Below, piece by piece: positions 1-64,000 of a stretch of 64,000 nucleotides of DNA. Position numbers and translations under genes: made by a program. A model generated the notes under the pieces. It searched no databases. It was not told the DNA's origin and was given only the letters and a program-made list of their open reading frames with translations. This DNA comes from Candidatus Hemicellulosilyticus sp. P3 (lineage in GTDB: Bacteria; Bacteroidota; Bacteroidia; Bacteroidales; P3), in contig LPNH01000009.1 in the NCBI GenBank assembly GCA_001543385.1, positions 1 to 64,000 on the forward strand, in the 5' to 3' direction. Numbering within the stretch: position 1 is the stretch's first letter; each line of letters opens with the position of its first letter.

Positions 1-30
1 AAGCTTTTTAGAAATGGATGGCAACGTTAT

Positions 31-537
31 ATGCTTTTCCAAGTCGGCATGGTCCCATCTCATCATATACGTAGGTTTATATATAAGGCTCTCGGTGCTG
101 AGATTGGCAAACATGTGGTATTCCATTTCCGCACAGAGATACGTGGTATACATCGCCTAAAGATTGGCTCCGGTACTATTATCGGCGACAATACATTGCT
201 CGATGCACGTCGGGGACTAACTATTGGTGAGAATGTTAATATTGCCTCGGATGTAACAATCCATCCTGGAGGCCACGACATCCGTGACCCTTTTTTCAGA
301 GCGCCAGCCTTGGACAGCAGCCCCGTGGTCATCGGTGACAGGGTATATATCGGTGCTCATGCTATGATACTGAATGGTGTCACCATCGGCGTAGGAACTG
401 TGCTCTGCGCCGGTTGTGTCGTCACAAAGGACGTGGAGCCATACGCTGTAGTTGCTGGTATTCCAGCAAAAAAAATCAGTGAGCGCCCCCGTGACCTGCG
501 CTATGCGTTTGACGGAAAATCACAAAGACTATATTAG
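31..537 (+). CDS. Hexapeptide-repeat acyltransferase (WbbJ/LbH family); the gene may start upstream of the window
   Basis: 168 aa with repeated hexapeptide motifs (IGSGTIIGDNTLLDA, IGENVNIASDVTIHPGGHD, IGDRVYIGAHAMILNGVTIG). Confidence 0.85.
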   Translation: MLFQVGMVPSHHIRRFIYKALGAEIGKHVVFHFRTEIRGIHRLKIGSGTIIGDNTLLDARRGLTIGENVNIASDVTIHPGGHDIRDPFFRAPALDSSPVVIGDRVYIGAHAMILNGVTIGVGTVLCAGCVVTKDVEPYAVVAGIPAKKISERPRDLRYAFDGKSQRLY

Positions 538-547
538 GGATTGACAG

Positions 548-1789
548 ATGAGAGACCAACGTGTTCAAATAATCCTGATTATTACGCTATTTACCATCCT
601 GACGGGTGGCTTCGGCTTTGTATCCTGGCCGCTTGGCTTCAAGTTTACCGTACGTGTTTTTGCTGTTTTGCTCCTGTTGTTCCTGGTCTTTATGGCCCAA
701 TTCACAGAAAGACAGCATTTCCGGTATTTTGTGCTGGCGTTGGCTTTTCTTCCATTTGTTTCCGTATTATATTCCTATGGCCAATATGACCAACCCCTGC
801 AGGATGGTATAAAAGGAACCTTGCCGTCGCTGCTCTGGTTGTTTTATTTTGTACTTCACCGATTCAAAGTGAAAGAAGATTCTTTTTTGAAAGCCATCTT
901 CTGCATTGCTGTTTTCGTCGTGCTTGTCCAGATTGTTCAGCAGTTCACTTATCCGAATGCCTGGTTCGGAATACGTGACGAAGAGAACTTGACTTCCGAA
1001 GGGGAAATAGCAGAAAACCGCAATGGCATCTGGCGCTTTAGTGTAGGTATCAATGGCATTTTCACAGCGATTTGCCTATTCTTCTTTTGGTGCAAAATGC
1101 TCAAACGGATAAGATATGATTATCTCCTTGTCGTTGCATTGATGTTCGTGTCCGTCTATCTCACACTGACCCGTCAGGTCATTATTTCTGTCGTGTTGAC
1201 GCTTTTCCTGTCGTTTTTTATCGGAAGAGGAAGTAAAAAGGTATGGCTCATCATGGGCGGAGCAGTCATCCTGGTCATACTGTATATGAATTTTGACATG
1301 CTGTTTGGAGAATTTATCCAAATGGCGCAGCAAGACAATAATAAGCAATACATCCGTTTCCTTGCCGCCAATTACTTCTGGAGAGAGACATTCACTTCCC
1401 TGCAGGCTGCGTTTTTCGGGCATGGAGATGCCGTCTCAGGCAGTTTCCTTGCGTTGCAGGATCAACTTAAGGAGGATTATCGGTTTTTTATCAGCGACGT
1501 GGGGTTTATCGGCATGATGTGGAAGTACGGCATCTTTTATGTGCTATTATGCTATGGTTTAATGCTATACGTTTTTTTGATAAATAAGGATAAGGTGCCA
1601 TTGTATATCCGGCTTTTTGTCTTGTTCTCAACAATCCCTTCTATTATGATTTTTCCTATGTTAAGTCCCATTTCCAACATTATGTGGAGTTTTCTGCTGT
1701 ATTTTTGCGACAGGCATATCAACCGATTGAACATAGCAAGACTTTTAGTGTTGCTTCTTGAAAAATACAAGCATCTTTTACCACGCTAA
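548..1789 (+). CDS. O-antigen polymerase/ligase-like multi-pass membrane protein
   Basis: 413 aa, many hydrophobic segments, located inside a polysaccharide cluster. Confidence 0.65.
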   Translation: MRDQRVQIILIITLFTILTGGFGFVSWPLGFKFTVRVFAVLLLLFLVFMAQFTERQHFRYFVLALAFLPFVSVLYSYGQYDQPLQDGIKGTLPSLLWLFYFVLHRFKVKEDSFLKAIFCIAVFVVLVQIVQQFTYPNAWFGIRDEENLTSEGEIAENRNGIWRFSVGINGIFTAICLFFFWCKMLKRIRYDYLLVVALMFVSVYLTLTRQVIISVVLTLFLSFFIGRGSKKVWLIMGGAVILVILYMNFDMLFGEFIQMAQQDNNKQYIRFLAANYFWRETFTSLQAAFFGHGDAVSGSFLALQDQLKEDYRFFISDVGFIGMMWKYGIFYVLLCYGLMLYVFLINKDKVPLYIRLFVLFSTIPSIMIFPMLSPISNIMWSFLLYFCDRHINRLNIARLLVLLLEKYKHLLPR

Positions 1790-1800
1790 TATATATTCAG

Positions 1801-2775
1801 TTGCCTATGACACATCAGTTGGCCATCATCATCCCTGCCTATAAAGCTGCGTTCTTGCCCGCCGCGCTTGACTCCATTGCAGCACAGACCTGCAAGGATT
1901 TCACCGTGTATGTAGGTGACGACTGCAGCCCGGAACCGATAGGCAGCATCGTTGAGAAATACAGAGACAAGATGGACATCGTTTACAAGCGATTCGACAC
2001 GAATCTGGGGGGTGCAGACCTTGTGGCCCAATGGGAACGTTGCATTTCCATGAGTCAGAATGAACCTTACATCTGGCTGTTCTCAGATGACGATGTGATG
2101 GAGTCCGGCTGCGTAGAGACGCTCCTCCGTCAGATAGATGCAACCAAGGGCTCATTCGACCTCTATCATTTTGATATTGACAGGATTGACGAACATGGAA
2201 ATTTCGAAAGCCGGAAAGAAGACTATCCTGCCGTGCTGTCGTCTTATCGGTTCTATCGGGGGAAGAATGCCGGAAGGTATTTTGCATTTGCCGTAGAGAA
2301 GGTATTCTCACGCAGGATATATGAACACAGCGGCGGCTTCATGAGATACGACATGGCTTGGGGCAGTGACGTAGCTACGTGGATTTTATTCAGCGGGGAG
2401 AAAGGAATGTGTACCGTACCTCATGCGAGGGTATGCTGGCGCCAGAGTTCACAGAACATCACGCCCGATATGTCGCGCCAGGTGACAGAGCGCAAGCTGA
2501 GGGCAGAAATGGAGATGCTGAATTGGGCATATCATTATTTCGATGACAAGCCGGACATTTATGCCACTAACCGCGCATTCTTTATCTACAAGATACATCT
2601 CTATAGGCGGTTTGTGAGCAAAGAATGCCTCAAGGAAGCCTTTGCCATGTTCTTTGCCACACACGGACACGTCTGGGAAAGGCCGCTGATTTATTTCTTC
2701 GCCTTCCTCATTGATGGCATCTATTTCCGGCTCAGGAAAAGGTTTTCGTGTCTCTATGGTGCGGCTATTAAATAA
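1801..2775 (+). CDS. Family 2 glycosyltransferase
   Basis: LAIIIPAYKAAFLPAALDSIAAQT...VGDDCSPEP...LFSDDDVME, GT-A fold motifs. Confidence 0.9.
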   Translation: MPMTHQLAIIIPAYKAAFLPAALDSIAAQTCKDFTVYVGDDCSPEPIGSIVEKYRDKMDIVYKRFDTNLGGADLVAQWERCISMSQNEPYIWLFSDDDVMESGCVETLLRQIDATKGSFDLYHFDIDRIDEHGNFESRKEDYPAVLSSYRFYRGKNAGRYFAFAVEKVFSRRIYEHSGGFMRYDMAWGSDVATWILFSGEKGMCTVPHARVCWRQSSQNITPDMSRQVTERKLRAEMEMLNWAYHYFDDKPDIYATNRAFFIYKIHLYRRFVSKECLKEAFAMFFATHGHVWERPLIYFFAFLIDGIYFRLRKRFSCLYGAAIK

Positions 2776-2784
2776 GATATAAAC

Positions 2785-3942
2785 ATGAAAATTATCTACT
2801 TCAGCCATCCTTGTTTTACAGACTGCGACTTTCCTTTGGTAGGAGAGTTGCAGCGCAGTGGGCATGATGTGAGTTACTATATACCCATAGCGTCATTCAA
2901 TAAGCGATCGGCACTACTTGACATCAAACGACTGCACCCCAAGACGGGCATTTTCCGTGCAGTTGATATTTACGAGGAATTTCGGGCATACGAAAATGTC
3001 ATTGACCTTTCGAAGGTCTATGTCGTAAATAAAAGACACAAACAGAAATACCACCCCGCGAATCTCTGGCTGATGCTACGATTGGTATGGCATTTCCACA
3101 GGCAGCAGGCAGACGTCATTCAGTTAACGAAAGAACCATCGCTGATGATGAAATGCCTTTATCTGATGAAGAAGAAACTGGTGCTCACCGTCCACGACCC
3201 TTTCATACATTCCGGTGCTGGCTCCAAGGGGAAAGAGCGCGACAGAAAGACGGCATACAGGAACATCCAAAAGCTGGTGCTGCTGAACGGACGCCAGGTG
3301 AAAGACTTCTCGGAGCATTACCATATTCCGGAGAGCCGTATCTTCCTGTCAAAATTGGGGGAATACGGGTGCATAGAACAGGTGCCCTCCGTGCCGGCGG
3401 GGGTTGGGAAGCCTTATATTCTGTTCTTTGGACTCATTGCTGAATATAAGGGGATTGAATATCTTTTGGAGGCCATGGTGCGGGTTCATCGGCAGTATCC
3501 GGAAGTGATGCTGGTGGTGGCCGGCGGAGGAAAATACTATTTCGACATTTCCCCCTTTCAGGGCCTGAATTACATACAGTTCCGTAACCGATATATCTCC
3601 ATTGCCGAACTGTCGGGGCTGCTCCGGGACTGCGAGTTTGGTGTCTGTCCCTATAAGGATGCCACGCAGAGCGGCGTTGTGCAGACAGCCTTCACGCTGG
3701 GAGTGCCGATGGTCGTGACCGATGTCGGAGCATTGGCCGATGCCGTCCGGGACGGAAAGACGGGAATTGTCGTCAAGCCCTGTGACGCCGATGCGCTGGC
3801 CGTCGGCATCTGTCGATTGCTGGAGGATGACAGGTTGCTGGAAAGTATGCGCAACAACATCGACAGTGAATGGAAACCCAATATGGGCTGGCGGTCTATA
3901 GCAGAAGATTATATAAAATGTTACCAGTCAAAAATAGAATAG
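2785..3942 (+). CDS. Family 4 (GT-B) glycosyltransferase
   Basis: Glycos_transf_1-type region FFGLIAEYKGIEYLLEAM...GVCPYKDATQSGVVQTAFTLGVPMVVTDVGALAD. Confidence 0.9.
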   Translation: MKIIYFSHPCFTDCDFPLVGELQRSGHDVSYYIPIASFNKRSALLDIKRLHPKTGIFRAVDIYEEFRAYENVIDLSKVYVVNKRHKQKYHPANLWLMLRLVWHFHRQQADVIQLTKEPSLMMKCLYLMKKKLVLTVHDPFIHSGAGSKGKERDRKTAYRNIQKLVLLNGRQVKDFSEHYHIPESRIFLSKLGEYGCIEQVPSVPAGVGKPYILFFGLIAEYKGIEYLLEAMVRVHRQYPEVMLVVAGGGKYYFDISPFQGLNYIQFRNRYISIAELSGLLRDCEFGVCPYKDATQSGVVQTAFTLGVPMVVTDVGALADAVRDGKTGIVVKPCDADALAVGICRLLEDDRLLESMRNNIDSEWKPNMGWRSIAEDYIKCYQSKIE

Positions 3943-3944
3943 CA

Positions 3945-5030
3945 ATGAAAGCAAGAATCATCGCATATTATCTTCCACAATACCACCCTATACCGGAAAA
4001 TGACAAGTACTGGGGAAAGGGATTTACTGAGTGGACCAATGTGGTCCAAGCGCGTCCGCTATTCCGTGGTCATAAACAACCCCATATTCCAGCCGACTTG
4101 GGTTTTTATGACCTGCGTCTGCCTGAAGTAAGGGAAGAACAGGCACAGTTGGCACGCAAGGCAGGTATTGAAGGCTTCATGTACTGGCATTATTGGTTTG
4201 GTGGTGGTAAAGAGCTGTTAGAGCGGCCATTTAACGAAGTGGTCAACAGCGGCAAGCCTGATTTCCCTTTCTGCCTTGGATGGGCCAATCACGACTGGAG
4301 TACAAAGTCGTGGACGGTAAACAAGAATTTCAAGAACGTGATGATAGCCAAGCAGACCTATCCCGGCGACGAAGACATTATCCTGCATTTCAATACTTAT
4401 CTCAAAGCTTTCAGGGATCCGCGCTACATCAAGGTCGATGGAAGACTGCTCTTTGTGGTGTTCAAGCCACTCGACGTTCCAAACATGAAACGTCATATCG
4501 AACTGTGGCAACAACTGGCTAAAGAGAATGGACTCGACGGTTTTCATTTTGTCGGTGTTTACGGTTCAAGGGGAACGTCCAAACAACAACTTTTGGACAT
4601 GGGCTTTGATGCCGGCAATCTCAGCGAACTGTGGAAAGCCGAGGTTGACAGCATCGGGAACCTCTGGCTGCGTCGCCTTCGCAATCTGCTGCGTAAGCGC
4701 GGGCTGATTGTAGATAAGTTTAAGTACGCAAGCATTATTAAACACATGGGCTGCGAAGAGGACTATGAAGAAGATACCTATCCCATTATCTTGCCCTGCT
4801 ATGACCGTACCCCAAGGTCAAAGAGAGAAGCTACCATATACTATGGTTCAACACCAGAAATCTTCAAAAAACACGTGCGAAAGATGCTGAAGTATGTAGA
4901 GAACAAGAAGCAGGAGCACAAAATCATTTTCTTGAAGTCGTGGAATGAATGGGGCGAAGGGAACTACATGGAACCTGATCTGGAGTATGGCGATGACTAT
5001 CTGAAGGCTTTGCAGGAGACAGTGCAATAA
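3945..5030 (+). CDS. WbsX-like glycosyltransferase / GH99-like domain protein
   Basis: MKARIIAYYLPQYHPIPENDKYWGKGFTEWTNV...FLKSWNEWGEGNYMEPDLEYG; start placed at 3945 rather than the ORF-track start 3870. Confidence 0.85.
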   Translation: MKARIIAYYLPQYHPIPENDKYWGKGFTEWTNVVQARPLFRGHKQPHIPADLGFYDLRLPEVREEQAQLARKAGIEGFMYWHYWFGGGKELLERPFNEVVNSGKPDFPFCLGWANHDWSTKSWTVNKNFKNVMIAKQTYPGDEDIILHFNTYLKAFRDPRYIKVDGRLLFVVFKPLDVPNMKRHIELWQQLAKENGLDGFHFVGVYGSRGTSKQQLLDMGFDAGNLSELWKAEVDSIGNLWLRRLRNLLRKRGLIVDKFKYASIIKHMGCEEDYEEDTYPIILPCYDRTPRSKREATIYYGSTPEIFKKHVRKMLKYVENKKQEHKIIFLKSWNEWGEGNYMEPDLEYGDDYLKALQETVQ

Positions 5031-5044
5031 AAAACACAGACAAG

Positions 5045-6076
5045 ATGAAAAACGTAATTTTTGTTGGCTGGGTGAACCAAGGGAAACCGCCCGTGGATGG
5101 TGAGACGGCCAAAAACCAGCATCTGATAACGGCTCTCAGGAAGTACTGCCGGGTGACCGTGCTGGACTTCTATCAGAAGAACCGCCACCCATGGGTGTTC
5201 CTGCAGGCTTTGTGGGCGTTCGTCAGCCAGCCAAAGGCCACCATCGTTTTCTCCACTTCGGCAAAGAATGTGTATGGCATTCTGAAACTATTCAAAGTTC
5301 TTGGCCTGCGGCGCAACATTATCCACTGGGTGATAGGGGGCGCTTTTGCCGACAATGTCCAAAAGGGCATTTTCAGGGCTGATATCTTCGGAATTGCCAA
5401 GCATACCCTTGTCCAGAGCCCTCTCATGGTCACACAATTGAAAGAGTGCGGCATCAAGGGCGTGAGACAGATTTACAACTGTAAGCCCATACCCTATTAT
5501 CCAGCCATTAGGCAGCCCAAGGGCGTTTTCCGCTTCGTGTTCCTTTCGCGCATCATGCAAGGAAAGGGCTGTGACTATATCATAGAGGCGGCAAAGCAAC
5601 TCAATAGTCACGGATTGGCAGAAAAGTTCATAGTAGATTTCTATGGAAAGGTGGATGAACATTACAGACCTGCATTCGAATCGGGACTGAAGGGGCTTCC
5701 CAACGTACATTATCAAGGTTATCTCGATTTCACTCAACCTACAGGATATGACAGGCTTGCCCAGTACGATGTAATGTTATTTCCCACTTACTGGAAGAGC
5801 GAGGGCTTCGCGGGTGTGTTCATCGATGCTTTCATCGCTGGACTGCCGCTGATAGCATCAGATTGGGCACACAACCGGCAGTTCCTCAGAGAGGGTGAGA
5901 CGGCACTTTTCATACCGGTGCATAATATACAAGCCCTTGCCAACAAAATGCAAGAGTGTATCGTAGGACAGGTTGACATTCTAAGCATGCGAACATGTTG
6001 TCAGGCAGAGGCTGCGAAGTATCGTGTTGACCATGTGATTACTCCAAGTCTTCTCAAGGAAATAGATTTGTTATAA
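5045..6076 (+). CDS. Family 4 glycosyltransferase
   Basis: FVFLSRIMQGKGCDYIIEAA...FPTYWKSEGFAGVFIDAFIAGLPLIASDW. Confidence 0.88.
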   Translation: MKNVIFVGWVNQGKPPVDGETAKNQHLITALRKYCRVTVLDFYQKNRHPWVFLQALWAFVSQPKATIVFSTSAKNVYGILKLFKVLGLRRNIIHWVIGGAFADNVQKGIFRADIFGIAKHTLVQSPLMVTQLKECGIKGVRQIYNCKPIPYYPAIRQPKGVFRFVFLSRIMQGKGCDYIIEAAKQLNSHGLAEKFIVDFYGKVDEHYRPAFESGLKGLPNVHYQGYLDFTQPTGYDRLAQYDVMLFPTYWKSEGFAGVFIDAFIAGLPLIASDWAHNRQFLREGETALFIPVHNIQALANKMQECIVGQVDILSMRTCCQAEAAKYRVDHVITPSLLKEIDLL

Positions 6077-6096
6077 GTATAAAAATAATTAACGAT

Positions 6097-8634
6097 ATGA
6101 ATCATTCAAAAGAAACAAAAATCGACTTAGAACTGTTAGAGGATCTTCTTGATTCCCAAGAGCGTTCAAGTTCAGGGATGAAGTTTAAAAAACTGATTCC
6201 GATGATTGTGCTCAACTGGCAGTACTTCCTCTTCTCATTTATTATCTTCGTGAGTGGAGCCATTCTGTATCTGCGATACACTGAGCCAACCTACAAACTG
6301 TCGGCCCGTATGTTGATAAAAGACGAGCAGAAACAGAACAGTAATGCTTCGCAGTTGCTCACTAATATGATGGACTTGGGATTTGTGACCAACTCCTCGG
6401 GTATTGACAACGAAGTAGAGGTCATGCAGTCGCGCATTCTGATGCGCGATGTGGTCCGCGAACTGCATCTTAATGCCGATTTCCGCATCAAGGGGCATTT
6501 CATGGACAAAATCGTTTATCGTAAACAGGCTGTCAACGTAGAACTGGATCCGGTTGTGCTTGACAGTCTTGACAAGGATTATATGGAATGGGGCGAAATA
6601 TCCAGCATTCAAATGGTAATAACGCGAAAAAAAGATGGCTACCTTGTAGAAGGAAAATCATATCATCCCGGATACGAAAAGAAAAATCAGATCCAACTCT
6701 TTCAGGAGAACATAGATTCACTACCCGCATGTATCAAAACAAGTCTCGGCACACTGACGCTGACCGCCTCCAACCGTTTTCAGATGCAGACAGACGAAAC
6801 CTATATTGTCACTATCCTGCCACCAATGCTGGTGGCTACCAACTATCTGTCGGCCATAACAGTAGAACCCACCAGCAAACGTACAGATATTGCCATGGTG
6901 ACCCTTACCGACAAGAACCCGCAACGTGGCATGGACTTCCTGCGCCGATTGGCCGTATGCTATAACCGCAGGGCCAATGCCGACAAAAACGAGGTGGCAC
7001 TGCGCACCGAGGAGTTTATCAACGAGCGCGTGAAGAAAATCAACGAAGAGTTAGGACTTACCGAAGATGAACTCGCCAACTATAAACGCAGTCATGCCGT
7101 GACCGGTCTCTCTGTTGATGCTACACAGGCCGTTCAGATGAGCAACCAGTTCTCTACCCGCCTGTCGGAGGCCGATGCCCAGATCCGACTTATCGACTAT
7201 CTGCGCGATTATGTCGGCGACCCTCGCAACAAGTATCAGGTGATACCTTCCAACGTAGGACTCACCGACGGAGCCTCCACGCAGCTCATCAGCGAATACA
7301 ACCGGACCGTGCTCAACCGCAACCGCCTGCTGACTGCCGCTAACGAGGATGCGCCACAGGTGCAGACACTCACTGCAACTATCGACGATATGGCTGCCGG
7401 CATCTCGACCGCATTGTTGCAGGCCCGTCATTCTGCCGACATCGCCCGGCAGGGTATTATGGAGCAATATGTAAAGTACCAAGGCCAGGTGGCTGGTGCG
7501 CCGGCCCAGGAACAGGTGCTCACACAGATTGGCCGCCATCAGGAGGTGCAGTCGGGCATCCTGCTGCTGCTCCTACAGAAGCGCGAGGAGAACAGTATCT
7601 CGCTTGCGGCCACTGCTGACAAGGGACGACTCATTGACGAACCTCTCAACGAAGGAAAGGAGAAACCCAAAAAGGCTATGGTGTTCCTTAGTGCCCTGCT
7701 GTTGGCGTTTGCCTTGCCTTTGTCCATTATTTGGCTCATCGGTCTGCTCCGCTACCGCATTGAGGGGCACGATGATGTGCAGAGTCTTACCAAACTGCCC
7801 ATTATTGCCGACATACCAATGGCTAGCGACGATGTGAAGACATCGGCAGGCATTGTGGTGCATGAAAACAAGAATACTCAGATGGACGAGATTTTCCGCT
7901 CCTTGCGAACCAACATCAAATTCCTGCTGAAGGAGCATGAGAAGAAAATTCTCTTCACCTCCAGTATCTCCGGCGAGGGCAAGACTTTCTGTGCCGCCAA
8001 CTTGGCTATGAGTTTAGCCCTGCTGGGACAGAGGGTGGTGCTTTGCGGACTTGATATACGCAAACCGGCACTGGGGCGGCTGTTTGGTATTGCAGACAGG
8101 AATCTCGGTATCACCACATTGCTCACGAAGGAGCAGGTCACGCTCGATGACGTACAGCGACAGATAGTTAAGTCTGGTGTCAACGACAACCTGCACCTGC
8201 TACTGTCAGGTCCTGTCCCGCCCAACCCCTCCGAGTTGTTGGCACGCCAAACGTTACAGCAGGTGATAAGCCTGTTGGAGCAACAATACGACTATGTCAT
8301 CTTAGATACAGCACCCTTAGGGCTTGTCACTGATACGCTACAGATTGCGGAACATGCCGACTGCTGTGTGCTGATATGTCGTGCCGACTACACACCTAAG
8401 TCAAGCTTCGGCCTGCTCAACCAGTTGTCTGATGAGGGCAAGCTTCCTAATGCGAGCGTCGCCATCAATGGTATTGACATGTCGCGCCGCAAATACGGCT
8501 ACTACTACGGCTATGGCGTCTACGGCAAATACGGACGCTATGGCAACTATGGGAAATACGGGAACTATGGTCATTATGGCATGTATGCAGACAGCCACTA
8601 TGGCCTGAAAGACGATAACTCCATCAAGAAATGA
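6097..8634 (+). CDS. Wzc-like polysaccharide biosynthesis tyrosine autokinase
   Basis: Wzz-like N-terminal half, Walker A SSISGEGKTFCAANLA, CGLDIRKPALG, DYVILDTAPLG, and a tyrosine-rich C-terminal tail. Confidence 0.93.
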   Translation: MNHSKETKIDLELLEDLLDSQERSSSGMKFKKLIPMIVLNWQYFLFSFIIFVSGAILYLRYTEPTYKLSARMLIKDEQKQNSNASQLLTNMMDLGFVTNSSGIDNEVEVMQSRILMRDVVRELHLNADFRIKGHFMDKIVYRKQAVNVELDPVVLDSLDKDYMEWGEISSIQMVITRKKDGYLVEGKSYHPGYEKKNQIQLFQENIDSLPACIKTSLGTLTLTASNRFQMQTDETYIVTILPPMLVATNYLSAITVEPTSKRTDIAMVTLTDKNPQRGMDFLRRLAVCYNRRANADKNEVALRTEEFINERVKKINEELGLTEDELANYKRSHAVTGLSVDATQAVQMSNQFSTRLSEADAQIRLIDYLRDYVGDPRNKYQVIPSNVGLTDGASTQLISEYNRTVLNRNRLLTAANEDAPQVQTLTATIDDMAAGISTALLQARHSADIARQGIMEQYVKYQGQVAGAPAQEQVLTQIGRHQEVQSGILLLLLQKREENSISLAATADKGRLIDEPLNEGKEKPKKAMVFLSALLLAFALPLSIIWLIGLLRYRIEGHDDVQSLTKLPIIADIPMASDDVKTSAGIVVHENKNTQMDEIFRSLRTNIKFLLKEHEKKILFTSSISGEGKTFCAANLAMSLALLGQRVVLCGLDIRKPALGRLFGIADRNLGITTLLTKEQVTLDDVQRQIVKSGVNDNLHLLLSGPVPPNPSELLARQTLQQVISLLEQQYDYVILDTAPLGLVTDTLQIAEHADCCVLICRADYTPKSSFGLLNQLSDEGKLPNASVAINGIDMSRRKYGYYYGYGVYGKYGRYGNYGKYGNYGHYGMYADSHYGLKDDNSIKK

Positions 8635-9018
8635 CAATAGCAGTAGACTTTGACGGAACGATAGTGGAGCACCGCTATCCGGAAATAGGCGAAGAAAAGC
8701 CCTTTGCGCAAGGGAAAACTTCTTGACGATGCTGTGGAATGGTGCCGCGAGCGTGGCATTGAGTTCTATGCCGTCAACCGCGATTATCCGGAAGAGACTG
8801 AGAGTGGGAACGAACACTACAGTAGAAAGATTAAAGTTGACATCTTCATTGATGACCGGAACATAGGAGGTCTGCCGGATTGGGGAACGATATACTCGAT
8901 GATTACCCACGGCACTGGCTGGTACCAATTGATAAATGAGACCGCTTCCGGCAATGATTCTTACGCTACCCGCCGCCACCGTCGCCCATGGTGGAAGCGA
9001 TTTTTGAGTATTCACTAA
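8631..9018 (+). pseudogene. HAD-like hydrolase remnant with an internal deletion/frameshift
   Basis: 8631-8726 reads MTIAVDFDGTIVEHRYPEIGEEKPFAQGKTS*; the rest continues in another frame from 8704 as RKGKLLDDAVEWCRERGIEFYAVNRDYPEE. Confidence 0.7.
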
Positions 9019-9031
9019 AACGATAAAATGT

Positions 9032-9841
9032 ATGATAAAGAATGTAACAACCAACGTGATTGCTGCTATTGCAATCCTGCTGTTCGCTGCCTGTGCTTCG
9101 CCAAAGAATGTAGCATACATACAGAACAGCGACGCATTTGTTGCCGACAGCTCGGCATTTCTCTATGAGGCACATATCATGCCCAAAGATGTACTGACAA
9201 TTACTGTAAACACTATCAACCCTGAAATCTCAGCCCCCTTCAATCTGATGGTATCTGCAACGTTGGGAAGCTCATCGACTGGCAGCCAGACGGTGAGCGC
9301 CAACCGTGCTTTGCAAACCTACCTGGTGAGCAACGATGGCACTATATCTTTTCCCGTGCTGGGTACGCTGCACGTAGGAGGACTGTCGAAGGTTGAATGT
9401 GAGAAACTCATCCACGACCGAATCATACGCTACTTGAATGGCAAGGAAGACCCCGTGGTGACAGTGCGCATGGCCAACTATAAAATATCCGTACTGGGCG
9501 AGGTGGCCCGTCCTGGCATGTTCACTGTGAATAGCGAAGAAATTAACATCTTTGAGGCTCTGGCACTTGCTGGCGACCTCACAATTTATGGCGTGCGCGA
9601 CCGTGTAAAACTTATCCGCAAGGATGCCGATGGCAAAAGAAATGTGTACACCCTGAACCTCAACGATGCCAACATCATCAGCTCCCCTTGCTACTATCTT
9701 CAGCAGAACGACATCGTTTACGTAGAACCCAACAAGGTGAAAGCACGTAACTCTAGCGTGGGACAGACTACTTCACTATGGCTCACGTCGACAAGCATAC
9801 TGATTTCTGTGGCATCATTATTGTTTAACATCTTAAAATGA
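9032..9841 (+). CDS. Polysaccharide export outer membrane lipoprotein (Wza/BexD-like, SLBB)
   Basis: Lipobox-like LLFAACASPKNVAY, Poly_export region YEAHIMPKDVLTITV, SLBB-like ISVLGEVARPGMF. Confidence 0.92.
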   Translation: MIKNVTTNVIAAIAILLFAACASPKNVAYIQNSDAFVADSSAFLYEAHIMPKDVLTITVNTINPEISAPFNLMVSATLGSSSTGSQTVSANRALQTYLVSNDGTISFPVLGTLHVGGLSKVECEKLIHDRIIRYLNGKEDPVVTVRMANYKISVLGEVARPGMFTVNSEEINIFEALALAGDLTIYGVRDRVKLIRKDADGKRNVYTLNLNDANIISSPCYYLQQNDIVYVEPNKVKARNSSVGQTTSLWLTSTSILISVASLLFNILK

Positions 9842-10029
9842 CGACCATATCCGACAACCATTCACACCATCACCATCATCACAAAGAAGACTATGGCTCG
9901 CGCTTCAAGCGGTGGAGCCTCTCCTCGATAGCCTTCCGACGCAGTGCTGACAAATGGATGAAGATAATACTCTTCATTCTCTCAGTAGTAATGATTCTTT
10001 TTGTCATCTTAGCGTATGTCTTTTTATAG
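9838..10029 (+). CDS. Small His-rich single-TM protein
   Basis: 63 aa; MTTISDNHSHHHHHHKED followed by C-terminal TM segment; ATGA overlap with the exporter gene. Confidence 0.6.
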   Translation: MTTISDNHSHHHHHHKEDYGSRFKRWSLSSIAFRRSADKWMKIILFILSVVMILFVILAYVFL

Positions 10030-10147
10030 GACCGCTATGAAAAAACTTCTTTTATGACTTGGGGTTGATAATTAAGACATTTTGGGGTGATTGTGAAAGA
10101 AAAATTATTCAGCGACTCCTCTATGCAAAGGTAGTGAATTTCAAATT

Positions 10148-11206
10148 ATGGATAAGATAAACTTGAACTATAAGACCTTATTGATTACTGGTGCCGCTGG
10201 GTTTATCGGTAGTAATTTGGTAAAGAGACTGCTTAGAGATGTGAAAGGTGCTACCATCATTGGTATTGACAATATCAATGACTATTATGACGTACGACTG
10301 AAAGAGTATCGTCTCAGTGAACTGAATAAGAGTGTACCAAAAGGTACAATATGGGAGTTTATAAAAAGTGATATTGCTGACCGTGGCAATATCGATGATA
10401 TATTCAGTAAGTATAAGCCAGCAGTGGTGGTGAATCTTGCGGCTCAGGCTGGTGTGCGTAACAGTATTGAGAATCCCGATGCCTATATCCAGTCAAACAT
10501 GATAGGTTTCTACAGTATTTTGGAGGCTTGTAGGCATTATCCTGTGGAACATTTGGTCTATGCTTCGTCATCAAGTGTCTATGGTGGTAATAAGAAGGTA
10601 CCGTTCTCGACGGATGACAGGGTGGATAATCCTGTGTCGTTGTACGCTGCAACAAAGAAGAGCAACGAGCTTATGGCGCATTGTTATTCAAAGCTATATA
10701 ACATCCCCTCAACGGGTTTGAGATTCTTCACGGTATATGGACCTGCTGGCCGTCCCGATATGGCATATTTCGGGTTTACTAATAAACTACTGAAAGGCGA
10801 GACCATCCAGTTATTCAACTACGGCAACTGCCACCGAGACTTTACATACGTGGATGATATTGTAGAAGGTATTGTTCGTGTGATGCAGGGTGCTCCAGAG
10901 CATAAGAAAGGAGAGGATGGCTTACCCATTCCTCCATACGCTATATATAATATAGGTGGTGGTCAGCCCGAGAACCTGCTGGACTTCGTACAGATCCTGC
11001 AGGAGGAACTGGTCAAAGCAGGAGTCTTACCAGCTAATTTCAACTTCGAGGCTCACAAGGAGTTGGTTCCTATGCAGCCTGGCGATGTGACCACGACGTA
11101 TGCGGATACAACAGCCTTAGAGCACGACTTTGGGTTTACGCCAAAGATAAAACTCCGTGAAGGACTAAGGAAGTTTGCAAAGTGGTATAAGGAGTATTAT
11201 TGTTGA
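10148..11206 (+). CDS. NAD-dependent epimerase, UDP-glucuronate 4-epimerase-like
   Basis: GAAGFIGSNLVKRLL...GIDNINDYYDVRLKEYRL...YASSSSVYGGN...SLYAATKKSNE (SDR motifs). Confidence 0.9.
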   Translation: MDKINLNYKTLLITGAAGFIGSNLVKRLLRDVKGATIIGIDNINDYYDVRLKEYRLSELNKSVPKGTIWEFIKSDIADRGNIDDIFSKYKPAVVVNLAAQAGVRNSIENPDAYIQSNMIGFYSILEACRHYPVEHLVYASSSSVYGGNKKVPFSTDDRVDNPVSLYAATKKSNELMAHCYSKLYNIPSTGLRFFTVYGPAGRPDMAYFGFTNKLLKGETIQLFNYGNCHRDFTYVDDIVEGIVRVMQGAPEHKKGEDGLPIPPYAIYNIGGGQPENLLDFVQILQEELVKAGVLPANFNFEAHKELVPMQPGDVTTTYADTTALEHDFGFTPKIKLREGLRKFAKWYKEYYC

Positions 11207-11389
11207 AGACCGGTTGATTACCAAGTACAGTCTTCGCCTGAGTCCGATAATAGTCCTCATAGAATCATGTCATATGGATACGACCACAAAATTCCACTCA
11301 CTTTGATTTCGAAAATTATTGATAAATACCTATACGGGTGTGACGGGATTTCCTAGCAAATAACGATTGGATGAAATTGTTAAATGAAT

Positions 11390-11431
11390 AGCGAGAGCCA
11401 GGGCTGCGAAGAAGCAGTCACGGCTCTCGCT
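11390..11431. other. Strong stem-loop with 10-bp stem AGCGAGAGCC/GGCTCTCGCT
   Basis: Perfect inverted repeat 11390-11399 / 11422-11431 with an inner CTGC/GCAG stem; no T-run follows. Confidence 0.6.
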
Positions 11432-11466
11432 CATTATATCCAAGAAATTATAAGGGTCAAGGTATA

Positions 11467-11800
11467 ATGTTTTCCACCTACGTCTACCACCTCGGCTCTG
11501 GCTGCGACAGCACCGTCACCCTTGACCTCACCGTCAACCACACCGTGACCAACGCCATCGCCGGTGCCACCTGCACCTACTACATCTGGGACGGCAGCTA
11601 CTATAACGAGAGTGGTGAATACACCAAGACCTACACCGCCGCCAACGGTTGCGACTCGGTTGTGACCCTCACCCTCACTGTCAGCCAGTCGCTGACCACC
11701 GCCATCAGCGATACCGCCTGCGGCAGCTACACCTGGGACGGCGTCGCCTACGCCTCCAGTGGCGCCTACACCAAGACCTTCCAGTCTGTGGACGGCTGCG
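11467..11800 (+). pseudogene. Fragment of a repeat-rich surface/adhesin-type protein (CDST repeats)
   Basis: Repeats such as GCDSTVTLDLTVN and NGCDSVVTLTLTVS; no signal peptide; right side runs into tmRNA-like sequence. Confidence 0.65.
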
Positions 11801-11802
11801 AC

Positions 11803-11883
11803 ACGAAAACCAACTACAGACTAAGCATGTAGAAAGCGGTGCTGTTACTTGTTTGGACGGCGGTTCGACTCCGCCCAGCTCCA
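11803..11883 (+). ncRNA. ssrA: 3'-terminal fragment of a tmRNA (ssrA) gene
   Basis: caactacagactaagcatgtag...ttggacggcggttcgactccgcccagctcca matches the tmRNA 3' domain (GACTAAGCATGTAG, T-arm GGCGGTTCGACTCCGCC, acceptor AGCTCCA); no 5' half upstream. Confidence 0.75.
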
Positions 11884-11960
11884 CTTGAGACGGGGTAAAA
11901 TCACCCCGAAACACAAAGAAAGACATTGATAATCAAAAAGATTGTAAGTGTCTTTTTCTG

Positions 11961-12026
11961 TTTCTGCACCGACCAACCATCTAAACATTGGTTGCACCGG
12001 TTGCATCAGGATGGATGGTGCAGAAA
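11961..12026. repeat. Inverted repeat TTTCTGCACC / GGTGCAGAAA
   Basis: 11961-11970 and 12017-12026 are exact reverse complements. Confidence 0.5.
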
Positions 12027-12249
12027 GATGTTGATAGTCTGACAAATATCCACACACCGAAATACCCACAGAGGTATCCGGATGGGATGGGGATGGGTGA
12101 TGGAATAATGTTCAAAATCTGAGACCAATTTTTCTCCGACCGAGACTATTTTTTGTCGTTGTAAAATATTGTCTAATATAAAATTGAAGCAAAATGACTA
12201 TCGTTTATCATTTCAATTATCACTTCGATTGTTTTGGAGAACGACAATT

Positions 12250-12285
12250 GCACACAAAACTGCACACAAAACTGCACACAAAACT
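12250..12285. repeat. Three exact 12-bp tandem repeats (GCACACAAAACT)
   Basis: 12250-12261, 12262-12273 and 12274-12285 are identical. Confidence 0.9.
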
Positions 12286-12376
12286 CATTTTAATCTCCTG
12301 TATTTTACATTATTATACACTGTCATCCGTTTGCGCTATTCCGTTTGCAATGTTCGTTTTTGGAAACAACCACACT

Positions 12377-13195
12377 CTACTTTGCTGCACAATCCTTAAT
12401 CAGTTTCCGACCGGCTTCCGTCAGCACATACTTCTGCTTTGACGAATTCGGCTTGTCTGGAATTGTGGGAGTGGCAAGATGGGTGTCTAAAAGTATATTT
12501 AAGCACGTCTGTCTAAATCTGGTACGGTTAGATTGATTCAATAGGTTCATCAAGTCACTTATAGGCATCTCTTCTTGAAGTGCCCAAAACGCCTTTACGA
12601 TAAGTTCAAAATCTGCTCCTTTGACTTGGGACACGACTTGGGACAACTTCTGTTCAAGTTGCTCATTATTATTGAGTTCAACTTGGGACACAACATTAGA
12701 CAAGTCTTCCTCGACAAAGTCTGGATGGCAGGGAATATCTATCAGGAAATAAGCACGGTCTTCATCAGTCTCGATAGTAGCTGATGCAGAACCGTTATCC
12801 TTCAGTTTCCTCTGTATGGTAGGTATGCCTGTGGCTCGTCCTTCCGTCAATTCCAGTTCTTTCAGGAATTCACCCAATCGGCGGTTACGGTATTTCCGGC
12901 AACGGAGCGTTTGTGCCTTTCTCACCACATCCAACGGAATGGAGCGGTCGGGACCTCCGTGATTCAAGATGGAGATTCGGTTAGGCTCGACTGTAATCTC
13001 AACGGGTTCTCGCTCGTTATAATTTCTATGGTACAAGGCATTCACTACAGCTTCCTCCAATGCTTGATACGGATAGTTGAAATACCGTATTGAATGTTCG
13101 TCGTCGGACTGTTTCTTGATTTGCTCCTTTATCACATTCGTCCGTAGGTACGACATAGCATCTGAAATCGTTTTTTTCGATTTCGAATACATCAT
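12377..13195 (-). pseudogene. AlbA/Schlafen-type ATP-binding putative transcriptional regulator, 5'-truncated
   Basis: Central/C-terminal part present (YQALEEAVVNALYHRNY...PVEITVEPNRISILNHGG, LSQVVSQV tail); N-terminal AlbA_2 domain not found upstream. Confidence 0.65.
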
Positions 13196-13328
13196 TTTCT
13201 ATCCAACCAACGTTTTCAATAAGCCAAATGACCAAAGTCAAGCTTGCTTGAACTTTGGCATGGCAAGAAAAACGACTAATGAAATTGAACTTTAAATTAA
13301 TGCATTATCCACAATGCTTTCCCATTCT

Positions 13329-13356
13329 TTTCGTTATTATGCGCATAATAACGAAA
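13329..13356. promoter_or_regulatory. 28-bp perfect palindrome TTTCGTTATTATGCGCATAATAACGAAA
   Basis: Exact self-complementarity; 10 bp upstream of the ATG at 13367. Confidence 0.7.
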
Positions 13357-13366
13357 TATCAGAAAT

Positions 13367-13552
13367 ATGGAAAAAAGAAACGAACAACAATGGACGGCAC
13401 TCTATGATGCAGCCGTGACATCCATCATCGGTGGCAGATGTGCAAACGACTATTTCGGAGACTTTTCAATAGGCTCCATTGTAAGTGAGGCAATCAGAGG
13501 AGCCGACCTCCTCATAAAGGAACTAAAAGAACGGGAGGTGTCTGAGAATTGA
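13367..13552 (+). CDS. Small hypothetical protein (61 aa)
   Basis: Open frame MEKRNEQQWTALYDAAVTSIIGGRCANDYFGDFSIGSIVSEAIRGADLLIKELKEREVSEN directly after the palindrome. Confidence 0.5.
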   Translation: MEKRNEQQWTALYDAAVTSIIGGRCANDYFGDFSIGSIVSEAIRGADLLIKELKEREVSEN

Positions 13553-13744
13553 GGTGTCCATCTGAAAACATTTTGGACAACCCGTCCCACCCATCAAGCA
13601 ACAGAGACAACCTGAAAACTACGAAATGTTTCGAAATAGTGACACTCGGAGACCAAGACGGTCAAAGAAAGTGAAGACACCGGAAAGGATGGGGTGCAAT
13701 GGGGTTTCGGAAAGCTGTAATGCAATCCGTGGTACACAACAATG

Positions 13745-13778
13745 CCAAGGGGTGCACCATTTTTGGCGCACCCCTTGG
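13745..13778. other. Perfect 11-bp stem-loop near the nrdJ 3' end
   Basis: CCAAGGGGTGC (13745-13755) / GCACCCCTTGG (13768-13778). Confidence 0.6.
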
Positions 13779-13837
13779 TGGTGCTTACTATATATAGACT
13801 CCTTTGGAGAAAAGATTCCTCACAGTGTGTACGGCCG

Positions 13838-16471
13838 TCAGCTGCACTTGGACCAGCCGCAGTTGTTGCAGGTCTTGCAGCCGCTGCTGTAGACGAGTGT
13901 GCCTTTTTGATGGCAGTTGGGGCATTCCTCTTCCTGGTCAGCAGGGGTGCCGTCCTGGATGAATCCTTTAAGCGCACGTGCCACGCCGTTGGACCAGGTG
14001 GTGATGGAGTCGACATCAAAGGTGAGCTTGCTGATGAGGTCCACCACATTGGGTATCGGCATACCGTGGCGCAGGATGCCTGAGATGAGCTTGGCATAGT
14101 TCCAGTATTCTTTCTTGAACATACGCGACAGCCCTTGCATCGTCACTTTGTATCCGTCGTGGTCCAGAAACTCGAAGTCATAACGGGCGTGGGGGTCGCC
14201 TTGCTCCTTGACGCGGATCACCCATCCTTTCTCCACCCATTTGGGCAGCACAAAGCTTTCTGCCTTGCCGGTAAAGATCTCGTAAGGGTGGTTTTCGTAC
14301 ATGCCTACCACGGCAATCCAGTCTTCACGGTCGTTTTTGAAACGCACGATTTGTGCGTCCAGGCGTTTCGGCCGTTTGGGTGCCTTGGTTTCGCTAAAGG
14401 CGTGTTCGCCGCCTTTCCCTTCGCTGGCCGACACGAGCACACCGTGGCGCGAACCGTCGCGATAGATGGTGCAGCCTTTGCAGCCCGACTCCCAGGCGGT
14501 TTGGTAAATGGTGCTCACCACCTCCTTGGTGGTCTCTTTGGGAATGTTGACCGTGACGCTGATGGAGTGGTCCACCCATTTCTGGATGGCACCCTGCATC
14601 TTGACTTTGTTCACCCAGTCGATGTCGGCCGACGTGGCTTTGTGATAGGGCGACTTCTCAATGACAGTTTTCAGTTCGTCGTCTTTCATCGCCATCACTT
14701 CGTCCACATCGTAATGGTTGATACGCAACCAGTCGATGAATTTGGGGTGAAAGACGTTGTATTCTTCGAAATAGTCGCCGTTTTCGTCCTTGACAATCTT
14801 GTGGCGCGAGGTGTCCTTGTCGTTGGGGTTGATTTTCTTGCGGCGTTTGTAGTTGACCAGGAACACGGGTTCGATGCCCGAGGTGGTCTGGGTGCAGATG
14901 CTCACCGTGCCGGTGGGGGCGATGGTGAGCAGGGCGATGTTGCGGCGTCCGTTGGCCACCATGTCGGTGTAGAGTTCGGGGTCGGCTTTGGCCAGGCGTT
15001 GGATAAAGGGGTTCAGTTTTTCGCGGTTGGCGTCGTAGAGGGGGAAGGCGCCGCGCTCTTTTGCCATAGTGACCGACGACCCGTAGGCGGCGCAGGCCAG
15101 TGTGCGGTGAACCTCGACGGCGAAGTCAATGGCTTCGTCGCTGCCGTAGCGCAGCCCTAAAGCAGCGAGCATGTCGCCTTCTGCGGTGATGCCGAAACCG
15201 GTGCGGCGGCCCTCAAGGCATTTCATCTTGATGTTGAGCCACAGGTTGTGCTCCACACGCTTGATTTCTTCGTCTTCGGGGTCGCTCTCGATTTTGGCGA
15301 TGATTTTCTCCACCTTCTCAAGTTCCAGGTCGATGAGGTCGTCCATCAGTCGTTGCCCTTTGGCCACATGGTCACGGAACAGGTCGAAGTTGAAACGGGC
15401 TTCAGGTGTGAAAGGCTGCTCCACATAGCTGTAGAGGTTGATGGCTTGCAGGCGGCAGCTGTCGTAGGGACACAATGGAATCTCGCCGCAGGGGTTGGTG
15501 CTCACCGTGCGGTAACCGAAGTCGGCATAGCAGTCGGGCACGCTCTCGCGCAGAATGGTGTCCCAGAACAGCACGCCCGGCTCGGCCGAGCTCCATGCGT
15601 TTGCGATGATTTTGTTCCATAGCGCCCGGGCGTCGATTTCCTTGCGCACCGACGGGTTGTCCGAGTCGATGGGATATTGCTGCACAAAGGGTTTTCCGCT
15701 CTTCACACACTCCATAAATTCATCGCTTATCTTCACCGACACATTGGCGCCGGTGATCTTGCCCTGTTCCAGTTTGGCGTCGATGAAATGTTCGGCGTCG
15801 GGGTGCTTGATGGAGATGGAGAGCATCAGTGCACCGCGTCGTCCGCCCTGCGCCACCTCACGGGTGGTGTTGCTGTAGCGTTCCATAAACGGCACGATGC
15901 CGGTCGATGAAAGGGCACAGTTCTTCACGGGGCTGCCGCCCGGGCGGATGTGGCTCAAGTCATGGCCTACGCCGCCGCGTCGTTTCATAATCTGCACCTG
16001 CTCCTGGTCGATTTTCATGATGCCGCCATACGAGTCGCTTTCGCCGTCGTTGCCGATGACAAAGCAGTTGCTCAGCGACACAATTTGGAAATCGTTGCCG
16101 ATGCCCGACATGGGACTGCCCTGCGGGATGATATAGCGGAAATTTTTCAACAGTCCGTATATTTCATCCTCGCTGAGCGGGTTGGGGTACTTTCTCTCAA
16201 TACGGGCAAACTCCGAGGCCAATCGGTGGTGCATCATGTCGGGATTGAGCTCGTAGATTTTATCTCCGTCGCGTAAAGCATATTTGTTCATCCACACATT
16301 GGCCGCCAGTTCGTCGCCGTTGAAATATTGCATCGACGACGCCATAATCTCCTTCGCGGAGTATTGTACGGCTTGTTTTGTCTTGTCTGTAACGGGTTTG
16401 TCCACAGGCTTTCTTTTCCCTTCTGTGGCAACGGGTTCTTTTGTGGCGGAGGAGAACAGGTCGGGTTCCAT
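13838..16471 (-). CDS. nrdJ: Adenosylcobalamin-dependent (class II) ribonucleotide reductase
   Basis: 877 aa; RRGGVGHDLSHIRPGGSPVKN, STNPCGEIPLCPYDSCRL, APTGTVS, C-terminal Cys-rich tail CPNCHQKGTLVYSSGCKTCNNCGWSKC. Confidence 0.93.
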   Translation of the reverse strand: MEPDLFSSATKEPVATEGKRKPVDKPVTDKTKQAVQYSAKEIMASSMQYFNGDELAANVWMNKYALRDGDKIYELNPDMMHHRLASEFARIERKYPNPLSEDEIYGLLKNFRYIIPQGSPMSGIGNDFQIVSLSNCFVIGNDGESDSYGGIMKIDQEQVQIMKRRGGVGHDLSHIRPGGSPVKNCALSSTGIVPFMERYSNTTREVAQGGRRGALMLSISIKHPDAEHFIDAKLEQGKITGANVSVKISDEFMECVKSGKPFVQQYPIDSDNPSVRKEIDARALWNKIIANAWSSAEPGVLFWDTILRESVPDCYADFGYRTVSTNPCGEIPLCPYDSCRLQAINLYSYVEQPFTPEARFNFDLFRDHVAKGQRLMDDLIDLELEKVEKIIAKIESDPEDEEIKRVEHNLWLNIKMKCLEGRRTGFGITAEGDMLAALGLRYGSDEAIDFAVEVHRTLACAAYGSSVTMAKERGAFPLYDANREKLNPFIQRLAKADPELYTDMVANGRRNIALLTIAPTGTVSICTQTTSGIEPVFLVNYKRRKKINPNDKDTSRHKIVKDENGDYFEEYNVFHPKFIDWLRINHYDVDEVMAMKDDELKTVIEKSPYHKATSADIDWVNKVKMQGAIQKWVDHSISVTVNIPKETTKEVVSTIYQTAWESGCKGCTIYRDGSRHGVLVSASEGKGGEHAFSETKAPKRPKRLDAQIVRFKNDREDWIAVVGMYENHPYEIFTGKAESFVLPKWVEKGWVIRVKEQGDPHARYDFEFLDHDGYKVTMQGLSRMFKKEYWNYAKLISGILRHGMPIPNVVDLISKLTFDVDSITTWSNGVARALKGFIQDGTPADQEEECPNCHQKGTLVYSSGCKTCNNCGWSKCS

Positions 16472-16708
16472 AGTGCTTGTGCGAAAATGCGAAAAAAGAT
16501 ATAATAATTTTTATGCGCAGGGTCAATTTGTTATCCGTTTGGTCGGCACATTTATTCCTGCCGCGAAATTACAAATTCCTCTTTTTTGCAATTATTTAGT
16601 TATTAACACGCCTTCTAATATTTGTGCTATTTATTTGATATACATATATCTGAATAAATATAACTCATTTTAGGCACGGGTGCCGGCGCGGTGACCCCGG
16701 GGTGTGTC

Positions 16709-16861
16709 ATTGTAGACTTACCGTGACCTTGAACCGCAATGGCGTGTCTGATTTTCCCAGCGTGTATAATACGGCCAGAGTCCACTCCCCCCGATGCGTG
16801 CCAACACGTTCCGTATGGGACATTCGGGGAAGAATGGATCTGTGATAAAATCACGCATCAT
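16709..16861 (-). pseudogene. Remnant of an HxlR-family winged-HTH regulator
   Basis: Reverse strand reads MMRDFITDPFFPECPIRNVLARIGG, then in a shifted frame KWTLAVLYTLGKSDTPLRF, then degenerate sequence and a stop. Confidence 0.65.
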
Positions 16862-16879
16862 GATGAAGGGAAGGAGTGG

Positions 16880-17728
16880 TTATAAACTGGCCAGTACCGA
16901 TGTTATCTCTTCTGTGAATGAGATGTAGCGTTGCAGATCCGGAAGAGCGGGCTCCGGATTGTCACGATTGAGGCGCACCAGCGTGGCGTCGGGGAATTGG
17001 CTTGCCATCTGTTCGAAAGGTAGACGTATGATGCCGGGTGTGTTGAACCCGACACCGAATTCCAGCAGCAACAGGCGTCCTTGGGCCGCGTTGCGGACAA
17101 AATCGCCATAGCGCTTCGACATACGGTGCCAATGGTAGTCTTCAACAAAAGTCCCGTCGACGCGCAGATTTGTTGACGCTGGCTGTCCATCGGGCATGAA
17201 AGGTATCAGTTTGGACGGAATGCGGCAGTTGTCTATTTCCTTTAGTGCGAGTGTCACCCATTCTCGATTGTCCATCAGTGTCTTAGGACTTCCTGAAGCT
17301 GGCTGGAAAAATGCATAGTCGCCCTGTGCCGCAAAAATGCGTTTGGGATCAAAGCCAGCCAGCGCAAACTGTGCATCAACATTTGTTGTTATGATGAACA
17401 ATTTGGTGCTGTACGGCATCAGTTTTTCATGGAGTTGCCGGTATAGTGGCGTGGCGCCGGGCCGATAGCGACAGAACCAGATGTGTTTGGCCCAATAGGC
17501 CCAGCGCTCCTCCTCGGTTGCAAAAGGATAAAAACTGGAGGTGTAGAGGTCTGTGATGCCGTAGCGTTCTATCCAAGGCCGGAATTCCTGTTGGAAAGCC
17601 TCGCCGGCATAATCCAGTCCGGCGGCGGTGCTTAGGCCGCTTCCGGCTCCGACGAGGATGTGGTCGGCCTCTGCCATCAACCGCCGAAGGGTGTCAAGGC
17701 GTTCCAAGAAGTTCGCGGTAGATGTCAT
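16880..17728 (-). CDS. SirTM-class (class M) sirtuin, putative protein ADP-ribosyltransferase
   Basis: ILVGAGSGLSTAAGLDY, DLYTSSFYPFATEEERWAYWAKHIWFCRY, IITTNVDAQFALAGFD, NLRVDGTFVEDYHWH, LLLLEFGVGFNTPGIIRLPFEQM; start placed at the internal ATG at 17728. Confidence 0.85.
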   Translation of the reverse strand: MTSTANFLERLDTLRRLMAEADHILVGAGSGLSTAAGLDYAGEAFQQEFRPWIERYGITDLYTSSFYPFATEEERWAYWAKHIWFCRYRPGATPLYRQLHEKLMPYSTKLFIITTNVDAQFALAGFDPKRIFAAQGDYAFFQPASGSPKTLMDNREWVTLALKEIDNCRIPSKLIPFMPDGQPASTNLRVDGTFVEDYHWHRMSKRYGDFVRNAAQGRLLLLEFGVGFNTPGIIRLPFEQMASQFPDATLVRLNRDNPEPALPDLQRYISFTEEITSVLASL

Positions 17729-18497
17729 AGTCAATATCCTTGAATACGTTGAAAACGACAGTCTGCAGGCTGTGGGTCTGTGATGCGGCCATGCAGATCC
17801 GGACTTGCTCAATGGCTATCTCCGCCGCACGACGGTTGGGGAAGCAGAATTCGCCTGTGGAGATGCAGCAAAAAGCAATGGAACGGCAATGGTGCATCTC
17901 CGCTGACGCAAAACAATGCCGATAGCAGTTGGACAGTTGTGCCTCCTGTGCGGGGGTGGGTTTTCCGTCGGGGATAATGGGTCCGACGGTGTGTATTACA
18001 TACTTTGCAGGCAGGTTGTAGCCTTGTGTCACACGTGCTTCTCCGGTCGGTTCCAACCCACCTTGCATCTGACGGGCACATTCTTGCCTCAGCTGCAGTC
18101 CGGCCGCTGAATGGATGGCGTTGTCAATACACCCGTGCAACGGAACTTGGCAGCCCAGCATCCGTGTGTTGGCCGCATTGACAATTGCGTCGACACGCAG
18201 CCGTGTGATGTCACCCTGCCAGAGGATGATTTTATCCGTTTGCGGGTCGGGACCGTCGTGTATTTCTGATGCCGCGATATCCGTTGGCGTCACCACACCT
18301 TTCTCGTCGCGTTGTGCCTTCAGTTCGCGGTCTTGCGCAAGAAGAAATTCGTCGGACAGTGGTTGGGGCTGCCATACATTCATCAGCGCCCGCAAAAGCC
18401 GTTGCCGACCGGATAAAGTGTCCGGGATGCCGGCTTCAATGCCGTTGTGCTGCATGAGGTAGCGGATGCAGAATGCCAGATTGTCCAGACGTTCCAT
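17694..18497 (-). CDS. Macrodomain ADP-ribosyl hydrolase, zinc-type (SirTM-associated)
   Basis: WQGDITRLRVDAIVNAANTRMLGCQVPLHGCIDNAIHSAAGLQLRQEC; overlaps the SirTM gene by 35 bp. Confidence 0.88.
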   Translation of the reverse strand: MERLDNLAFCIRYLMQHNGIEAGIPDTLSGRQRLLRALMNVWQPQPLSDEFLLAQDRELKAQRDEKGVVTPTDIAASEIHDGPDPQTDKIILWQGDITRLRVDAIVNAANTRMLGCQVPLHGCIDNAIHSAAGLQLRQECARQMQGGLEPTGEARVTQGYNLPAKYVIHTVGPIIPDGKPTPAQEAQLSNCYRHCFASAEMHHCRSIAFCCISTGEFCFPNRRAAEIAIEQVRICMAASQTHSLQTVVFNVFKDIDYDIYRELLGTP

Positions 18498-18543
18498 TGT
18501 GTAGTCAGCTTACCGAGCGGTGTGTATTTTGTCCATACGGATG

Positions 18544-19299
18544 TTATGGTTTCTTTACCAGCTCAGTGACGGCCACTACATTGCCTTGGCTGACGATCTG
18601 GCAGAGGTAAGTTCCGGCGGCCCAGCCGCAGGTGTTGACCGTCAGGGTTGCAGCGGCGTCGACGGGGCGGGACAACACCCTTTGTCCTGATACGTTGTAT
18701 ACATGAAACGTGCTGCCTGCAGGTATTGCACCGGCCTCGATAACGATGTGTTCTGTGGCGGGGTTGGGGTAGACGTGCATCCATTTTGTACGGGCTGTGG
18801 CATGCTGAATGCCATGGGTGTTGCAACGGATGCGCAGATAGGTGTAGCCATAGGCGTCGGGAACCATGCCGACAGGCGCACCTGTGGGGAGGGCTGTAAT
18901 GCGGAATGTGGCGGTGGCACCTTCTGTCACGGTCTCGGGTACAATCATCTCTAACGACAAGTCGTCATAGGTGCTGTTGCCTTCGACGGTGAATGGCGCC
19001 GATGTGTTGCCCGACGTGCACTGGCCGCCGGTGGTGCAGATGCCGCCCACGCTGATGTCGGCGCCCTCGATGAATTCCACTGTATAAGTCAGCTCGACAG
19101 GCCGGCTGCTGTTGTTTGTCACGGCAAAGCCCTCCAATTCCAGCATCATGCCGTGGCCGAGGGTGCATTGTATCGTATCGTCTGTGCCGTAGACAACATT
19201 GTTATACAGATAGGTGACTTCTTGTGCCTGGCTTTCGGTCCAAGCGGCGGCTGTCATCATGAACAGCAGCGGTAATAAAACTCGTTTCATAGGCTGCAA
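18544..19299 (-). CDS. Secreted protein with a type IX secretion (Por) C-terminal sorting domain
   Basis: Signal peptide MKRVLLPLLFMMTAAAWTESQAQ; C-terminal YPNPATEHIVIEAG...HVYNVSGQRVLSRPVDAAA...GTYLCQIVSQGNVVAVTELVKKP. Confidence 0.85.
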   Translation of the reverse strand: MQPMKRVLLPLLFMMTAAAWTESQAQEVTYLYNNVVYGTDDTIQCTLGHGMMLELEGFAVTNNSSRPVELTYTVEFIEGADISVGGICTTGGQCTSGNTSAPFTVEGNSTYDDLSLEMIVPETVTEGATATFRITALPTGAPVGMVPDAYGYTYLRIRCNTHGIQHATARTKWMHVYPNPATEHIVIEAGAIPAGSTFHVYNVSGQRVLSRPVDAAATLTVNTCGWAAGTYLCQIVSQGNVVAVTELVKKP

Positions 19300-19318
19300 T
19301 TATTGTTTAAAGATGTTT

Positions 19319-20023
19319 TCACTTTTCGGGGGTTCCTTGCGCTTCCTCTATCAGTAGGTCCACCACTTTTTTTACCCCTGTGGTGGCTTTTTCGGCAAAG
19401 GCAGTGACGGGCCGTGACACAGACACCGCTTTCGGGTCGACCAGATAGCAGGGTGCCGTGCGTGGCACATAGTGTACCAGTCCGGCTGCCGGATATACAT
19501 TCATCGAGGTGCCTACCACGATGAACACGTCGGCTTCTTCGCTCAGCGCCGCCGCGGGCTCGATGTTGGGCACCGCCTCGCCGAACCACACAATATGAGG
19601 CCGCAACTGTGCCCCGTCGGGAGCTTTGTCACCAAGATGGATGTCCTGGTCGCCGATGTCGATGATGAGGTTGTCATCGCGGTCGCTGCGGGCTTTGGTC
19701 AGTTCACCGTGCAGGTGCAATACGTGTGATGATCCGGCTTGTTCGTGCAGGTTGTCGATGTTTTGGGTGACGATGTGCACCTCGTAGTGCGCTTCCAACC
19801 GCACCAGCTGGCGGTGGGCTTCGTTGGGTTGCGCGGCAAAAAGCTGGCGGCGGCGTTCGTTGTAGAAGTCAAGCACCAGCTTCGGGTTGCGCAGATAGGC
19901 CTCATGGGTGGCCACGTCTTCGACACGGTGTCGTTCCCACAGCCCGTCGCTGTCGCGAAAGGTGCTGATGCCGCTTTCGGCGCTGATGCCTGCCCCTGTC
20001 AGTACGACAACTTTCTTTTTCAT
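19319..20023 (-). CDS. cobB: Canonical Sir2/CobB-type NAD-dependent deacylase
   Basis: [66 protein letters not shown]. Confidence 0.93.
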
Positions 20024-20040
20024 GGTGTGAAACGGTTGAT

Positions 20041-21636
20041 CTATTTCTCAATGATGGTGAATACGGTCCTTCGGTTCTGCCGTCGCCCCTCTTCGGTGTC
20101 GTTGGAGCTTACGGGCTGGCTTTCTCCGTAGCCCCGGTAACTGATCCGTGCCGGGTCGATACCCCGTTTACGCAGGTAGTCATATGCTGCTTTGGCCCGT
20201 TGTTCCGACAGCAGCTGGTTGGCTTGTTCGTCGCCCACGTTGTCGGTGTGGCCTTCCAGCTCGATGCGCAGGGCAGGGTGGAGCTGCAGCAGTTCCGCAA
20301 CCTTGTCAAGTTCGACGAACGATTCTTCATAGAGTTTGGCGCTGCCGCTCTTGAAGAAGATATTCTCCAGTGTGACGTGTTGTCCAACGGACAGCGTGTC
20401 GGCCGAGACTATCTCCACGGGACATTGCATCTCAGCGGCGCGCACCGGCTCGGGCAGTTCGAACCGGTATATGTCGTTTTTTCCATAACCGCCCAGCTGG
20501 TCGGAGGCGAAATAGGCGGTGCGGCCGTCAGCGCTGACCACCAGGCGGCTTTCGTCGCCTTCGGTGTTGACAGGGTAGCCCAGGTTTTCCGGTTCGCTCC
20601 AGCTTCCGTCGTCTTGGAGCCGGCTTACAAAAAGGTCGCTGCCGCCCATGCCGGGGTGGCCCGTCGACGAAAAATAGAGCGTCCGTCCGTCATAGTGAAT
20701 GAAGGGGCCGGCTTCGTGTCCGGCTGTATTGATGACGGGGCCCAGATTGACAGGGGTGCCCCATTCGCCGTCGACCCGTCGGCTCATCCAGATATCAGTG
20801 CCGCCGTAGCCGCCGGGCCGATCGCTGACGAAGAAGAGCGTCTGTCCGTCGGCCGAAAGCGATGGCTGGGATTCCCAGTTGCCGGTGTTGATGGCCGGGC
20901 CCATGTTGCGGGGTTTCCCCCATCGGTCGCTGTGCCACACGCTTTGGTAAAGATCGCAACGACCCGCTCCGTCACGACGTCCGCAAGCGGTGAAAATCAT
21001 GATACGTCCGTCATAGGAGATGCATTGCGCCCCCTCGTTGTCGGTGGTGTTGACGGGTGGCTCCATGCGTTGGGCGTGGCTCCATCGGCCTTCGCTGTCC
21101 AGACGGCAGATGTAGAAATCCTCCTCCTCGGGGGTGTGGGCGGTGGTGGTGGCAGTGCGCGGGCTGCGACGAGTGAAGATTAGCGTGGCACCGTCAGCGG
21201 TGATGGCCGGCAGATATTCGTCATCGGCACTGTTGACGGCTTCGCCCAAATTAACAGGGTTGAATGCAACGGGGTTTGCCAAGGCGTTTATGCGGAACCG
21301 GGCCAGCCCGATGTTGCGCAATGCATCTTCGTGCCATCGTTTGTGGCGTTTGTCGTGGCGTAGAAATGCCCGGTAGTGTTCGACAGCTGCCGGATAGGTG
21401 TGGCGTTCCATCATCATGTCAGCCAGCTGCAGATGCGCCTCGGCAAATGTTGTGTCGGCTTCGATGGCGGCATACAGAGCCTGTTCGGCGCGTGACAGGT
21501 CTGCCCGTTGGAGCAGCTCGATGGCCTTTTCAAAGTGGCGCACCGCCTTGCGGTTGCCGGAGGAATACTGCTGTGCACCGGCCACCGTGGTGGCGGCAAG
21601 GCACAGCAGTGTTATAGCCATCTTGATCGCCGGCAT
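20041..21636 (-). CDS. OmpA-family protein with TPR and WD40-like (PD40) repeats, PorE-like
   Basis: TPR-like N-terminus, repeats such as [28 protein letters not shown], OmpA tail [33 protein letters not shown]. Confidence 0.88.
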
Positions 21637-21661
21637 GTTCTGTCGTTTCCGTTGTCTCGCT

Positions 21662-22873
21662 TCATTGCCGCACCAGGCGGTAGGTGTCGCTGGCGATGAC
21701 ATATTCTTCGTCGGTGGTCACCACCACGGTGGCAATCTTCGAGTCAGGGGTGCTGATGATGCAGTCTTCGCCCATGATCCTGTCGTTGAGCTCCATGTCC
21801 ACCTTCACGCCCAGGCATTCCAGCCCTTCCAGAATGGGGTGGCGCATAAACCAGGCGTTCTCGCCGATTCCGCCTGTGAAAAGCAGCAGGTCGCAGCCGC
21901 CCATCTCGGCCATGTAGCCGCCGATGTAGCGTTTGACACGCAGTGCAAACATGTCGAAGGCATAGGTGCAGCGTTCGTCACCTGCATCGCGCCCGGCACG
22001 GATGTCGCGCATGTCTTGCTTGTCTCCGCTGATGCCTATCAGTCCGCTCTGTTTGTTCAGTATTTTGGTGATGTCTTTCCAGTCTTTGCCGTTCTCCACA
22101 ATCTCTTTCTTGATGAGAAACTCGATGACACCGGGATCCACATCGCCCGGGCGGCTGCCCATGAGCAGTCCTTCGAGCGGTGTCATGCCCATGGTGGTGT
22201 CGAACGATTTACCGTGGTCGATAGCGCAGATGCTGGCGCCGCTGCCCAGATGGCAGGAGATGATTTTCAAGTCGTTCCAATCGCGGCCGATCATTTTGGC
22301 TGCCTTTTCACCGACAAATTTGTGGCTGGTGCCGTGGAAACCGTAACGACGGATGCCGTATTTTTTGTAGTATTCGTAGGGCAGTCCGTAGAGATAGCTC
22401 TTGGCGGGCATGGTGCTGTGAAATGCGGTGTCAAAAACTGCAACCTGAGGCACATCGGGAAGCACCTCGCGCATGGCGTAGATGCCGGCCAGGTTGCCCG
22501 GTGTATGGAGCGGCGCCAAATCGGTAAGCGACTTGATTTGCGCTATAACTTGGTCGGTGATGACGCAGCTGTCGGCAAAGAGCTCTCCGCCATGGGCCAC
22601 GCGGTTGCCGACGGCGCCGATCTCCTTTAAGTCCCCGATAACACCCATTTTGGTGTCGGTCAGCGCCTTCAGTACAATCTTGATACCTGCGGTGTGGTCG
22701 GGAATGGGGAGTTGCTCATAGTGTTTCTCTCCGTGATATTTGTGGGTGAATTCCCCCATCGCGAGACCAATGCGTTCGAGCAGGCCTTTGGCCATCACTT
22801 CGGCATTGTTGTCCATGTCGACCAGTTGGTATTTGATGGACGAGCTGCCACAGTTAAGAACCAGTATTTTCAT
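21662..22873 (-). CDS. ackA: Acetate kinase
   Basis: MKILVLNCGSSSIKYQLVDM, AVFDTAFHSTMP, RRYGFHGTSHKFV, CHLGSGAS, FTGGIGENA. Confidence 0.97.
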   Translation of the reverse strand: MKILVLNCGSSSIKYQLVDMDNNAEVMAKGLLERIGLAMGEFTHKYHGEKHYEQLPIPDHTAGIKIVLKALTDTKMGVIGDLKEIGAVGNRVAHGGELFADSCVITDQVIAQIKSLTDLAPLHTPGNLAGIYAMREVLPDVPQVAVFDTAFHSTMPAKSYLYGLPYEYYKKYGIRRYGFHGTSHKFVGEKAAKMIGRDWNDLKIISCHLGSGASICAIDHGKSFDTTMGMTPLEGLLMGSRPGDVDPGVIEFLIKKEIVENGKDWKDITKILNKQSGLIGISGDKQDMRDIRAGRDAGDERCTYAFDMFALRVKRYIGGYMAEMGGCDLLLFTGGIGENAWFMRHPILEGLECLGVKVDMELNDRIMGEDCIISTPDSKIATVVVTTDEEYVIASDTYRLVRQ

Positions 22874-22954
22874 AGTGTCGGATAAATGTTTGATTGTTAT
22901 TTGTTTTATTGAAAGTCTGTAACTTCTTGTCGTTTCAAAGATACGAAAAAAACG

Positions 22955-22962
22955 TATATTTG
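22955..22962 (+). promoter_or_regulatory. Bacteroidetes -7 promoter box (TATATTTG) upstream of cysS
   Basis: Match to the TAnnTTTG consensus 20 bp upstream of the cysS ATG. Confidence 0.55.
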
Positions 22963-22982
22963 CATTTAAAATATTTTCAACT

Positions 22983-24464
22983 ATGCAGCCGCTGCTTGTC
23001 TATAATACCTTAACTCATAGCAAAGAACTTTTCCGACCCCTTACCGCCGACCATGTGGGCATGTATGTCTGCGGCCCCACGGTTTACGGCGACGCCCATC
23101 TGGGCCATGCTCGCCCGGCCATCACGTTCGACGTGGTGTTCCGCTACCTGCAGCACATCGGCTACAAGGTGCGTTATGTGCGTAACATCACCGACGTGGG
23201 CCATCTCGAACACGATGCCGACGAGGGCGAGGATAAAATTGCCAAAAAAGCGCGTCTTGAACAGTTGGAGCCCATGGAGGTGGCGCAGTACTACACCAAC
23301 CGATACCACGCCGCCATGGACAGCCTGGGCGTGTTGCGTCCCAGCATCGAACCCCATGCCAGCGGTCACATCATCGAGCAGATTGAACTTGTGCAGAAGA
23401 TTCTTGACGCCGGGTTGGCCTACGTTTCGAACGGCAGTGTCTATTTCGACGTCCGCAAATATCAGGAACAGACCGGCCAGTACGGCCGCCTTAGCGGCCG
23501 CGTCATCGACGAGATGCTCAGCACCACACGCGATCTTGACGGTCAGGAAGAGAAGCGTTTCAGCGGTGACTTTGCGCTTTGGAAAAAGGCGGCACCCGAG
23601 CATATCATGCGTTGGCCGTCACCTTGGAGCGAGGGTTTCCCAGGTTGGCATGCCGAGTGTACGGCGATGGGTTCCAAATATTTGGGCGAGCAATTCGACA
23701 TTCATGGGGGCGGAATGGACCTCATCTTTCCCCATCACGAGAGTGAAATGGCGCAGCAAGCCGCTGTCACCGGCCATGGCCCGTGCCGTTACTGGATGCA
23801 CAACAACATGATAACCATCAACGGCCAGAAGATGGGCAAGTCGTTAGGCAACTTCATCACGCTTGGCGAATTTTTCAACGGCAGCCACAGAGACAAGGAC
23901 GGCAACGAGATGCTGCAACAGGCCTATTCGCCCATGACCATCCGTTTCTTCATCTTGATGGCGCACTACCGTTCCACAGTCGACTTCTCCAACGAAGCCC
24001 TCATAGCGGCCGAGAAGGGCTATGACCGGTTGATGCAAGCCTATAAGACGTTGGGCCGGCTGCAGGCCGGCAAGACCTCGTCGGCCGAGGTGACCGCCTA
24101 TCGGCAACGTTGCTACGACGCCATGAACGACGACTTCAACACCCCTGTCGTCATCAGCCATCTCTTCGACGCCGCCAAGCTTATCAACAGCGTCGGCGAC
24201 TACAAAGCCACCTTGACACAGGTCGATATTGACGAACTGAAGTCGGTTTTCGACACCTTCCTTTTCTCCATCCTCGGTATGCGCAACGAGGATGCAGGCG
24301 CGAGCACTTCCCTCATCGACGGTTTGGTGCGGATTATCCTGGATATCCGTGCCGATGCCAAAGCCAACAAGGATTGGGCCACCAGCGACAAGTTGCGTGA
24401 CAGCCTGGGTGAACTTGGTGTCACCGTAAAGGATGGAAAAGACGGTGCCACCTGGTCCTTGTAA
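22983..24464 (+). CDS. cysS: Cysteinyl-tRNA synthetase
   Basis: [60 protein letters not shown] (KMSKS-like). Confidence 0.97.
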
Positions 24465-24493
24465 CTGGAACGGATACTTTGACACAATCGTTT

Positions 24494-24525
24494 ATACGCC
24501 GGCCGCATACATACGGCCGGCGTAT
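24494..24525. terminator. Bidirectional hairpin terminator between convergent cysS and the DUF1343 gene
   Basis: Perfect 12-bp stem ATACGCCGGCCG / CGGCCGGCGTAT followed by taaatttt. Confidence 0.8.
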
Positions 24526-24563
24526 TAAATTTTGACACGCTTGGTTCGGAAAGAGTCCGGAGT

Positions 24564-25751
24564 TCAAGGGTAGAGGAGATAGCGTTCGCGGATTTGGCGG
24601 AATGCAGCCAGTCCGGGTTGCCATGAGCCCCGGATGTCCTCTTCATTCATGCCCTGTTCTAATTGACGGCGCAAATCGGCAGTGCCGGCCAGTTTTTCGA
24701 AAAAGTTGTTGGCGGGCAGAAAGAATTTCCCTTGCGGGGTACGGCGGTACATGGCTATGAGGTAGGTCAAATCGATCCGTGCCGGTACCTGCACCTGTCG
24801 CAGATCCATGGTGTCGGGTGCGGTGCCGATGACTTCGAAAGGCCAGGGGGTGCCGCGGCCGACGCTGACAGAGGTCCCTTCGAAGAGGCACAGCGAAGGG
24901 TAGAGGGCCACGGCATGGGCGGTGCGCAGGTTGGGCGAAGGCGGCACGGGCAGTAGATAGCCCACACTGTCGCGCTTGTAACCCTGCATGGCAACGACAG
25001 TGAGTCGGCACTCCCTGTTGTGGAGCGCGGTGTCGGCGTTGCCGTTGAAGAGCCAGTGCTCGCCATTGACCATGCAGGCGTATTCGCCGATGGTCATACC
25101 GTAAACTATGGGTACGGGGTGCATGCCGACAAATGAACGGTGGCGGGCGGTGTCTAACACGGGGCCGTCGATATAGTGGCCGTTGGGGTTGGGCCGGTCG
25201 AGCACAAGAAGCGGAATGTCACGTTCGACGCAGGCTTCCATGATGTAGTGGAGTGTGGAGAGATAGGTGTAGAAACGGCAGCCTACGTCCTGCAGGTCGA
25301 AGATGACACAGTCCACGTCGGCCATCTGTCCGGCCGTGGGCTTTTTGTTTTTGCCATAGAGTGAGACGACGGGAAGCCCGGTGTGCGGGTCGACACTGTT
25401 GCCGACAGGAGCGCCGGCCGCTGCGGTGCCGCGGAATCCGTGTTCGGGGCAGTAGATTTTCACTACATTGAAGCCGGCGGAGAGGAGTGTGTCCACGAGG
25501 TGTGTGCAGCCGACCTGTGAGGTCTGGTTGGCCACCACGGCAATGCGGGAGGAGAGCCCTTGTATGGATGTTGCCTGCAGCGGGAGGTCCGAAATGCCCG
25601 ATTCAGCCCGGGAGAGTTGTCTCATCAGCACGTCGGCACCCGTTTGCAAATGGCCGGAGACGTCTGTTCTGTCTTGAGCATGGCTGAAAACAGGGAAGAG
25701 TTGCGCCCCTATTGCCAAACAAAGAGCCAGCCTATGTGCCAGTCGCTTCAC
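24564..25751 (-). CDS. DUF1343 protein, exo-beta-N-acetylmuramidase NamZ-like
   Basis: AVVANQTSQV, YCPEHGFRG, VIFDLQDVGCRFYTYLSTL, LDRPNPNGHYIDGPVLD; signal peptide. Confidence 0.88.
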   Translation of the reverse strand: MKRLAHRLALCLAIGAQLFPVFSHAQDRTDVSGHLQTGADVLMRQLSRAESGISDLPLQATSIQGLSSRIAVVANQTSQVGCTHLVDTLLSAGFNVVKIYCPEHGFRGTAAAGAPVGNSVDPHTGLPVVSLYGKNKKPTAGQMADVDCVIFDLQDVGCRFYTYLSTLHYIMEACVERDIPLLVLDRPNPNGHYIDGPVLDTARHRSFVGMHPVPIVYGMTIGEYACMVNGEHWLFNGNADTALHNRECRLTVVAMQGYKRDSVGYLLPVPPSPNLRTAHAVALYPSLCLFEGTSVSVGRGTPWPFEVIGTAPDTMDLRQVQVPARIDLTYLIAMYRRTPQGKFFLPANNFFEKLAGTADLRRQLEQGMNEEDIRGSWQPGLAAFRQIRERYLLYP

Positions 25752-25768
25752 TTCATGATTTTTTGGGG

Positions 25769-26206
25769 CTACTGTCTCCCGGTGTGACCGAAACCGCCGG
25801 TGCCACGATCGGTGTCGGAGAGCTCCCGGACTTCGACAATCTCGGCCTGCTCACAGCGGGCGATGACCATCTGGGCAATGCGTTCACCGTCGGTGACGAT
25901 GAAATCCTCGTCACCGAGGTTGATGAGGATGACACATATCTCTCCGCGGTAGTCAGCGTCGATGGTGCCGGGTGAGTTGAGGACGGTGACTCCTTTCTTC
26001 AGCGCCAGCCCGCTGCGCGGGCGCACTTGTGCCTCATAGCCTTCGGGCAGTTCCATGAAAAGTCCGGTTCTCACCAGGCCGCGTTGCATAGGCCGCAGGG
26101 TGACAGCGCCGTCGGGCAGACAGGCGCGGAGGTCCATGCCGGCCGCCAGAGCGCTCTCATACTTTGGCAGCGGATGGTGGCTGGTGTTTACTATCTTGAT
26201 TTGCAT
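25769..26206 (-). CDS. dut: dUTP diphosphatase
   Basis: [47 protein letters not shown]. Confidence 0.97.
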
Positions 26207-26274
26207 GATGGTTCAGATCCTCTAAATGTCGGCTTCTCCGAGTTTGGTGTTCCAGAGCGCCCGGTAAATATCCG

Positions 26275-26967
26275 CTATTTCTTTATCAACACTTCGTCAA
26301 TCATGCCGTAGGCTTTGGCCTCTTCGGCGGTGAACCAATGGTCGCGGTCGCTGTCTTTCTCCACTTGCTCGAACGGCTGTCCGCTGTGTTTGGCGATAAT
26401 TTCGTAGAGCTCTTTTTTGAGCTTCAGTATCTCGCGGACGGTGATCTCCATGTCAGTGGCCTGTCCGTCGGCACCGCCCATAGGCTGATGGATCATCACG
26501 CGGCTGTGGGGCAGGGCGCAGCGCATGCCGTGTTCGCCGGCGCAAAGCAACACGCTGGCCATCGAGGCGGCCAAACCTGTGCAGATGGTGGCGATTTTGG
26601 GCTGGATGTACTGCATGGTGTCGTAGATGCCCAGACCGGCATAGACCGATCCGCCCGGCGAGTTGAGGTAGATCTGGATGTCTTTGCCGCTGTCTACACT
26701 TTCAAGGAAGAGCAGCTGGGCTTGGATGACGTTGGAGGTGTAATCGTCGATGGCGGTGCCAAGGAAGATGATGCGGTCCATCATCAGACGGCTGAAGACA
26801 TCCATCTGCGCCACGTTGAGTTGGCGCTCTTCGACAATGTAAGGGGTGAGCGAGTCGCCAGGGGTTGTCAGACGCGCCGCTTGGCGGTTGACAGCAGCGG
26901 TGTATCGGGCATAGCTCGTGCTGCTGATGCCGCAGTGCTTGGTGGCATATTTTTCAAATTCAGTCAT
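26275..26967 (-). CDS. clpP: ATP-dependent Clp protease proteolytic subunit
   Basis: RIIFLGTAIDD, IYLNSPGGSVYAGLGIYDTMQ, GLAASMASVLL, HSRVMIHQPMGG. Confidence 0.97.
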   Translation of the reverse strand: MTEFEKYATKHCGISSTSYARYTAAVNRQAARLTTPGDSLTPYIVEERQLNVAQMDVFSRLMMDRIIFLGTAIDDYTSNVIQAQLLFLESVDSGKDIQIYLNSPGGSVYAGLGIYDTMQYIQPKIATICTGLAASMASVLLCAGEHGMRCALPHSRVMIHQPMGGADGQATDMEITVREILKLKKELYEIIAKHSGQPFEQVEKDSDRDHWFTAEEAKAYGMIDEVLIKK

Positions 26968-27000
26968 GATATGTTTTTTTGTGCTATTCGTTCAATTTCA

Positions 27001-27759
27001 TTAGACGTCTTTCTGCCTTGACATACGAGCTTGCCCGTCTGTATTCGGCTTATCGAAAACGTTGTTTTCCGGCGTTCCGCCTTGCCCGGCCAGCAGGTGG
27101 GGTCTCCGCTGCCGGGTTCGTTCGACGGCTTGTTCCATGCGCCACTGTTCTATCTTGGCGTGGTTGCCGCTGAGCAACACGTCCGGTACGCGCCAGCCGC
27201 GGAACTCGGGAGGGCGTGTGTATTCCGGCGGCGCCACCAGCCCGTCCTGGAACGAGTCTTCCAGCGCCGACTGCTCGTCGCCGATAGCGCCGGGTATGAG
27301 GCGGACCACTGCGTCGCAGATGACAGCACCGGCCAACTCGCCGCCGGTCAGCACATAGTCGCCGATGGAAATTTCGCGGGTGATGAAGTGCTCCCGAAGG
27401 CGTTCGTCGACGCCTTTGTAGTGTCCGCACAGGATGATGAGATTCTCTTTCAGCGAGAGTTCGTTGGCCATAGATTGGGAGAACAGTTCGCCGTCGGGCG
27501 CGGTGTAAATGATGTCGTCGTAGCGCCGTTGCTGTTGCAACTGCTCGATACAGTTGGCCAGCGGCTCCACCGCCATCACCATGCCGGCGCTGCCGCCATA
27601 GGGGTAGTCGTCCACACTGCCGTAGCGGGTCAGCGAGTAGTCATGCAGGTTGTGTATCACCACTTCGACAATGCCTTTCTGCCGAGCCCTTTTGATGATG
27701 GACTCTTCGAAGAACATGGACATCATGTTCGGGAAAAGGGTGAGTATATCGACGCGCAT
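27001..27759 (-). CDS. trmD: tRNA (guanine-N1)-methyltransferase
   Basis: [50 protein letters not shown]. Confidence 0.97.
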
Positions 27760-27786
27760 GGTTGTCGGTGTTGGGAATGGTGCGGG

Positions 27787-28827
27787 CTATCGGATGCGGA
27801 TTCGTTTGCCTACGGGCAGTACACTGGACTGTTTGATGCCGTTCAGTTGGCAAAGTTTCTGTACGGTGGTGCCGTTGCGTTTGGCGATTTTGCTCAGGTT
27901 GTCGCCGCTGCGCACTTTGTAGTAGCGCCGGTCTCCCGATGAGTGGCTGCCTTTGTTGGAGCTGCCTTTCTTGGCCACCTTGCGGAATGAATTCTGGGTC
28001 AGGTAAAGCTCATTGTCAATGAGGCTGCGGGTGGCGCAATCCAAGACGTTTTCGGGATTCATGGCATTGCCCTGATAGCGTATCTCAAAGTGCAGATGGC
28101 TGCCGTAGCTGCGGCCGGTGTTGCCGCATAGGCCGATGATGTCGCCGGCTTTGACCGGGTCGCCCGGCACCACGTCGCGTCGCGACAGGTGGGCGTAATA
28201 TGTTTCCAGCCCGTTGTTGTGCCGGATGACCACCAGGTTGCCATACGAACGGTTGAACTTGGAGATTCTCACTATGCCGTCAAAAGCGGCATAGATGGGT
28301 TCGCCTTTGGGCTCAGCGAGGTCGAGTCCGTAATGGAAACGCCGGCGGCGTGGGCCAAAGTGCGAAGTCACCCGGGCGTTTTCGCCGGTCGGGAAGTGGA
28401 ATGTCTCACCCCTCGCTTCGTCGACAAGACGTATGGTGACAGGCTCCATGTTGGTCACATCCATTTTGGGGTAGTGGATGACTTCGGAGTCAAAACTGGC
28501 GTATAGAATCTCTTCCTCGCTTTCGGCACCTTCGTCGTCGATGGGTTGCAGCACGTGCAACGGTTGGTCGACATCCATCACAGGCGGCGGTGCAATGATG
28601 AAAGGTTGTTCGTATATCCGGCTTTCATCTTCGGGTGTTGTGGCTTTCTGGTCGATGACGATGCCGGAATATTCGTCGTCGGGGTAGATGATATCAAGCT
28701 TGTTGATTTTAATGACCGACTGTTTGTCCTTTTCCGCCTGGGAAGGCTTGTCAGTCTGAGACTGTGCGGTGGCAGGGAGCAGGACGACCAGCGCCAAAAA
28801 CAAAATAGATGAAATATATTTCAGCAT
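27787..28827 (-). CDS. M23 family metallopeptidase with C-terminal LysM
   Basis: RVTSHFGPRRRRFHYGLDLAEPKGEPIYAA...GSHLHFEIRYQG; LysM YKVRSGDNLSKIAKRNGTTVQKLCQLNGI. Confidence 0.93.
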   Translation of the reverse strand: MLKYISSILFLALVVLLPATAQSQTDKPSQAEKDKQSVIKINKLDIIYPDDEYSGIVIDQKATTPEDESRIYEQPFIIAPPPVMDVDQPLHVLQPIDDEGAESEEEILYASFDSEVIHYPKMDVTNMEPVTIRLVDEARGETFHFPTGENARVTSHFGPRRRRFHYGLDLAEPKGEPIYAAFDGIVRISKFNRSYGNLVVIRHNNGLETYYAHLSRRDVVPGDPVKAGDIIGLCGNTGRSYGSHLHFEIRYQGNAMNPENVLDCATRSLIDNELYLTQNSFRKVAKKGSSNKGSHSSGDRRYYKVRSGDNLSKIAKRNGTTVQKLCQLNGIKQSSVLPVGKRIRIR

Positions 28828-29003
28828 AGATAGGGTGTCTGTGGTGTTGTCCGTCAGCCGGCGGGCATGGCGACGGAACAGTGCGTATGGCGGACTCTTG
28901 TGTGCGAGACACAATGAAAAGTGACTTGCAAAGTTACAAAAAAAATCATTATCATGCCATCCGGGGCCGGCGACTTTACATGCAAAGGTTGCATCGATTT
29001 TTG

Positions 29004-29011
29004 TATCTTTG
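29004..29011 (+). promoter_or_regulatory. -7 promoter box (TATCTTTG) 4 nt upstream of the lepA start codon
   Basis: TAnnTTTG consensus immediately preceding ATG at 29016. Confidence 0.6.
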
Positions 29012-29015
29012 CAGC

Positions 29016-30791
29016 ATGAACAATACCCGCAATTTTTGCATCATCGCCCACATTGACCATGGCAAGAGCACGCTGGCCGACCGGTTGCTGGAGCAGACGC
29101 AGACGGTATCTCAGCGCGACATGCAGAACCAGGTGCTTGATGACATGGATCTTGAGAAAGAGCGTGGCATCACCATCAAGAGCCACGCCATCCAGATGCG
29201 CTACAAGGATTACACGCTCAATCTGATTGACACCCCGGGGCATGTTGACTTCAGCTACGAGGTGAGCCGCTCCATAGCGGCTTGTGAGGGCGCCTTGCTC
29301 GTGGTCGATGCCACACAGGGCATCCAGGCGCAGACTATCTCCAATCTATATCTGGCTTTGGAAAACGATTTGGAGATTATTCCCGTCATGAACAAGATCG
29401 ACCTCGACAGCGCCATGACGGAGGAGGTGGCCGACGAGATTGTCGACCTGCTGGGATGCCCGCGCGAATCGATTCTGTCGTGCAGTGCAAAAACAGGTCA
29501 GGGTGTCCCCGAGCTGCTGGATGCTATCGTCGAGCGCATCCCCGCCCCGCACGGCGACGCCGGCGCTCCATTGCAGGCATTGGTCTTCGACTCCGTGTTC
29601 AACCCTTTCCGCGGCATCATCTCCTATTTCCGCATAATGAATGGTACGCTGCGCACAGGTGACTGGGTCAAGTTCGTCAGTACCGGCAAGGAGTACCATG
29701 CCGATGAGATAGGGGTGTTGAAACTTGACATGGAACCGTGCAAGGAATTGCGAGCCGGCAATGTCGGATATATCATCAGCGGCATCAAAAGCAGCCGGGA
29801 AGTCCGTGTGGGCGACACAATCACCCATGTCGAGCACCCATGCGAGGCGGCTGTCGAGGGATTTGAGGCGGTCAAGCCGATGGTGTTTGCCGGCGTTTAC
29901 CCTGTCGATACAGACGACTATGAGGAGTTGCGTGCCTCGATAGAAAAACTGCAGCTTAACGACGCATCGCTCACCTTCGAGCCCGAAAGTTCGCTGGCGC
30001 TGGGCTTTGGGTTCCGTTGCGGTTTTCTGGGCTTGCTTCACATGGAGATTGTTCAGGAGCGCCTGACCCGCGAGTTCAACATGGATGTCATCACCACGGT
30101 CCCCAACGTGCAGTACAAAGTGCTGCTGACCAACGGCGACGAAATTGATGTCTACAATCCGTCGGGCATGCCTGAACCCAACAATATCCGCGAGGTCTAC
30201 GAGCCCTACATCCATGCACAGATTATCACCAAAGCCGACTATATCGGCTCGGTCATCAAACTTTGCATGGACAAACGCGGTGTTCTCAAAAACCAAAACT
30301 ATCTGACCACCGACCGCATCGAAATCACCTTTGACCTTCCGTTGGGCGAGGTGGTGTTCGACTTCTACGACCGGTTGAAATCAGTGTCGAAAGGATATGC
30401 TTCTCTCGACTACTATCTCAACGGGTACCAGCCCTCCAAGCTGGTCAAGCTGGAGATACTGCTCAATGGCGACCCTGTCGACGCGCTCTCGACACTCACC
30501 TACGTCGACAATGCCTATCCTATTGGCCGCAAGATGTGCGAGAAGTTGAAAGACCTCATTCCGCGTCAGCAGTTCGACGTGGCCATCCAGGCGGCCATCG
30601 GCAGCAAGATTATCGCCCGCGAGACAGTGCGCCAGGTGCGTAAAGACGTCACCGCCAAGTGCTACGGTGGCGATATCACGCGCAAACGCAAGCTGCTGGA
30701 GAAACAAAAAGAGGGCAAAAAACGTATGCGTCAGGTAGGCAATGTCGAGGTGCCGCAAAGCGCTTTCCTTGCGGTGCTGAAACTTGACTGA
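29016..30791 (+). CDS. lepA: Elongation factor 4
   Basis: [46 protein letters not shown]; start moved from 28881 to 29016. Confidence 0.97.
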
Positions 30792-30876
30792 CCTGTGGAT
30801 GCGGACGTCCAACCGGGCCGGCAAGGCCGTCAGGTCTGACAGAACCAGTATTATCCCGAACCCTTAAACCCTTATT

Positions 30877-31422
30877 ATGCGTTTTTATATTTTTATAATC
30901 ATCCTTGTGCTGACAGTTATTGCTGCGGTGGCCGTGACAGGTTTTATTTTCTATATGCTGGCTAAGCGCTATTTTGACAATCTGCAAAAGCAGCAGCTTC
31001 TTGCCGCCCATGCCGAAGAACGGCGTGCGCTTTTGCAGGTTGCCGCACCTGTCCGTCTGCAGGCTTACGAGCGTATGGCGCTCTTTCTGGAGCGTATCAG
31101 CCCCGACAGCCTCATACTGAGGTGCTACCAGCCCGGCATGGATCTCAAATTGTTGCAGAATGTGCTTACCAAGAACATCCGTGACGAGTGGGAGCACAAC
31201 CTAAGTCAGCAGATTTATCTCTCGTCCGAGGCTTGGGCCCGCATCCGTGAAGCCAAAGAGGAGATGACCGGTATGGTCAACAGCGCCGCCGTCTCCCTGC
31301 CGGCCGATGCCGATCCCGCCACGCTGGCCGCCACTATATTCGCTGCCAACCAGCGTCAGTCGTCTGTCGCCTCGGCGTTGGAGTTTCTCAAGGCCGAGTG
31401 CGAAAAACAGATGTCCGTCTGA
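30877..31422 (+). CDS. Conserved hypothetical protein with one N-terminal TM segment
   Basis: 181-aa open frame, N-terminal hydrophobic helix and soluble remainder. Confidence 0.75.
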   Translation: MRFYIFIIILVLTVIAAVAVTGFIFYMLAKRYFDNLQKQQLLAAHAEERRALLQVAAPVRLQAYERMALFLERISPDSLILRCYQPGMDLKLLQNVLTKNIRDEWEHNLSQQIYLSSEAWARIREAKEEMTGMVNSAAVSLPADADPATLAATIFAANQRQSSVASALEFLKAECEKQMSV

Positions 31423-32626
31423 CTGTGGTGATAACAGCCAGACCTCCTATCGCCATGACGATAAGGAACACGGACAGAAAATCTATACCCCGCATGGCCA
31501 CCGGGAACGACGTGGTGACGAAATTCTCGCCCATCTTTACAATGCCGAACCGTTGCTGGAGAAGACATACGGCAAATCCCAGCAGCAATCCCGTCACACA
31601 TCCTGCGGCGGTAATCATTGCTCCCTGCCAAACATAGACTTGGCGTATGGCGTGCTCTGTGAGGCCCAGGGCGCGCAGCGTGGCGCTGTCGTCACGCTTG
31701 TCTATGACCAGCAGCCGCATCGAGGCGACAAGCGTCAGTGAAGCCACCAGTGTAATGAGTGAAAGAATGATATAGATAGCCAATCGTTCGCTGCGGAAGA
31801 CTTTATAATACAGCGGTTGTTGCTCCATGCGGTCGCGGCAGCGGAAAGTGATATCCGGGTAGGCTTGCCCCAACTTGTCGAGCAGAGTCTGTCGCACCTG
31901 CCGGACAGACGCCCGCGAAGTCAGCGACACGCTGAGCGCGGTGCACACGTCGTCATCATAGTCAAGCAGACGTCGTATCAAGCTGATGTCGCATACGGCA
32001 TAGCGGCTATCGATGTCTTGTTGGATGACGAAATAACCGGACGGGTAGACCGCGCTGCTGTTAAAAGCCTCATCCATCGTGGTGCCTATGCCGGTGCCGC
32101 GTCGTGGGATAAAAAGCTGTATTGGCGCATTGCTGTAAGGGCTGATGCCGAGTCGATAGTATATCTCGCCACCCAACACGATATGTTCAATGCCGCCGCT
32201 GTCTTTTTGTCCGACCATCCACGCGCCGTCGGCAAGGAGGGTGTCCAGCCCTGTCTGGCGGATGTATGAGCCGTCAATGCCGCGCAGTTGCACGATGGCT
32301 TGCTGTCCGCGATATGTAGCCCAGGCTTTCTCCTCAACCAGCTGCGACACTTCCGCCACGCCGTCGGTCGTGCGCAGCTGAGCCAAGGTCTTTTTATCGC
32401 AGCGGAAGCTCTTGCCTTCCGCCGCATCTATCAGAAGTTCAGGGTCAAAAACATTGAAGAGACGCTGTGTCAGGTCTCCGATGCCGTTGTATACAGACAG
32501 CACCACGATGAGTGAAAAGGCACACACCGTAATGCCGCCCAGTGAGATGCGCGAAATGATATTGACGACCGACTTGTGCCGTCGTGCAAAAAAATATCGC
32601 CACGCTATAAGCAGCCGGTAGCGCAT
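31388..32626 (-). CDS. ABC transporter permease, LolC/LolE-FtsX type
   Basis: N-terminal IAWRYFFARRHKSVVNIISRISLGGI, C-terminal FtsX-like TM region. Confidence 0.9.
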   Translation of the reverse strand: MRYRLLIAWRYFFARRHKSVVNIISRISLGGITVCAFSLIVVLSVYNGIGDLTQRLFNVFDPELLIDAAEGKSFRCDKKTLAQLRTTDGVAEVSQLVEEKAWATYRGQQAIVQLRGIDGSYIRQTGLDTLLADGAWMVGQKDSGGIEHIVLGGEIYYRLGISPYSNAPIQLFIPRRGTGIGTTMDEAFNSSAVYPSGYFVIQQDIDSRYAVCDISLIRRLLDYDDDVCTALSVSLTSRASVRQVRQTLLDKLGQAYPDITFRCRDRMEQQPLYYKVFRSERLAIYIILSLITLVASLTLVASMRLLVIDKRDDSATLRALGLTEHAIRQVYVWQGAMITAAGCVTGLLLGFAVCLLQQRFGIVKMGENFVTTSFPVAMRGIDFLSVFLIVMAIGGLAVITTVRRTSVFRTRP

Positions 32627-32632
32627 ACGGAG

Positions 32633-32977
32633 TCAGCTTTTCAGCAGCCGTTCAATATTCTCGATGTAGTCCAGCGAGTCGTCGAGATAGAACTCCAAAT
32701 GCGGAATGATACGCAGCTGCTTGCCTTCACGCAGACCCAGTCTGCGCCGGATGTCGCCCGAATGGTCGTCAATGGCCTGCATCACGCGTTCTTTCGTCGT
32801 GTCGCCGATGGGGAATATGCTGACATAAATGCGCGCGATAGAAAGGTCGGGGGTGACGCGCACCTTGGTGACGGTGACCAATGACGCACCCAGCGCCGCT
32901 TTCATCTCTTTGACAAAAATGTCGCCGAGGTCTGTCTGGATGAGGCGCGATATTCTGTTCTGACGTGTGGTCTGCAT
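32633..32977 (-). CDS. rbfA: Ribosome-binding factor A
   Basis: RQNRISRLIQTDLGDIF...VTKVRVTPDLSIARIYVSIFP...LRIIPHLEFYLDDSLDY. Confidence 0.95.
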   Translation of the reverse strand: MQTTRQNRISRLIQTDLGDIFVKEMKAALGASLVTVTKVRVTPDLSIARIYVSIFPIGDTTKERVMQAIDDHSGDIRRRLGLREGKQLRIIPHLEFYLDDSLDYIENIERLLKS

Positions 32978-33024
32978 CGATGCAAAGATAAAGGATTATG
33001 ATTGGGTGTAGAACGTACAGCGGG

Positions 33025-33894
33025 TTATAGTTTGTCGTAGGTGTCGACAAGTTCTTTGGCCATGCCCATGAACATCAGTGCAATCTGGTTGAAATCCATG
33101 TTCAAGTCGCGGCTCAGCCCCGCAAGGTCTTTGAATATGGCCACATTGTACCATTGCAGGCATTGGAAGGCGCGGTGAAAGTAGAGGCGTTGCAGCTCGT
33201 CGCGCAACGGGGGACGGCCGACGTAGGCCTCCAGTAGCGACAGGGCTTTGTCGAAACCTGCATTGCCGTAGCAGGCAATGTCGTAGAACGGATCGTTCAT
33301 ACCGGCAAACTCCCAGTCAAGCACATAGAGCCGGTTGCCGTCAATGACCAGGTTTGTGGGCTGGTAATCGCAATGACACGGCACCGGGGTCACTTGCCGA
33401 TGGGTTTCCCTCATCCGGTCAAGGGCGGCTCGCAACGCCAGATATTCGGCGGGGTGCTTGAACTCTTTCTCGCGGCAATAACGTTCGTAGTCCGCCAGCC
33501 GGCCGAAAGCGTCATAGTCTTTCAGTTTCAGACCCGAGTTGTGCAGCTTCTTCAGTGCGGAGACAGACATCTGGTTGTAGCTTGCCACGTCCGTGTCCGA
33601 CATGATGGTGCCTTCCACATAGTCAGCCAGTTTCTCTCCGGTTGCCAGCTCCATATAGGTGGTTTTATTGTTTAGTCCGAGCGACGCTATCTGCTGTATG
33701 TTATTCCATTCGTCGTCCCGGTTCACAAAACGTTCGGCAAATTTACCGGGTACACGGTACGTGTGCATCTTGCTCCTGCATTCCACCACATAAGTGTAAT
33801 TGCTCATGCCCCCCTCCAGCCGCTTTACAATCCGGGCGTCGTCGGAATGCAGCAGCGCGTTGACACGTGCGACGATATATTCCTCGATATTCAT
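33025..33894 (-). CDS. Choline/ethanolamine kinase-like phosphotransferase (LicA-type)
   Basis: GGMSNYTYVVE, CHCDYQPTNLVIDGNRLYVLDWEFAGMNDPFYDIA; start placed at MNIEEYIV. Confidence 0.85.
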   Translation of the reverse strand: MNIEEYIVARVNALLHSDDARIVKRLEGGMSNYTYVVECRSKMHTYRVPGKFAERFVNRDDEWNNIQQIASLGLNNKTTYMELATGEKLADYVEGTIMSDTDVASYNQMSVSALKKLHNSGLKLKDYDAFGRLADYERYCREKEFKHPAEYLALRAALDRMRETHRQVTPVPCHCDYQPTNLVIDGNRLYVLDWEFAGMNDPFYDIACYGNAGFDKALSLLEAYVGRPPLRDELQRLYFHRAFQCLQWYNVAIFKDLAGLSRDLNMDFNQIALMFMGMAKELVDTYDKL

Positions 33895-34094
33895 AGTTGA
33901 ATAGTTTATAAAGCTTTCGGATTGCAAAGATACTAATAATTGCGTAATACATTGGCCGGTGTCTGCTCCCGCCGTCAGGGCGCACGATGCGGGGCGCCCG
34001 GTACTTATAAAATATATTTTGTATTTTTACAATTCCCAACGCTTCGTGCAGTATGTCTGCAAGGGGTTGGATTACAGTACGAAAAATGATTCTT

Positions 34095-36584
34095 ATGAAG
34101 AAGAAACTCTTGACGCATGGCATGGTGGTGCTGTTGATGCTGGTTGTGGCATGTCTGTATTTTGTCCCGATTCTGCAGGGCAAGGAGCTCCCGCAGGGAG
34201 ATTATATCAAATATGAGAGCATGTCGCAGGCACAACGGCAATACCACGAGGCTACAGGCGAGTATAGCAACTGGTGTCCGAGCATGTTCTCGGGGATGCC
34301 TGGATATCAAATTACAAACAGTCCGCAGCATTCGCTTTTCACTCCGTTGAAAAACCTGTTCAACCTGGCCATGCTGGGGTGGCAGAACACCATAGGTGTG
34401 CTGTTCCTCTATCTGATTGGGTTTTATATTGCCCTGACGGCTCTGGGTGTGAGTCCGTTGCTGGCCGTTTTGGGTGGTTTGGCGTTCGGGCTGGGCAGTT
34501 ACAATATCATTGTCATCGAGGCCGGCCATATCACGAAAGCCAACGCCATGGCCATGATATTGCCCGTGCTTGCAGGCATGATGCTATGTCTCAGAGGGGC
34601 GTTGCAGATGGCTGCGGATCGTCGCAGTGCAGCAGGGCGTATGCTGTGGGGCGGCATTCTTTTTGCAGTGGCCTTGGGCATGCAGATAGCCTACAATCAC
34701 ATTCAGATTACATTCTACACGGCTTTGGCCGGTGTGATGATGGGACTGGTGTACACCGTCTATGCACTGCGCGGGAAATGCTTCTCACGTCTGTTGTCGG
34801 CAGTGGGTATACTGTTACTGGGTGTCGTTTTTGCGTTAGGCTGCAACGCCCGCCATCTGTTAATCAACAGGGACTACATGCAGTACACCATGCGTGGCGG
34901 CAACGAGCTCACAATTAGCCCTCAGGATACTTCCGAAGGTGCGAATGCCGGACAAAACGTCCAAACGAAAGGCTTGGACATCGACTATGCATTCAGTTGG
35001 AGTTATGGCATCGGAGAAACCTATACGCTGCTGGTCCCCGGCGCCATGGGTGGCGGCAGCGGCGAACGTGTCGACAGAGAAAGTGAGTCGTACCGGAATT
35101 TCCGTGTCGATCAGGCGCCGCTCTATTGGGGCGACCAGCCGTTCACCAGCGGCCCCGTATACTTCGGGTCCATTGTCATCTTTCTGGCGTTGTTCGGCAT
35201 GTTGGTTGCCAAAGGCCCTGACCGTTGGTGGATATTGTTGGCTTCGGTCTTGGCCGTACTGCTCTCATGGGGTCGCAATTTCATTGGTTTCAACGAGTTC
35301 CTGTTCAACCATCTGCCGCTATATAACAAATTCCGGACGCCATCCATGAGCCTGGTGCTGGCCAATGTGCTTGCGGTGCTCATCGCAGTGCTTGGATTGA
35401 AGGAGTTGTTTGATGCCTCGCAGGAGACGCGCACGAGCCATCTGCGTGCCCTGCTGGTTGCGGCCGGCGGTACGGCCGGGATCATTCTCGCAGGATTGCT
35501 GTTGAGCGGTGGTTTCAGTTATACCGGAGCCGGCGACGGGCAGATGGCGGCGCAATATGGTGATCAATGGAGCTTGATACAGAGCGTGTTCATTAAAGAC
35601 CGCAAGGCATTGTTTGTAAGCGATTCGTGGCGCAGTCTGCTATTTGTCGCGTTGGCCGCAACCACATTGTGGCTCTACCTGAAACACTATGCCGGCAAAC
35701 GGCATTCATCGCGGATTGTCATAAGTGTATTGGCATTGTTGATCGTCATTGACTTGGCGGGTGTGGACCGTCGCTACCTGAACGACAGCAACTACAGCCG
35801 TGCTTCCCGGCAGCGGGAGCTGCGTGCCGAAAGCTACGACTATGAGATAGACCGCCAGGCCGGGGCGTTCGGCGATCAAGACTATCGTGTGCTCAATTTG
35901 GCTGTGAATACGTTCAATGACTCCAAGCCATCGGCTTTCCATAACCAGATTGGCGGCTACAGCGCCGCCAAGTTGCGCCGTTACCAGGATCTCATTGACT
36001 TTTACATGAGCCGTGAGATGCATCCCGCCGTGCTGAATATGCTCAATACACGCTATGTGGTGCTGCGTGACGGACAGGTGGTGCGCAATCCCGATGCGCT
36101 GGGCAACAGCTGGTTTGTCGACGAGGTGCATCCGGTGGGAAGCGCCGATGCCGAAATTCTGGCATTGCGATCGTTCAACCCAGCCTCAACGGCCGTCGTC
36201 GACACGTCAAAATTCACCTTGTCCACCCTGCGCTACACAACCGACAGCGCCGACTATATCAAATTGCAGCACACTTTGCCGGCCAACCTCAACCGGTTGA
36301 CGTACAAGACTTGTTCCGCGTCGGAACGGCTGGCCGTATTCAGTGAGGTGTACTATGCTCCCGACTGGAAGGCCTACATCGACGGCGAGCCATGCGAATA
36401 TATGCGGGCCGACTATATCCTGCGTGCGATGCTGATTCCGGCTGGCGAACATGTCGTGGAATTTCGCAATGAGTCTCCCATGCAACACCGGCTGGACACG
36501 GTGACAATGCTCTTCTCCGTCGTCTTTATATGTCTGGTGGCTGTGGCGCTTTTCATCTATTATCGCCGTCATCGTAGAAAGTGA
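34095..36584 (+). CDS. YfhO-family large membrane protein
   Basis: Multi-pass protein of about 830 aa with MSQAQRQYHEATGEYSNWCPSMFSGMPGYQ and a C-terminal soluble domain (YYAPDWKAYIDGE). Confidence 0.8.
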   Translation: MKKKLLTHGMVVLLMLVVACLYFVPILQGKELPQGDYIKYESMSQAQRQYHEATGEYSNWCPSMFSGMPGYQITNSPQHSLFTPLKNLFNLAMLGWQNTIGVLFLYLIGFYIALTALGVSPLLAVLGGLAFGLGSYNIIVIEAGHITKANAMAMILPVLAGMMLCLRGALQMAADRRSAAGRMLWGGILFAVALGMQIAYNHIQITFYTALAGVMMGLVYTVYALRGKCFSRLLSAVGILLLGVVFALGCNARHLLINRDYMQYTMRGGNELTISPQDTSEGANAGQNVQTKGLDIDYAFSWSYGIGETYTLLVPGAMGGGSGERVDRESESYRNFRVDQAPLYWGDQPFTSGPVYFGSIVIFLALFGMLVAKGPDRWWILLASVLAVLLSWGRNFIGFNEFLFNHLPLYNKFRTPSMSLVLANVLAVLIAVLGLKELFDASQETRTSHLRALLVAAGGTAGIILAGLLLSGGFSYTGAGDGQMAAQYGDQWSLIQSVFIKDRKALFVSDSWRSLLFVALAATTLWLYLKHYAGKRHSSRIVISVLALLIVIDLAGVDRRYLNDSNYSRASRQRELRAESYDYEIDRQAGAFGDQDYRVLNLAVNTFNDSKPSAFHNQIGGYSAAKLRRYQDLIDFYMSREMHPAVLNMLNTRYVVLRDGQVVRNPDALGNSWFVDEVHPVGSADAEILALRSFNPASTAVVDTSKFTLSTLRYTTDSADYIKLQHTLPANLNRLTYKTCSASERLAVFSEVYYAPDWKAYIDGEPCEYMRADYILRAMLIPAGEHVVEFRNESPMQHRLDTVTMLFSVVFICLVAVALFIYYRRHRRK

Positions 36585-36592
36585 CCTCCCTC

Positions 36593-37495
36593 ATGATTTC
36601 CGTCATTATTTGCACATATAACCGCGAGAAGTACATATACAATGTCTTGCGCAGTCTGGCCGAGAACGACTATCCCCGTGACGGCTACGAGATAGTTTTG
36701 GTCAACAACAACAGCAGCGATGCCACAGAGCCGGCATGCAGGCGGTTTCAGTCCGATTATCCCGACATCCGTTTCCGCTATTGCGAGGAGTCTAAGCAAG
36801 GCCTTTCATATGCCCGTAATTGCGGCATACGGTATGCTTCCGGCGATCTGCTTGTTTATGTGGACGACGATGCCACCGTCAATGCCGCCTATCTCCAAGC
36901 CTATGCCGACCTGTTCCGGCGCAGGAGCGATGTCATGGCAGCCGGCGGACCGATACTTCCCCGCTACGAAACTTCCGAGCCCGATTGGATGTCACATTAC
37001 ACACGCCAGCTGGTCACCGGCAGGCTCTATCTGGGCGACCGTGAGCGACCCTTTCCGAAGGGAGCCTTCCCGGGCGGGGGCAATGTATGCTACCGCAAAG
37101 AGGTGTTCGAGCGGCTGGGGCTCTTCAATGTCGACCTGGGCCGAAAGGGGCGGACGCTCATCGGGGCGGAGGAAAAAGACCTCTTTGACCGCATGACTCG
37201 CTCCGGCATGTCCTTCCACTACCTGCCTCAGGCCATCCTCTATCACATCATCCCGGAGGAGAAACTGAGCCGCGACTACTTCAACCGTCTGACATTGGGT
37301 GTCGGGCGCAGCGAACGGTTGCGTACACGTAACGTCAGCAAGGGCAAATACATTCGTCGTCTGCTGGCCGAGGGTGTCAAATGGTGCGCTACATTGCTGC
37401 TGTCGCTGTTTTTTTTCATCCGGATGCAACCCCAAAAGTCATTAAAGCTGCTGATATTTAGGAAAAACGTATCGTTAGGGCTTTTGGGTCGCTGA
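36593..37495 (+). CDS. Family 2 glycosyltransferase (possible GTG start at 36581)
   Basis: MISVIICTYNREKYIYNVLRSL...VNNNSSDATE...VYVDDDATVN. Confidence 0.92.
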   Translation: MISVIICTYNREKYIYNVLRSLAENDYPRDGYEIVLVNNNSSDATEPACRRFQSDYPDIRFRYCEESKQGLSYARNCGIRYASGDLLVYVDDDATVNAAYLQAYADLFRRRSDVMAAGGPILPRYETSEPDWMSHYTRQLVTGRLYLGDRERPFPKGAFPGGGNVCYRKEVFERLGLFNVDLGRKGRTLIGAEEKDLFDRMTRSGMSFHYLPQAILYHIIPEEKLSRDYFNRLTLGVGRSERLRTRNVSKGKYIRRLLAEGVKWCATLLLSLFFFIRMQPQKSLKLLIFRKNVSLGLLGR

Positions 37496-38338
37496 TAAGC
37501 GCCGTTCGTATTGACGTACCAGTTCCTCCAATATATCCTCCTTCACCACCGCTATTTTTTTCCAGTACGAGCCGTTAATCGTGTGCACCCATCGGTCGTC
37601 GTCGAAAAGTTCCACCTGGTCTTGATGGCGGTTTTCCCCCTCACGGAAACTTTCCATGCGCTCCGAAACAAAATGCAGGTTCTGCTCGTCAAGTCCGGAA
37701 TAGATGCTCGACCAATTGCTGCCGCCGGTATCGAGGTATGTGCCGTCAATGGTCACAGGCATGAAAGAGACCTGCTTTTGGTCTGTCAGTTCATAGCGCA
37801 GAAAGAACATGATGGCCGATAAATACCACATCCCGTTGCGTTTGCGTTGTGCGCCGTAGAGCGGTTGTATCGACAACTTCCGGGCGATGTCAATCGGGGT
37901 GATCGGAAAAATGTCGTGGTCGATGAATCCGAATCCGTATGGTTGACGCGGCATAATAATATGCCGGTAGCTCCAATTGAGGGCGGCGGCGTGGGAGTAG
38001 CTGCCGCTGAATATATCCATCCGGTTGCGGTGCAGTCTGACATAGGGCACCTTCGACGCTTCACAGACTTCGCGGATAGCCTGCGACTGCCGTTTGTCCG
38101 TTGAATTGTCCACAACAATATGTGTGATATGTCCCGTGAGATATTTTGCGGTATATTGATTGTGCAATGCAATCACTTTGGCGTTATTGAACGCAATGGT
38201 GATCACATCAACGCTCTCAGGATCATCCACCTTGTCGAGCGACAGATTGGAGCAATAGAGTGTATCGGGTGTGCGCCGCAGAAAGCGTCGCTCCATGACA
38301 CGCAGTGCGGTGAGAAAGATCCGTCGTTTCAGTCTCAT
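37475..38338 (-). CDS. GT-A-type glycosyltransferase
   Basis: VDVITIAFNNAKVIALHNQYTAKYL...HIVVDNST...GFGFIDHDIFP. Confidence 0.7.
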   Translation of the reverse strand: MRLKRRIFLTALRVMERRFLRRTPDTLYCSNLSLDKVDDPESVDVITIAFNNAKVIALHNQYTAKYLTGHITHIVVDNSTDKRQSQAIREVCEASKVPYVRLHRNRMDIFSGSYSHAAALNWSYRHIIMPRQPYGFGFIDHDIFPITPIDIARKLSIQPLYGAQRKRNGMWYLSAIMFFLRYELTDQKQVSFMPVTIDGTYLDTGGSNWSSIYSGLDEQNLHFVSERMESFREGENRHQDQVELFDDDRWVHTINGSYWKKIAVVKEDILEELVRQYERRLSATQKP

Positions 38339-38352
38339 GTGTTTTATGTTTG

Positions 38353-39411
38353 TTAAAGCTGCATCAGGTTGTGCGGACGGTGGATTTGGTAGTTGGTCCC
38401 GTAAAACCGTTCGATGGCAGGGTGTACGCCGGGGCCGAACCAGTCGGCTTGCACACTTTCGGGGAAAGACTCCACCGAGGTGGAACAGATGGTGGCCACA
38501 CGTTTCACCTTGTTGCAGAAAAAGGCGAGCAGCTGTATGTTGATTTTTTTGTCGAAGACAGTCAGCGCCGGGTTAAAGCGGGTGTAGTCGAAGTGGTCGC
38601 GAGGATGTGTCTTAATCAGTACCTCCTTGATGTCGTAATGAGAGAGAATGCCGGAAAGCAGTGTTGCATATTCCGACTCCGTCAGGATATTATCCGCCAC
38701 GAGCGCCTGCGAGAAAAAAATAACAGGCTTGCTGTTGATCAGCCTCAGGTCATCGTCGGTGACCTGAAACACCTGCAAAACAAAATCCCGCTTTTCATCG
38801 GGGGCATCGTGCCACATCGCCTCCAATGTATGAATACAAACCTGTTTTCCCTCCAGCACGGGGGAGGTGTTCTCTTCGGAAAGAAAGATTGTGTCGCACT
38901 GGTCGTTATCGCCCAGATTGTGGACAAAGATGTTTCCGAAAATCAGCGTCTGCAGCCGCCCCCGGGCAGAATGGGCGATACGTTGCTGACGCATGTACTC
39001 GGCGCTGTTGCACTGCATGTTCAGCGTCATGAAATTAGGAGCATCGGGAAGCATGCTGTAGTGATGGCGGCCCAACACCACAGAGAGCGCCCCCATGTCT
39101 TGAGCATAGATGCGTGTGTGATTCAAATAACGAAACCGACAGGATCCCGTGATTTTCAGCCATATTTTATAGACCCAGCGGGCCACGTCATTCTGCTTGT
39201 GCTTCTTGACGGGCGACCACAGGTGGTCTGCACCAAGCCGTTGAGCGATATCGGTTGGAATCGCCCCGCCCAACACATACTTGGTCCGGTGGCGGGCGGT
39301 CTCGACATCTTGCAGCAGCAGATAATAAAGCAACGCATACATCGAGATGGCCAGACAGCTGCATGACGGATCGGTTGCGCTTTTAGAGGTGCGGGGTGCC
39401 GTATTATTCAT
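38353..39411 (-). CDS. Putative GT52/polysialyltransferase-like glycosyltransferase
   Basis: VLIKTHPRDHF (HPR motif), FFSQALVADNILTESEY, VATICSTSVESFPES; genes on both sides on the same strand. Confidence 0.55.
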   Translation of the reverse strand: MNNTAPRTSKSATDPSCSCLAISMYALLYYLLLQDVETARHRTKYVLGGAIPTDIAQRLGADHLWSPVKKHKQNDVARWVYKIWLKITGSCRFRYLNHTRIYAQDMGALSVVLGRHHYSMLPDAPNFMTLNMQCNSAEYMRQQRIAHSARGRLQTLIFGNIFVHNLGDNDQCDTIFLSEENTSPVLEGKQVCIHTLEAMWHDAPDEKRDFVLQVFQVTDDDLRLINSKPVIFFSQALVADNILTESEYATLLSGILSHYDIKEVLIKTHPRDHFDYTRFNPALTVFDKKINIQLLAFFCNKVKRVATICSTSVESFPESVQADWFGPGVHPAIERFYGTNYQIHRPHNLMQL

Positions 39412-40058
39412 AGCAAAATCTTTTTCAGTTGCTCCACGTCATCAGCGCATCCCTCGTTGCGGAAACTGTCGGCATCATCCCGTGAGGCAAATCCAAACCC
39501 ATAGGTCACACCGACAAAATCAATGCCGGCTTGCTCAGCGCCGATGGCATCATACAGGCTGTCGCCGATGAGAAGGGCACTTTCTTTCCGGCACCGGCAG
39601 ACTGAAAGGCATCTTTCCAGAATCTGCTTTTTGCTTTCCGGTATTCCTGGCGTGGCGCCGCAGATAGTTGTGAAACATGCTGCCACTTTTAGACGGGAGA
39701 GCATTTCGATAGCAGTCTCTTCAAATTTAAGCGTGGCCACCGCAAGTCTGAAACGTGTCTTCAACATCGGGAGCAGCGTTTCCATGCCGTCGTAGAGCGA
39801 CGCTTCGTAGAGACCTTGCCGTAGAGAATACTCCTTGTGCAAAGCCACGGCTTGGGCCAGTCGGTCGTCCGTAAGACCGAAAATACGGTGGTAGGACTCT
39901 TCTACAGGGGGGCCTATATGTGAGCGCATCTGCTCTTCTGTTTCCGGCGGATAAAGCCCCATCTTGGCCTGCGTGTAGCGGATAGCGTTGTAAATTCCCG
40001 TCGAGGTGTCCGCCAGTGTGCCGTCGAGGTCGAAAACAATCAAGTCATAGTGCTTCAT
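39408..40058 (-). CDS. HAD-superfamily phosphatase (Gph-like)
   Basis: MKHYDLIVFDLDGTLADTSTGIYNAI...ALLIGDSLYDAIGAEQAGIDFVGVTYGFG. Confidence 0.9.
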   Translation of the reverse strand: MKHYDLIVFDLDGTLADTSTGIYNAIRYTQAKMGLYPPETEEQMRSHIGPPVEESYHRIFGLTDDRLAQAVALHKEYSLRQGLYEASLYDGMETLLPMLKTRFRLAVATLKFEETAIEMLSRLKVAACFTTICGATPGIPESKKQILERCLSVCRCRKESALLIGDSLYDAIGAEQAGIDFVGVTYGFGFASRDDADSFRNEGCADDVEQLKKILL

Positions 40059-41635
40059 ACGAAAGAAGTATAGAGCGATTCCGTCAGGAAATGCAATCTC
40101 ATGCTGCGGTTGATGGTGCACATCAGTTGACCTACAATTTGGTTTCGTCGGGTCAGCGTCTCCATGGATGCATTTAAAATCATGCTGTCGCTACAGTAAT
40201 TGGAGTGAAGATCCATCCGGTAACCGTCGAAACCCGCCAGATAAACCTCCGTAACCCCGGCATTCTGCAGCAGGTGGAGACACATAATGCCTGCATTGTC
40301 CGACGGGGTGCCGTCGCCGCGGTACAAAGAAGTGTAGTCCACCGTCACCGCGTCCGCCCCCAGGTTCAGATTGGAGGTCGCCACCACCATGCCTGCGCCC
40401 GACAGGTCGCCCAGCTCTGCCGATCGTTTGTTATTGCTCACAAAAACGACATCCGCCGGCAGGTCGTCGGGGACAAAATTCACCGCCACCGTCAGAGGTC
40501 GGTTGGCATCAATCCACGTCGCGATTTTATCCCGTTGCGTCACAAGGCTGCGTCCTGGTGCCACCACCAGTGTCTTACGCCCGGCGACCAGTTGTCGAAC
40601 ACGTTCCGTGTTGTCGTCTCCAGCCACCGTGCGGCCTTGATGCTCCAAATACAGTTGCTCGACGACAGCTTGGTCGAACTGTTTCTTCTGTCCGTCCGTC
40701 AGCTGCGACAGGATGGTGTTGATATCCCTTACGCCGACCGTTTGTTTCTCAATCAAGTAGGTGGCGTAGTTGGGGTGGCACTGCTGTGCGGCGGCGACAT
40801 AATATGCCACAGAATACCCCCAAGGGTTTTTCTGAAAGATAGGGTTGATATGCAGATCGACGATCTCCAATATCGGCAGCATTTGGTAGTGCTGTCCGAA
40901 TTTTTCGTTCAAATATTTGGCCAGTAGTTCGGTGCATAGGTTTCCAGCTCCACGGCCCATTCCGTCCACCGAAGCGTCTATAATGACATTGCATTGCGGC
41001 ATGAAATCCAGCAACGCCTGTGTGTTCGAGAACGACTGCTGCAGGTTGTTGTGGGAATGAAAGCCGATGCACACCTCCTTGTTTAGATATTTTGTAGCCA
41101 ATCCGGCATAGTGCAACACATCGTCACGTGTCATCATGCCAAAACTGTCAACAATGTAAAAAGCATAAGGGTTGAAGGCATTGCATTCCTCGATGAGTCG
41201 GCGGAACTCCTCATCGTTGTAATTTTGTGACACCATGGCCTGGATAAACACCAGGTACCCCTTCGCCGCCAGGCTGCGGCAGAAATCCATGGCCTGCTCC
41301 CTGTCCTTTTTGTGAAACGCCACACGAAATCCGTCAACAGGCGAATGGCTGTTGCGGTTCTCCAGTTGGCCGATGTTATATTCGCCATAGTTGACCATGG
41401 CCACACGTATGCACTTGTCGTTTTTGGGCGGCAGCGCATTGCGGATATCATCGAGGGTGCTGTGCTGCGAGCTGGCCGGGTTCGAGGCAACCTTGTTGGT
41501 GAGAAAACCGCATTCAATGATATCAATGTTGGCTTCCTCCAATCTTTCCACCATGCTGTAGATACATTGTGCACCGAACATCCAGTTGTTGCAATATCCG
41601 CCGTCGCGCAAGGTGCAGTCTAAAATCCGAACCAT
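40055..41635 (-). CDS. HMGL-type aldolase fused to a C-terminal Rossmann-like domain
   Basis: RILDCTLRDGGYCNNWMF, GFHSHNNLQQSF, DASVDGMGRGAGNLCTELL; C-terminal KTLVVAPGRSL...VFVSNNKRSAEL...VYLAGFDGY. Confidence 0.85.
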   Translation of the reverse strand: MVRILDCTLRDGGYCNNWMFGAQCIYSMVERLEEANIDIIECGFLTNKVASNPASSQHSTLDDIRNALPPKNDKCIRVAMVNYGEYNIGQLENRNSHSPVDGFRVAFHKKDREQAMDFCRSLAAKGYLVFIQAMVSQNYNDEEFRRLIEECNAFNPYAFYIVDSFGMMTRDDVLHYAGLATKYLNKEVCIGFHSHNNLQQSFSNTQALLDFMPQCNVIIDASVDGMGRGAGNLCTELLAKYLNEKFGQHYQMLPILEIVDLHINPIFQKNPWGYSVAYYVAAAQQCHPNYATYLIEKQTVGVRDINTILSQLTDGQKKQFDQAVVEQLYLEHQGRTVAGDDNTERVRQLVAGRKTLVVAPGRSLVTQRDKIATWIDANRPLTVAVNFVPDDLPADVVFVSNNKRSAELGDLSGAGMVVATSNLNLGADAVTVDYTSLYRGDGTPSDNAGIMCLHLLQNAGVTEVYLAGFDGYRMDLHSNYCSDSMILNASMETLTRRNQIVGQLMCTINRSMRLHFLTESLYTSFV

Positions 41636-41646
41636 GTCTCAAACAA

Positions 41647-42303
41647 TTAAAACAGGTTAATATCTGCCCGGATTAGTTGGTCGGCAAAGTCGAAATCACC
41701 GGCATTGTCAATGTCAACCGCCTCCAACTCATCCACCTCCACCATATAGGGATGTTCGCCGACACGTCGGTTGAACCCGTTGATAATCTCTTGCCGGTAG
41801 ATATAGAATCCGCTGGTCTCGTAGAAAACGGGTGTCAAGTCTTGCGTGCGCGGTATATCGTCCAATGAATAATTCATCGGTTGTCCGTCACGCCACATAA
41901 AAGTCTGAATGCGTCTTACGGCAAATGAAGAATCGTACTGTCCGGATCGCACTGCCTGCAGCCCCTCCTCGATACGGGTGTGTTTTAGGAAAGGAGCTGT
42001 GGTGTGGGACATCACATAAATGTCGGCCGGGACATCTTGGGCGAAAGCGGAGAGCACTTCGTTAATTTTTGTCGTGTTCCGATCGAGGCATTCGTCTCGT
42101 TTCAGATATTTCACCCCTGCAGGCAGATAAGGGATGATTCGTTCGCTGCTGCAATAAACATACACTTCATCCACTCCCTTCACTTTTAGCATGGTGTTGA
42201 AAATGTAGTGGCATAACGGCACACCGTTGCTGAAAGGTTTGATGTTTTTATTGGGTAGACGTTCGCTATTCAATTTTATCGGTATGACGGCGACAACTTT
42301 CAT
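41647..42303 (-). CDS. Acylneuraminate cytidylyltransferase-like protein
   Basis: MKVVAVIPIKLNSERLPNKNIKPFSNGVPL, YETSGFYIYR, VDELEAVDIDNAGDFDFAD. Confidence 0.87.
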   Translation of the reverse strand: MKVVAVIPIKLNSERLPNKNIKPFSNGVPLCHYIFNTMLKVKGVDEVYVYCSSERIIPYLPAGVKYLKRDECLDRNTTKINEVLSAFAQDVPADIYVMSHTTAPFLKHTRIEEGLQAVRSGQYDSSFAVRRIQTFMWRDGQPMNYSLDDIPRTQDLTPVFYETSGFYIYRQEIINGFNRRVGEHPYMVEVDELEAVDIDNAGDFDFADQLIRADINLF

Positions 42304-42445
42304 GGAGACCTCCTCTTATTAATTTGCAAAGATACAAATTCCATGCAGATACAGTTGATTAATCAGACTCCGGCAATTGGATATTTCTTTTTGATGATTT
42401 TTTTTGTATTTTTGCAAAATAACAATTAACAAAAACTTTACTATT

Positions 42446-43033
42446 ATGGAAAATTGTACTTGGAAATCAACTACGAAGCAGATTTACACGGGCGTCATGC
42501 TTTACTCGCTTTGCGGTATTGTCTCGGGCCTTGTGGCAATCCTGGCTTTTTTGTCGGGTGGATTTTGGAGTGTCCTGTCTGTCATTCTCAGCATCGCCAT
42601 CATTGTGGGTTATGTACTCTATTTCATAGGCCTGCGTAACTTCAAAAATGTAGTGATGGAACCGGATGCTCCTGTGGTCAACAAACTCTATACCGCTGTT
42701 ATCTTGGTCATCATTGGTTACATAGTCGGCTTTATCCCTGTTGCAGGTGGCATCATTCAGGCCATCCTCAATATTATAGCTTTCATTATGATGATGGTGG
42801 CATACAACAAACTGCGCAAGTCAACAACTTTTCCCGGGTTGGCCCGCAAGGGTGCATCAATGTTGTTCACGGCCATGATTCTTTCGCTGATTGGCGCCGT
42901 CATTTCCATCATCCCGTTGGTCGGCACCATTATTGCTGCCATACTGAACATCATTTCCTTCATTATGGTATTGTTGGGTTGGAAGAAAATTGCCGACGAC
43001 GATTTAGCTTCCTCCACCCCTGCGGTTGAATAA
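42446..43033 (+). CDS. Small multi-pass membrane protein of unknown function
   Basis: Hydrophobic 196-aa frame beginning MENCTWKSTTKQIYTG; upstream TATTTTTG box. Confidence 0.7.
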   Translation: MENCTWKSTTKQIYTGVMLYSLCGIVSGLVAILAFLSGGFWSVLSVILSIAIIVGYVLYFIGLRNFKNVVMEPDAPVVNKLYTAVILVIIGYIVGFIPVAGGIIQAILNIIAFIMMMVAYNKLRKSTTFPGLARKGASMLFTAMILSLIGAVISIIPLVGTIIAAILNIISFIMVLLGWKKIADDDLASSTPAVE

Positions 43034-43057
43034 TGAGTTGAGGGGCACGATTTATGC

Positions 43058-43092
43058 AAAAGAGGCTTTGCCACGGCAGAGCCTCTTTTTTT
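43058..43092 (+). terminator. Rho-independent terminator
   Basis: AAAAGAGGCT...AGCCTCTTTTTTT hairpin with T-run. Confidence 0.85.
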
Positions 43093-43155
43093 ATAGAACA
43101 ATTCCGGCAGAAATGATGCCGGGATTGTTTTTGGGGATGAAAGCGGTTCGACAGT

Positions 43156-43719
43156 TTATTTGGCGTCGCGGCCGGCGCGGATGGCCTTGATATTGGTCTC
43201 CACCACGGCGTCGCCCTTACGTCCGAAAATAGCCCTGATTGCTTTTTCCAACTCGTCAAATGCAATCTCCAGGTAGGGAGCTGCGGCGCCGAGCAGCACC
43301 ATGTTGCCACGTGCGTTGAGCTCCTTGGCGATGGCGTTGGCGTTAAAGCTGACACATTTGTTCAACTTGCCCAGTTCGGTGTACACCTTCTCAATGTCAG
43401 GGTAGTTTTGGATGTTGACAAAGGGGTCGTTGTTGGTGATGACCACTCCGTCCGGGCTGAGGAATGGCAGATAGCGCAGTGCCTCCATAGGTTCCGAGCT
43501 GAGGATGATATCAGCTTTGCCTTCGGGGATGACGTCAGCGAAGATAGGGTCGCTGCTGATACGCAGATGGCTGAACACCGAGCCTCCGCGCTGGCTCATA
43601 CCATGTATTTCGCTTTGCTTGACGTTCATACCCAAGTTAAGGGCGGCGTCACTTATAATCTTGGCCACGGAGACGATGCCGTCGCCGCCTACGCCACAGA
43701 GGATGATGTCTTTCTTCAT
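43156..43719 (-). CDS. iorB: Indolepyruvate oxidoreductase subunit beta
   Basis: IILCGVGGDGIVSVAKIISDAALNLGMNVKQSEIHGMSQRGGSVFSHLR. Confidence 0.93.
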   Translation of the reverse strand: MKKDIILCGVGGDGIVSVAKIISDAALNLGMNVKQSEIHGMSQRGGSVFSHLRISSDPIFADVIPEGKADIILSSEPMEALRYLPFLSPDGVVITNNDPFVNIQNYPDIEKVYTELGKLNKCVSFNANAIAKELNARGNMVLLGAAAPYLEIAFDELEKAIRAIFGRKGDAVVETNIKAIRAGRDAK

Positions 43720-43776
43720 TGTTAATTCTGTATTTATGTCAGGCCGGACCAGCCGGTCTGACGGGTCTGATAAATT

Positions 43777-45360
43777 TTATTTGGCTGCGATTCTCTTCTT
43801 GTTCTCCACAATGCAGACACGCTGCGGAATGATTACACTCACTCCGTTGTAGGCGATCTCCTCTTCGAGAATCTTCATGAACTCCTCGTGGTTTTTCTTC
43901 AGCGGCACAATGGTGCGGATATGGTCAGGGTCGACCCCGAGACCTTTGCAGATGTTGAAAAGCTTCATGTTGGCGCTCGACGGCTGGCCGCCGGTCATAG
44001 CCGTGATATCATTGTCGAGAATCATGATGACGACATTGGCTTTTTCGTTGACGCAGTCCAGCAGGCCGGTCATGCCGCTGTGGCCGAAAGTTCCGTCGCC
44101 AATGACACCGATGCTGGGGAAAATACCCATCTCGGCGGCACCCTTGGCCATGGTGACGCTGGCACCCATGCACACAGTGGTGTTGATGGCACCCATATTG
44201 AAACCGAGCGTGTAGCAGCCGATGTCCCCGAAGACACGTCCGTCGGGGTACTTCTTCATCACCTCGACCACTGCCTCATAACTGTCGATGTGGGGGCATC
44301 CGACGCACAATGCCGGCGGGCGGTTGGTCACCACCTCGGGTACAGACGGTCCGCTGACAATCTTCATACCCAGTGCTTTGGCAACCTTCTCTGCATTCAG
44401 CTCGCCGTCGCGGCGTATCGTCTCGTCCAAACGTCCATGCACCGGTTTGCCTTTGCCCAGAAATCCCTTTATATGCTCCTCGACAAAAGGCTGGCCGTCC
44501 TCGAGAACGAGAATTTCATCCACTTCGTCATACAGCTTGTTCAGCATATTGAAGGGGAGGGGATACTGGGTGATTTTGACGACAGGGTAGGGGCATTGCC
44601 CATTCTCAAAGTTCTCTTGCAGGTAGTTATAGGCGATTCCCGTGGTGATAATGCCGCGGCTATGGTCGCCGCCTTCGATGAATTGGTTATAGCCGCTCTC
44701 TTCGGCGCTCTTGGTGAAGGCAGGTTGCTTGTCGATCAGTTCGCGGTAGAGGCGTTTGGCGTTGACGGGCAACAAGACGAAACTCTTCGGGTCGCTGGGG
44801 CTGGTGACGGGGTTCTGCGCACGTACAGGTTTCCGTTCCACACCGGCGCGGCTGTGCGCCAGTCGTGTGGGGATGCGCATCAGGACAGGGGTGCCCAGTT
44901 GCTCACTCAAGTCATATCCGAAGAAGACCATGTCGTAAGCCTCTTGCTGGTTGCTGGGCTCCAGCATTGGAATCATGGCCCAGTGCCCGTAGTAACGGCT
45001 GTCCTGCTCGTCCTGGCTCGAGAACATGCTCGGGTCGTCGGCCACCACGATGATAACACCTTTGGTGCCGATGATGGCGGCATTCATAAAGGGGTCGCCA
45101 CAGACATTCAGCCCCACATGCTTCATGCAAGTCATGGCACGTTTGCCGGCATAGGCCACGCCCAATGAAGCCTCCAGCGCGGTTTTCTCATTGGCGCACC
45201 AGTTCGCCACCACGCCCTGTTCCTTGGCTTGGCGCGATTTCATCACATATTCTGTAATCTGGGTCGACGGTGTTCCGGGGTAGCTGTTGACAGCACTGCC
45301 TCCGGCATCAATAAATGCCTGAGCGATGGCCTCGTCGCCCAATAAAAGTAATTTTGACAT
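43777..45360 (-). CDS. iorA: Indolepyruvate ferredoxin oxidoreductase subunit alpha
   Basis: LLLGDEAIAQAFIDAGGSAVNSYPGTPSTQI, MKHVGLNV, RPPALCVGCPH, TPP-binding GDGTFGHSGMTGLLDCV. Confidence 0.94.
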   Translation of the reverse strand: MSKLLLLGDEAIAQAFIDAGGSAVNSYPGTPSTQITEYVMKSRQAKEQGVVANWCANEKTALEASLGVAYAGKRAMTCMKHVGLNVCGDPFMNAAIIGTKGVIIVVADDPSMFSSQDEQDSRYYGHWAMIPMLEPSNQQEAYDMVFFGYDLSEQLGTPVLMRIPTRLAHSRAGVERKPVRAQNPVTSPSDPKSFVLLPVNAKRLYRELIDKQPAFTKSAEESGYNQFIEGGDHSRGIITTGIAYNYLQENFENGQCPYPVVKITQYPLPFNMLNKLYDEVDEILVLEDGQPFVEEHIKGFLGKGKPVHGRLDETIRRDGELNAEKVAKALGMKIVSGPSVPEVVTNRPPALCVGCPHIDSYEAVVEVMKKYPDGRVFGDIGCYTLGFNMGAINTTVCMGASVTMAKGAAEMGIFPSIGVIGDGTFGHSGMTGLLDCVNEKANVVIMILDNDITAMTGGQPSSANMKLFNICKGLGVDPDHIRTIVPLKKNHEEFMKILEEEIAYNGVSVIIPQRVCIVENKKRIAAK

Positions 45361-45438
45361 ATCGTGTTGTTTTATGAAAGTTAAACGTAGGTTGCAAAGG
45401 TAACAAAAAATAATCTTACAGGCAAATGCCAGTTGCGC

Positions 45439-46023
45439 CTATTTCCACTGCAGCGTTTCAATGAGACGGTCAATGTCGGATTGCAGGTAAGCGATGACAG
45501 GTGCCAGCGAATCATTGTTGGGCGTGTAGTCCAGATAAAGCGATCCCCGGAGGAAATGGCTGCTGCTGTCCGTGGCCCAGAATTGGCAGGTTGAGGCCAC
45601 GTGGGTCCCGGTCAGCCGGTTTGTAGTGGCGTACACATGATGCACCGGATCGACATACTGCCGTTCATCAATGCCGGACGAATGGTCAAAATGCATGGAT
45701 AGGAATTTATAGGCCGTATCGATTTGGGCCCGCATGGCGTCAACGCCGTCAATGGCCTTATAGCTTAGATACACCACGCCGCGCAGTTTGGGGTAATAAA
45801 GGTCTATCCACTTCTCGCCACGGTTGTCTCGCTTCCACACCACCTCGCAGTCGCCGGCACATTCGAAACGGAACGGCAGTGCCGTCGTGTCGTAGACAGC
45901 ATAGTGTTTCTCCGGTAGGTCTATGCGCAGGTATGCTGCAGGCTTGGGAGTGAAATCGTGGCCTCCGCAACCTGCCAGCAGCAGTGTCGCGAGAACGAGC
46001 GGCAGGTACAGATATCGTTTCAT
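45439..46023 (-). CDS. gldD: Gliding motility lipoprotein GldD
   Basis: Lipobox LLLAGCGG, TPKPAAYLRIDLPEKHYAVYD, HFLRGSLYLDYTPNNDSLAPVIAYLQSDIDRLIETLQW. Confidence 0.88.
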   Translation of the reverse strand: MKRYLYLPLVLATLLLAGCGGHDFTPKPAAYLRIDLPEKHYAVYDTTALPFRFECAGDCEVVWKRDNRGEKWIDLYYPKLRGVVYLSYKAIDGVDAMRAQIDTAYKFLSMHFDHSSGIDERQYVDPVHHVYATTNRLTGTHVASTCQFWATDSSSHFLRGSLYLDYTPNNDSLAPVIAYLQSDIDRLIETLQWK

Positions 46024-46059
46024 ACTGCAAAAGTACGGTTTTTTTTGTACTTTTGCCCT

Positions 46060-46470
46060 GTGAATCGCATTCAATACTGGTTTCGCGCCCGCACGCGCTA
46101 CAATCTCCATTCACCGTTCCTGTTCGCTCTCTACGACGAAGTGCTGCTGGCTCGTCTTGACAGGCGTCAGGCGCATGTGTTGGACGGTGTCGGGCTCCGG
46201 AACCGTTGCTATCACGCTTTGGTCTACAAAATGTCAGATTTTTATGCCATGCGCCGGGAGGCCGTCAATGCCGATACAACCGTATTGTCCGGTTCGGGCA
46301 TCGTGCCGCGGGCCATGTTGGTGCGGCGTCCGCACCGTTCGTCTGATGCCGAGCGGCAGTGGCGGACATTGTGCGATGACCCCGGCTACAATATAGCCAT
46401 CGACCTTTTCGATGCGGGGATATTGCTTTACAATCCTCGTCTGCGTCCGCAACGGTGGTTGTTGCGCTGA
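46060..46470 (+). pseudogene. Internally deleted class I SAM-methyltransferase-like gene (GTG start)
   Basis: N-terminal YWFRARTRYNLHSPFLFALYDEVLL and C-terminal PHRSSDAERQWRTLCDDPGYNIAIDLFDAGILLYNPRLRPQRWLLR resemble the two ends of a Bacteroidetes methyltransferase; no SAM-binding core between. Confidence 0.55.
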
Positions 46471-46483
46471 GATTTCGTTTGCG

Positions 46484-47209
46484 TTAGAACTGCCGCCCGT
46501 CCAGCATCGGTACAAAACGGTAGCCGCCATAGCGTTTGACCTCCCACGTGTCGCGCTCATTGCCATGTTTCACCACACGCAGCATCTGCAGCGACGTCTC
46601 ATTGGAATCCGGTGTCCGCTCCTCGACAGGTATCACCATGACCCCCTCCGTCTTCAATTGATGCACCAACGGCTCGGGAATATACGGTGCGCCGCAGGTG
46701 ATAATAATACGGTCAAAAATGCCGTGATTCACTCGGTCCCGGCCTTCATCGGCAATGCGGGCGGCCGGTCGCAGGTCAATCTCCGTCAGTCCGCGGTAGC
46801 CGTCGCCCAGATAGCATTTGGCGTCGTAGCGCATCTCGTACAACATCTTCTTGGTACGCACGAAAAGTTCCTGCTGTCGTTCTATGGTGTACACCCGGGC
46901 CCCCATTTCGCAAAGCACCGAAGTCTGGTATCCGCTGCCGGTGCCGATCTCCAGCACTTTCATTCCCGGAGCCACCGAAAGCAACTGGCTCTGCATTGCA
47001 ACAGTCGACGGGCGTGATATAGTCTGCTCGCAGCCGATAGGCAACGCGCGGTCCTCATAGGCCAGATTGTCCAGCGCCATGTCCAGAAACCAATGGCGGG
47101 GAACTTTCAGCATCGCTTTCAGCACTTGCATATCGTTGATGCCTTTCCGCTGCAGCGATGCACACATAGCTTTCCGCAATCCTTGATGGCGATAGGTGTC
47201 GGTCTTCAT
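46484..47209 (-). CDS. pcm: Protein-L-isoaspartate O-methyltransferase
   Basis: MLKVPRHWFLD, EDRALPIGCEQTISRPSTVAMQSQLL, VLEIGTGSGYQTSVL. Confidence 0.95.
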   Translation of the reverse strand: MKTDTYRHQGLRKAMCASLQRKGINDMQVLKAMLKVPRHWFLDMALDNLAYEDRALPIGCEQTISRPSTVAMQSQLLSVAPGMKVLEIGTGSGYQTSVLCEMGARVYTIERQQELFVRTKKMLYEMRYDAKCYLGDGYRGLTEIDLRPAARIADEGRDRVNHGIFDRIIITCGAPYIPEPLVHQLKTEGVMVIPVEERTPDSNETSLQMLRVVKHGNERDTWEVKRYGGYRFVPMLDGRQF

Positions 47210-47218
47210 TTTGTCGTC

Positions 47219-48265
47219 TTATTTTTGGGCAGTCCATCCCTGGGCGCGCAGTTCAATTGTTGAGTTCTGGGGGGTCACCATCACGGGTGCGCCGTCGGTG
47301 ATGTGGCCGATAATATGCACCGACTCGCAATCCTTGATTTTTTCATAGTCAGATGTCTTGACAGTGAACAGCAGTTCGTAATCCTTGCCGCCGTTCAGCG
47401 CATTGCTGACAGGCAGCATATTCTTGCTCATCTCGCTGCACACACGCGATGTCTGGTAGTCGACAGGAATGCGTTCCTCATACACTTCGCAACCGCAACG
47501 CGACTGCTTGCAGATGTGCAATAACTCGCTGGCCAGGCCGTCGCTGACATCAATCATAGCCGTGGGTGTGATCCCTTTTTCGCGTAGCAACTGCACAATA
47601 TCAAACCGGGGTTCAGGCTTCAGATAGCGTTCCAGCACATAATCGTAGCCGTCCAGCTCCGGCTGGAATCCAGGGTTGGCTTGATAGGTCGCTTTCTCTC
47701 GTTCAAGGACGAGCAGACCGCTGTAGGCGCTGCCCAAATCTCCACTGACACATATCAAATCGTGCAGGCCGGCGCCTTTGCGGTAGCAGATACGTTCGCT
47801 TTCCACATCGCCGATGGCTGTGACACTGATCACCATACCCGACCGCGAGCTGGTGGTGTCGCCGCCCGCCAGATCCACGTCATAGCGTTCGCAGCAGAGC
47901 CGGATGCCGGCATAGAGTTCCTCCAGTGCCTCCACCGAGTAGCGGTTGCTCACGGCGATGCTCACCACAATCTGTCTGGCGGTGCCGTTCATGGCGGCGA
48001 TATTCGACAGGCTGACAGCCACAGCCTTGTACCCTAAATGCTTCAGGGGAGTATACATCATGTCAAAAGTCACTCCCTCCGCCAAAGTTTCAGTTGTCAC
48101 CAGCATTTTTCTCCTTCCACCACCCAGCACCGCACAGTCATCACCCACCCCCATAACAGTGCTCTTCTGCCGTGCGGAAAACCCTTCCGTGAGCCGGTCT
48201 ATCAATGCGAACTTGCCCAGTTCTGCCAGTTCGGTGCGTCCTTCCTGATACTTGGTATGTTCCAT
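47219..48265 (-). CDS. thiL: Thiamine-phosphate kinase
   Basis: ELGKFALIDRL, VGDDCAVL, TTETLAEGVTFDM, DLAGGDTTSS, MIDVSDGLASEL. Confidence 0.95.
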   Translation of the reverse strand: MEHTKYQEGRTELAELGKFALIDRLTEGFSARQKSTVMGVGDDCAVLGGGRRKMLVTTETLAEGVTFDMMYTPLKHLGYKAVAVSLSNIAAMNGTARQIVVSIAVSNRYSVEALEELYAGIRLCCERYDVDLAGGDTTSSRSGMVISVTAIGDVESERICYRKGAGLHDLICVSGDLGSAYSGLLVLEREKATYQANPGFQPELDGYDYVLERYLKPEPRFDIVQLLREKGITPTAMIDVSDGLASELLHICKQSRCGCEVYEERIPVDYQTSRVCSEMSKNMLPVSNALNGGKDYELLFTVKTSDYEKIKDCESVHIIGHITDGAPVMVTPQNSTIELRAQGWTAQK

Positions 48266-48302
48266 GGCTTTATATATTAGATTAAACCGAATAACTCGTT
48301 GC

Positions 48303-49049
48303 TCATAATCCGTTCAGCGCGATAGCGGCCATTAGTACAGAGCCGGCTACAGCCGCATTGAGTGACTCCGCGCTGCCGCCGGTACTGGGAATTGTCACCC
48401 GGTGAGTCAGCTGTTGCGCCACATCATCGCTGATACCGCGTGATTCATTGCCTATGACCAGTGCGCAAGGGCGTTGCAGTGCCGATTCCCCTATCGGCGT
48501 GCCGCCCAGCACGGCGCCATAAACGGGAGTCTTGCAACGTGCGGCCCATTGGGCGATGTCGGTATATTCAATTTGTGTGCGGAACAGGCTTCCCATGGTC
48601 GCCTGCACCACCTTTGGATTAAAACAGTCTGCGGTGTCCGGGCTGCAAACCAGATGCCGTATCCCAAACCAATCGGCGGTGCGTATCAAGGTGCCCAGAT
48701 TACCCGGATCCTGTATGTGGTCCAGCACCAGAGTCACGTCGACAGCGGTCCATTGTCCGATAGCGGGCCGATATTGTCGCTCCACAAGCATCCAAACCTC
48801 ATTCGGACTGCGCAGCAGGCTCAGTTGCGCCAACTCGCTTTCGCTTACAGTCCATCGTTGTATATCGCCGTTCAGCCCATCGTGTTCCGCCATCCATTCT
48901 TCGGTGGCGCACACCGTCCGTATCGGCCATCCCGAGGCCAAGGCCTCATCGGCCATCTTCACCCCCTCCACCACAAAAAGGCCCTCCTCCTTGCAATGTT
49001 TGCCCTGGCGATAAGCACGCAGTTCCTTGAGTTGTTTCTTCGAGATCAT
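48303..49049 (-). CDS. SpoU/TrmH-family RNA methyltransferase
   Basis: VLDHIQDPGNLGTLIRTADWFG, CALVIGNESRGIS, SLNAAVAGSVLM. Confidence 0.94.
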   Translation of the reverse strand: MISKKQLKELRAYRQGKHCKEEGLFVVEGVKMADEALASGWPIRTVCATEEWMAEHDGLNGDIQRWTVSESELAQLSLLRSPNEVWMLVERQYRPAIGQWTAVDVTLVLDHIQDPGNLGTLIRTADWFGIRHLVCSPDTADCFNPKVVQATMGSLFRTQIEYTDIAQWAARCKTPVYGAVLGGTPIGESALQRPCALVIGNESRGISDDVAQQLTHRVTIPSTGGSAESLNAAVAGSVLMAAIALNGL

Positions 49050-49106
49050 TCTCCCGTATCCTTTCGTTGGAGTCGGCTAAAGTGACAGCCCGTCGTTTCG
49101 TACAAC

Positions 49107-49131
49107 AAGAAAAGCAGGACGCTTGTCCTGC
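49107..49131 (-). terminator. Terminator downstream of tRNA-His
   Basis: GCAGGAC-aagc-GTCCTGC followed by TTTTCTTGTT on the minus strand. Confidence 0.75.
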
Positions 49132-49144
49132 TTCGGTTTTCTCG

Positions 49145-49219
49145 GGTGGGAGGTGGGGCTCGAACCCACGACCTCCAGATCCACAATCTGGCGCTCTAAC
49201 CAGCTGAACTACGCCCACC
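49145..49219 (-). tRNA. tRNA-His (GTG)
   Basis: Cloverleaf GTGGGCGTAGTTCAGCTGGTTAGAGCGCCAGATTGTGGATCTGGAGGTCGTGGGTTCGAGCCCCACCTCCCACC; anticodon loop TTGTGGA. Confidence 0.92.
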
Positions 49220-49386
49220 GTCTGAGTCCCTCTCAGGAGGGAAAACTGGTGCAAAGGTAAAACTTTTTTGCCATTCCGCAAAATTTATTCAATGCACATG
49301 GCATACTGCACGTGATTATCAATATGCTATGAATCCATATCGACAGCCTTGCCCACGCTGATCCTTGTGCAACAGCGCGGGGGCGC

Positions 49387-49962
49387 CTACAGATTCTTCA
49401 ATGCAGCTTGCAACGATTCGATGACACTGCGCGATGTAAAGGTGGCGCCGCTGACAGTATCCACTTTTTTGCTCCGGGCCTTCTTGACCGACAGCCCGTT
49501 CCAACTCTCCAGCAGTTTGGCATCGACAACCCGTTGCTGAAAATTCGGAGTCTCCTTGTTCGGCAGCATCTGCACCGAGCGGATGGTCTTGTCTTTGTTA
49601 AAGGCGATAGCCAGCGGCGTCGGGCCGGCATAGCCTTTGATATTATCGCTGGCCGGTGATGAATAGACCACATAGCCCAGCAGCTTCTTTTTGGCGTCGA
49701 ACACCTTGCACCAAGGTTGTCCTTTCTCCACACTCTTCACCCCGGGAAAAGCATTCACCACAACCATGTCTATTCCGTCTGCGTTGACCTGTGTCCCCGG
49801 CAGGGCTGCCGACATGCCGTGTTGCCGGTGATGACTGCATTTCCCGCAATGCTGTCCCTGTTGATGGTGCTGTCCGTTCTTCTGTGTTTCCGTGTTCTGG
49901 GCGCAGACTGTCCCCATTGTCATCAGGGCGGCGAGGCCCGTGAGTAGAAATACTTTCATCAT
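49387..49962 (-). CDS. Secreted FMN-binding-domain protein with His/Cys-rich N-terminal segment
   Basis: Signal peptide MMKVFLLTGLAALMTMGTVCAQ; GQHHQQGQHCGKCSHHRQHG; flavinylation-like motif VSGATFTSRSV; start placed at MMKVFLL. Confidence 0.85.
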   Translation of the reverse strand: MMKVFLLTGLAALMTMGTVCAQNTETQKNGQHHQQGQHCGKCSHHRQHGMSAALPGTQVNADGIDMVVVNAFPGVKSVEKGQPWCKVFDAKKKLLGYVVYSSPASDNIKGYAGPTPLAIAFNKDKTIRSVQMLPNKETPNFQQRVVDAKLLESWNGLSVKKARSKKVDTVSGATFTSRSVIESLQAALKNL

Positions 49963-50001
49963 TGTTCTATCATTGTTTTTGTTGCAAATATACAATTTTT
50001 G

Positions 50002-50808
50002 TCAATGCCGTCCTGCTACATGCTCTATTTTTTCACCTTTCAGATATCGCATCCGTTCCTCCGGCGGGAATTTCTCAATAGTGTAGCGGAGCATCGTGCG
50101 TGGCATCATCCGGTAGCGCGGCATGACCGTAGTGCGCTGATCCGTTCTGCGGGAATCTGAATGCTGTTGTGCGGATGGAAGCGGGGCCACTGTCGTGAGA
50201 TAGCTGCGTAGCCGGCTGCCGTCGCGCTTGCCGGTCTCACGCAACAACCACCCTACGGCCTTATGGATAAGATCGTGTCGGTGATACAGCAATAGATCGG
50301 CAATGGCATAAGTGTCCTCCAGGCGGTCGTGACGGATAAACTGCATCGTACTGACCATGCCGATACGTTGCTCCCAGATCGTTCTTCCGTCCCGTGCCAG
50401 GTCATAAAGCAGCGAAGCGTCCTTGTCCAGCAGCCATGTTCCGAGCAATTCATAGCAAGAGAGGTCGACGAGGTCCCAGTTGTTGACGGCCTCCAGATGT
50501 GCGAGATAGAAATCAACAATACACCGTTGTCTCTCCTGGTCGCCTCGTGCGTGGCGGAACTGTTGCACAAGTGTCAGCAACGCTGCCAGCCGTACCTCGT
50601 GCCAAGGCGATTTCAGACATTCATCCAGTTGTTCGGGACTGCACACGGACCACATCTTCTGCACCACGCAACGTGTAACAGGTACCTTGATGCCAAGAAA
50701 TCGGTCGCCTTCACCATACTGCCCTGGTCCTGTCTTGAAAAATCGGGACAAATGCACCGCCTGTTCCGCATCGCGAAAAGAGAGCATCGTATGAAGCAAG
50801 ACATTCAT
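50002..50808 (-). CDS. DNA alkylation repair protein (AlkD-like HEAT repeats)
   Basis: FFKTGPGQYGEGDRFLGIKVPVTR, SPWHEVRLAALLTLV, NWDLVDLS, KAVGWLLRETGKRD. Confidence 0.92.
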   Translation of the reverse strand: MNVLLHTMLSFRDAEQAVHLSRFFKTGPGQYGEGDRFLGIKVPVTRCVVQKMWSVCSPEQLDECLKSPWHEVRLAALLTLVQQFRHARGDQERQRCIVDFYLAHLEAVNNWDLVDLSCYELLGTWLLDKDASLLYDLARDGRTIWEQRIGMVSTMQFIRHDRLEDTYAIADLLLYHRHDLIHKAVGWLLRETGKRDGSRLRSYLTTVAPLPSAQQHSDSRRTDQRTTVMPRYRMMPRTMLRYTIEKFPPEERMRYLKGEKIEHVAGRH

Positions 50809-50825
50809 CGTTATGTCTGATACAA

Positions 50826-50852
50826 CGCGAGGAGGTCGTCATCCTCCTCGCG
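50826..50852 (-). terminator. Perfect hairpin downstream of tRNA-Arg
   Basis: 10-bp stem CGCGAGGAGG / CCTCCTCGCG. Confidence 0.6.
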
Positions 50853-50866
50853 AAAAACTCATATTG

Positions 50867-50938
50867 TACTCCCGCAGGGAATCGAACCCTGATCAAAGGT
50901 TTAGGAAACCTCTATTCTATCCATTGAACTACAGGAGC
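50867..50938 (-). tRNA. tRNA-Arg (CCT)
   Basis: GCTCCTGTAGTTCAATGGATAGAATAGAGGTTTCCTAAACCTTTGATCAGGGTTCGATTCCCTGCGGGAGTA; anticodon loop TTCCTAA. Confidence 0.92.
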
Positions 50939-50960
50939 AGAGCTTGATTGCTCAATCGTG

Positions 50961-53801
50961 TCACAGCTTTCTCTTAATCTCAATCACCTCATAGGCTTCC
51001 ACAATGTCGCCCACCTTAATGTCGTTGAAATTTTCGATGTTCAAACCGCATTCTTGTCCGCTGACCACTTCTTTCACATCATCTTTGAACCGTTTGAGTG
51101 AAGCCAGTTTACCCGTGTACACCACGATGCCGTCACGGATGATGCGCACATTATGGCTGCGGGAAATCTTGCCGTCCAGGCACATGCAGCCGGCGATGGT
51201 TCCGACCTTCGAAATCTTGAATGTCTCACGTATTTCGAGGTTGGCCACAATCTTTTCCTGGGTCTCGGGCGCCAGCATACCTTCGATGGCATCCTTCAGT
51301 TCATTGATAGCGTCATAGATAATGCTGTACAGGCGGATGTCGATATGCTCTGTCTCGGCCATCTTGCGGGCTCCCACCGACGGGCGCACCTGGAATCCGA
51401 TGATAATGGCATCCGAAGACTCAGCCAGCAGCACATCGTTTTCCGAAATCTGTCCCACCGCTTTGTGGATGACATTCACCTGCACCTCCTCGTTGCTGAG
51501 CTTGAGCAGCGAATCGCTCAAGGCCTCCACCGAGCCGTCCACATCTCCTTTGACAATAATATTGAGCTCCTTAAAGTTGCCCAATGCACGGCGACGGCCT
51601 ATTTCCTCAAGTGTCAGGTGAGTCTGGGTGCGGATACCCTGTTCCCGGGCCAGTTGTGTACGTTTGGCCGCAATATCCTTAGCCTCCTTCTCATTCTCCA
51701 TCACATTAAACGTGTCGCCTGCCTGGCAGGCGCCGGTCAGGCCGAGCAGCAGCACCGGTTGTGACGGACCTGCCGACATAACCTCCTGGTTGCGTTCATT
51801 ATACATAGCCCGGACACGGCCGCTGATAGAACCTGCCACAATGGGGTCGCCTTTATGGATGGTTCCGTCCTCCACCAGCAGCTTGGCCACATATCCGCGG
51901 CCCTTGTCCAATGAGCTCTCCAGCACCGTACCCTTGGCACGTTTGTTGGGATTGCCCTTCAGTTCCATAATGTCGGCTTGCAACAGCACTTTCTCCAGCA
52001 GCTCCTCCACACCGACACCCTTCTTGGCTGAAATATCCTGGCTTTGATATTTACCTCCCCATTCCTCTATCAACAGGTTCATATTGGCCAGTTCAGTTTT
52101 GATACGGTCCGGGTCGGCGCCCGCTTTGTCGATCTTGTTAATTGCAAAGACAATAGGTACGCCGGCGGCTTGAGCATGATTGATGGCTTCAATGGTCTGT
52201 GGCATGATTTTATCGTCTGCCGCAATGACAATGATGGCGATGTCGGTCACTTTGGCACCACGGGCACGCATAGCGGTGAATGCTTCGTGGCCGGGCGTGT
52301 CGAGGAATGTAATCTTGCGGCCGTCCGCGGTCGTCACCTCATATGCTCCGATGTGCTGGGTGATGCCACCGGCCTCGCCGGCAATGACATTTGTCTTACG
52401 GATATAGTCCAGCAGCGAAGTCTTTCCGTGGTCGACATGCCCCATTACAGTGATGATCGGGTTGCGTGCAACCATATCCTCCGGACGGTCTTCCTCCTCA
52501 ATACGGTTCAGTTCGTCGACAACATCAGCGCTGGCAAAGTTGATTTCGAATCCAAACTCATCGGCAATGAGCTTGATCGTCTCAGCGTCCAAGCGTTGGT
52601 TGATGCTGACAAATATACCCACCGACATACAGGTGCTGATAATCTGTGTCACCGGGATGTTCATCATGGTCGCCAGCTCATTGGCGGTGACAAACTCCGT
52701 CACCTGCAGTGTCTTCTGGCTCTGCATCTCGTTGATCTGCTCCTCTTCGATGCGTTTTTGGACCTTTTGACGTTTCTCGCGGTTATGCTTCGAGGTCTTC
52801 GATTTGCCCATAGTACCCAGTCGGGCCAGCGTGTCGCGAATCTGCTTCTCGATTTCGTTGTCGTCAATCTCAACCTTCTTGGTGTTCTTTGACTTTGTCG
52901 ACTTGGCTTTCACCGTGGCGCTGCCGCTGGTCACGCCTTTCATAGTGGTGTCGCTCACTTTTACACCCTCTTTCTTGATGCGTTTTCTTTTCTTCTTTTC
53001 GCCGCTCTCGCCTTTATTTTTTTCAAATTGGCTCAAGTCGATCTTGCTCACCACTTTTGGTCCTTCAAGCTTGGTGTATTGCGTCTCGATGAACTCCGGC
53101 TCGGGTTTGGCCGGTGCTGTGGCGGCTTTCACTTCGGGCTGCGGTTTCTTTGTCTCGACGGCAGGTGCAGCTGTCGGCTTCTCGGTTTTTGCCGGGGCTT
53201 TCTCATCCGTTTTCTTGTTCTTACTCTTCTTGTCGGGACGCACTTTCGTGTTGAGCGATGACAGGTCGATTTTGTCCACAATCTTCAGTCCGCCTTCAGT
53301 CGTGTGAGCGGTTTTCGACTTCTCCGGCATGGCTGTTGCCGTCTGTTCCGGCACATCCTGGGCTGGTGTTGCGGTCTCCTTGGCAGGCTCCGGTTCCATC
53401 TTCTCTACGGGAGCGGGCTTCTCTACGGGAGCGGGTGTCGGCTTGGCAGTGGGTTCGGCCTCGGCCTTGGCAATCGGGGCGTTCACGATAGGTTTCATGC
53501 TCACATTCTTGATAATGAGCTCCTCCTCATGATCATGGGCGAGATCCGCAATCTTATTGGCTTCAATCACCACACTGTTGGAACTGGGCGTAATCTCAAT
53601 CTTGTCGGCCTGTTCCTTCACGGCACGTTCCGACTGGAATGCCTTCGACAGCAGGTCATACTGTTCGGGTGTAAGCTTGGTGTTGGGATTCTTCTCCACC
53701 TGATGGCCGTTCTTGGCCAGATGTTCGACAAGGCTCTCAATGCCGACATTCAGCTCCTTGGCGGCTTTATTCAGTCTGATATTTTTTACTTCGTCTGCCA
53801 T
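50961..53801 (-). CDS. infB: Translation initiation factor IF-2
   Basis: [58 protein letters not shown], Ala/Pro/Lys-rich N-terminus. Confidence 0.97.
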
Positions 53802-53911
53802 AGTTCCACTCCTTATTGTAATTGATGATTGTTCTTCTTAGATCGGGCCGGGAACATCCTCAACCCCTGCAGTCTGTGTTCTGCAAACCATCGGCCAGTC
53901 AGCAGGCTGCC

Positions 53912-55177
53912 TCACTCATCCTCAAACTCCTCGTTCAAAATACGCAACACATCGTCGATAGTCTCTTCTTCGAGGTCGGTGCGTGTAAGCAACTCTTCCT
54001 TTGTCAGCGCCAGCACACTCTTGGCCGTGTCGCAGCCAATGCGTACCAGTTCGTCAATGATCCACTGCTCGATTTCGTCGTCAAACTCCTGAAGCACCAC
54101 ATCGTCATAGTCTTCGTCCGTATCGCGGTAGACATCAATTTCATACCCTATCAGCTTCGAGGCCAGTTTGATATTGCATCCGCCCTTGCCGATAGCCAGC
54201 GACACCTGGTCAGGGGCCATAAAGACATCCGCCTTCTTCTCCTCCTCGTTGATTTTGATAGACGATATCTTGGCAGGGTTCAGCGCACGTTGAATCATGA
54301 TCTCCGTGCGTGTAGTGTAATTGATGACATCGATGCTCTCATTGCGCAGCTCGCGTACAATACCGTGGATGCGGCTGCCTTTCACTCCGACACACGAGCC
54401 AACGGGGTCGATGCGGTCGTCATAAGACTCCACAGCCACCTTCGCTCGTTCGCCGGGTACGCGCACAATATTCTTGATGACAATGAGCCCGTCGTAAATC
54501 TCGGGCACTTCAGCTTCAAGCAGCCGTTCGAGAAAGATAGGCGAGGTGCGTGAAAGGATAATGACCGGGTTGTTATTCTTCAGCTCCACCTTCAGCACCA
54601 CGGCACGCAGCGTGTCGCCTTTTCGGAAATGGTCGTTGGGGATCTGCTCGCTTTTGGGCAGCACCAGCTCAATCTTCTCCTCGTCGAGCACCAAAATCTC
54701 CTTGTTCCAAGGCTGGTAGACCTCGCCGACCACGATCTCGCCCACCTTTTCCTTGTATTTCTGGAAAACGAGCGATTTCTCATAGTCCTGGATTTTTCCC
54801 ACCAGATTCTGTCGGATAGACAGGATTTCACGACGGCCGAAATCGCTCATATACACCGGTTCCGAGAGCTCCTCACCCACTTCGAAGTCATCCTCGATCC
54901 GGATAGCGTCGCTGTACGCAATCTCGCGTTGCGGATCCTCCACATGCCCGTCCTCCACAATCAGCCGGTTGCGGAAAATCTCCAAATCGCCCTTGTCAAT
55001 ATTCACAATAATGTCGAAGTTGTCCTCGCTACCGTATCGTTTCACCAATGCCGAGCGGAACACCTCCTCCAGGATATGCATCAACGTCTCGCGGTCGATG
55101 TTCTTGTACTCCTTGAAATCTTTGAAGGAATCAATCAGGTTCTGCGTCTTGTCTTGCGCTTTGTCTTGCGTCTTCAT
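53912..55177 (-). CDS. nusA: Transcription termination/antitermination factor NusA
   Basis: S1 region, DRIDPVGSCVGVKGSRIHGIVRELRNESIDVI, KH region SLAIGKGGCNIKLASKLIGYEIDV. Confidence 0.97.
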   Translation of the reverse strand: MKTQDKAQDKTQNLIDSFKDFKEYKNIDRETLMHILEEVFRSALVKRYGSEDNFDIIVNIDKGDLEIFRNRLIVEDGHVEDPQREIAYSDAIRIEDDFEVGEELSEPVYMSDFGRREILSIRQNLVGKIQDYEKSLVFQKYKEKVGEIVVGEVYQPWNKEILVLDEEKIELVLPKSEQIPNDHFRKGDTLRAVVLKVELKNNNPVIILSRTSPIFLERLLEAEVPEIYDGLIVIKNIVRVPGERAKVAVESYDDRIDPVGSCVGVKGSRIHGIVRELRNESIDVINYTTRTEIMIQRALNPAKISSIKINEEEKKADVFMAPDQVSLAIGKGGCNIKLASKLIGYEIDVYRDTDEDYDDVVLQEFDDEIEQWIIDELVRIGCDTAKSVLALTKEELLTRTDLEEETIDDVLRILNEEFEDE

Positions 55178-55232
55178 TTTTATGACAGTTGTATTATTGT
55201 TTTCTTCAAACTACTATGTTTTTCCGTCTTGT

Positions 55233-55676
55233 TCAAAACTGGAGCGTCACCCGAGCCGTCTTGATATCGCTGTACGCCAGATTGTGTTCCACCGGCGGGG
55301 TCTTCTTGGTCCCCTTGGTGAAAAGCACAAAATGAGTGTCATCGGCCTCGGTGAGCGTTCCCTCTATCCGTTCCCCGTCGGGCAGCACCACAGTCAGGCT
55401 GCGGCCCACATGCCGACGGTATTGGCGTGGCATTTTCAGCGGAGCGTCGGCGCCGGCCGAGCTGACATTCAGCTCGAAATCCTCCGTGTCGCGGTCCAGG
55501 CGGCTTTCGATGGCGCGGCTCAAAGCGATGCAGTCGTCGATGCTAATGCCGTTGTCTCCGTCAATATCCACAAAGATACGGTTATCTGTCGTCACCTTCA
55601 ATCCGACCACAAACTTGTCGTCACATTTCGACAGTTCGTCGTCCACAATTTCCAGAATTTGTAACTTGTCAATCAT
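55233..55676 (-). CDS. rimP: Ribosome maturation factor RimP
   Basis: [56 protein letters not shown]; directly upstream of nusA. Confidence 0.93.
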
Positions 55677-55827
55677 ACGCGGCAAAAAAGAAGGGGACTC
55701 TCGTCCCCTCATGCTGTTTCATGCTGCAAAGGTACAAACAATATCGCATTCGGGCAAATTTTTCTTTTTATATAATAAGTTTGTCCCTTTCGCGTTATCT
55801 CCTAAGTGCTTTTACGAATCTCAGACA

Positions 55828-56622
55828 ATGCGACAATATCTTTCCCTGCTTCAACATGTACTCGACACGGGTACACCCAAGCACGACCGCACCGGCACCG
55901 GCACCGTCAGCACTTTTGGTTATCAGATGCGTTTCCCGCTGGACGAAGGTTTTCCGCTGCTCACCACCAAGAAACTGCATCTGCGGTCCATAATCTATGA
56001 GTTACTTTGGTTTCTGCGGGGCGAAACCAACATCAGATACTTAAAAGACCACGGGGTGTCAATATGGGACGAATGGGCGGATGCCAACGGCGACCTGGGC
56101 CCTGTCTACGGCCGCCAGTGGCGTTCGTGGGGCTGTGCGGACGGCACACATGTCGATCAAATCACCCGGCTCATAGACCAGTTGCGCAGCAACCCCGACT
56201 CACGCCGTCACCTCGTGTCGGCATGGAACGTAGGCGAGCTCGACCGCATGGCATTACCGCCGTGCCACATCCTGTTCCAGTTCTATGTCAGTGAAGGTCG
56301 TCTCAGCTGCCAGCTCTACCAGCGCAGCGCCGACATCTTCCTCGGCGTGCCTTTCAATATCGCCTCTTACGCCCTGTTCACCATGATGGTAGCCCAGGTT
56401 GCGGGCTTGCTGCCGGGCGAATTTATCCACACCCTGGGTGACGCCCACATCTACAACAACCACATTGAGCAGTGCCGTCTGCAGCTCACTCGCGACCCGC
56501 GCCCGTTGCCCGTCATGCACATCAACCCGGACCGCCGCGACATCTTCGCCTTTGAGTATGATGATTTTCAACTTGAGGGCTACAACCCCCATCCACACAT
56601 CAAAGGTGATGTGAGTGTCTGA
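55828..56622 (+). CDS. thyA: Thymidylate synthase
   Basis: [84 protein letters not shown]. Confidence 0.97.
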
Positions 56623-56624
56623 TT

Positions 56625-57722
56625 ATGAATAACGAAAACACCTATATCGTCATCATGGCGGGCGGTTTCGGCCGTCGTTTCTGGCCCATGAGCCAGGCTG
56701 ACAACCCCAAACAGTTCAATGACATCATGGGCACCGGTCAGTCGATGCTCCAAGCCACCTTTGCCCGTTTCGAGCGCATCTGCCCGCGGCAGAACATCAT
56801 CATCGTCACCGGCGAGCTCTACGTCGCCCGGGTGCGCGAGCAGATTCCCGACCTCAAACCCTATCAGGTTTTAGGCGAGCCGTCGCGCCGCAACACAGCG
56901 CCCTGCATAGCCTACGCCGCCGCTGTCATCCACAGCCTCAATCCCGACGCCGTGATCGTGGTCTCTCCGTCCGACCATGCCATCTTCGACGACGAAGCAT
57001 TTGTCAGCGACATCAACAACTCAATACAGGTTGCCCGGCACCACGACTGGATAGTCACGGTAGGGGTACGCCCCACCGCTCCCAACACCAGTTATGGCTA
57101 CATACAGTTTGCCGAGGGGTCCACGATGCCGTCGCTCCACAAGGCCGTCACATTCACCGAGAAACCACCGGTCGACGTAGCGCAACAGTTCATTGCCTCC
57201 GGCGAATTTTTATGGAACACAGGGATCTTCATCTGGCGTCTGCCGGTGCTCGTCGACGCCTATCGGCGATACCTGCCCCTTGTCGCCGACAGCTTCTTCC
57301 CGCTTTCGCTGCGTACCACACGCCGACAGCTCAACAATGTCTACTCCGTTGCTGAAACCATATCCGTTGACTTTGGCATCATGGAAAAAGCCGACAACGT
57401 CTACGTGATACGTGCATCTTTCGGCTGGAGTGACGTTGAGACCTGGGAGTCCCTCTACAGCACCGTGCCGCACGACGACCGGGCAAACGCCATTGTCAGC
57501 GGCAACGTATTCTCCTACGATGTATCCGGCTGTGTCGTTCATGTCCCATCGGACAAGACAGTGGTGCTGCAAGGCCTTGACGGATACATTATAGCCGGCA
57601 ACAACGACACCATCCTTGTCTGCCGCCGTGACCAGGAGGAGCGGCTCTTCAACTTCTCCTCCGATGTAGAACTCTTCAAACTGACTCAAGATAACAACAC
57701 ATTAGACAATGAAAAGAACTGA
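56625..57722 (+). CDS. manC: Mannose-1-phosphate guanylyltransferase
   Basis: [62 protein letters not shown]. Confidence 0.93.
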
Positions 57723-59112
57723 AATCAGACAGCTGCTTAAAGAGAACCCCGCCGCTCTGCTCAACCGTGAGGTATGTGTCAAAGGCTGGGTGCGCACCAA
57801 GCGTGGCAACAAAAACGTCGCATTCATAGCCCTCAACGACGGCTCTGTCATCCACAACATACAAATTGTCGCCGATCCGGCCAAGTTCGACGACGAACTG
57901 CGTCGCATCACCACCGGTGCATGCATCTGCGTCGAAGGCACACTGGTCGAAAGTCAAGGATCAGGCCAGGCTGTCGAGGTGCAGGCCGGGCGCATCATCG
58001 TCTACGGCGAAGCCGACCCGGACAGCTACCCTTTGCAGAAAAAAGGCCACAGCATGGAATTTCTGCGTGAGATAGGCCACCTGCGTCTGCGCACCAACAC
58101 CTTCGGTGCCGTCATGCGCCTTCGTCACCAGATGTCCTATGCCATCCACACCTTCTTCCACGACCGGGGCTTCTTCTACTTCCACACCCCCCTCATCACC
58201 GCATCCGACTGCGAGGGCGCCGGCGAGATGTTCCATGTCAGCACTTTGGATCCCGAAAATCCGCCGCGCAAAGAAAACGGTCTCATCGACTGGGATCAAG
58301 ACTTCTTTGGCAAATTCACCGCCCTCACCGTCAGCGGACAGCTCGAAGGAGAACTGGGCGCCACCTCACTGGGCAAAATATACACCTTCGGTCCCACCTT
58401 CCGCGCCGAGAACAGCAACACGCCGCGCCATCTGGCCGAGTTCTGGATGATCGAACCCGAGATGGCCTTCTACGACCTCGACGACCTCACCGCCCTCGAA
58501 GAGGAATTCATCAAACACTGCGTCCGTTGGGCGCTGGACCATTGCATGGACGACCTGGAGTTCCTCAACAAAATGATAGACCCGGGTCTGCTCGACCGGT
58601 TGCGCAGCGTCATTGACACCGACTTCGTCCGTCTCCCCTACACCGAGGGCATCCGCATTCTTGAGGAGGCCGTCGCCAACGGCCGCAAATTCGAGTTTCC
58701 CGTCAGCTGGGGTGTCGACCTTGCCTCCGAGCACGAACGCTACCTGGTCGAGGAACACTTCCGCAAACCCGTCATCATGATCGACTACCCCAAAGAAATC
58801 AAAGCCTTCTACATGAAACAGAACGACGATGGCCGCACCGTGCAGGGCACCGATGTGCTCTTCCCGCAGATCGGTGAGATCATCGGCGGCTCCGTGCGCG
58901 AAGAAAACTACGACAAACTGATGACGCGCATCAACGAGCTCGGCATACCGATGAAAGACATGTGGTGGTACCTCGACACACGCCGTTACGGCACCTGTCC
59001 CCATGCCGGTTTCGGGTTGGGATTCGAGCGCCTCATGCTCTTCGTCACCGGTATGGCCAACATCCGCGACGTCATCCCCTTCCCGAGAACTCCCAAGACC
59101 GCCGAGTTCTAA
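57709..59112 (+). CDS. asnS: Asparaginyl-tRNA synthetase
   Basis: [82 protein letters not shown]. Confidence 0.97.
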
Positions 59113-59156
59113 GCCGGAAACTGCGCACACAAGTGGCTGTTAATATCTCATTCGTT

Positions 59157-59181
59157 ATGTCCCCGTCTCTCGGGACATTTT
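59157..59181 (+). terminator. Terminator-like hairpin after asnS
   Basis: ATGTCCC (59157-59163) / GGGACAT (59172-59178) followed by TTT. Confidence 0.6.
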
Positions 59182-59355
59182 CGAGTGTAAAGAGACACTT
59201 TTTTCTCTATACTACAAAACCCCATTGCTGTCCATTGTGATTCAACAACTTGGTGCAAACTTACCCTGCTGTTGAAACTTAACCGTCCCTTTGGAATACC
59301 CGAATGGGCGAATTGTTGTATTTTTGCATATCGGCAATGGCAATAACCATTTCAG

Positions 59356-60285
59356 ATGGCATCGGCGACAGACGAGTTATACATGCAGCGGTGTCTGCAG
59401 CTGGCATCCAACGGGCTGGGGCGGGTACGTCCCAATCCGCTGGTGGGATGTGTCGTTGTCAAAGGAGGACGCATTGTCGCTGAAGGTTACCACCAGCGGT
59501 ATGGCGGCAGTCATGCCGAGCGCAACGCCCTTTCTCGGTGTTCCGATGCCGAGGGTGCCACACTTTATGTCAACCTCGAGCCCTGCTCCCATTTCGGCAA
59601 CACGCCGCCCTGTGCAGACCTTGTCGTCGAGAGCGGCATCCGTCGTGTGGTCTGCTGTAACGACGACCCCAACCCCTTGGTGGCGGGCCGCGGTATAGCG
59701 AAACTGGAAAAATCCGGCATCGAGGTGGTTCGCCATCTGTTAGAGCCGGACGGACGGGAGTTGAACCGTCGTTTTTTTACATTCATGGAACACCAACGTC
59801 CCTACGTCATACTGAAATGGGCGGAGAGCGCCGATGGATTCATGGCTCCGGCAAAGCCCGGTCCCTATTGGATCAGCACCCCTGCGCAAAACCGCCTCAA
59901 CCACCGCTGGCGCACCGAAGAGGCCGCCATCCTTATAGGCAGCGAAACCTTCCTGCAGGACAAGCCCGCCCTTACTCCGCGCCATTACCTCGGTGCAGTG
60001 CCGCAGCCCGTTGTCCTCGATCGTCGCGGGCGACTCTCCGGTGTGCCGTCCCATTGGCTGCACCTGCGATGTCAGAGCGTCGAAGAAACGCTGACCGCCC
60101 TCTTCGCGGCGGGGCTGCAGAGCGTCATTGTCGAAGGCGGCCGCCGCATACTGTCCGCTTTTATCGCCAGTGGTTGCTACGACGAAGTGCGTGTCCTCCG
60201 CAGTCCTGCGATTCTTGGCTCCGGCCTTCCCGCCCCCGCCGTCCCTCCCGTTCCGTCAAACCGGCTGCACATCATAAACGGATAG
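59356..60285 (+). CDS. ribD: Riboflavin biosynthesis deaminase/reductase
   Basis: YMQRCLQLASNGLGRVRPNPLVGCVVV, GSHAERNAL, VNLEPCSHFGNTPPCADLV, VILKWAESADGFMA. Confidence 0.95.
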   Translation: MASATDELYMQRCLQLASNGLGRVRPNPLVGCVVVKGGRIVAEGYHQRYGGSHAERNALSRCSDAEGATLYVNLEPCSHFGNTPPCADLVVESGIRRVVCCNDDPNPLVAGRGIAKLEKSGIEVVRHLLEPDGRELNRRFFTFMEHQRPYVILKWAESADGFMAPAKPGPYWISTPAQNRLNHRWRTEEAAILIGSETFLQDKPALTPRHYLGAVPQPVVLDRRGRLSGVPSHWLHLRCQSVEETLTALFAAGLQSVIVEGGRRILSAFIASGCYDEVRVLRSPAILGSGLPAPAVPPVPSNRLHIING

Positions 60286-60299
60286 AAATGTGAAAAAAC

Positions 60300-60905
60300 A
60301 TGTTTGACGACACCTACCACACCATTGCCGGACCTTCCGAAGGCCTCTACAAAGAGAAAGGCAGCAAATTTCTCTCCTTTGCCTATCCTGTTGTCTCGCA
60401 GGACGAGGTGAAAGGACACCTCGACCGACTGAGAAAAGATTATTTCGACGCCCGTCACCACTGCTACGCCTACATCCTTGGCCCCAACAAAGACGCCTGG
60501 CGTGCCAACGACGATGGCGAGCCCGGTGGCACAGGCGGGCGACCCATCTATGGTCAGCTGCTCAGCGCCGACCTGACCGACACGCTGGTCGTCGTCGTCC
60601 GCTATTTTGGCGGCATCCTGCTCGGCGCGTCGGGTCTGGCCAACGCCTACAAGGCCGCCGCACGCGACGCCATCAGCCATGCCTGCATAGTGGAACGCAC
60701 CATCGATGTGCGCTATCGGCTCCATTTCGAATATCCTCTGATGAACGAAGTCATGCGTCTGCTCAAAGAGTACGACCTGCAGCCCCGGCAGCAAGATTTC
60801 ACCCTCGATTGCCGGTTGGACGTGTCGGTGCGCCAGTCCCTGTCGGTACGGTTCTACGACGCGTGCCGACGGCTTTACGGCCTGCGGCCGGAGATACTTG
60901 ATTAA
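60300..60905 (+). CDS. YigZ/IMPACT family protein
   Basis: EGLYKEKGSKFLSFAYPV, ANDDGEPGGTGGRPIYGQL, VVVVRYFGGILLGASGLANAYKAAA. Confidence 0.95.
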   Translation: MFDDTYHTIAGPSEGLYKEKGSKFLSFAYPVVSQDEVKGHLDRLRKDYFDARHHCYAYILGPNKDAWRANDDGEPGGTGGRPIYGQLLSADLTDTLVVVVRYFGGILLGASGLANAYKAAARDAISHACIVERTIDVRYRLHFEYPLMNEVMRLLKEYDLQPRQQDFTLDCRLDVSVRQSLSVRFYDACRRLYGLRPEILD

Positions 60906-60920
60906 CATCTTTCCCAAGCA

Positions 60921-63230
60921 ATGAATAACCGCGATATACTTTCCGAACTCAACGATGCGCAGCGCGAGGCTGCTGCCTGTACCGAAGGCCCGGTCATGAT
61001 CATAGCCGGAGCCGGTTCGGGCAAGACACGCACACTCACCTACCGTATCGCCCATCTCGTCGAGCAAGGTGTCGACCCGTTTCGCATTCTGGCGCTCACC
61101 TTTACCAACAAAGCTGCCGCCGAAATGAAAGAGCGCATCACGAAGCTCGTCGGCAACGAGGCACGCAACCTGTGGATGGGCACCTTCCATTCGGTCTTCG
61201 CCAAGGTGCTGCGTTCCGAGGCCACCCGTCTGGGCTACACCTCGTCGTTCACCATCTACGACACCGACGATTCCAAGTCAGCCGTCAAGCATATTGTGCG
61301 AGAGCTCAATCTTGACGCCAAGACATACAGCCCGTCCACGGTCATCGGCCGCATCTCCATGGCCAAGAGCAGCCTCATCTCGCCCGACGATTACGCCGAC
61401 AACCCGGAGCTGCAGCAGGCGGATACAACAGCACGCAGGCCCATGATGGCCGACATCTATCGCCGTTACAACCAGCGCCTGCGCAATTCCAATGCGATGG
61501 ACTTCGACGATTTGTTGTTCAACATGAACCTCCTTCTGCGCGACTTCCCCGAAGTGTTGCTCAAATACCAGGAGCGTTTCCGCTACATCCTCGTCGACGA
61601 GTACCAAGACACCAACTACTCACAGTACCTCATCGTCAAAAAACTTGCCGCCCGCTATCAGAACATCTGTGTTGTTGGTGACGACGCGCAGAGCATATAC
61701 GCCTTCCGTGGGGCCAACATACAAAACATCTTCAACTTTAAGCGTGACTACCCGTCGTTGCACCTGTTCAAATTAGAGCAGAACTACCGTTCCACACAAA
61801 ACATCGTCAATGCGGCCAACTCAATCATAGCCAACAACAAAGAGCAGATACAGAAAGAAATCTGGACGGACAACGCCGTCGGTGGCAAAATACGCCTGTT
61901 GCATGCCTCCGACGAGCGCGACGAAGGCAATCAAGTGGCGGCCTCCATCCGGAATGCCCGTCTTGACAACAACCTCGATTACAAAGACTTTGCCATACTC
62001 TATCGCACCAACATTCAGTCGCGTGCCATTGAAGAGGCGCTACGTCGTGCCGCGGTGCCCTATCGTGTCTATCAAGGGCTCTCGTTCTATGGCCGTCGCG
62101 AAGTGAAAGACGTGCTGGCCTATCTGCGCCTGGTCATCAACAATCACGACGACGAGGCCATGTTGCGTGTCATCAACTATCCTTCGCGCGGCATCGGTCA
62201 GACCACCATGGACCGCATCCGTCTTGCGGCTGCTGAAAACGAAGTCTCCATCTGCACCGTGCTCGAAAATCTCCCTGACTTCAACTTAGGCATCAGCGGT
62301 GGCATCGCGGCGCGGATCAACCAATTTTTGCTGATGATCAAGCGTTTCTCCGCCGAGATGCCCGGCACCGACGCTTTCACCATCGCACAGCAGATCGTGC
62401 TTCAGTCCGGCATCGTGCGATCCTTGCAGGAAGACGACGATCCCGACAACGCCAACCGCATCGAAAACATCGAGGAACTGCTTAACGGTATCAAAGAATT
62501 CTGTGAAAAAGAAGACCAATTCGAAGAATACCCGTCCGACGGCGACACCCCTGATACCGAGCCGCGCACTCTCGACCGCTTCCTGCAACAGGTGTTGCTG
62601 CTCACCTCCGAAGACAAAGGCGATGACAAAGATGCCGACAAAGTTTCGCTTATGACCATCCATTCTGCCAAAGGTCTTGAGTTTCCGCATGTCTACGTCG
62701 TCGGTATGGAAGAAAACCTGTTCCCTTCCATGCTCTCCCTCACCTCGCGGCAAGAACTTGAGGAAGAGCGTCGCTTATTCTACGTGGCCGTCACCCGTGC
62801 CGAGCAGCAGCTCACACTCTCATACACCTCCATGCGATACCAATATGGCTCTGCCTCCTCCCAGGAGATGAGTCGCTTTGTCGAAGAAATCGACGAACGT
62901 TACATCGAGATACCGCGCCGGCACAGCTCTTTCCCACCTGTCGGCGAGTTGCCCCGCACCTTCTTCACGGCAGGCCGTCCAGCCCCCGACAAACGCAAAT
63001 TGCGTCCGCTCACACCTGTCAACAAAGCGAGTGTTCCGTCCCAGCCCAACAGCAACGAAGAGATCCGCCGGTTTCAGGTGGGCACCAAAGTCTCGCATAA
63101 ACTATTCGGCATCGGCCGTATTACAGCCATAGACGGCCCGTCCGATGCGCCGCAGGCTGTCATCCATTTCGAACAGGCAGGCGAGAAACGTCTCGTACTC
63201 CGTTTCGCCAAACTGTCCATAGTGGAATGA
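60921..63230 (+). CDS. UvrD/PcrA-type ATP-dependent DNA helicase
   Basis: LNDAQREAAACTEGPVMIIAGAGSGKTRTLTYRI, VDEYQDTN, VGDDAQSIYAFRGA, TIHSAKGLEFPHVYVVGMEE. Confidence 0.96.
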   Translation: MNNRDILSELNDAQREAAACTEGPVMIIAGAGSGKTRTLTYRIAHLVEQGVDPFRILALTFTNKAAAEMKERITKLVGNEARNLWMGTFHSVFAKVLRSEATRLGYTSSFTIYDTDDSKSAVKHIVRELNLDAKTYSPSTVIGRISMAKSSLISPDDYADNPELQQADTTARRPMMADIYRRYNQRLRNSNAMDFDDLLFNMNLLLRDFPEVLLKYQERFRYILVDEYQDTNYSQYLIVKKLAARYQNICVVGDDAQSIYAFRGANIQNIFNFKRDYPSLHLFKLEQNYRSTQNIVNAANSIIANNKEQIQKEIWTDNAVGGKIRLLHASDERDEGNQVAASIRNARLDNNLDYKDFAILYRTNIQSRAIEEALRRAAVPYRVYQGLSFYGRREVKDVLAYLRLVINNHDDEAMLRVINYPSRGIGQTTMDRIRLAAAENEVSICTVLENLPDFNLGISGGIAARINQFLLMIKRFSAEMPGTDAFTIAQQIVLQSGIVRSLQEDDDPDNANRIENIEELLNGIKEFCEKEDQFEEYPSDGDTPDTEPRTLDRFLQQVLLLTSEDKGDDKDADKVSLMTIHSAKGLEFPHVYVVGMEENLFPSMLSLTSRQELEEERRLFYVAVTRAEQQLTLSYTSMRYQYGSASSQEMSRFVEEIDERYIEIPRRHSSFPPVGELPRTFFTAGRPAPDKRKLRPLTPVNKASVPSQPNSNEEIRRFQVGTKVSHKLFGIGRITAIDGPSDAPQAVIHFEQAGEKRLVLRFAKLSIVE

Positions 63231-63682
63231 GGATTGTCATCCAGCGTGTCCGCCACGCCGCAGTGTCCATAGCCGGTCGCACCTGTGCCTCCATCGGCAG
63301 CGGTATGCTCATACTGCTCGGTGTCGAAGACGCCGACACCGATGCCGACATCGAATGGCTTTGCCGTAAGACAATCGCCTTGCGCATCTTTGACGACAAC
63401 GACGGAGTGATGAATCTGCCTGTCACCAGTCTACACGACGGTGGCATCATTGTCGTCAGCCAGTTCACCTTGATGGCATCCACGCGCAAAGGCAATCGTC
63501 CCAGCTATATCCGGGCTTCGCGTCCCGAGGTCGCCCTTCCGCTCTACAACCGTTTCGTAGAGCGGCTCTCCGAGCTTTACGGACATCCTGTCCAGACCGG
63601 TGTTTTCGGTGCCGACATGCAAGTGTCATTGCTCAACGACGGCCCTGTAACCATTATTATTGATTCGCACGACAGGCAGTGA
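63227..63682 (+). CDS. dtd: D-aminoacyl-tRNA deacylase
   Basis: MRIVIQRVRHAAVSI, GSGMLILLGVEDADT, VVSQFTLMASTRKGNRPSY, GVFGADMQVSLLNDGPVTIIID. Confidence 0.97.
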   Translation: MRIVIQRVRHAAVSIAGRTCASIGSGMLILLGVEDADTDADIEWLCRKTIALRIFDDNDGVMNLPVTSLHDGGIIVVSQFTLMASTRKGNRPSYIRASRPEVALPLYNRFVERLSELYGHPVQTGVFGADMQVSLLNDGPVTIIIDSHDRQ

Positions 63683-64000
63683 GCCAGCGCCATTTCCCCC
63701 TGAAGTCACGTTGTGGGACAGGCGAGAATCCAAATTCTTTCAGTGTGCCGCAGGTCGCTTCCTTCAGCGCCTCATTAAACTCCACTGCCAGCATCCCGTC
63801 GGTTTTCAGGCCCCGTCGGGCAATACCTGCTACAGACCGATAAAACCGTAGCGGGTCCTCGTCCGGTACAAAAAGCGCAGTCGCGGGCTCGTATTGCAAT
63901 ACGTTGGCTTTCATCAGGCGGCGTTCGCTCTCACGCACATAAGGCGGATTGCTGATGATAAGGTCATATTTTAAATCCTGAACCCTGAAATCCGGGTCCA
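63657..64000 (-). CDS. prmC: Release factor glutamine methyltransferase, 5' part outside the window
   Basis: Reverse strand at window end reads YDLIISNPPYVRESERRLMKANVLQYEPATALFVPDEDPLRFYR (NPPYV motif). Confidence 0.88.
   Translation of the reverse strand, partial: DPDFRVQDLKYDLIISNPPYVRESERRLMKANVLQYEPATALFVPDEDPLRFYRSVAGIARRGLKTDGMLAVEFNEALKEATCGTLKEFGFSPVPQRDFRGKWRWLTACRANQ

Follow-up and report, generated by a model that had tools for sequence, protein, structure and literature searches.

The window, a stretch of 64,000 nucleotides of DNA, is contig C256 of a 3.04-Mb MAG with a completeness of 95% and an estimated contamination of 4.45%. Two overlapping genes on the minus strand of the window encode a zinc-type macrodomain (Zn-Macro; positions 17694–18497) and a class M sirtuin (SirTM; 16880–17728). 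Both open reading frames are intact, and their products, 267 and 282 residues long, are a predicted ADP-ribosyl hydrolase and a predicted NAD-dependent protein ADP-ribosyltransferase, respectively. The SirTM gene begins with an ATG at position 17728, with the MTSTx start also seen in its relatives, and its stop codon ends at 16880. The 3′ end of the macrodomain gene and the 5′ end of the sirtuin gene share 35 base pairs (17694–17728, minus strand), exactly as an earlier note on this DNA had described. The linkage of SirTM to Zn-Macro recurs in relatives, and most loci of the clade have an overlap of a similar kind, which suggests that translation of the two genes may be coupled. At four loci (L025, L064, L077, and L080) SirTM adjoins cupin/HxlR genes and Zn-Macro was not detected, leaving a writer without an eraser.

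The sirtuin of the window belongs unambiguously to class M and not to another Sir2 class, as judged from its sequence and predicted fold. Searches of Pfam and NCBIfam matched no model to it, the SIR2 family of Pfam included, and its only sequence matches in the PDB are SpySirTM (5a3a; 6e-38) and a fungal macrodomain–SirTM fusion (8rsn; 2.5e-21). The AlphaFold model of the protein, with a mean pLDDT of 93, superimposes on 5a3a with a TM-score of 0.91, as opposed to about 0.6 for SIRT2, SIRT5, and Hst2. The sequence identity to SpySirTM is 31%. The class M motifs were defined for SpySirTM, the catalytic set of which consists of N118, Q137, and R192 (PMC4518038). The catalytic residues N116, Q135 (in a QG instead of an HG), and R189 are kept in the window protein and are invariant across two alignments of homologues, and the pyrophosphate motif GVGx[NT]TP is present as GVGFNTP (residues 225–231). 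The earlier assignment of the sirtuin to SirTM therefore holds, and profile searches placed it in no other Sir2 class. Its conserved catalytic residues and characterised relatives indicate that it would put ADP-ribose on proteins.

The macrodomain matches the Pfam family Macro (6.4e-38) and the NCBIfam equivalog NF003163, "protein-ADP-ribose hydrolase", with a score of 297.8 bits that is above the cut-off of 272. Among solved structures, it is closest to the published Zn-Macros 8rsi, 5kiv, 8rsl, and 8rsm, with the best E-value of 5.5e-73 for 8rsi. The zinc ligands C116, H121, and C123 align with those of the Zn-Macros of S. aureus and other organisms. The Cys/His pattern GCx4HxCID, from which the protein had previously been recognized as zinc-type, is shared by the window copy and 127 of the 131 collected macrodomain sequences. 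By its sequence, the protein is unambiguously a Zn-Macro. It probably removes ADP-ribose, given its conserved residues and the activity of characterised relatives.

Systems of SirTM and Zn-Macro have been published in three arrangements: an extended operon that encodes GcvH-L, Zn-Macro, SirTM, and LplA, a minimal pair, and a fungal fusion (PMC4518038, PMC11490716). The pair in the window is a minimal operon, carried by an uncultured, Prevotella-like member of Bacteroidales from the rumen, and pairs lacking GcvH-L and LplA2 were already described in 2015 and 2024. It resembles the pair of MorMacro (8rsi) and the lone pairs of Treponema pedis and Enterococcus faecalis (PMC4518038, PMC11490716) in that the genes are adjacent and co-directional, GcvH-L and LplA2 are missing, the class M motifs and the Zn-Macro ligands are present, and a pair of arginines in the macrodomain is absent. 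It differs from these systems in that its sirtuin is devoid of the four zinc-ribbon cysteines and the remnant of an HxlR gene is positioned behind it. The extended operon of Staphylococcus, Streptococcus, and Aerococcus, which also includes LLM and OYE, encodes a homologous sirtuin and macrodomain, and flavin and redox enzymes are found in both contexts. However, the sirtuins are far apart in the tree, the window has no GcvH-L or LplA2, and the single GcvH of its genome is canonical, with changed acceptor residues. The fungal fusion Mfs1 (8rsn) contains the same two domains and likewise has no GcvH-L partner; by contrast, the genes of the window are separate and overlapping, and the sirtuin has no zinc ribbon. 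The extended operon of Mesomycoplasma hyorhinis (L153, NZ_LR214949) is annotated with LLM, GcvH-L, SirTM, LplA, and OYE, and there is no macrodomain gene among them. The single match labelled as phage (L162; OR849908, "Staphylococcus phage SA 1298 Kay") was set aside, as it is an unannotated 5.5-kb contig with an extended operon of the S. aureus type and looks like bacterial contamination.

Zinc-ribbon cysteines and distribution of SirTM

A small zinc-coordinating domain with four cysteines is present in SpySirTM; it is not among the class-defining motifs named in PMC4518038. None of the four cysteines occurs in the sirtuin of the window, which therefore stays in class M as a variant. Among 125 distinct SirTM homologues, all four positions are cysteines in 61, none in 62, and one in 2. 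The SirTM tree proposed in the earlier note was built with members from Bacteroidetes included, as a quick tree. In it, the cysteine-less sirtuins fall mainly into one Prevotella-like clade, which includes the window copy. L131, which branches beside it, and two distant plasmid forms from Lactobacillaceae are likewise cysteine-less; the tree has four label changes overall. The sirtuins of extended operons (Aerococcus L152 and S. aureus L162) occupy a starred branch that is far from the window copy. The small domain of the cysteine-less sirtuin is still modelled by AlphaFold at high confidence. The alignments and models indicate that the SirTM of this clade has lost its structural zinc site but retains the predicted fold and the catalytic residues. 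No earlier report of zinc-ribbon loss in SirTM was found in the open-access literature.

In named genomes, the closest relatives of the window SirTM are from rumen MAGs of Bacteroidales, Prevotella, and Prevotellaceae; more distant ones are from Clostridia, Sporomusa, Paenibacillus, Spirochaetes, Actinomyces, and Methanobrevibacter. The distribution of the pair is patchy. SirTM is encoded in 67 of the 190 genomes of the family, from 3 of its 12 genera, and the macrodomain, at E-values below 1e-40, in 8 of the 198 sampled genomes of the order.

The insertion site and the decayed HxlR gene

Eighteen nucleotides behind the SirTM gene is a decayed gene of an HxlR-type regulator (16728–16861, minus strand), which was detected by tblastn in two pieces (E-value 5e-17). 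The remnant consists of the first 25 codons (MMRDFITDPFFPECPIRNVLARIGG), a frameshift, and approximately 24 further codons, after which the gene is truncated; the N-terminal cysteine is kept. The loci L005, L012, L018, and L027 have the same order of Macro, SirTM, and HxlR, with an intact HxlR gene at the corresponding position.

The pair and the regulator remnant are flanked by genes that are not part of the system: upstream by that of a T9SS-sorted secreted protein (18544–19299, minus strand) and on the other side by that of the adenosylcobalamin-dependent ribonucleotide reductase NrdJ (13838–16471, minus strand). In the genome G100, the genes of AckA, PD40/OmpA, CobB, the T9SS-sorted protein, and NrdJ follow each other as in the window without the pair, and the gap between the T9SS gene and nrdJ is 443 base pairs; the T9SS gene of G100 is only about 30% identical to that of the window. 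The order without the pair is conserved at locus L193. G100 has its own SirTM/Macro pair elsewhere, together with cupin and HxlR genes. The CobB-type sirtuin of the window (19319–20023) matches the Pfam SIR2 family and deacylase models and is encoded by one well-conserved copy per genome, 73–85% identical, in almost all of the checked genomes of the genus. Because G100 keeps the gene order without the pair, and CobB belongs to the genomic backbone, the sequence of Macro, SirTM, and HxlR in the window is best read as an inserted cassette, with nrdJ on one side and the T9SS gene on the other, that has lost its regulator. The immediate neighbours of the window pair therefore say little about its function. 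A functional link to CobB, which is encoded two genes upstream, was considered and rejected, since CobB is a single-copy backbone gene and the pair is not beside it in the 13 relatives examined; the two sirtuins share the Sir2 superfamily and NAD dependence but, apart from position, CobB is unrelated to the pair. No mobile-element signature was found at the insertion, where a repeat search gave one weak 25-nucleotide direct repeat, located inside the genes, and Rfam searches matched no structured RNA around the pair. Elsewhere in the window (12377–13195, minus strand), a 272-residue protein with HATPase_c_4 and Fic-like C-terminal domains has a weak PADLOC match to pAgo/SIR2-Ago models.

The genes of AckA, PD40/OmpA, CobB, the T9SS-sorted protein, Macro, and SirTM form an unbroken co-directional run with short gaps, and transcription could therefore read through into the pair. 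The Bacteroidetes −7 motif TAnnTTTG has no match on either strand between positions 11149 and 22936 (about 11.8 kb), and 38 matches in the whole window. The only intact HxlR gene of the genome is on another contig, C69, of the same MAG (G000). The locus around it (L136; G000:C69:28001-47500) encodes HxlR, a zinc alcohol dehydrogenase (ADH), two aldo/keto reductases (AKR), a radical SAM/SPASM protein, AraC, a CMD-cupin protein, and the end of a flavodoxin; it has no SirTM, and several genes of this cluster flank SirTM in other genomes. As the HxlR copy of the window has decayed, expression of the pair may be constitutive, may depend on transcripts that enter from the ackA run, or may be controlled by the intact HxlR from C69.

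It is also conceivable that, after transfer to another site and the loss of its HxlR, the cassette is now a functionally decayed remnant in the course of being lost. The frameshifted and truncated regulator gene fits such a history, as do the absence of TAnnTTTG from the surrounding region and the GC3 of the pair, which is 0.59–0.61 and thus below the 0.68–0.75 of its neighbours. Decay is nevertheless unlikely to explain the locus, because both reading frames are intact, every catalytic residue and macrodomain zinc residue is conserved, and the pair is positioned in the co-directional run behind the T9SS gene.

Lipoylation partners

The earlier note had drawn attention to the absence of gcvH-L and lplA2 near the pair. 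No homologues of gcvH or lplA were detected by tblastn in any locus of the initial SirTM set, the window included. The absence is not an anomaly, because the minimal pair is a known class, of which it is the expected state (PMC4518038, PMC11490716). The note had proposed that the pair modifies either a different carrier or a distant GcvH; a target other than the GcvH-L of extended operons is supported, whereas a distant GcvH is unlikely.

A role in trans on canonical lipoylated GcvH, analogous to that of extended operons on GcvH-L, was assessed from co-occurrence, alignment of the acceptor site, and the binding patch of the macrodomain. Its partners would be available: on contigs other than that of the pair, the genome of the window encodes a single LplA and a single GcvH, the length of which is canonical; it also encodes GcvT, and GcvH is present in 34 of the 36 SirTM-bearing genomes of Bacteroidales. 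However, no GcvH gene is closer than 5 kb to SirTM, and LplA, with one copy per genome in 35 of 35, is never near the pair. GcvH was not detected in the SirTM genomes G057 and G078, both of which are 98% complete, and the SirTM genome of Methanobrevibacter has a sub-threshold GcvH match only. The acceptor region of GcvH-L, Glu24 and Asp27 (S. aureus protein numbering), aligns with Tyr30 and His33 of the only GcvH of the window genome. The residues Arg175 and Arg176 of SauMacro, which form a positive patch that binds GcvH-L, correspond to Pro176 and Asp177 in the window macrodomain. Each of these differences (the changed acceptor, the absent arginines, and the two genomes without GcvH) is modest, but together they are telling. 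Furthermore, MorMacro, from a minimal operon, could not demodify GcvH-L, and neither can fusion Zn-Macros (PMC11490716). It is therefore improbable that GcvH is the target.

Gene context in relatives and possible function

In a whole-genome count covering SirTM-bearing genomes, 33 of the 54 HxlR copies are no more than 2.1 kb from SirTM, whereas a uniform distribution would give about 0.24; the 33 copies are spread over 32 of the 40 genomes. An HxlR gene is found within 5 kb of SirTM at 37 of the 49 loci of the clade, at 26 of the 60 other loci, which include those of Clostridia, Sporomusa, and Methanobrevibacter, and in none of the 20 control stretches of equal size. At least one recurrent neighbour family is within 5 kb of SirTM at 92 of the 109 loci (and none at 17 of the 109), compared with 0 of the 20 controls, although the families were chosen for recurring at SirTM loci. 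The whole-genome count of HxlR is the stronger test, because it is free of this selection bias and the controls are few.

The recurrent neighbours, identified by clustering and then by Pfam or fold, are HxlR, Cupin_2, PNPOx_N, a degenerate protein with a metallo-beta-lactamase fold, Flavodoxin_4, DUF1848, zinc ADH, and SnoaL. The HxlR proteins match PF01638, and nearly every one listed with its N-terminus has an N-terminal cysteine in the context CPIRxV or CPVExT. The N-terminal cysteine of DUF24 proteins senses electrophiles and oxidants (PMC7835342). The metallo-beta-lactamase fold of neighbour cluster 4, which has no match in Pfam or NCBIfam, was recognized with AlphaFold and Foldseek; its metal motif is mostly degenerate. 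Many members of this family are lipoproteins, and it recurs by SirTM at loci such as L044, L060, L070, L099, and L114. Similar redox neighbours surround the minimal pairs carried by plasmids in Treponema, Enterococcus, Roseburia, and Vibrio, where the place of HxlR is taken by an Rrf2 or LysR regulator or by an ACGX radical-SAM system. At L048, L078, L088, and L155, a RiPP-like system of an ACGX-repeat peptide and a radical SAM protein (acgM) adjoins SirTM/Macro. The neighbour families differ between loci, and HxlR is the commonest but not universal; therefore, no single substrate stands out. The published link to stress was established on extended operons and on the fungal fusion rather than on minimal operons, and no published description of the HxlR/redox context of minimal operons was found. 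A paper of 2024 stated that, apart from the extended operon, it is not known what SirTM/Zn-Macro systems modify (PMC11490716).

The overlapping two-gene cassette, its patchy distribution, and the insertion of the window copy would also suit a toxin–antitoxin or anti-phage module with DarTG-like logic, in which SirTM would be a toxin, by consuming NAD or by ADP-ribosylation, with the macrodomain as its antidote; this is, however, very doubtful, because a PADLOC search matched no model to the pair, the neighbours are metabolic and redox genes rather than defence genes, characterised SirTMs are specific for a single substrate (PMC4518038), and an antidote-dependent toxin should forbid the four loci that carry SirTM in an intact context with no detectable macrodomain.

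The pair is probably a module of reversible ADP-ribosylation in a regulon of thiol/electrophile or oxidative stress, with a target that is likely to be independent of GcvH. SirTM would use NAD to ADP-ribosylate a protein at an acidic residue, and the overlapping Zn-Macro, probably co-translated, would remove the ADP-ribose with the help of its catalytic zinc. The substrate would most likely be a protein of stress metabolism and not lipoylated GcvH or GcvH-L; it is to be sought there because the pairs of related genomes are located with a thiol-stress regulator and not with the lipoic-acid genes known from staphylococci. The pairs of relatives, positioned beside a regulator of the HxlR/DUF24 type with the conserved N-terminal cysteine and beside flavin and redox proteins, point to the module being part of a stress regulon. 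Redox genes are not close to the window copy itself, which counts against its assignment to such a regulon.

A broader generalization, somewhat less probable than its opposite, is that minimal pairs of Bacteroidales, Clostridia, and methanogens serve an HxlR-controlled regulon of thiol/electrophile stress as its post-translational arm and act on a non-lipoylated redox protein, and that the Prevotella-like SirTM works without structural zinc. The loss of the zinc ribbon, which is clade-wide and all-or-none, provides a natural test of the role of structural zinc in ADP-ribosylating sirtuins; it may be speculated that thiol-reactive or metal-limiting conditions would plausibly lead to the loss of a zinc site. 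The link of SirTM to an HxlR thiol sensor across phyla, together with the short list of flavin and redox neighbours, would narrow the search for targets and inducers of non-extended SirTM/Zn-Macro systems to a few testable candidates.
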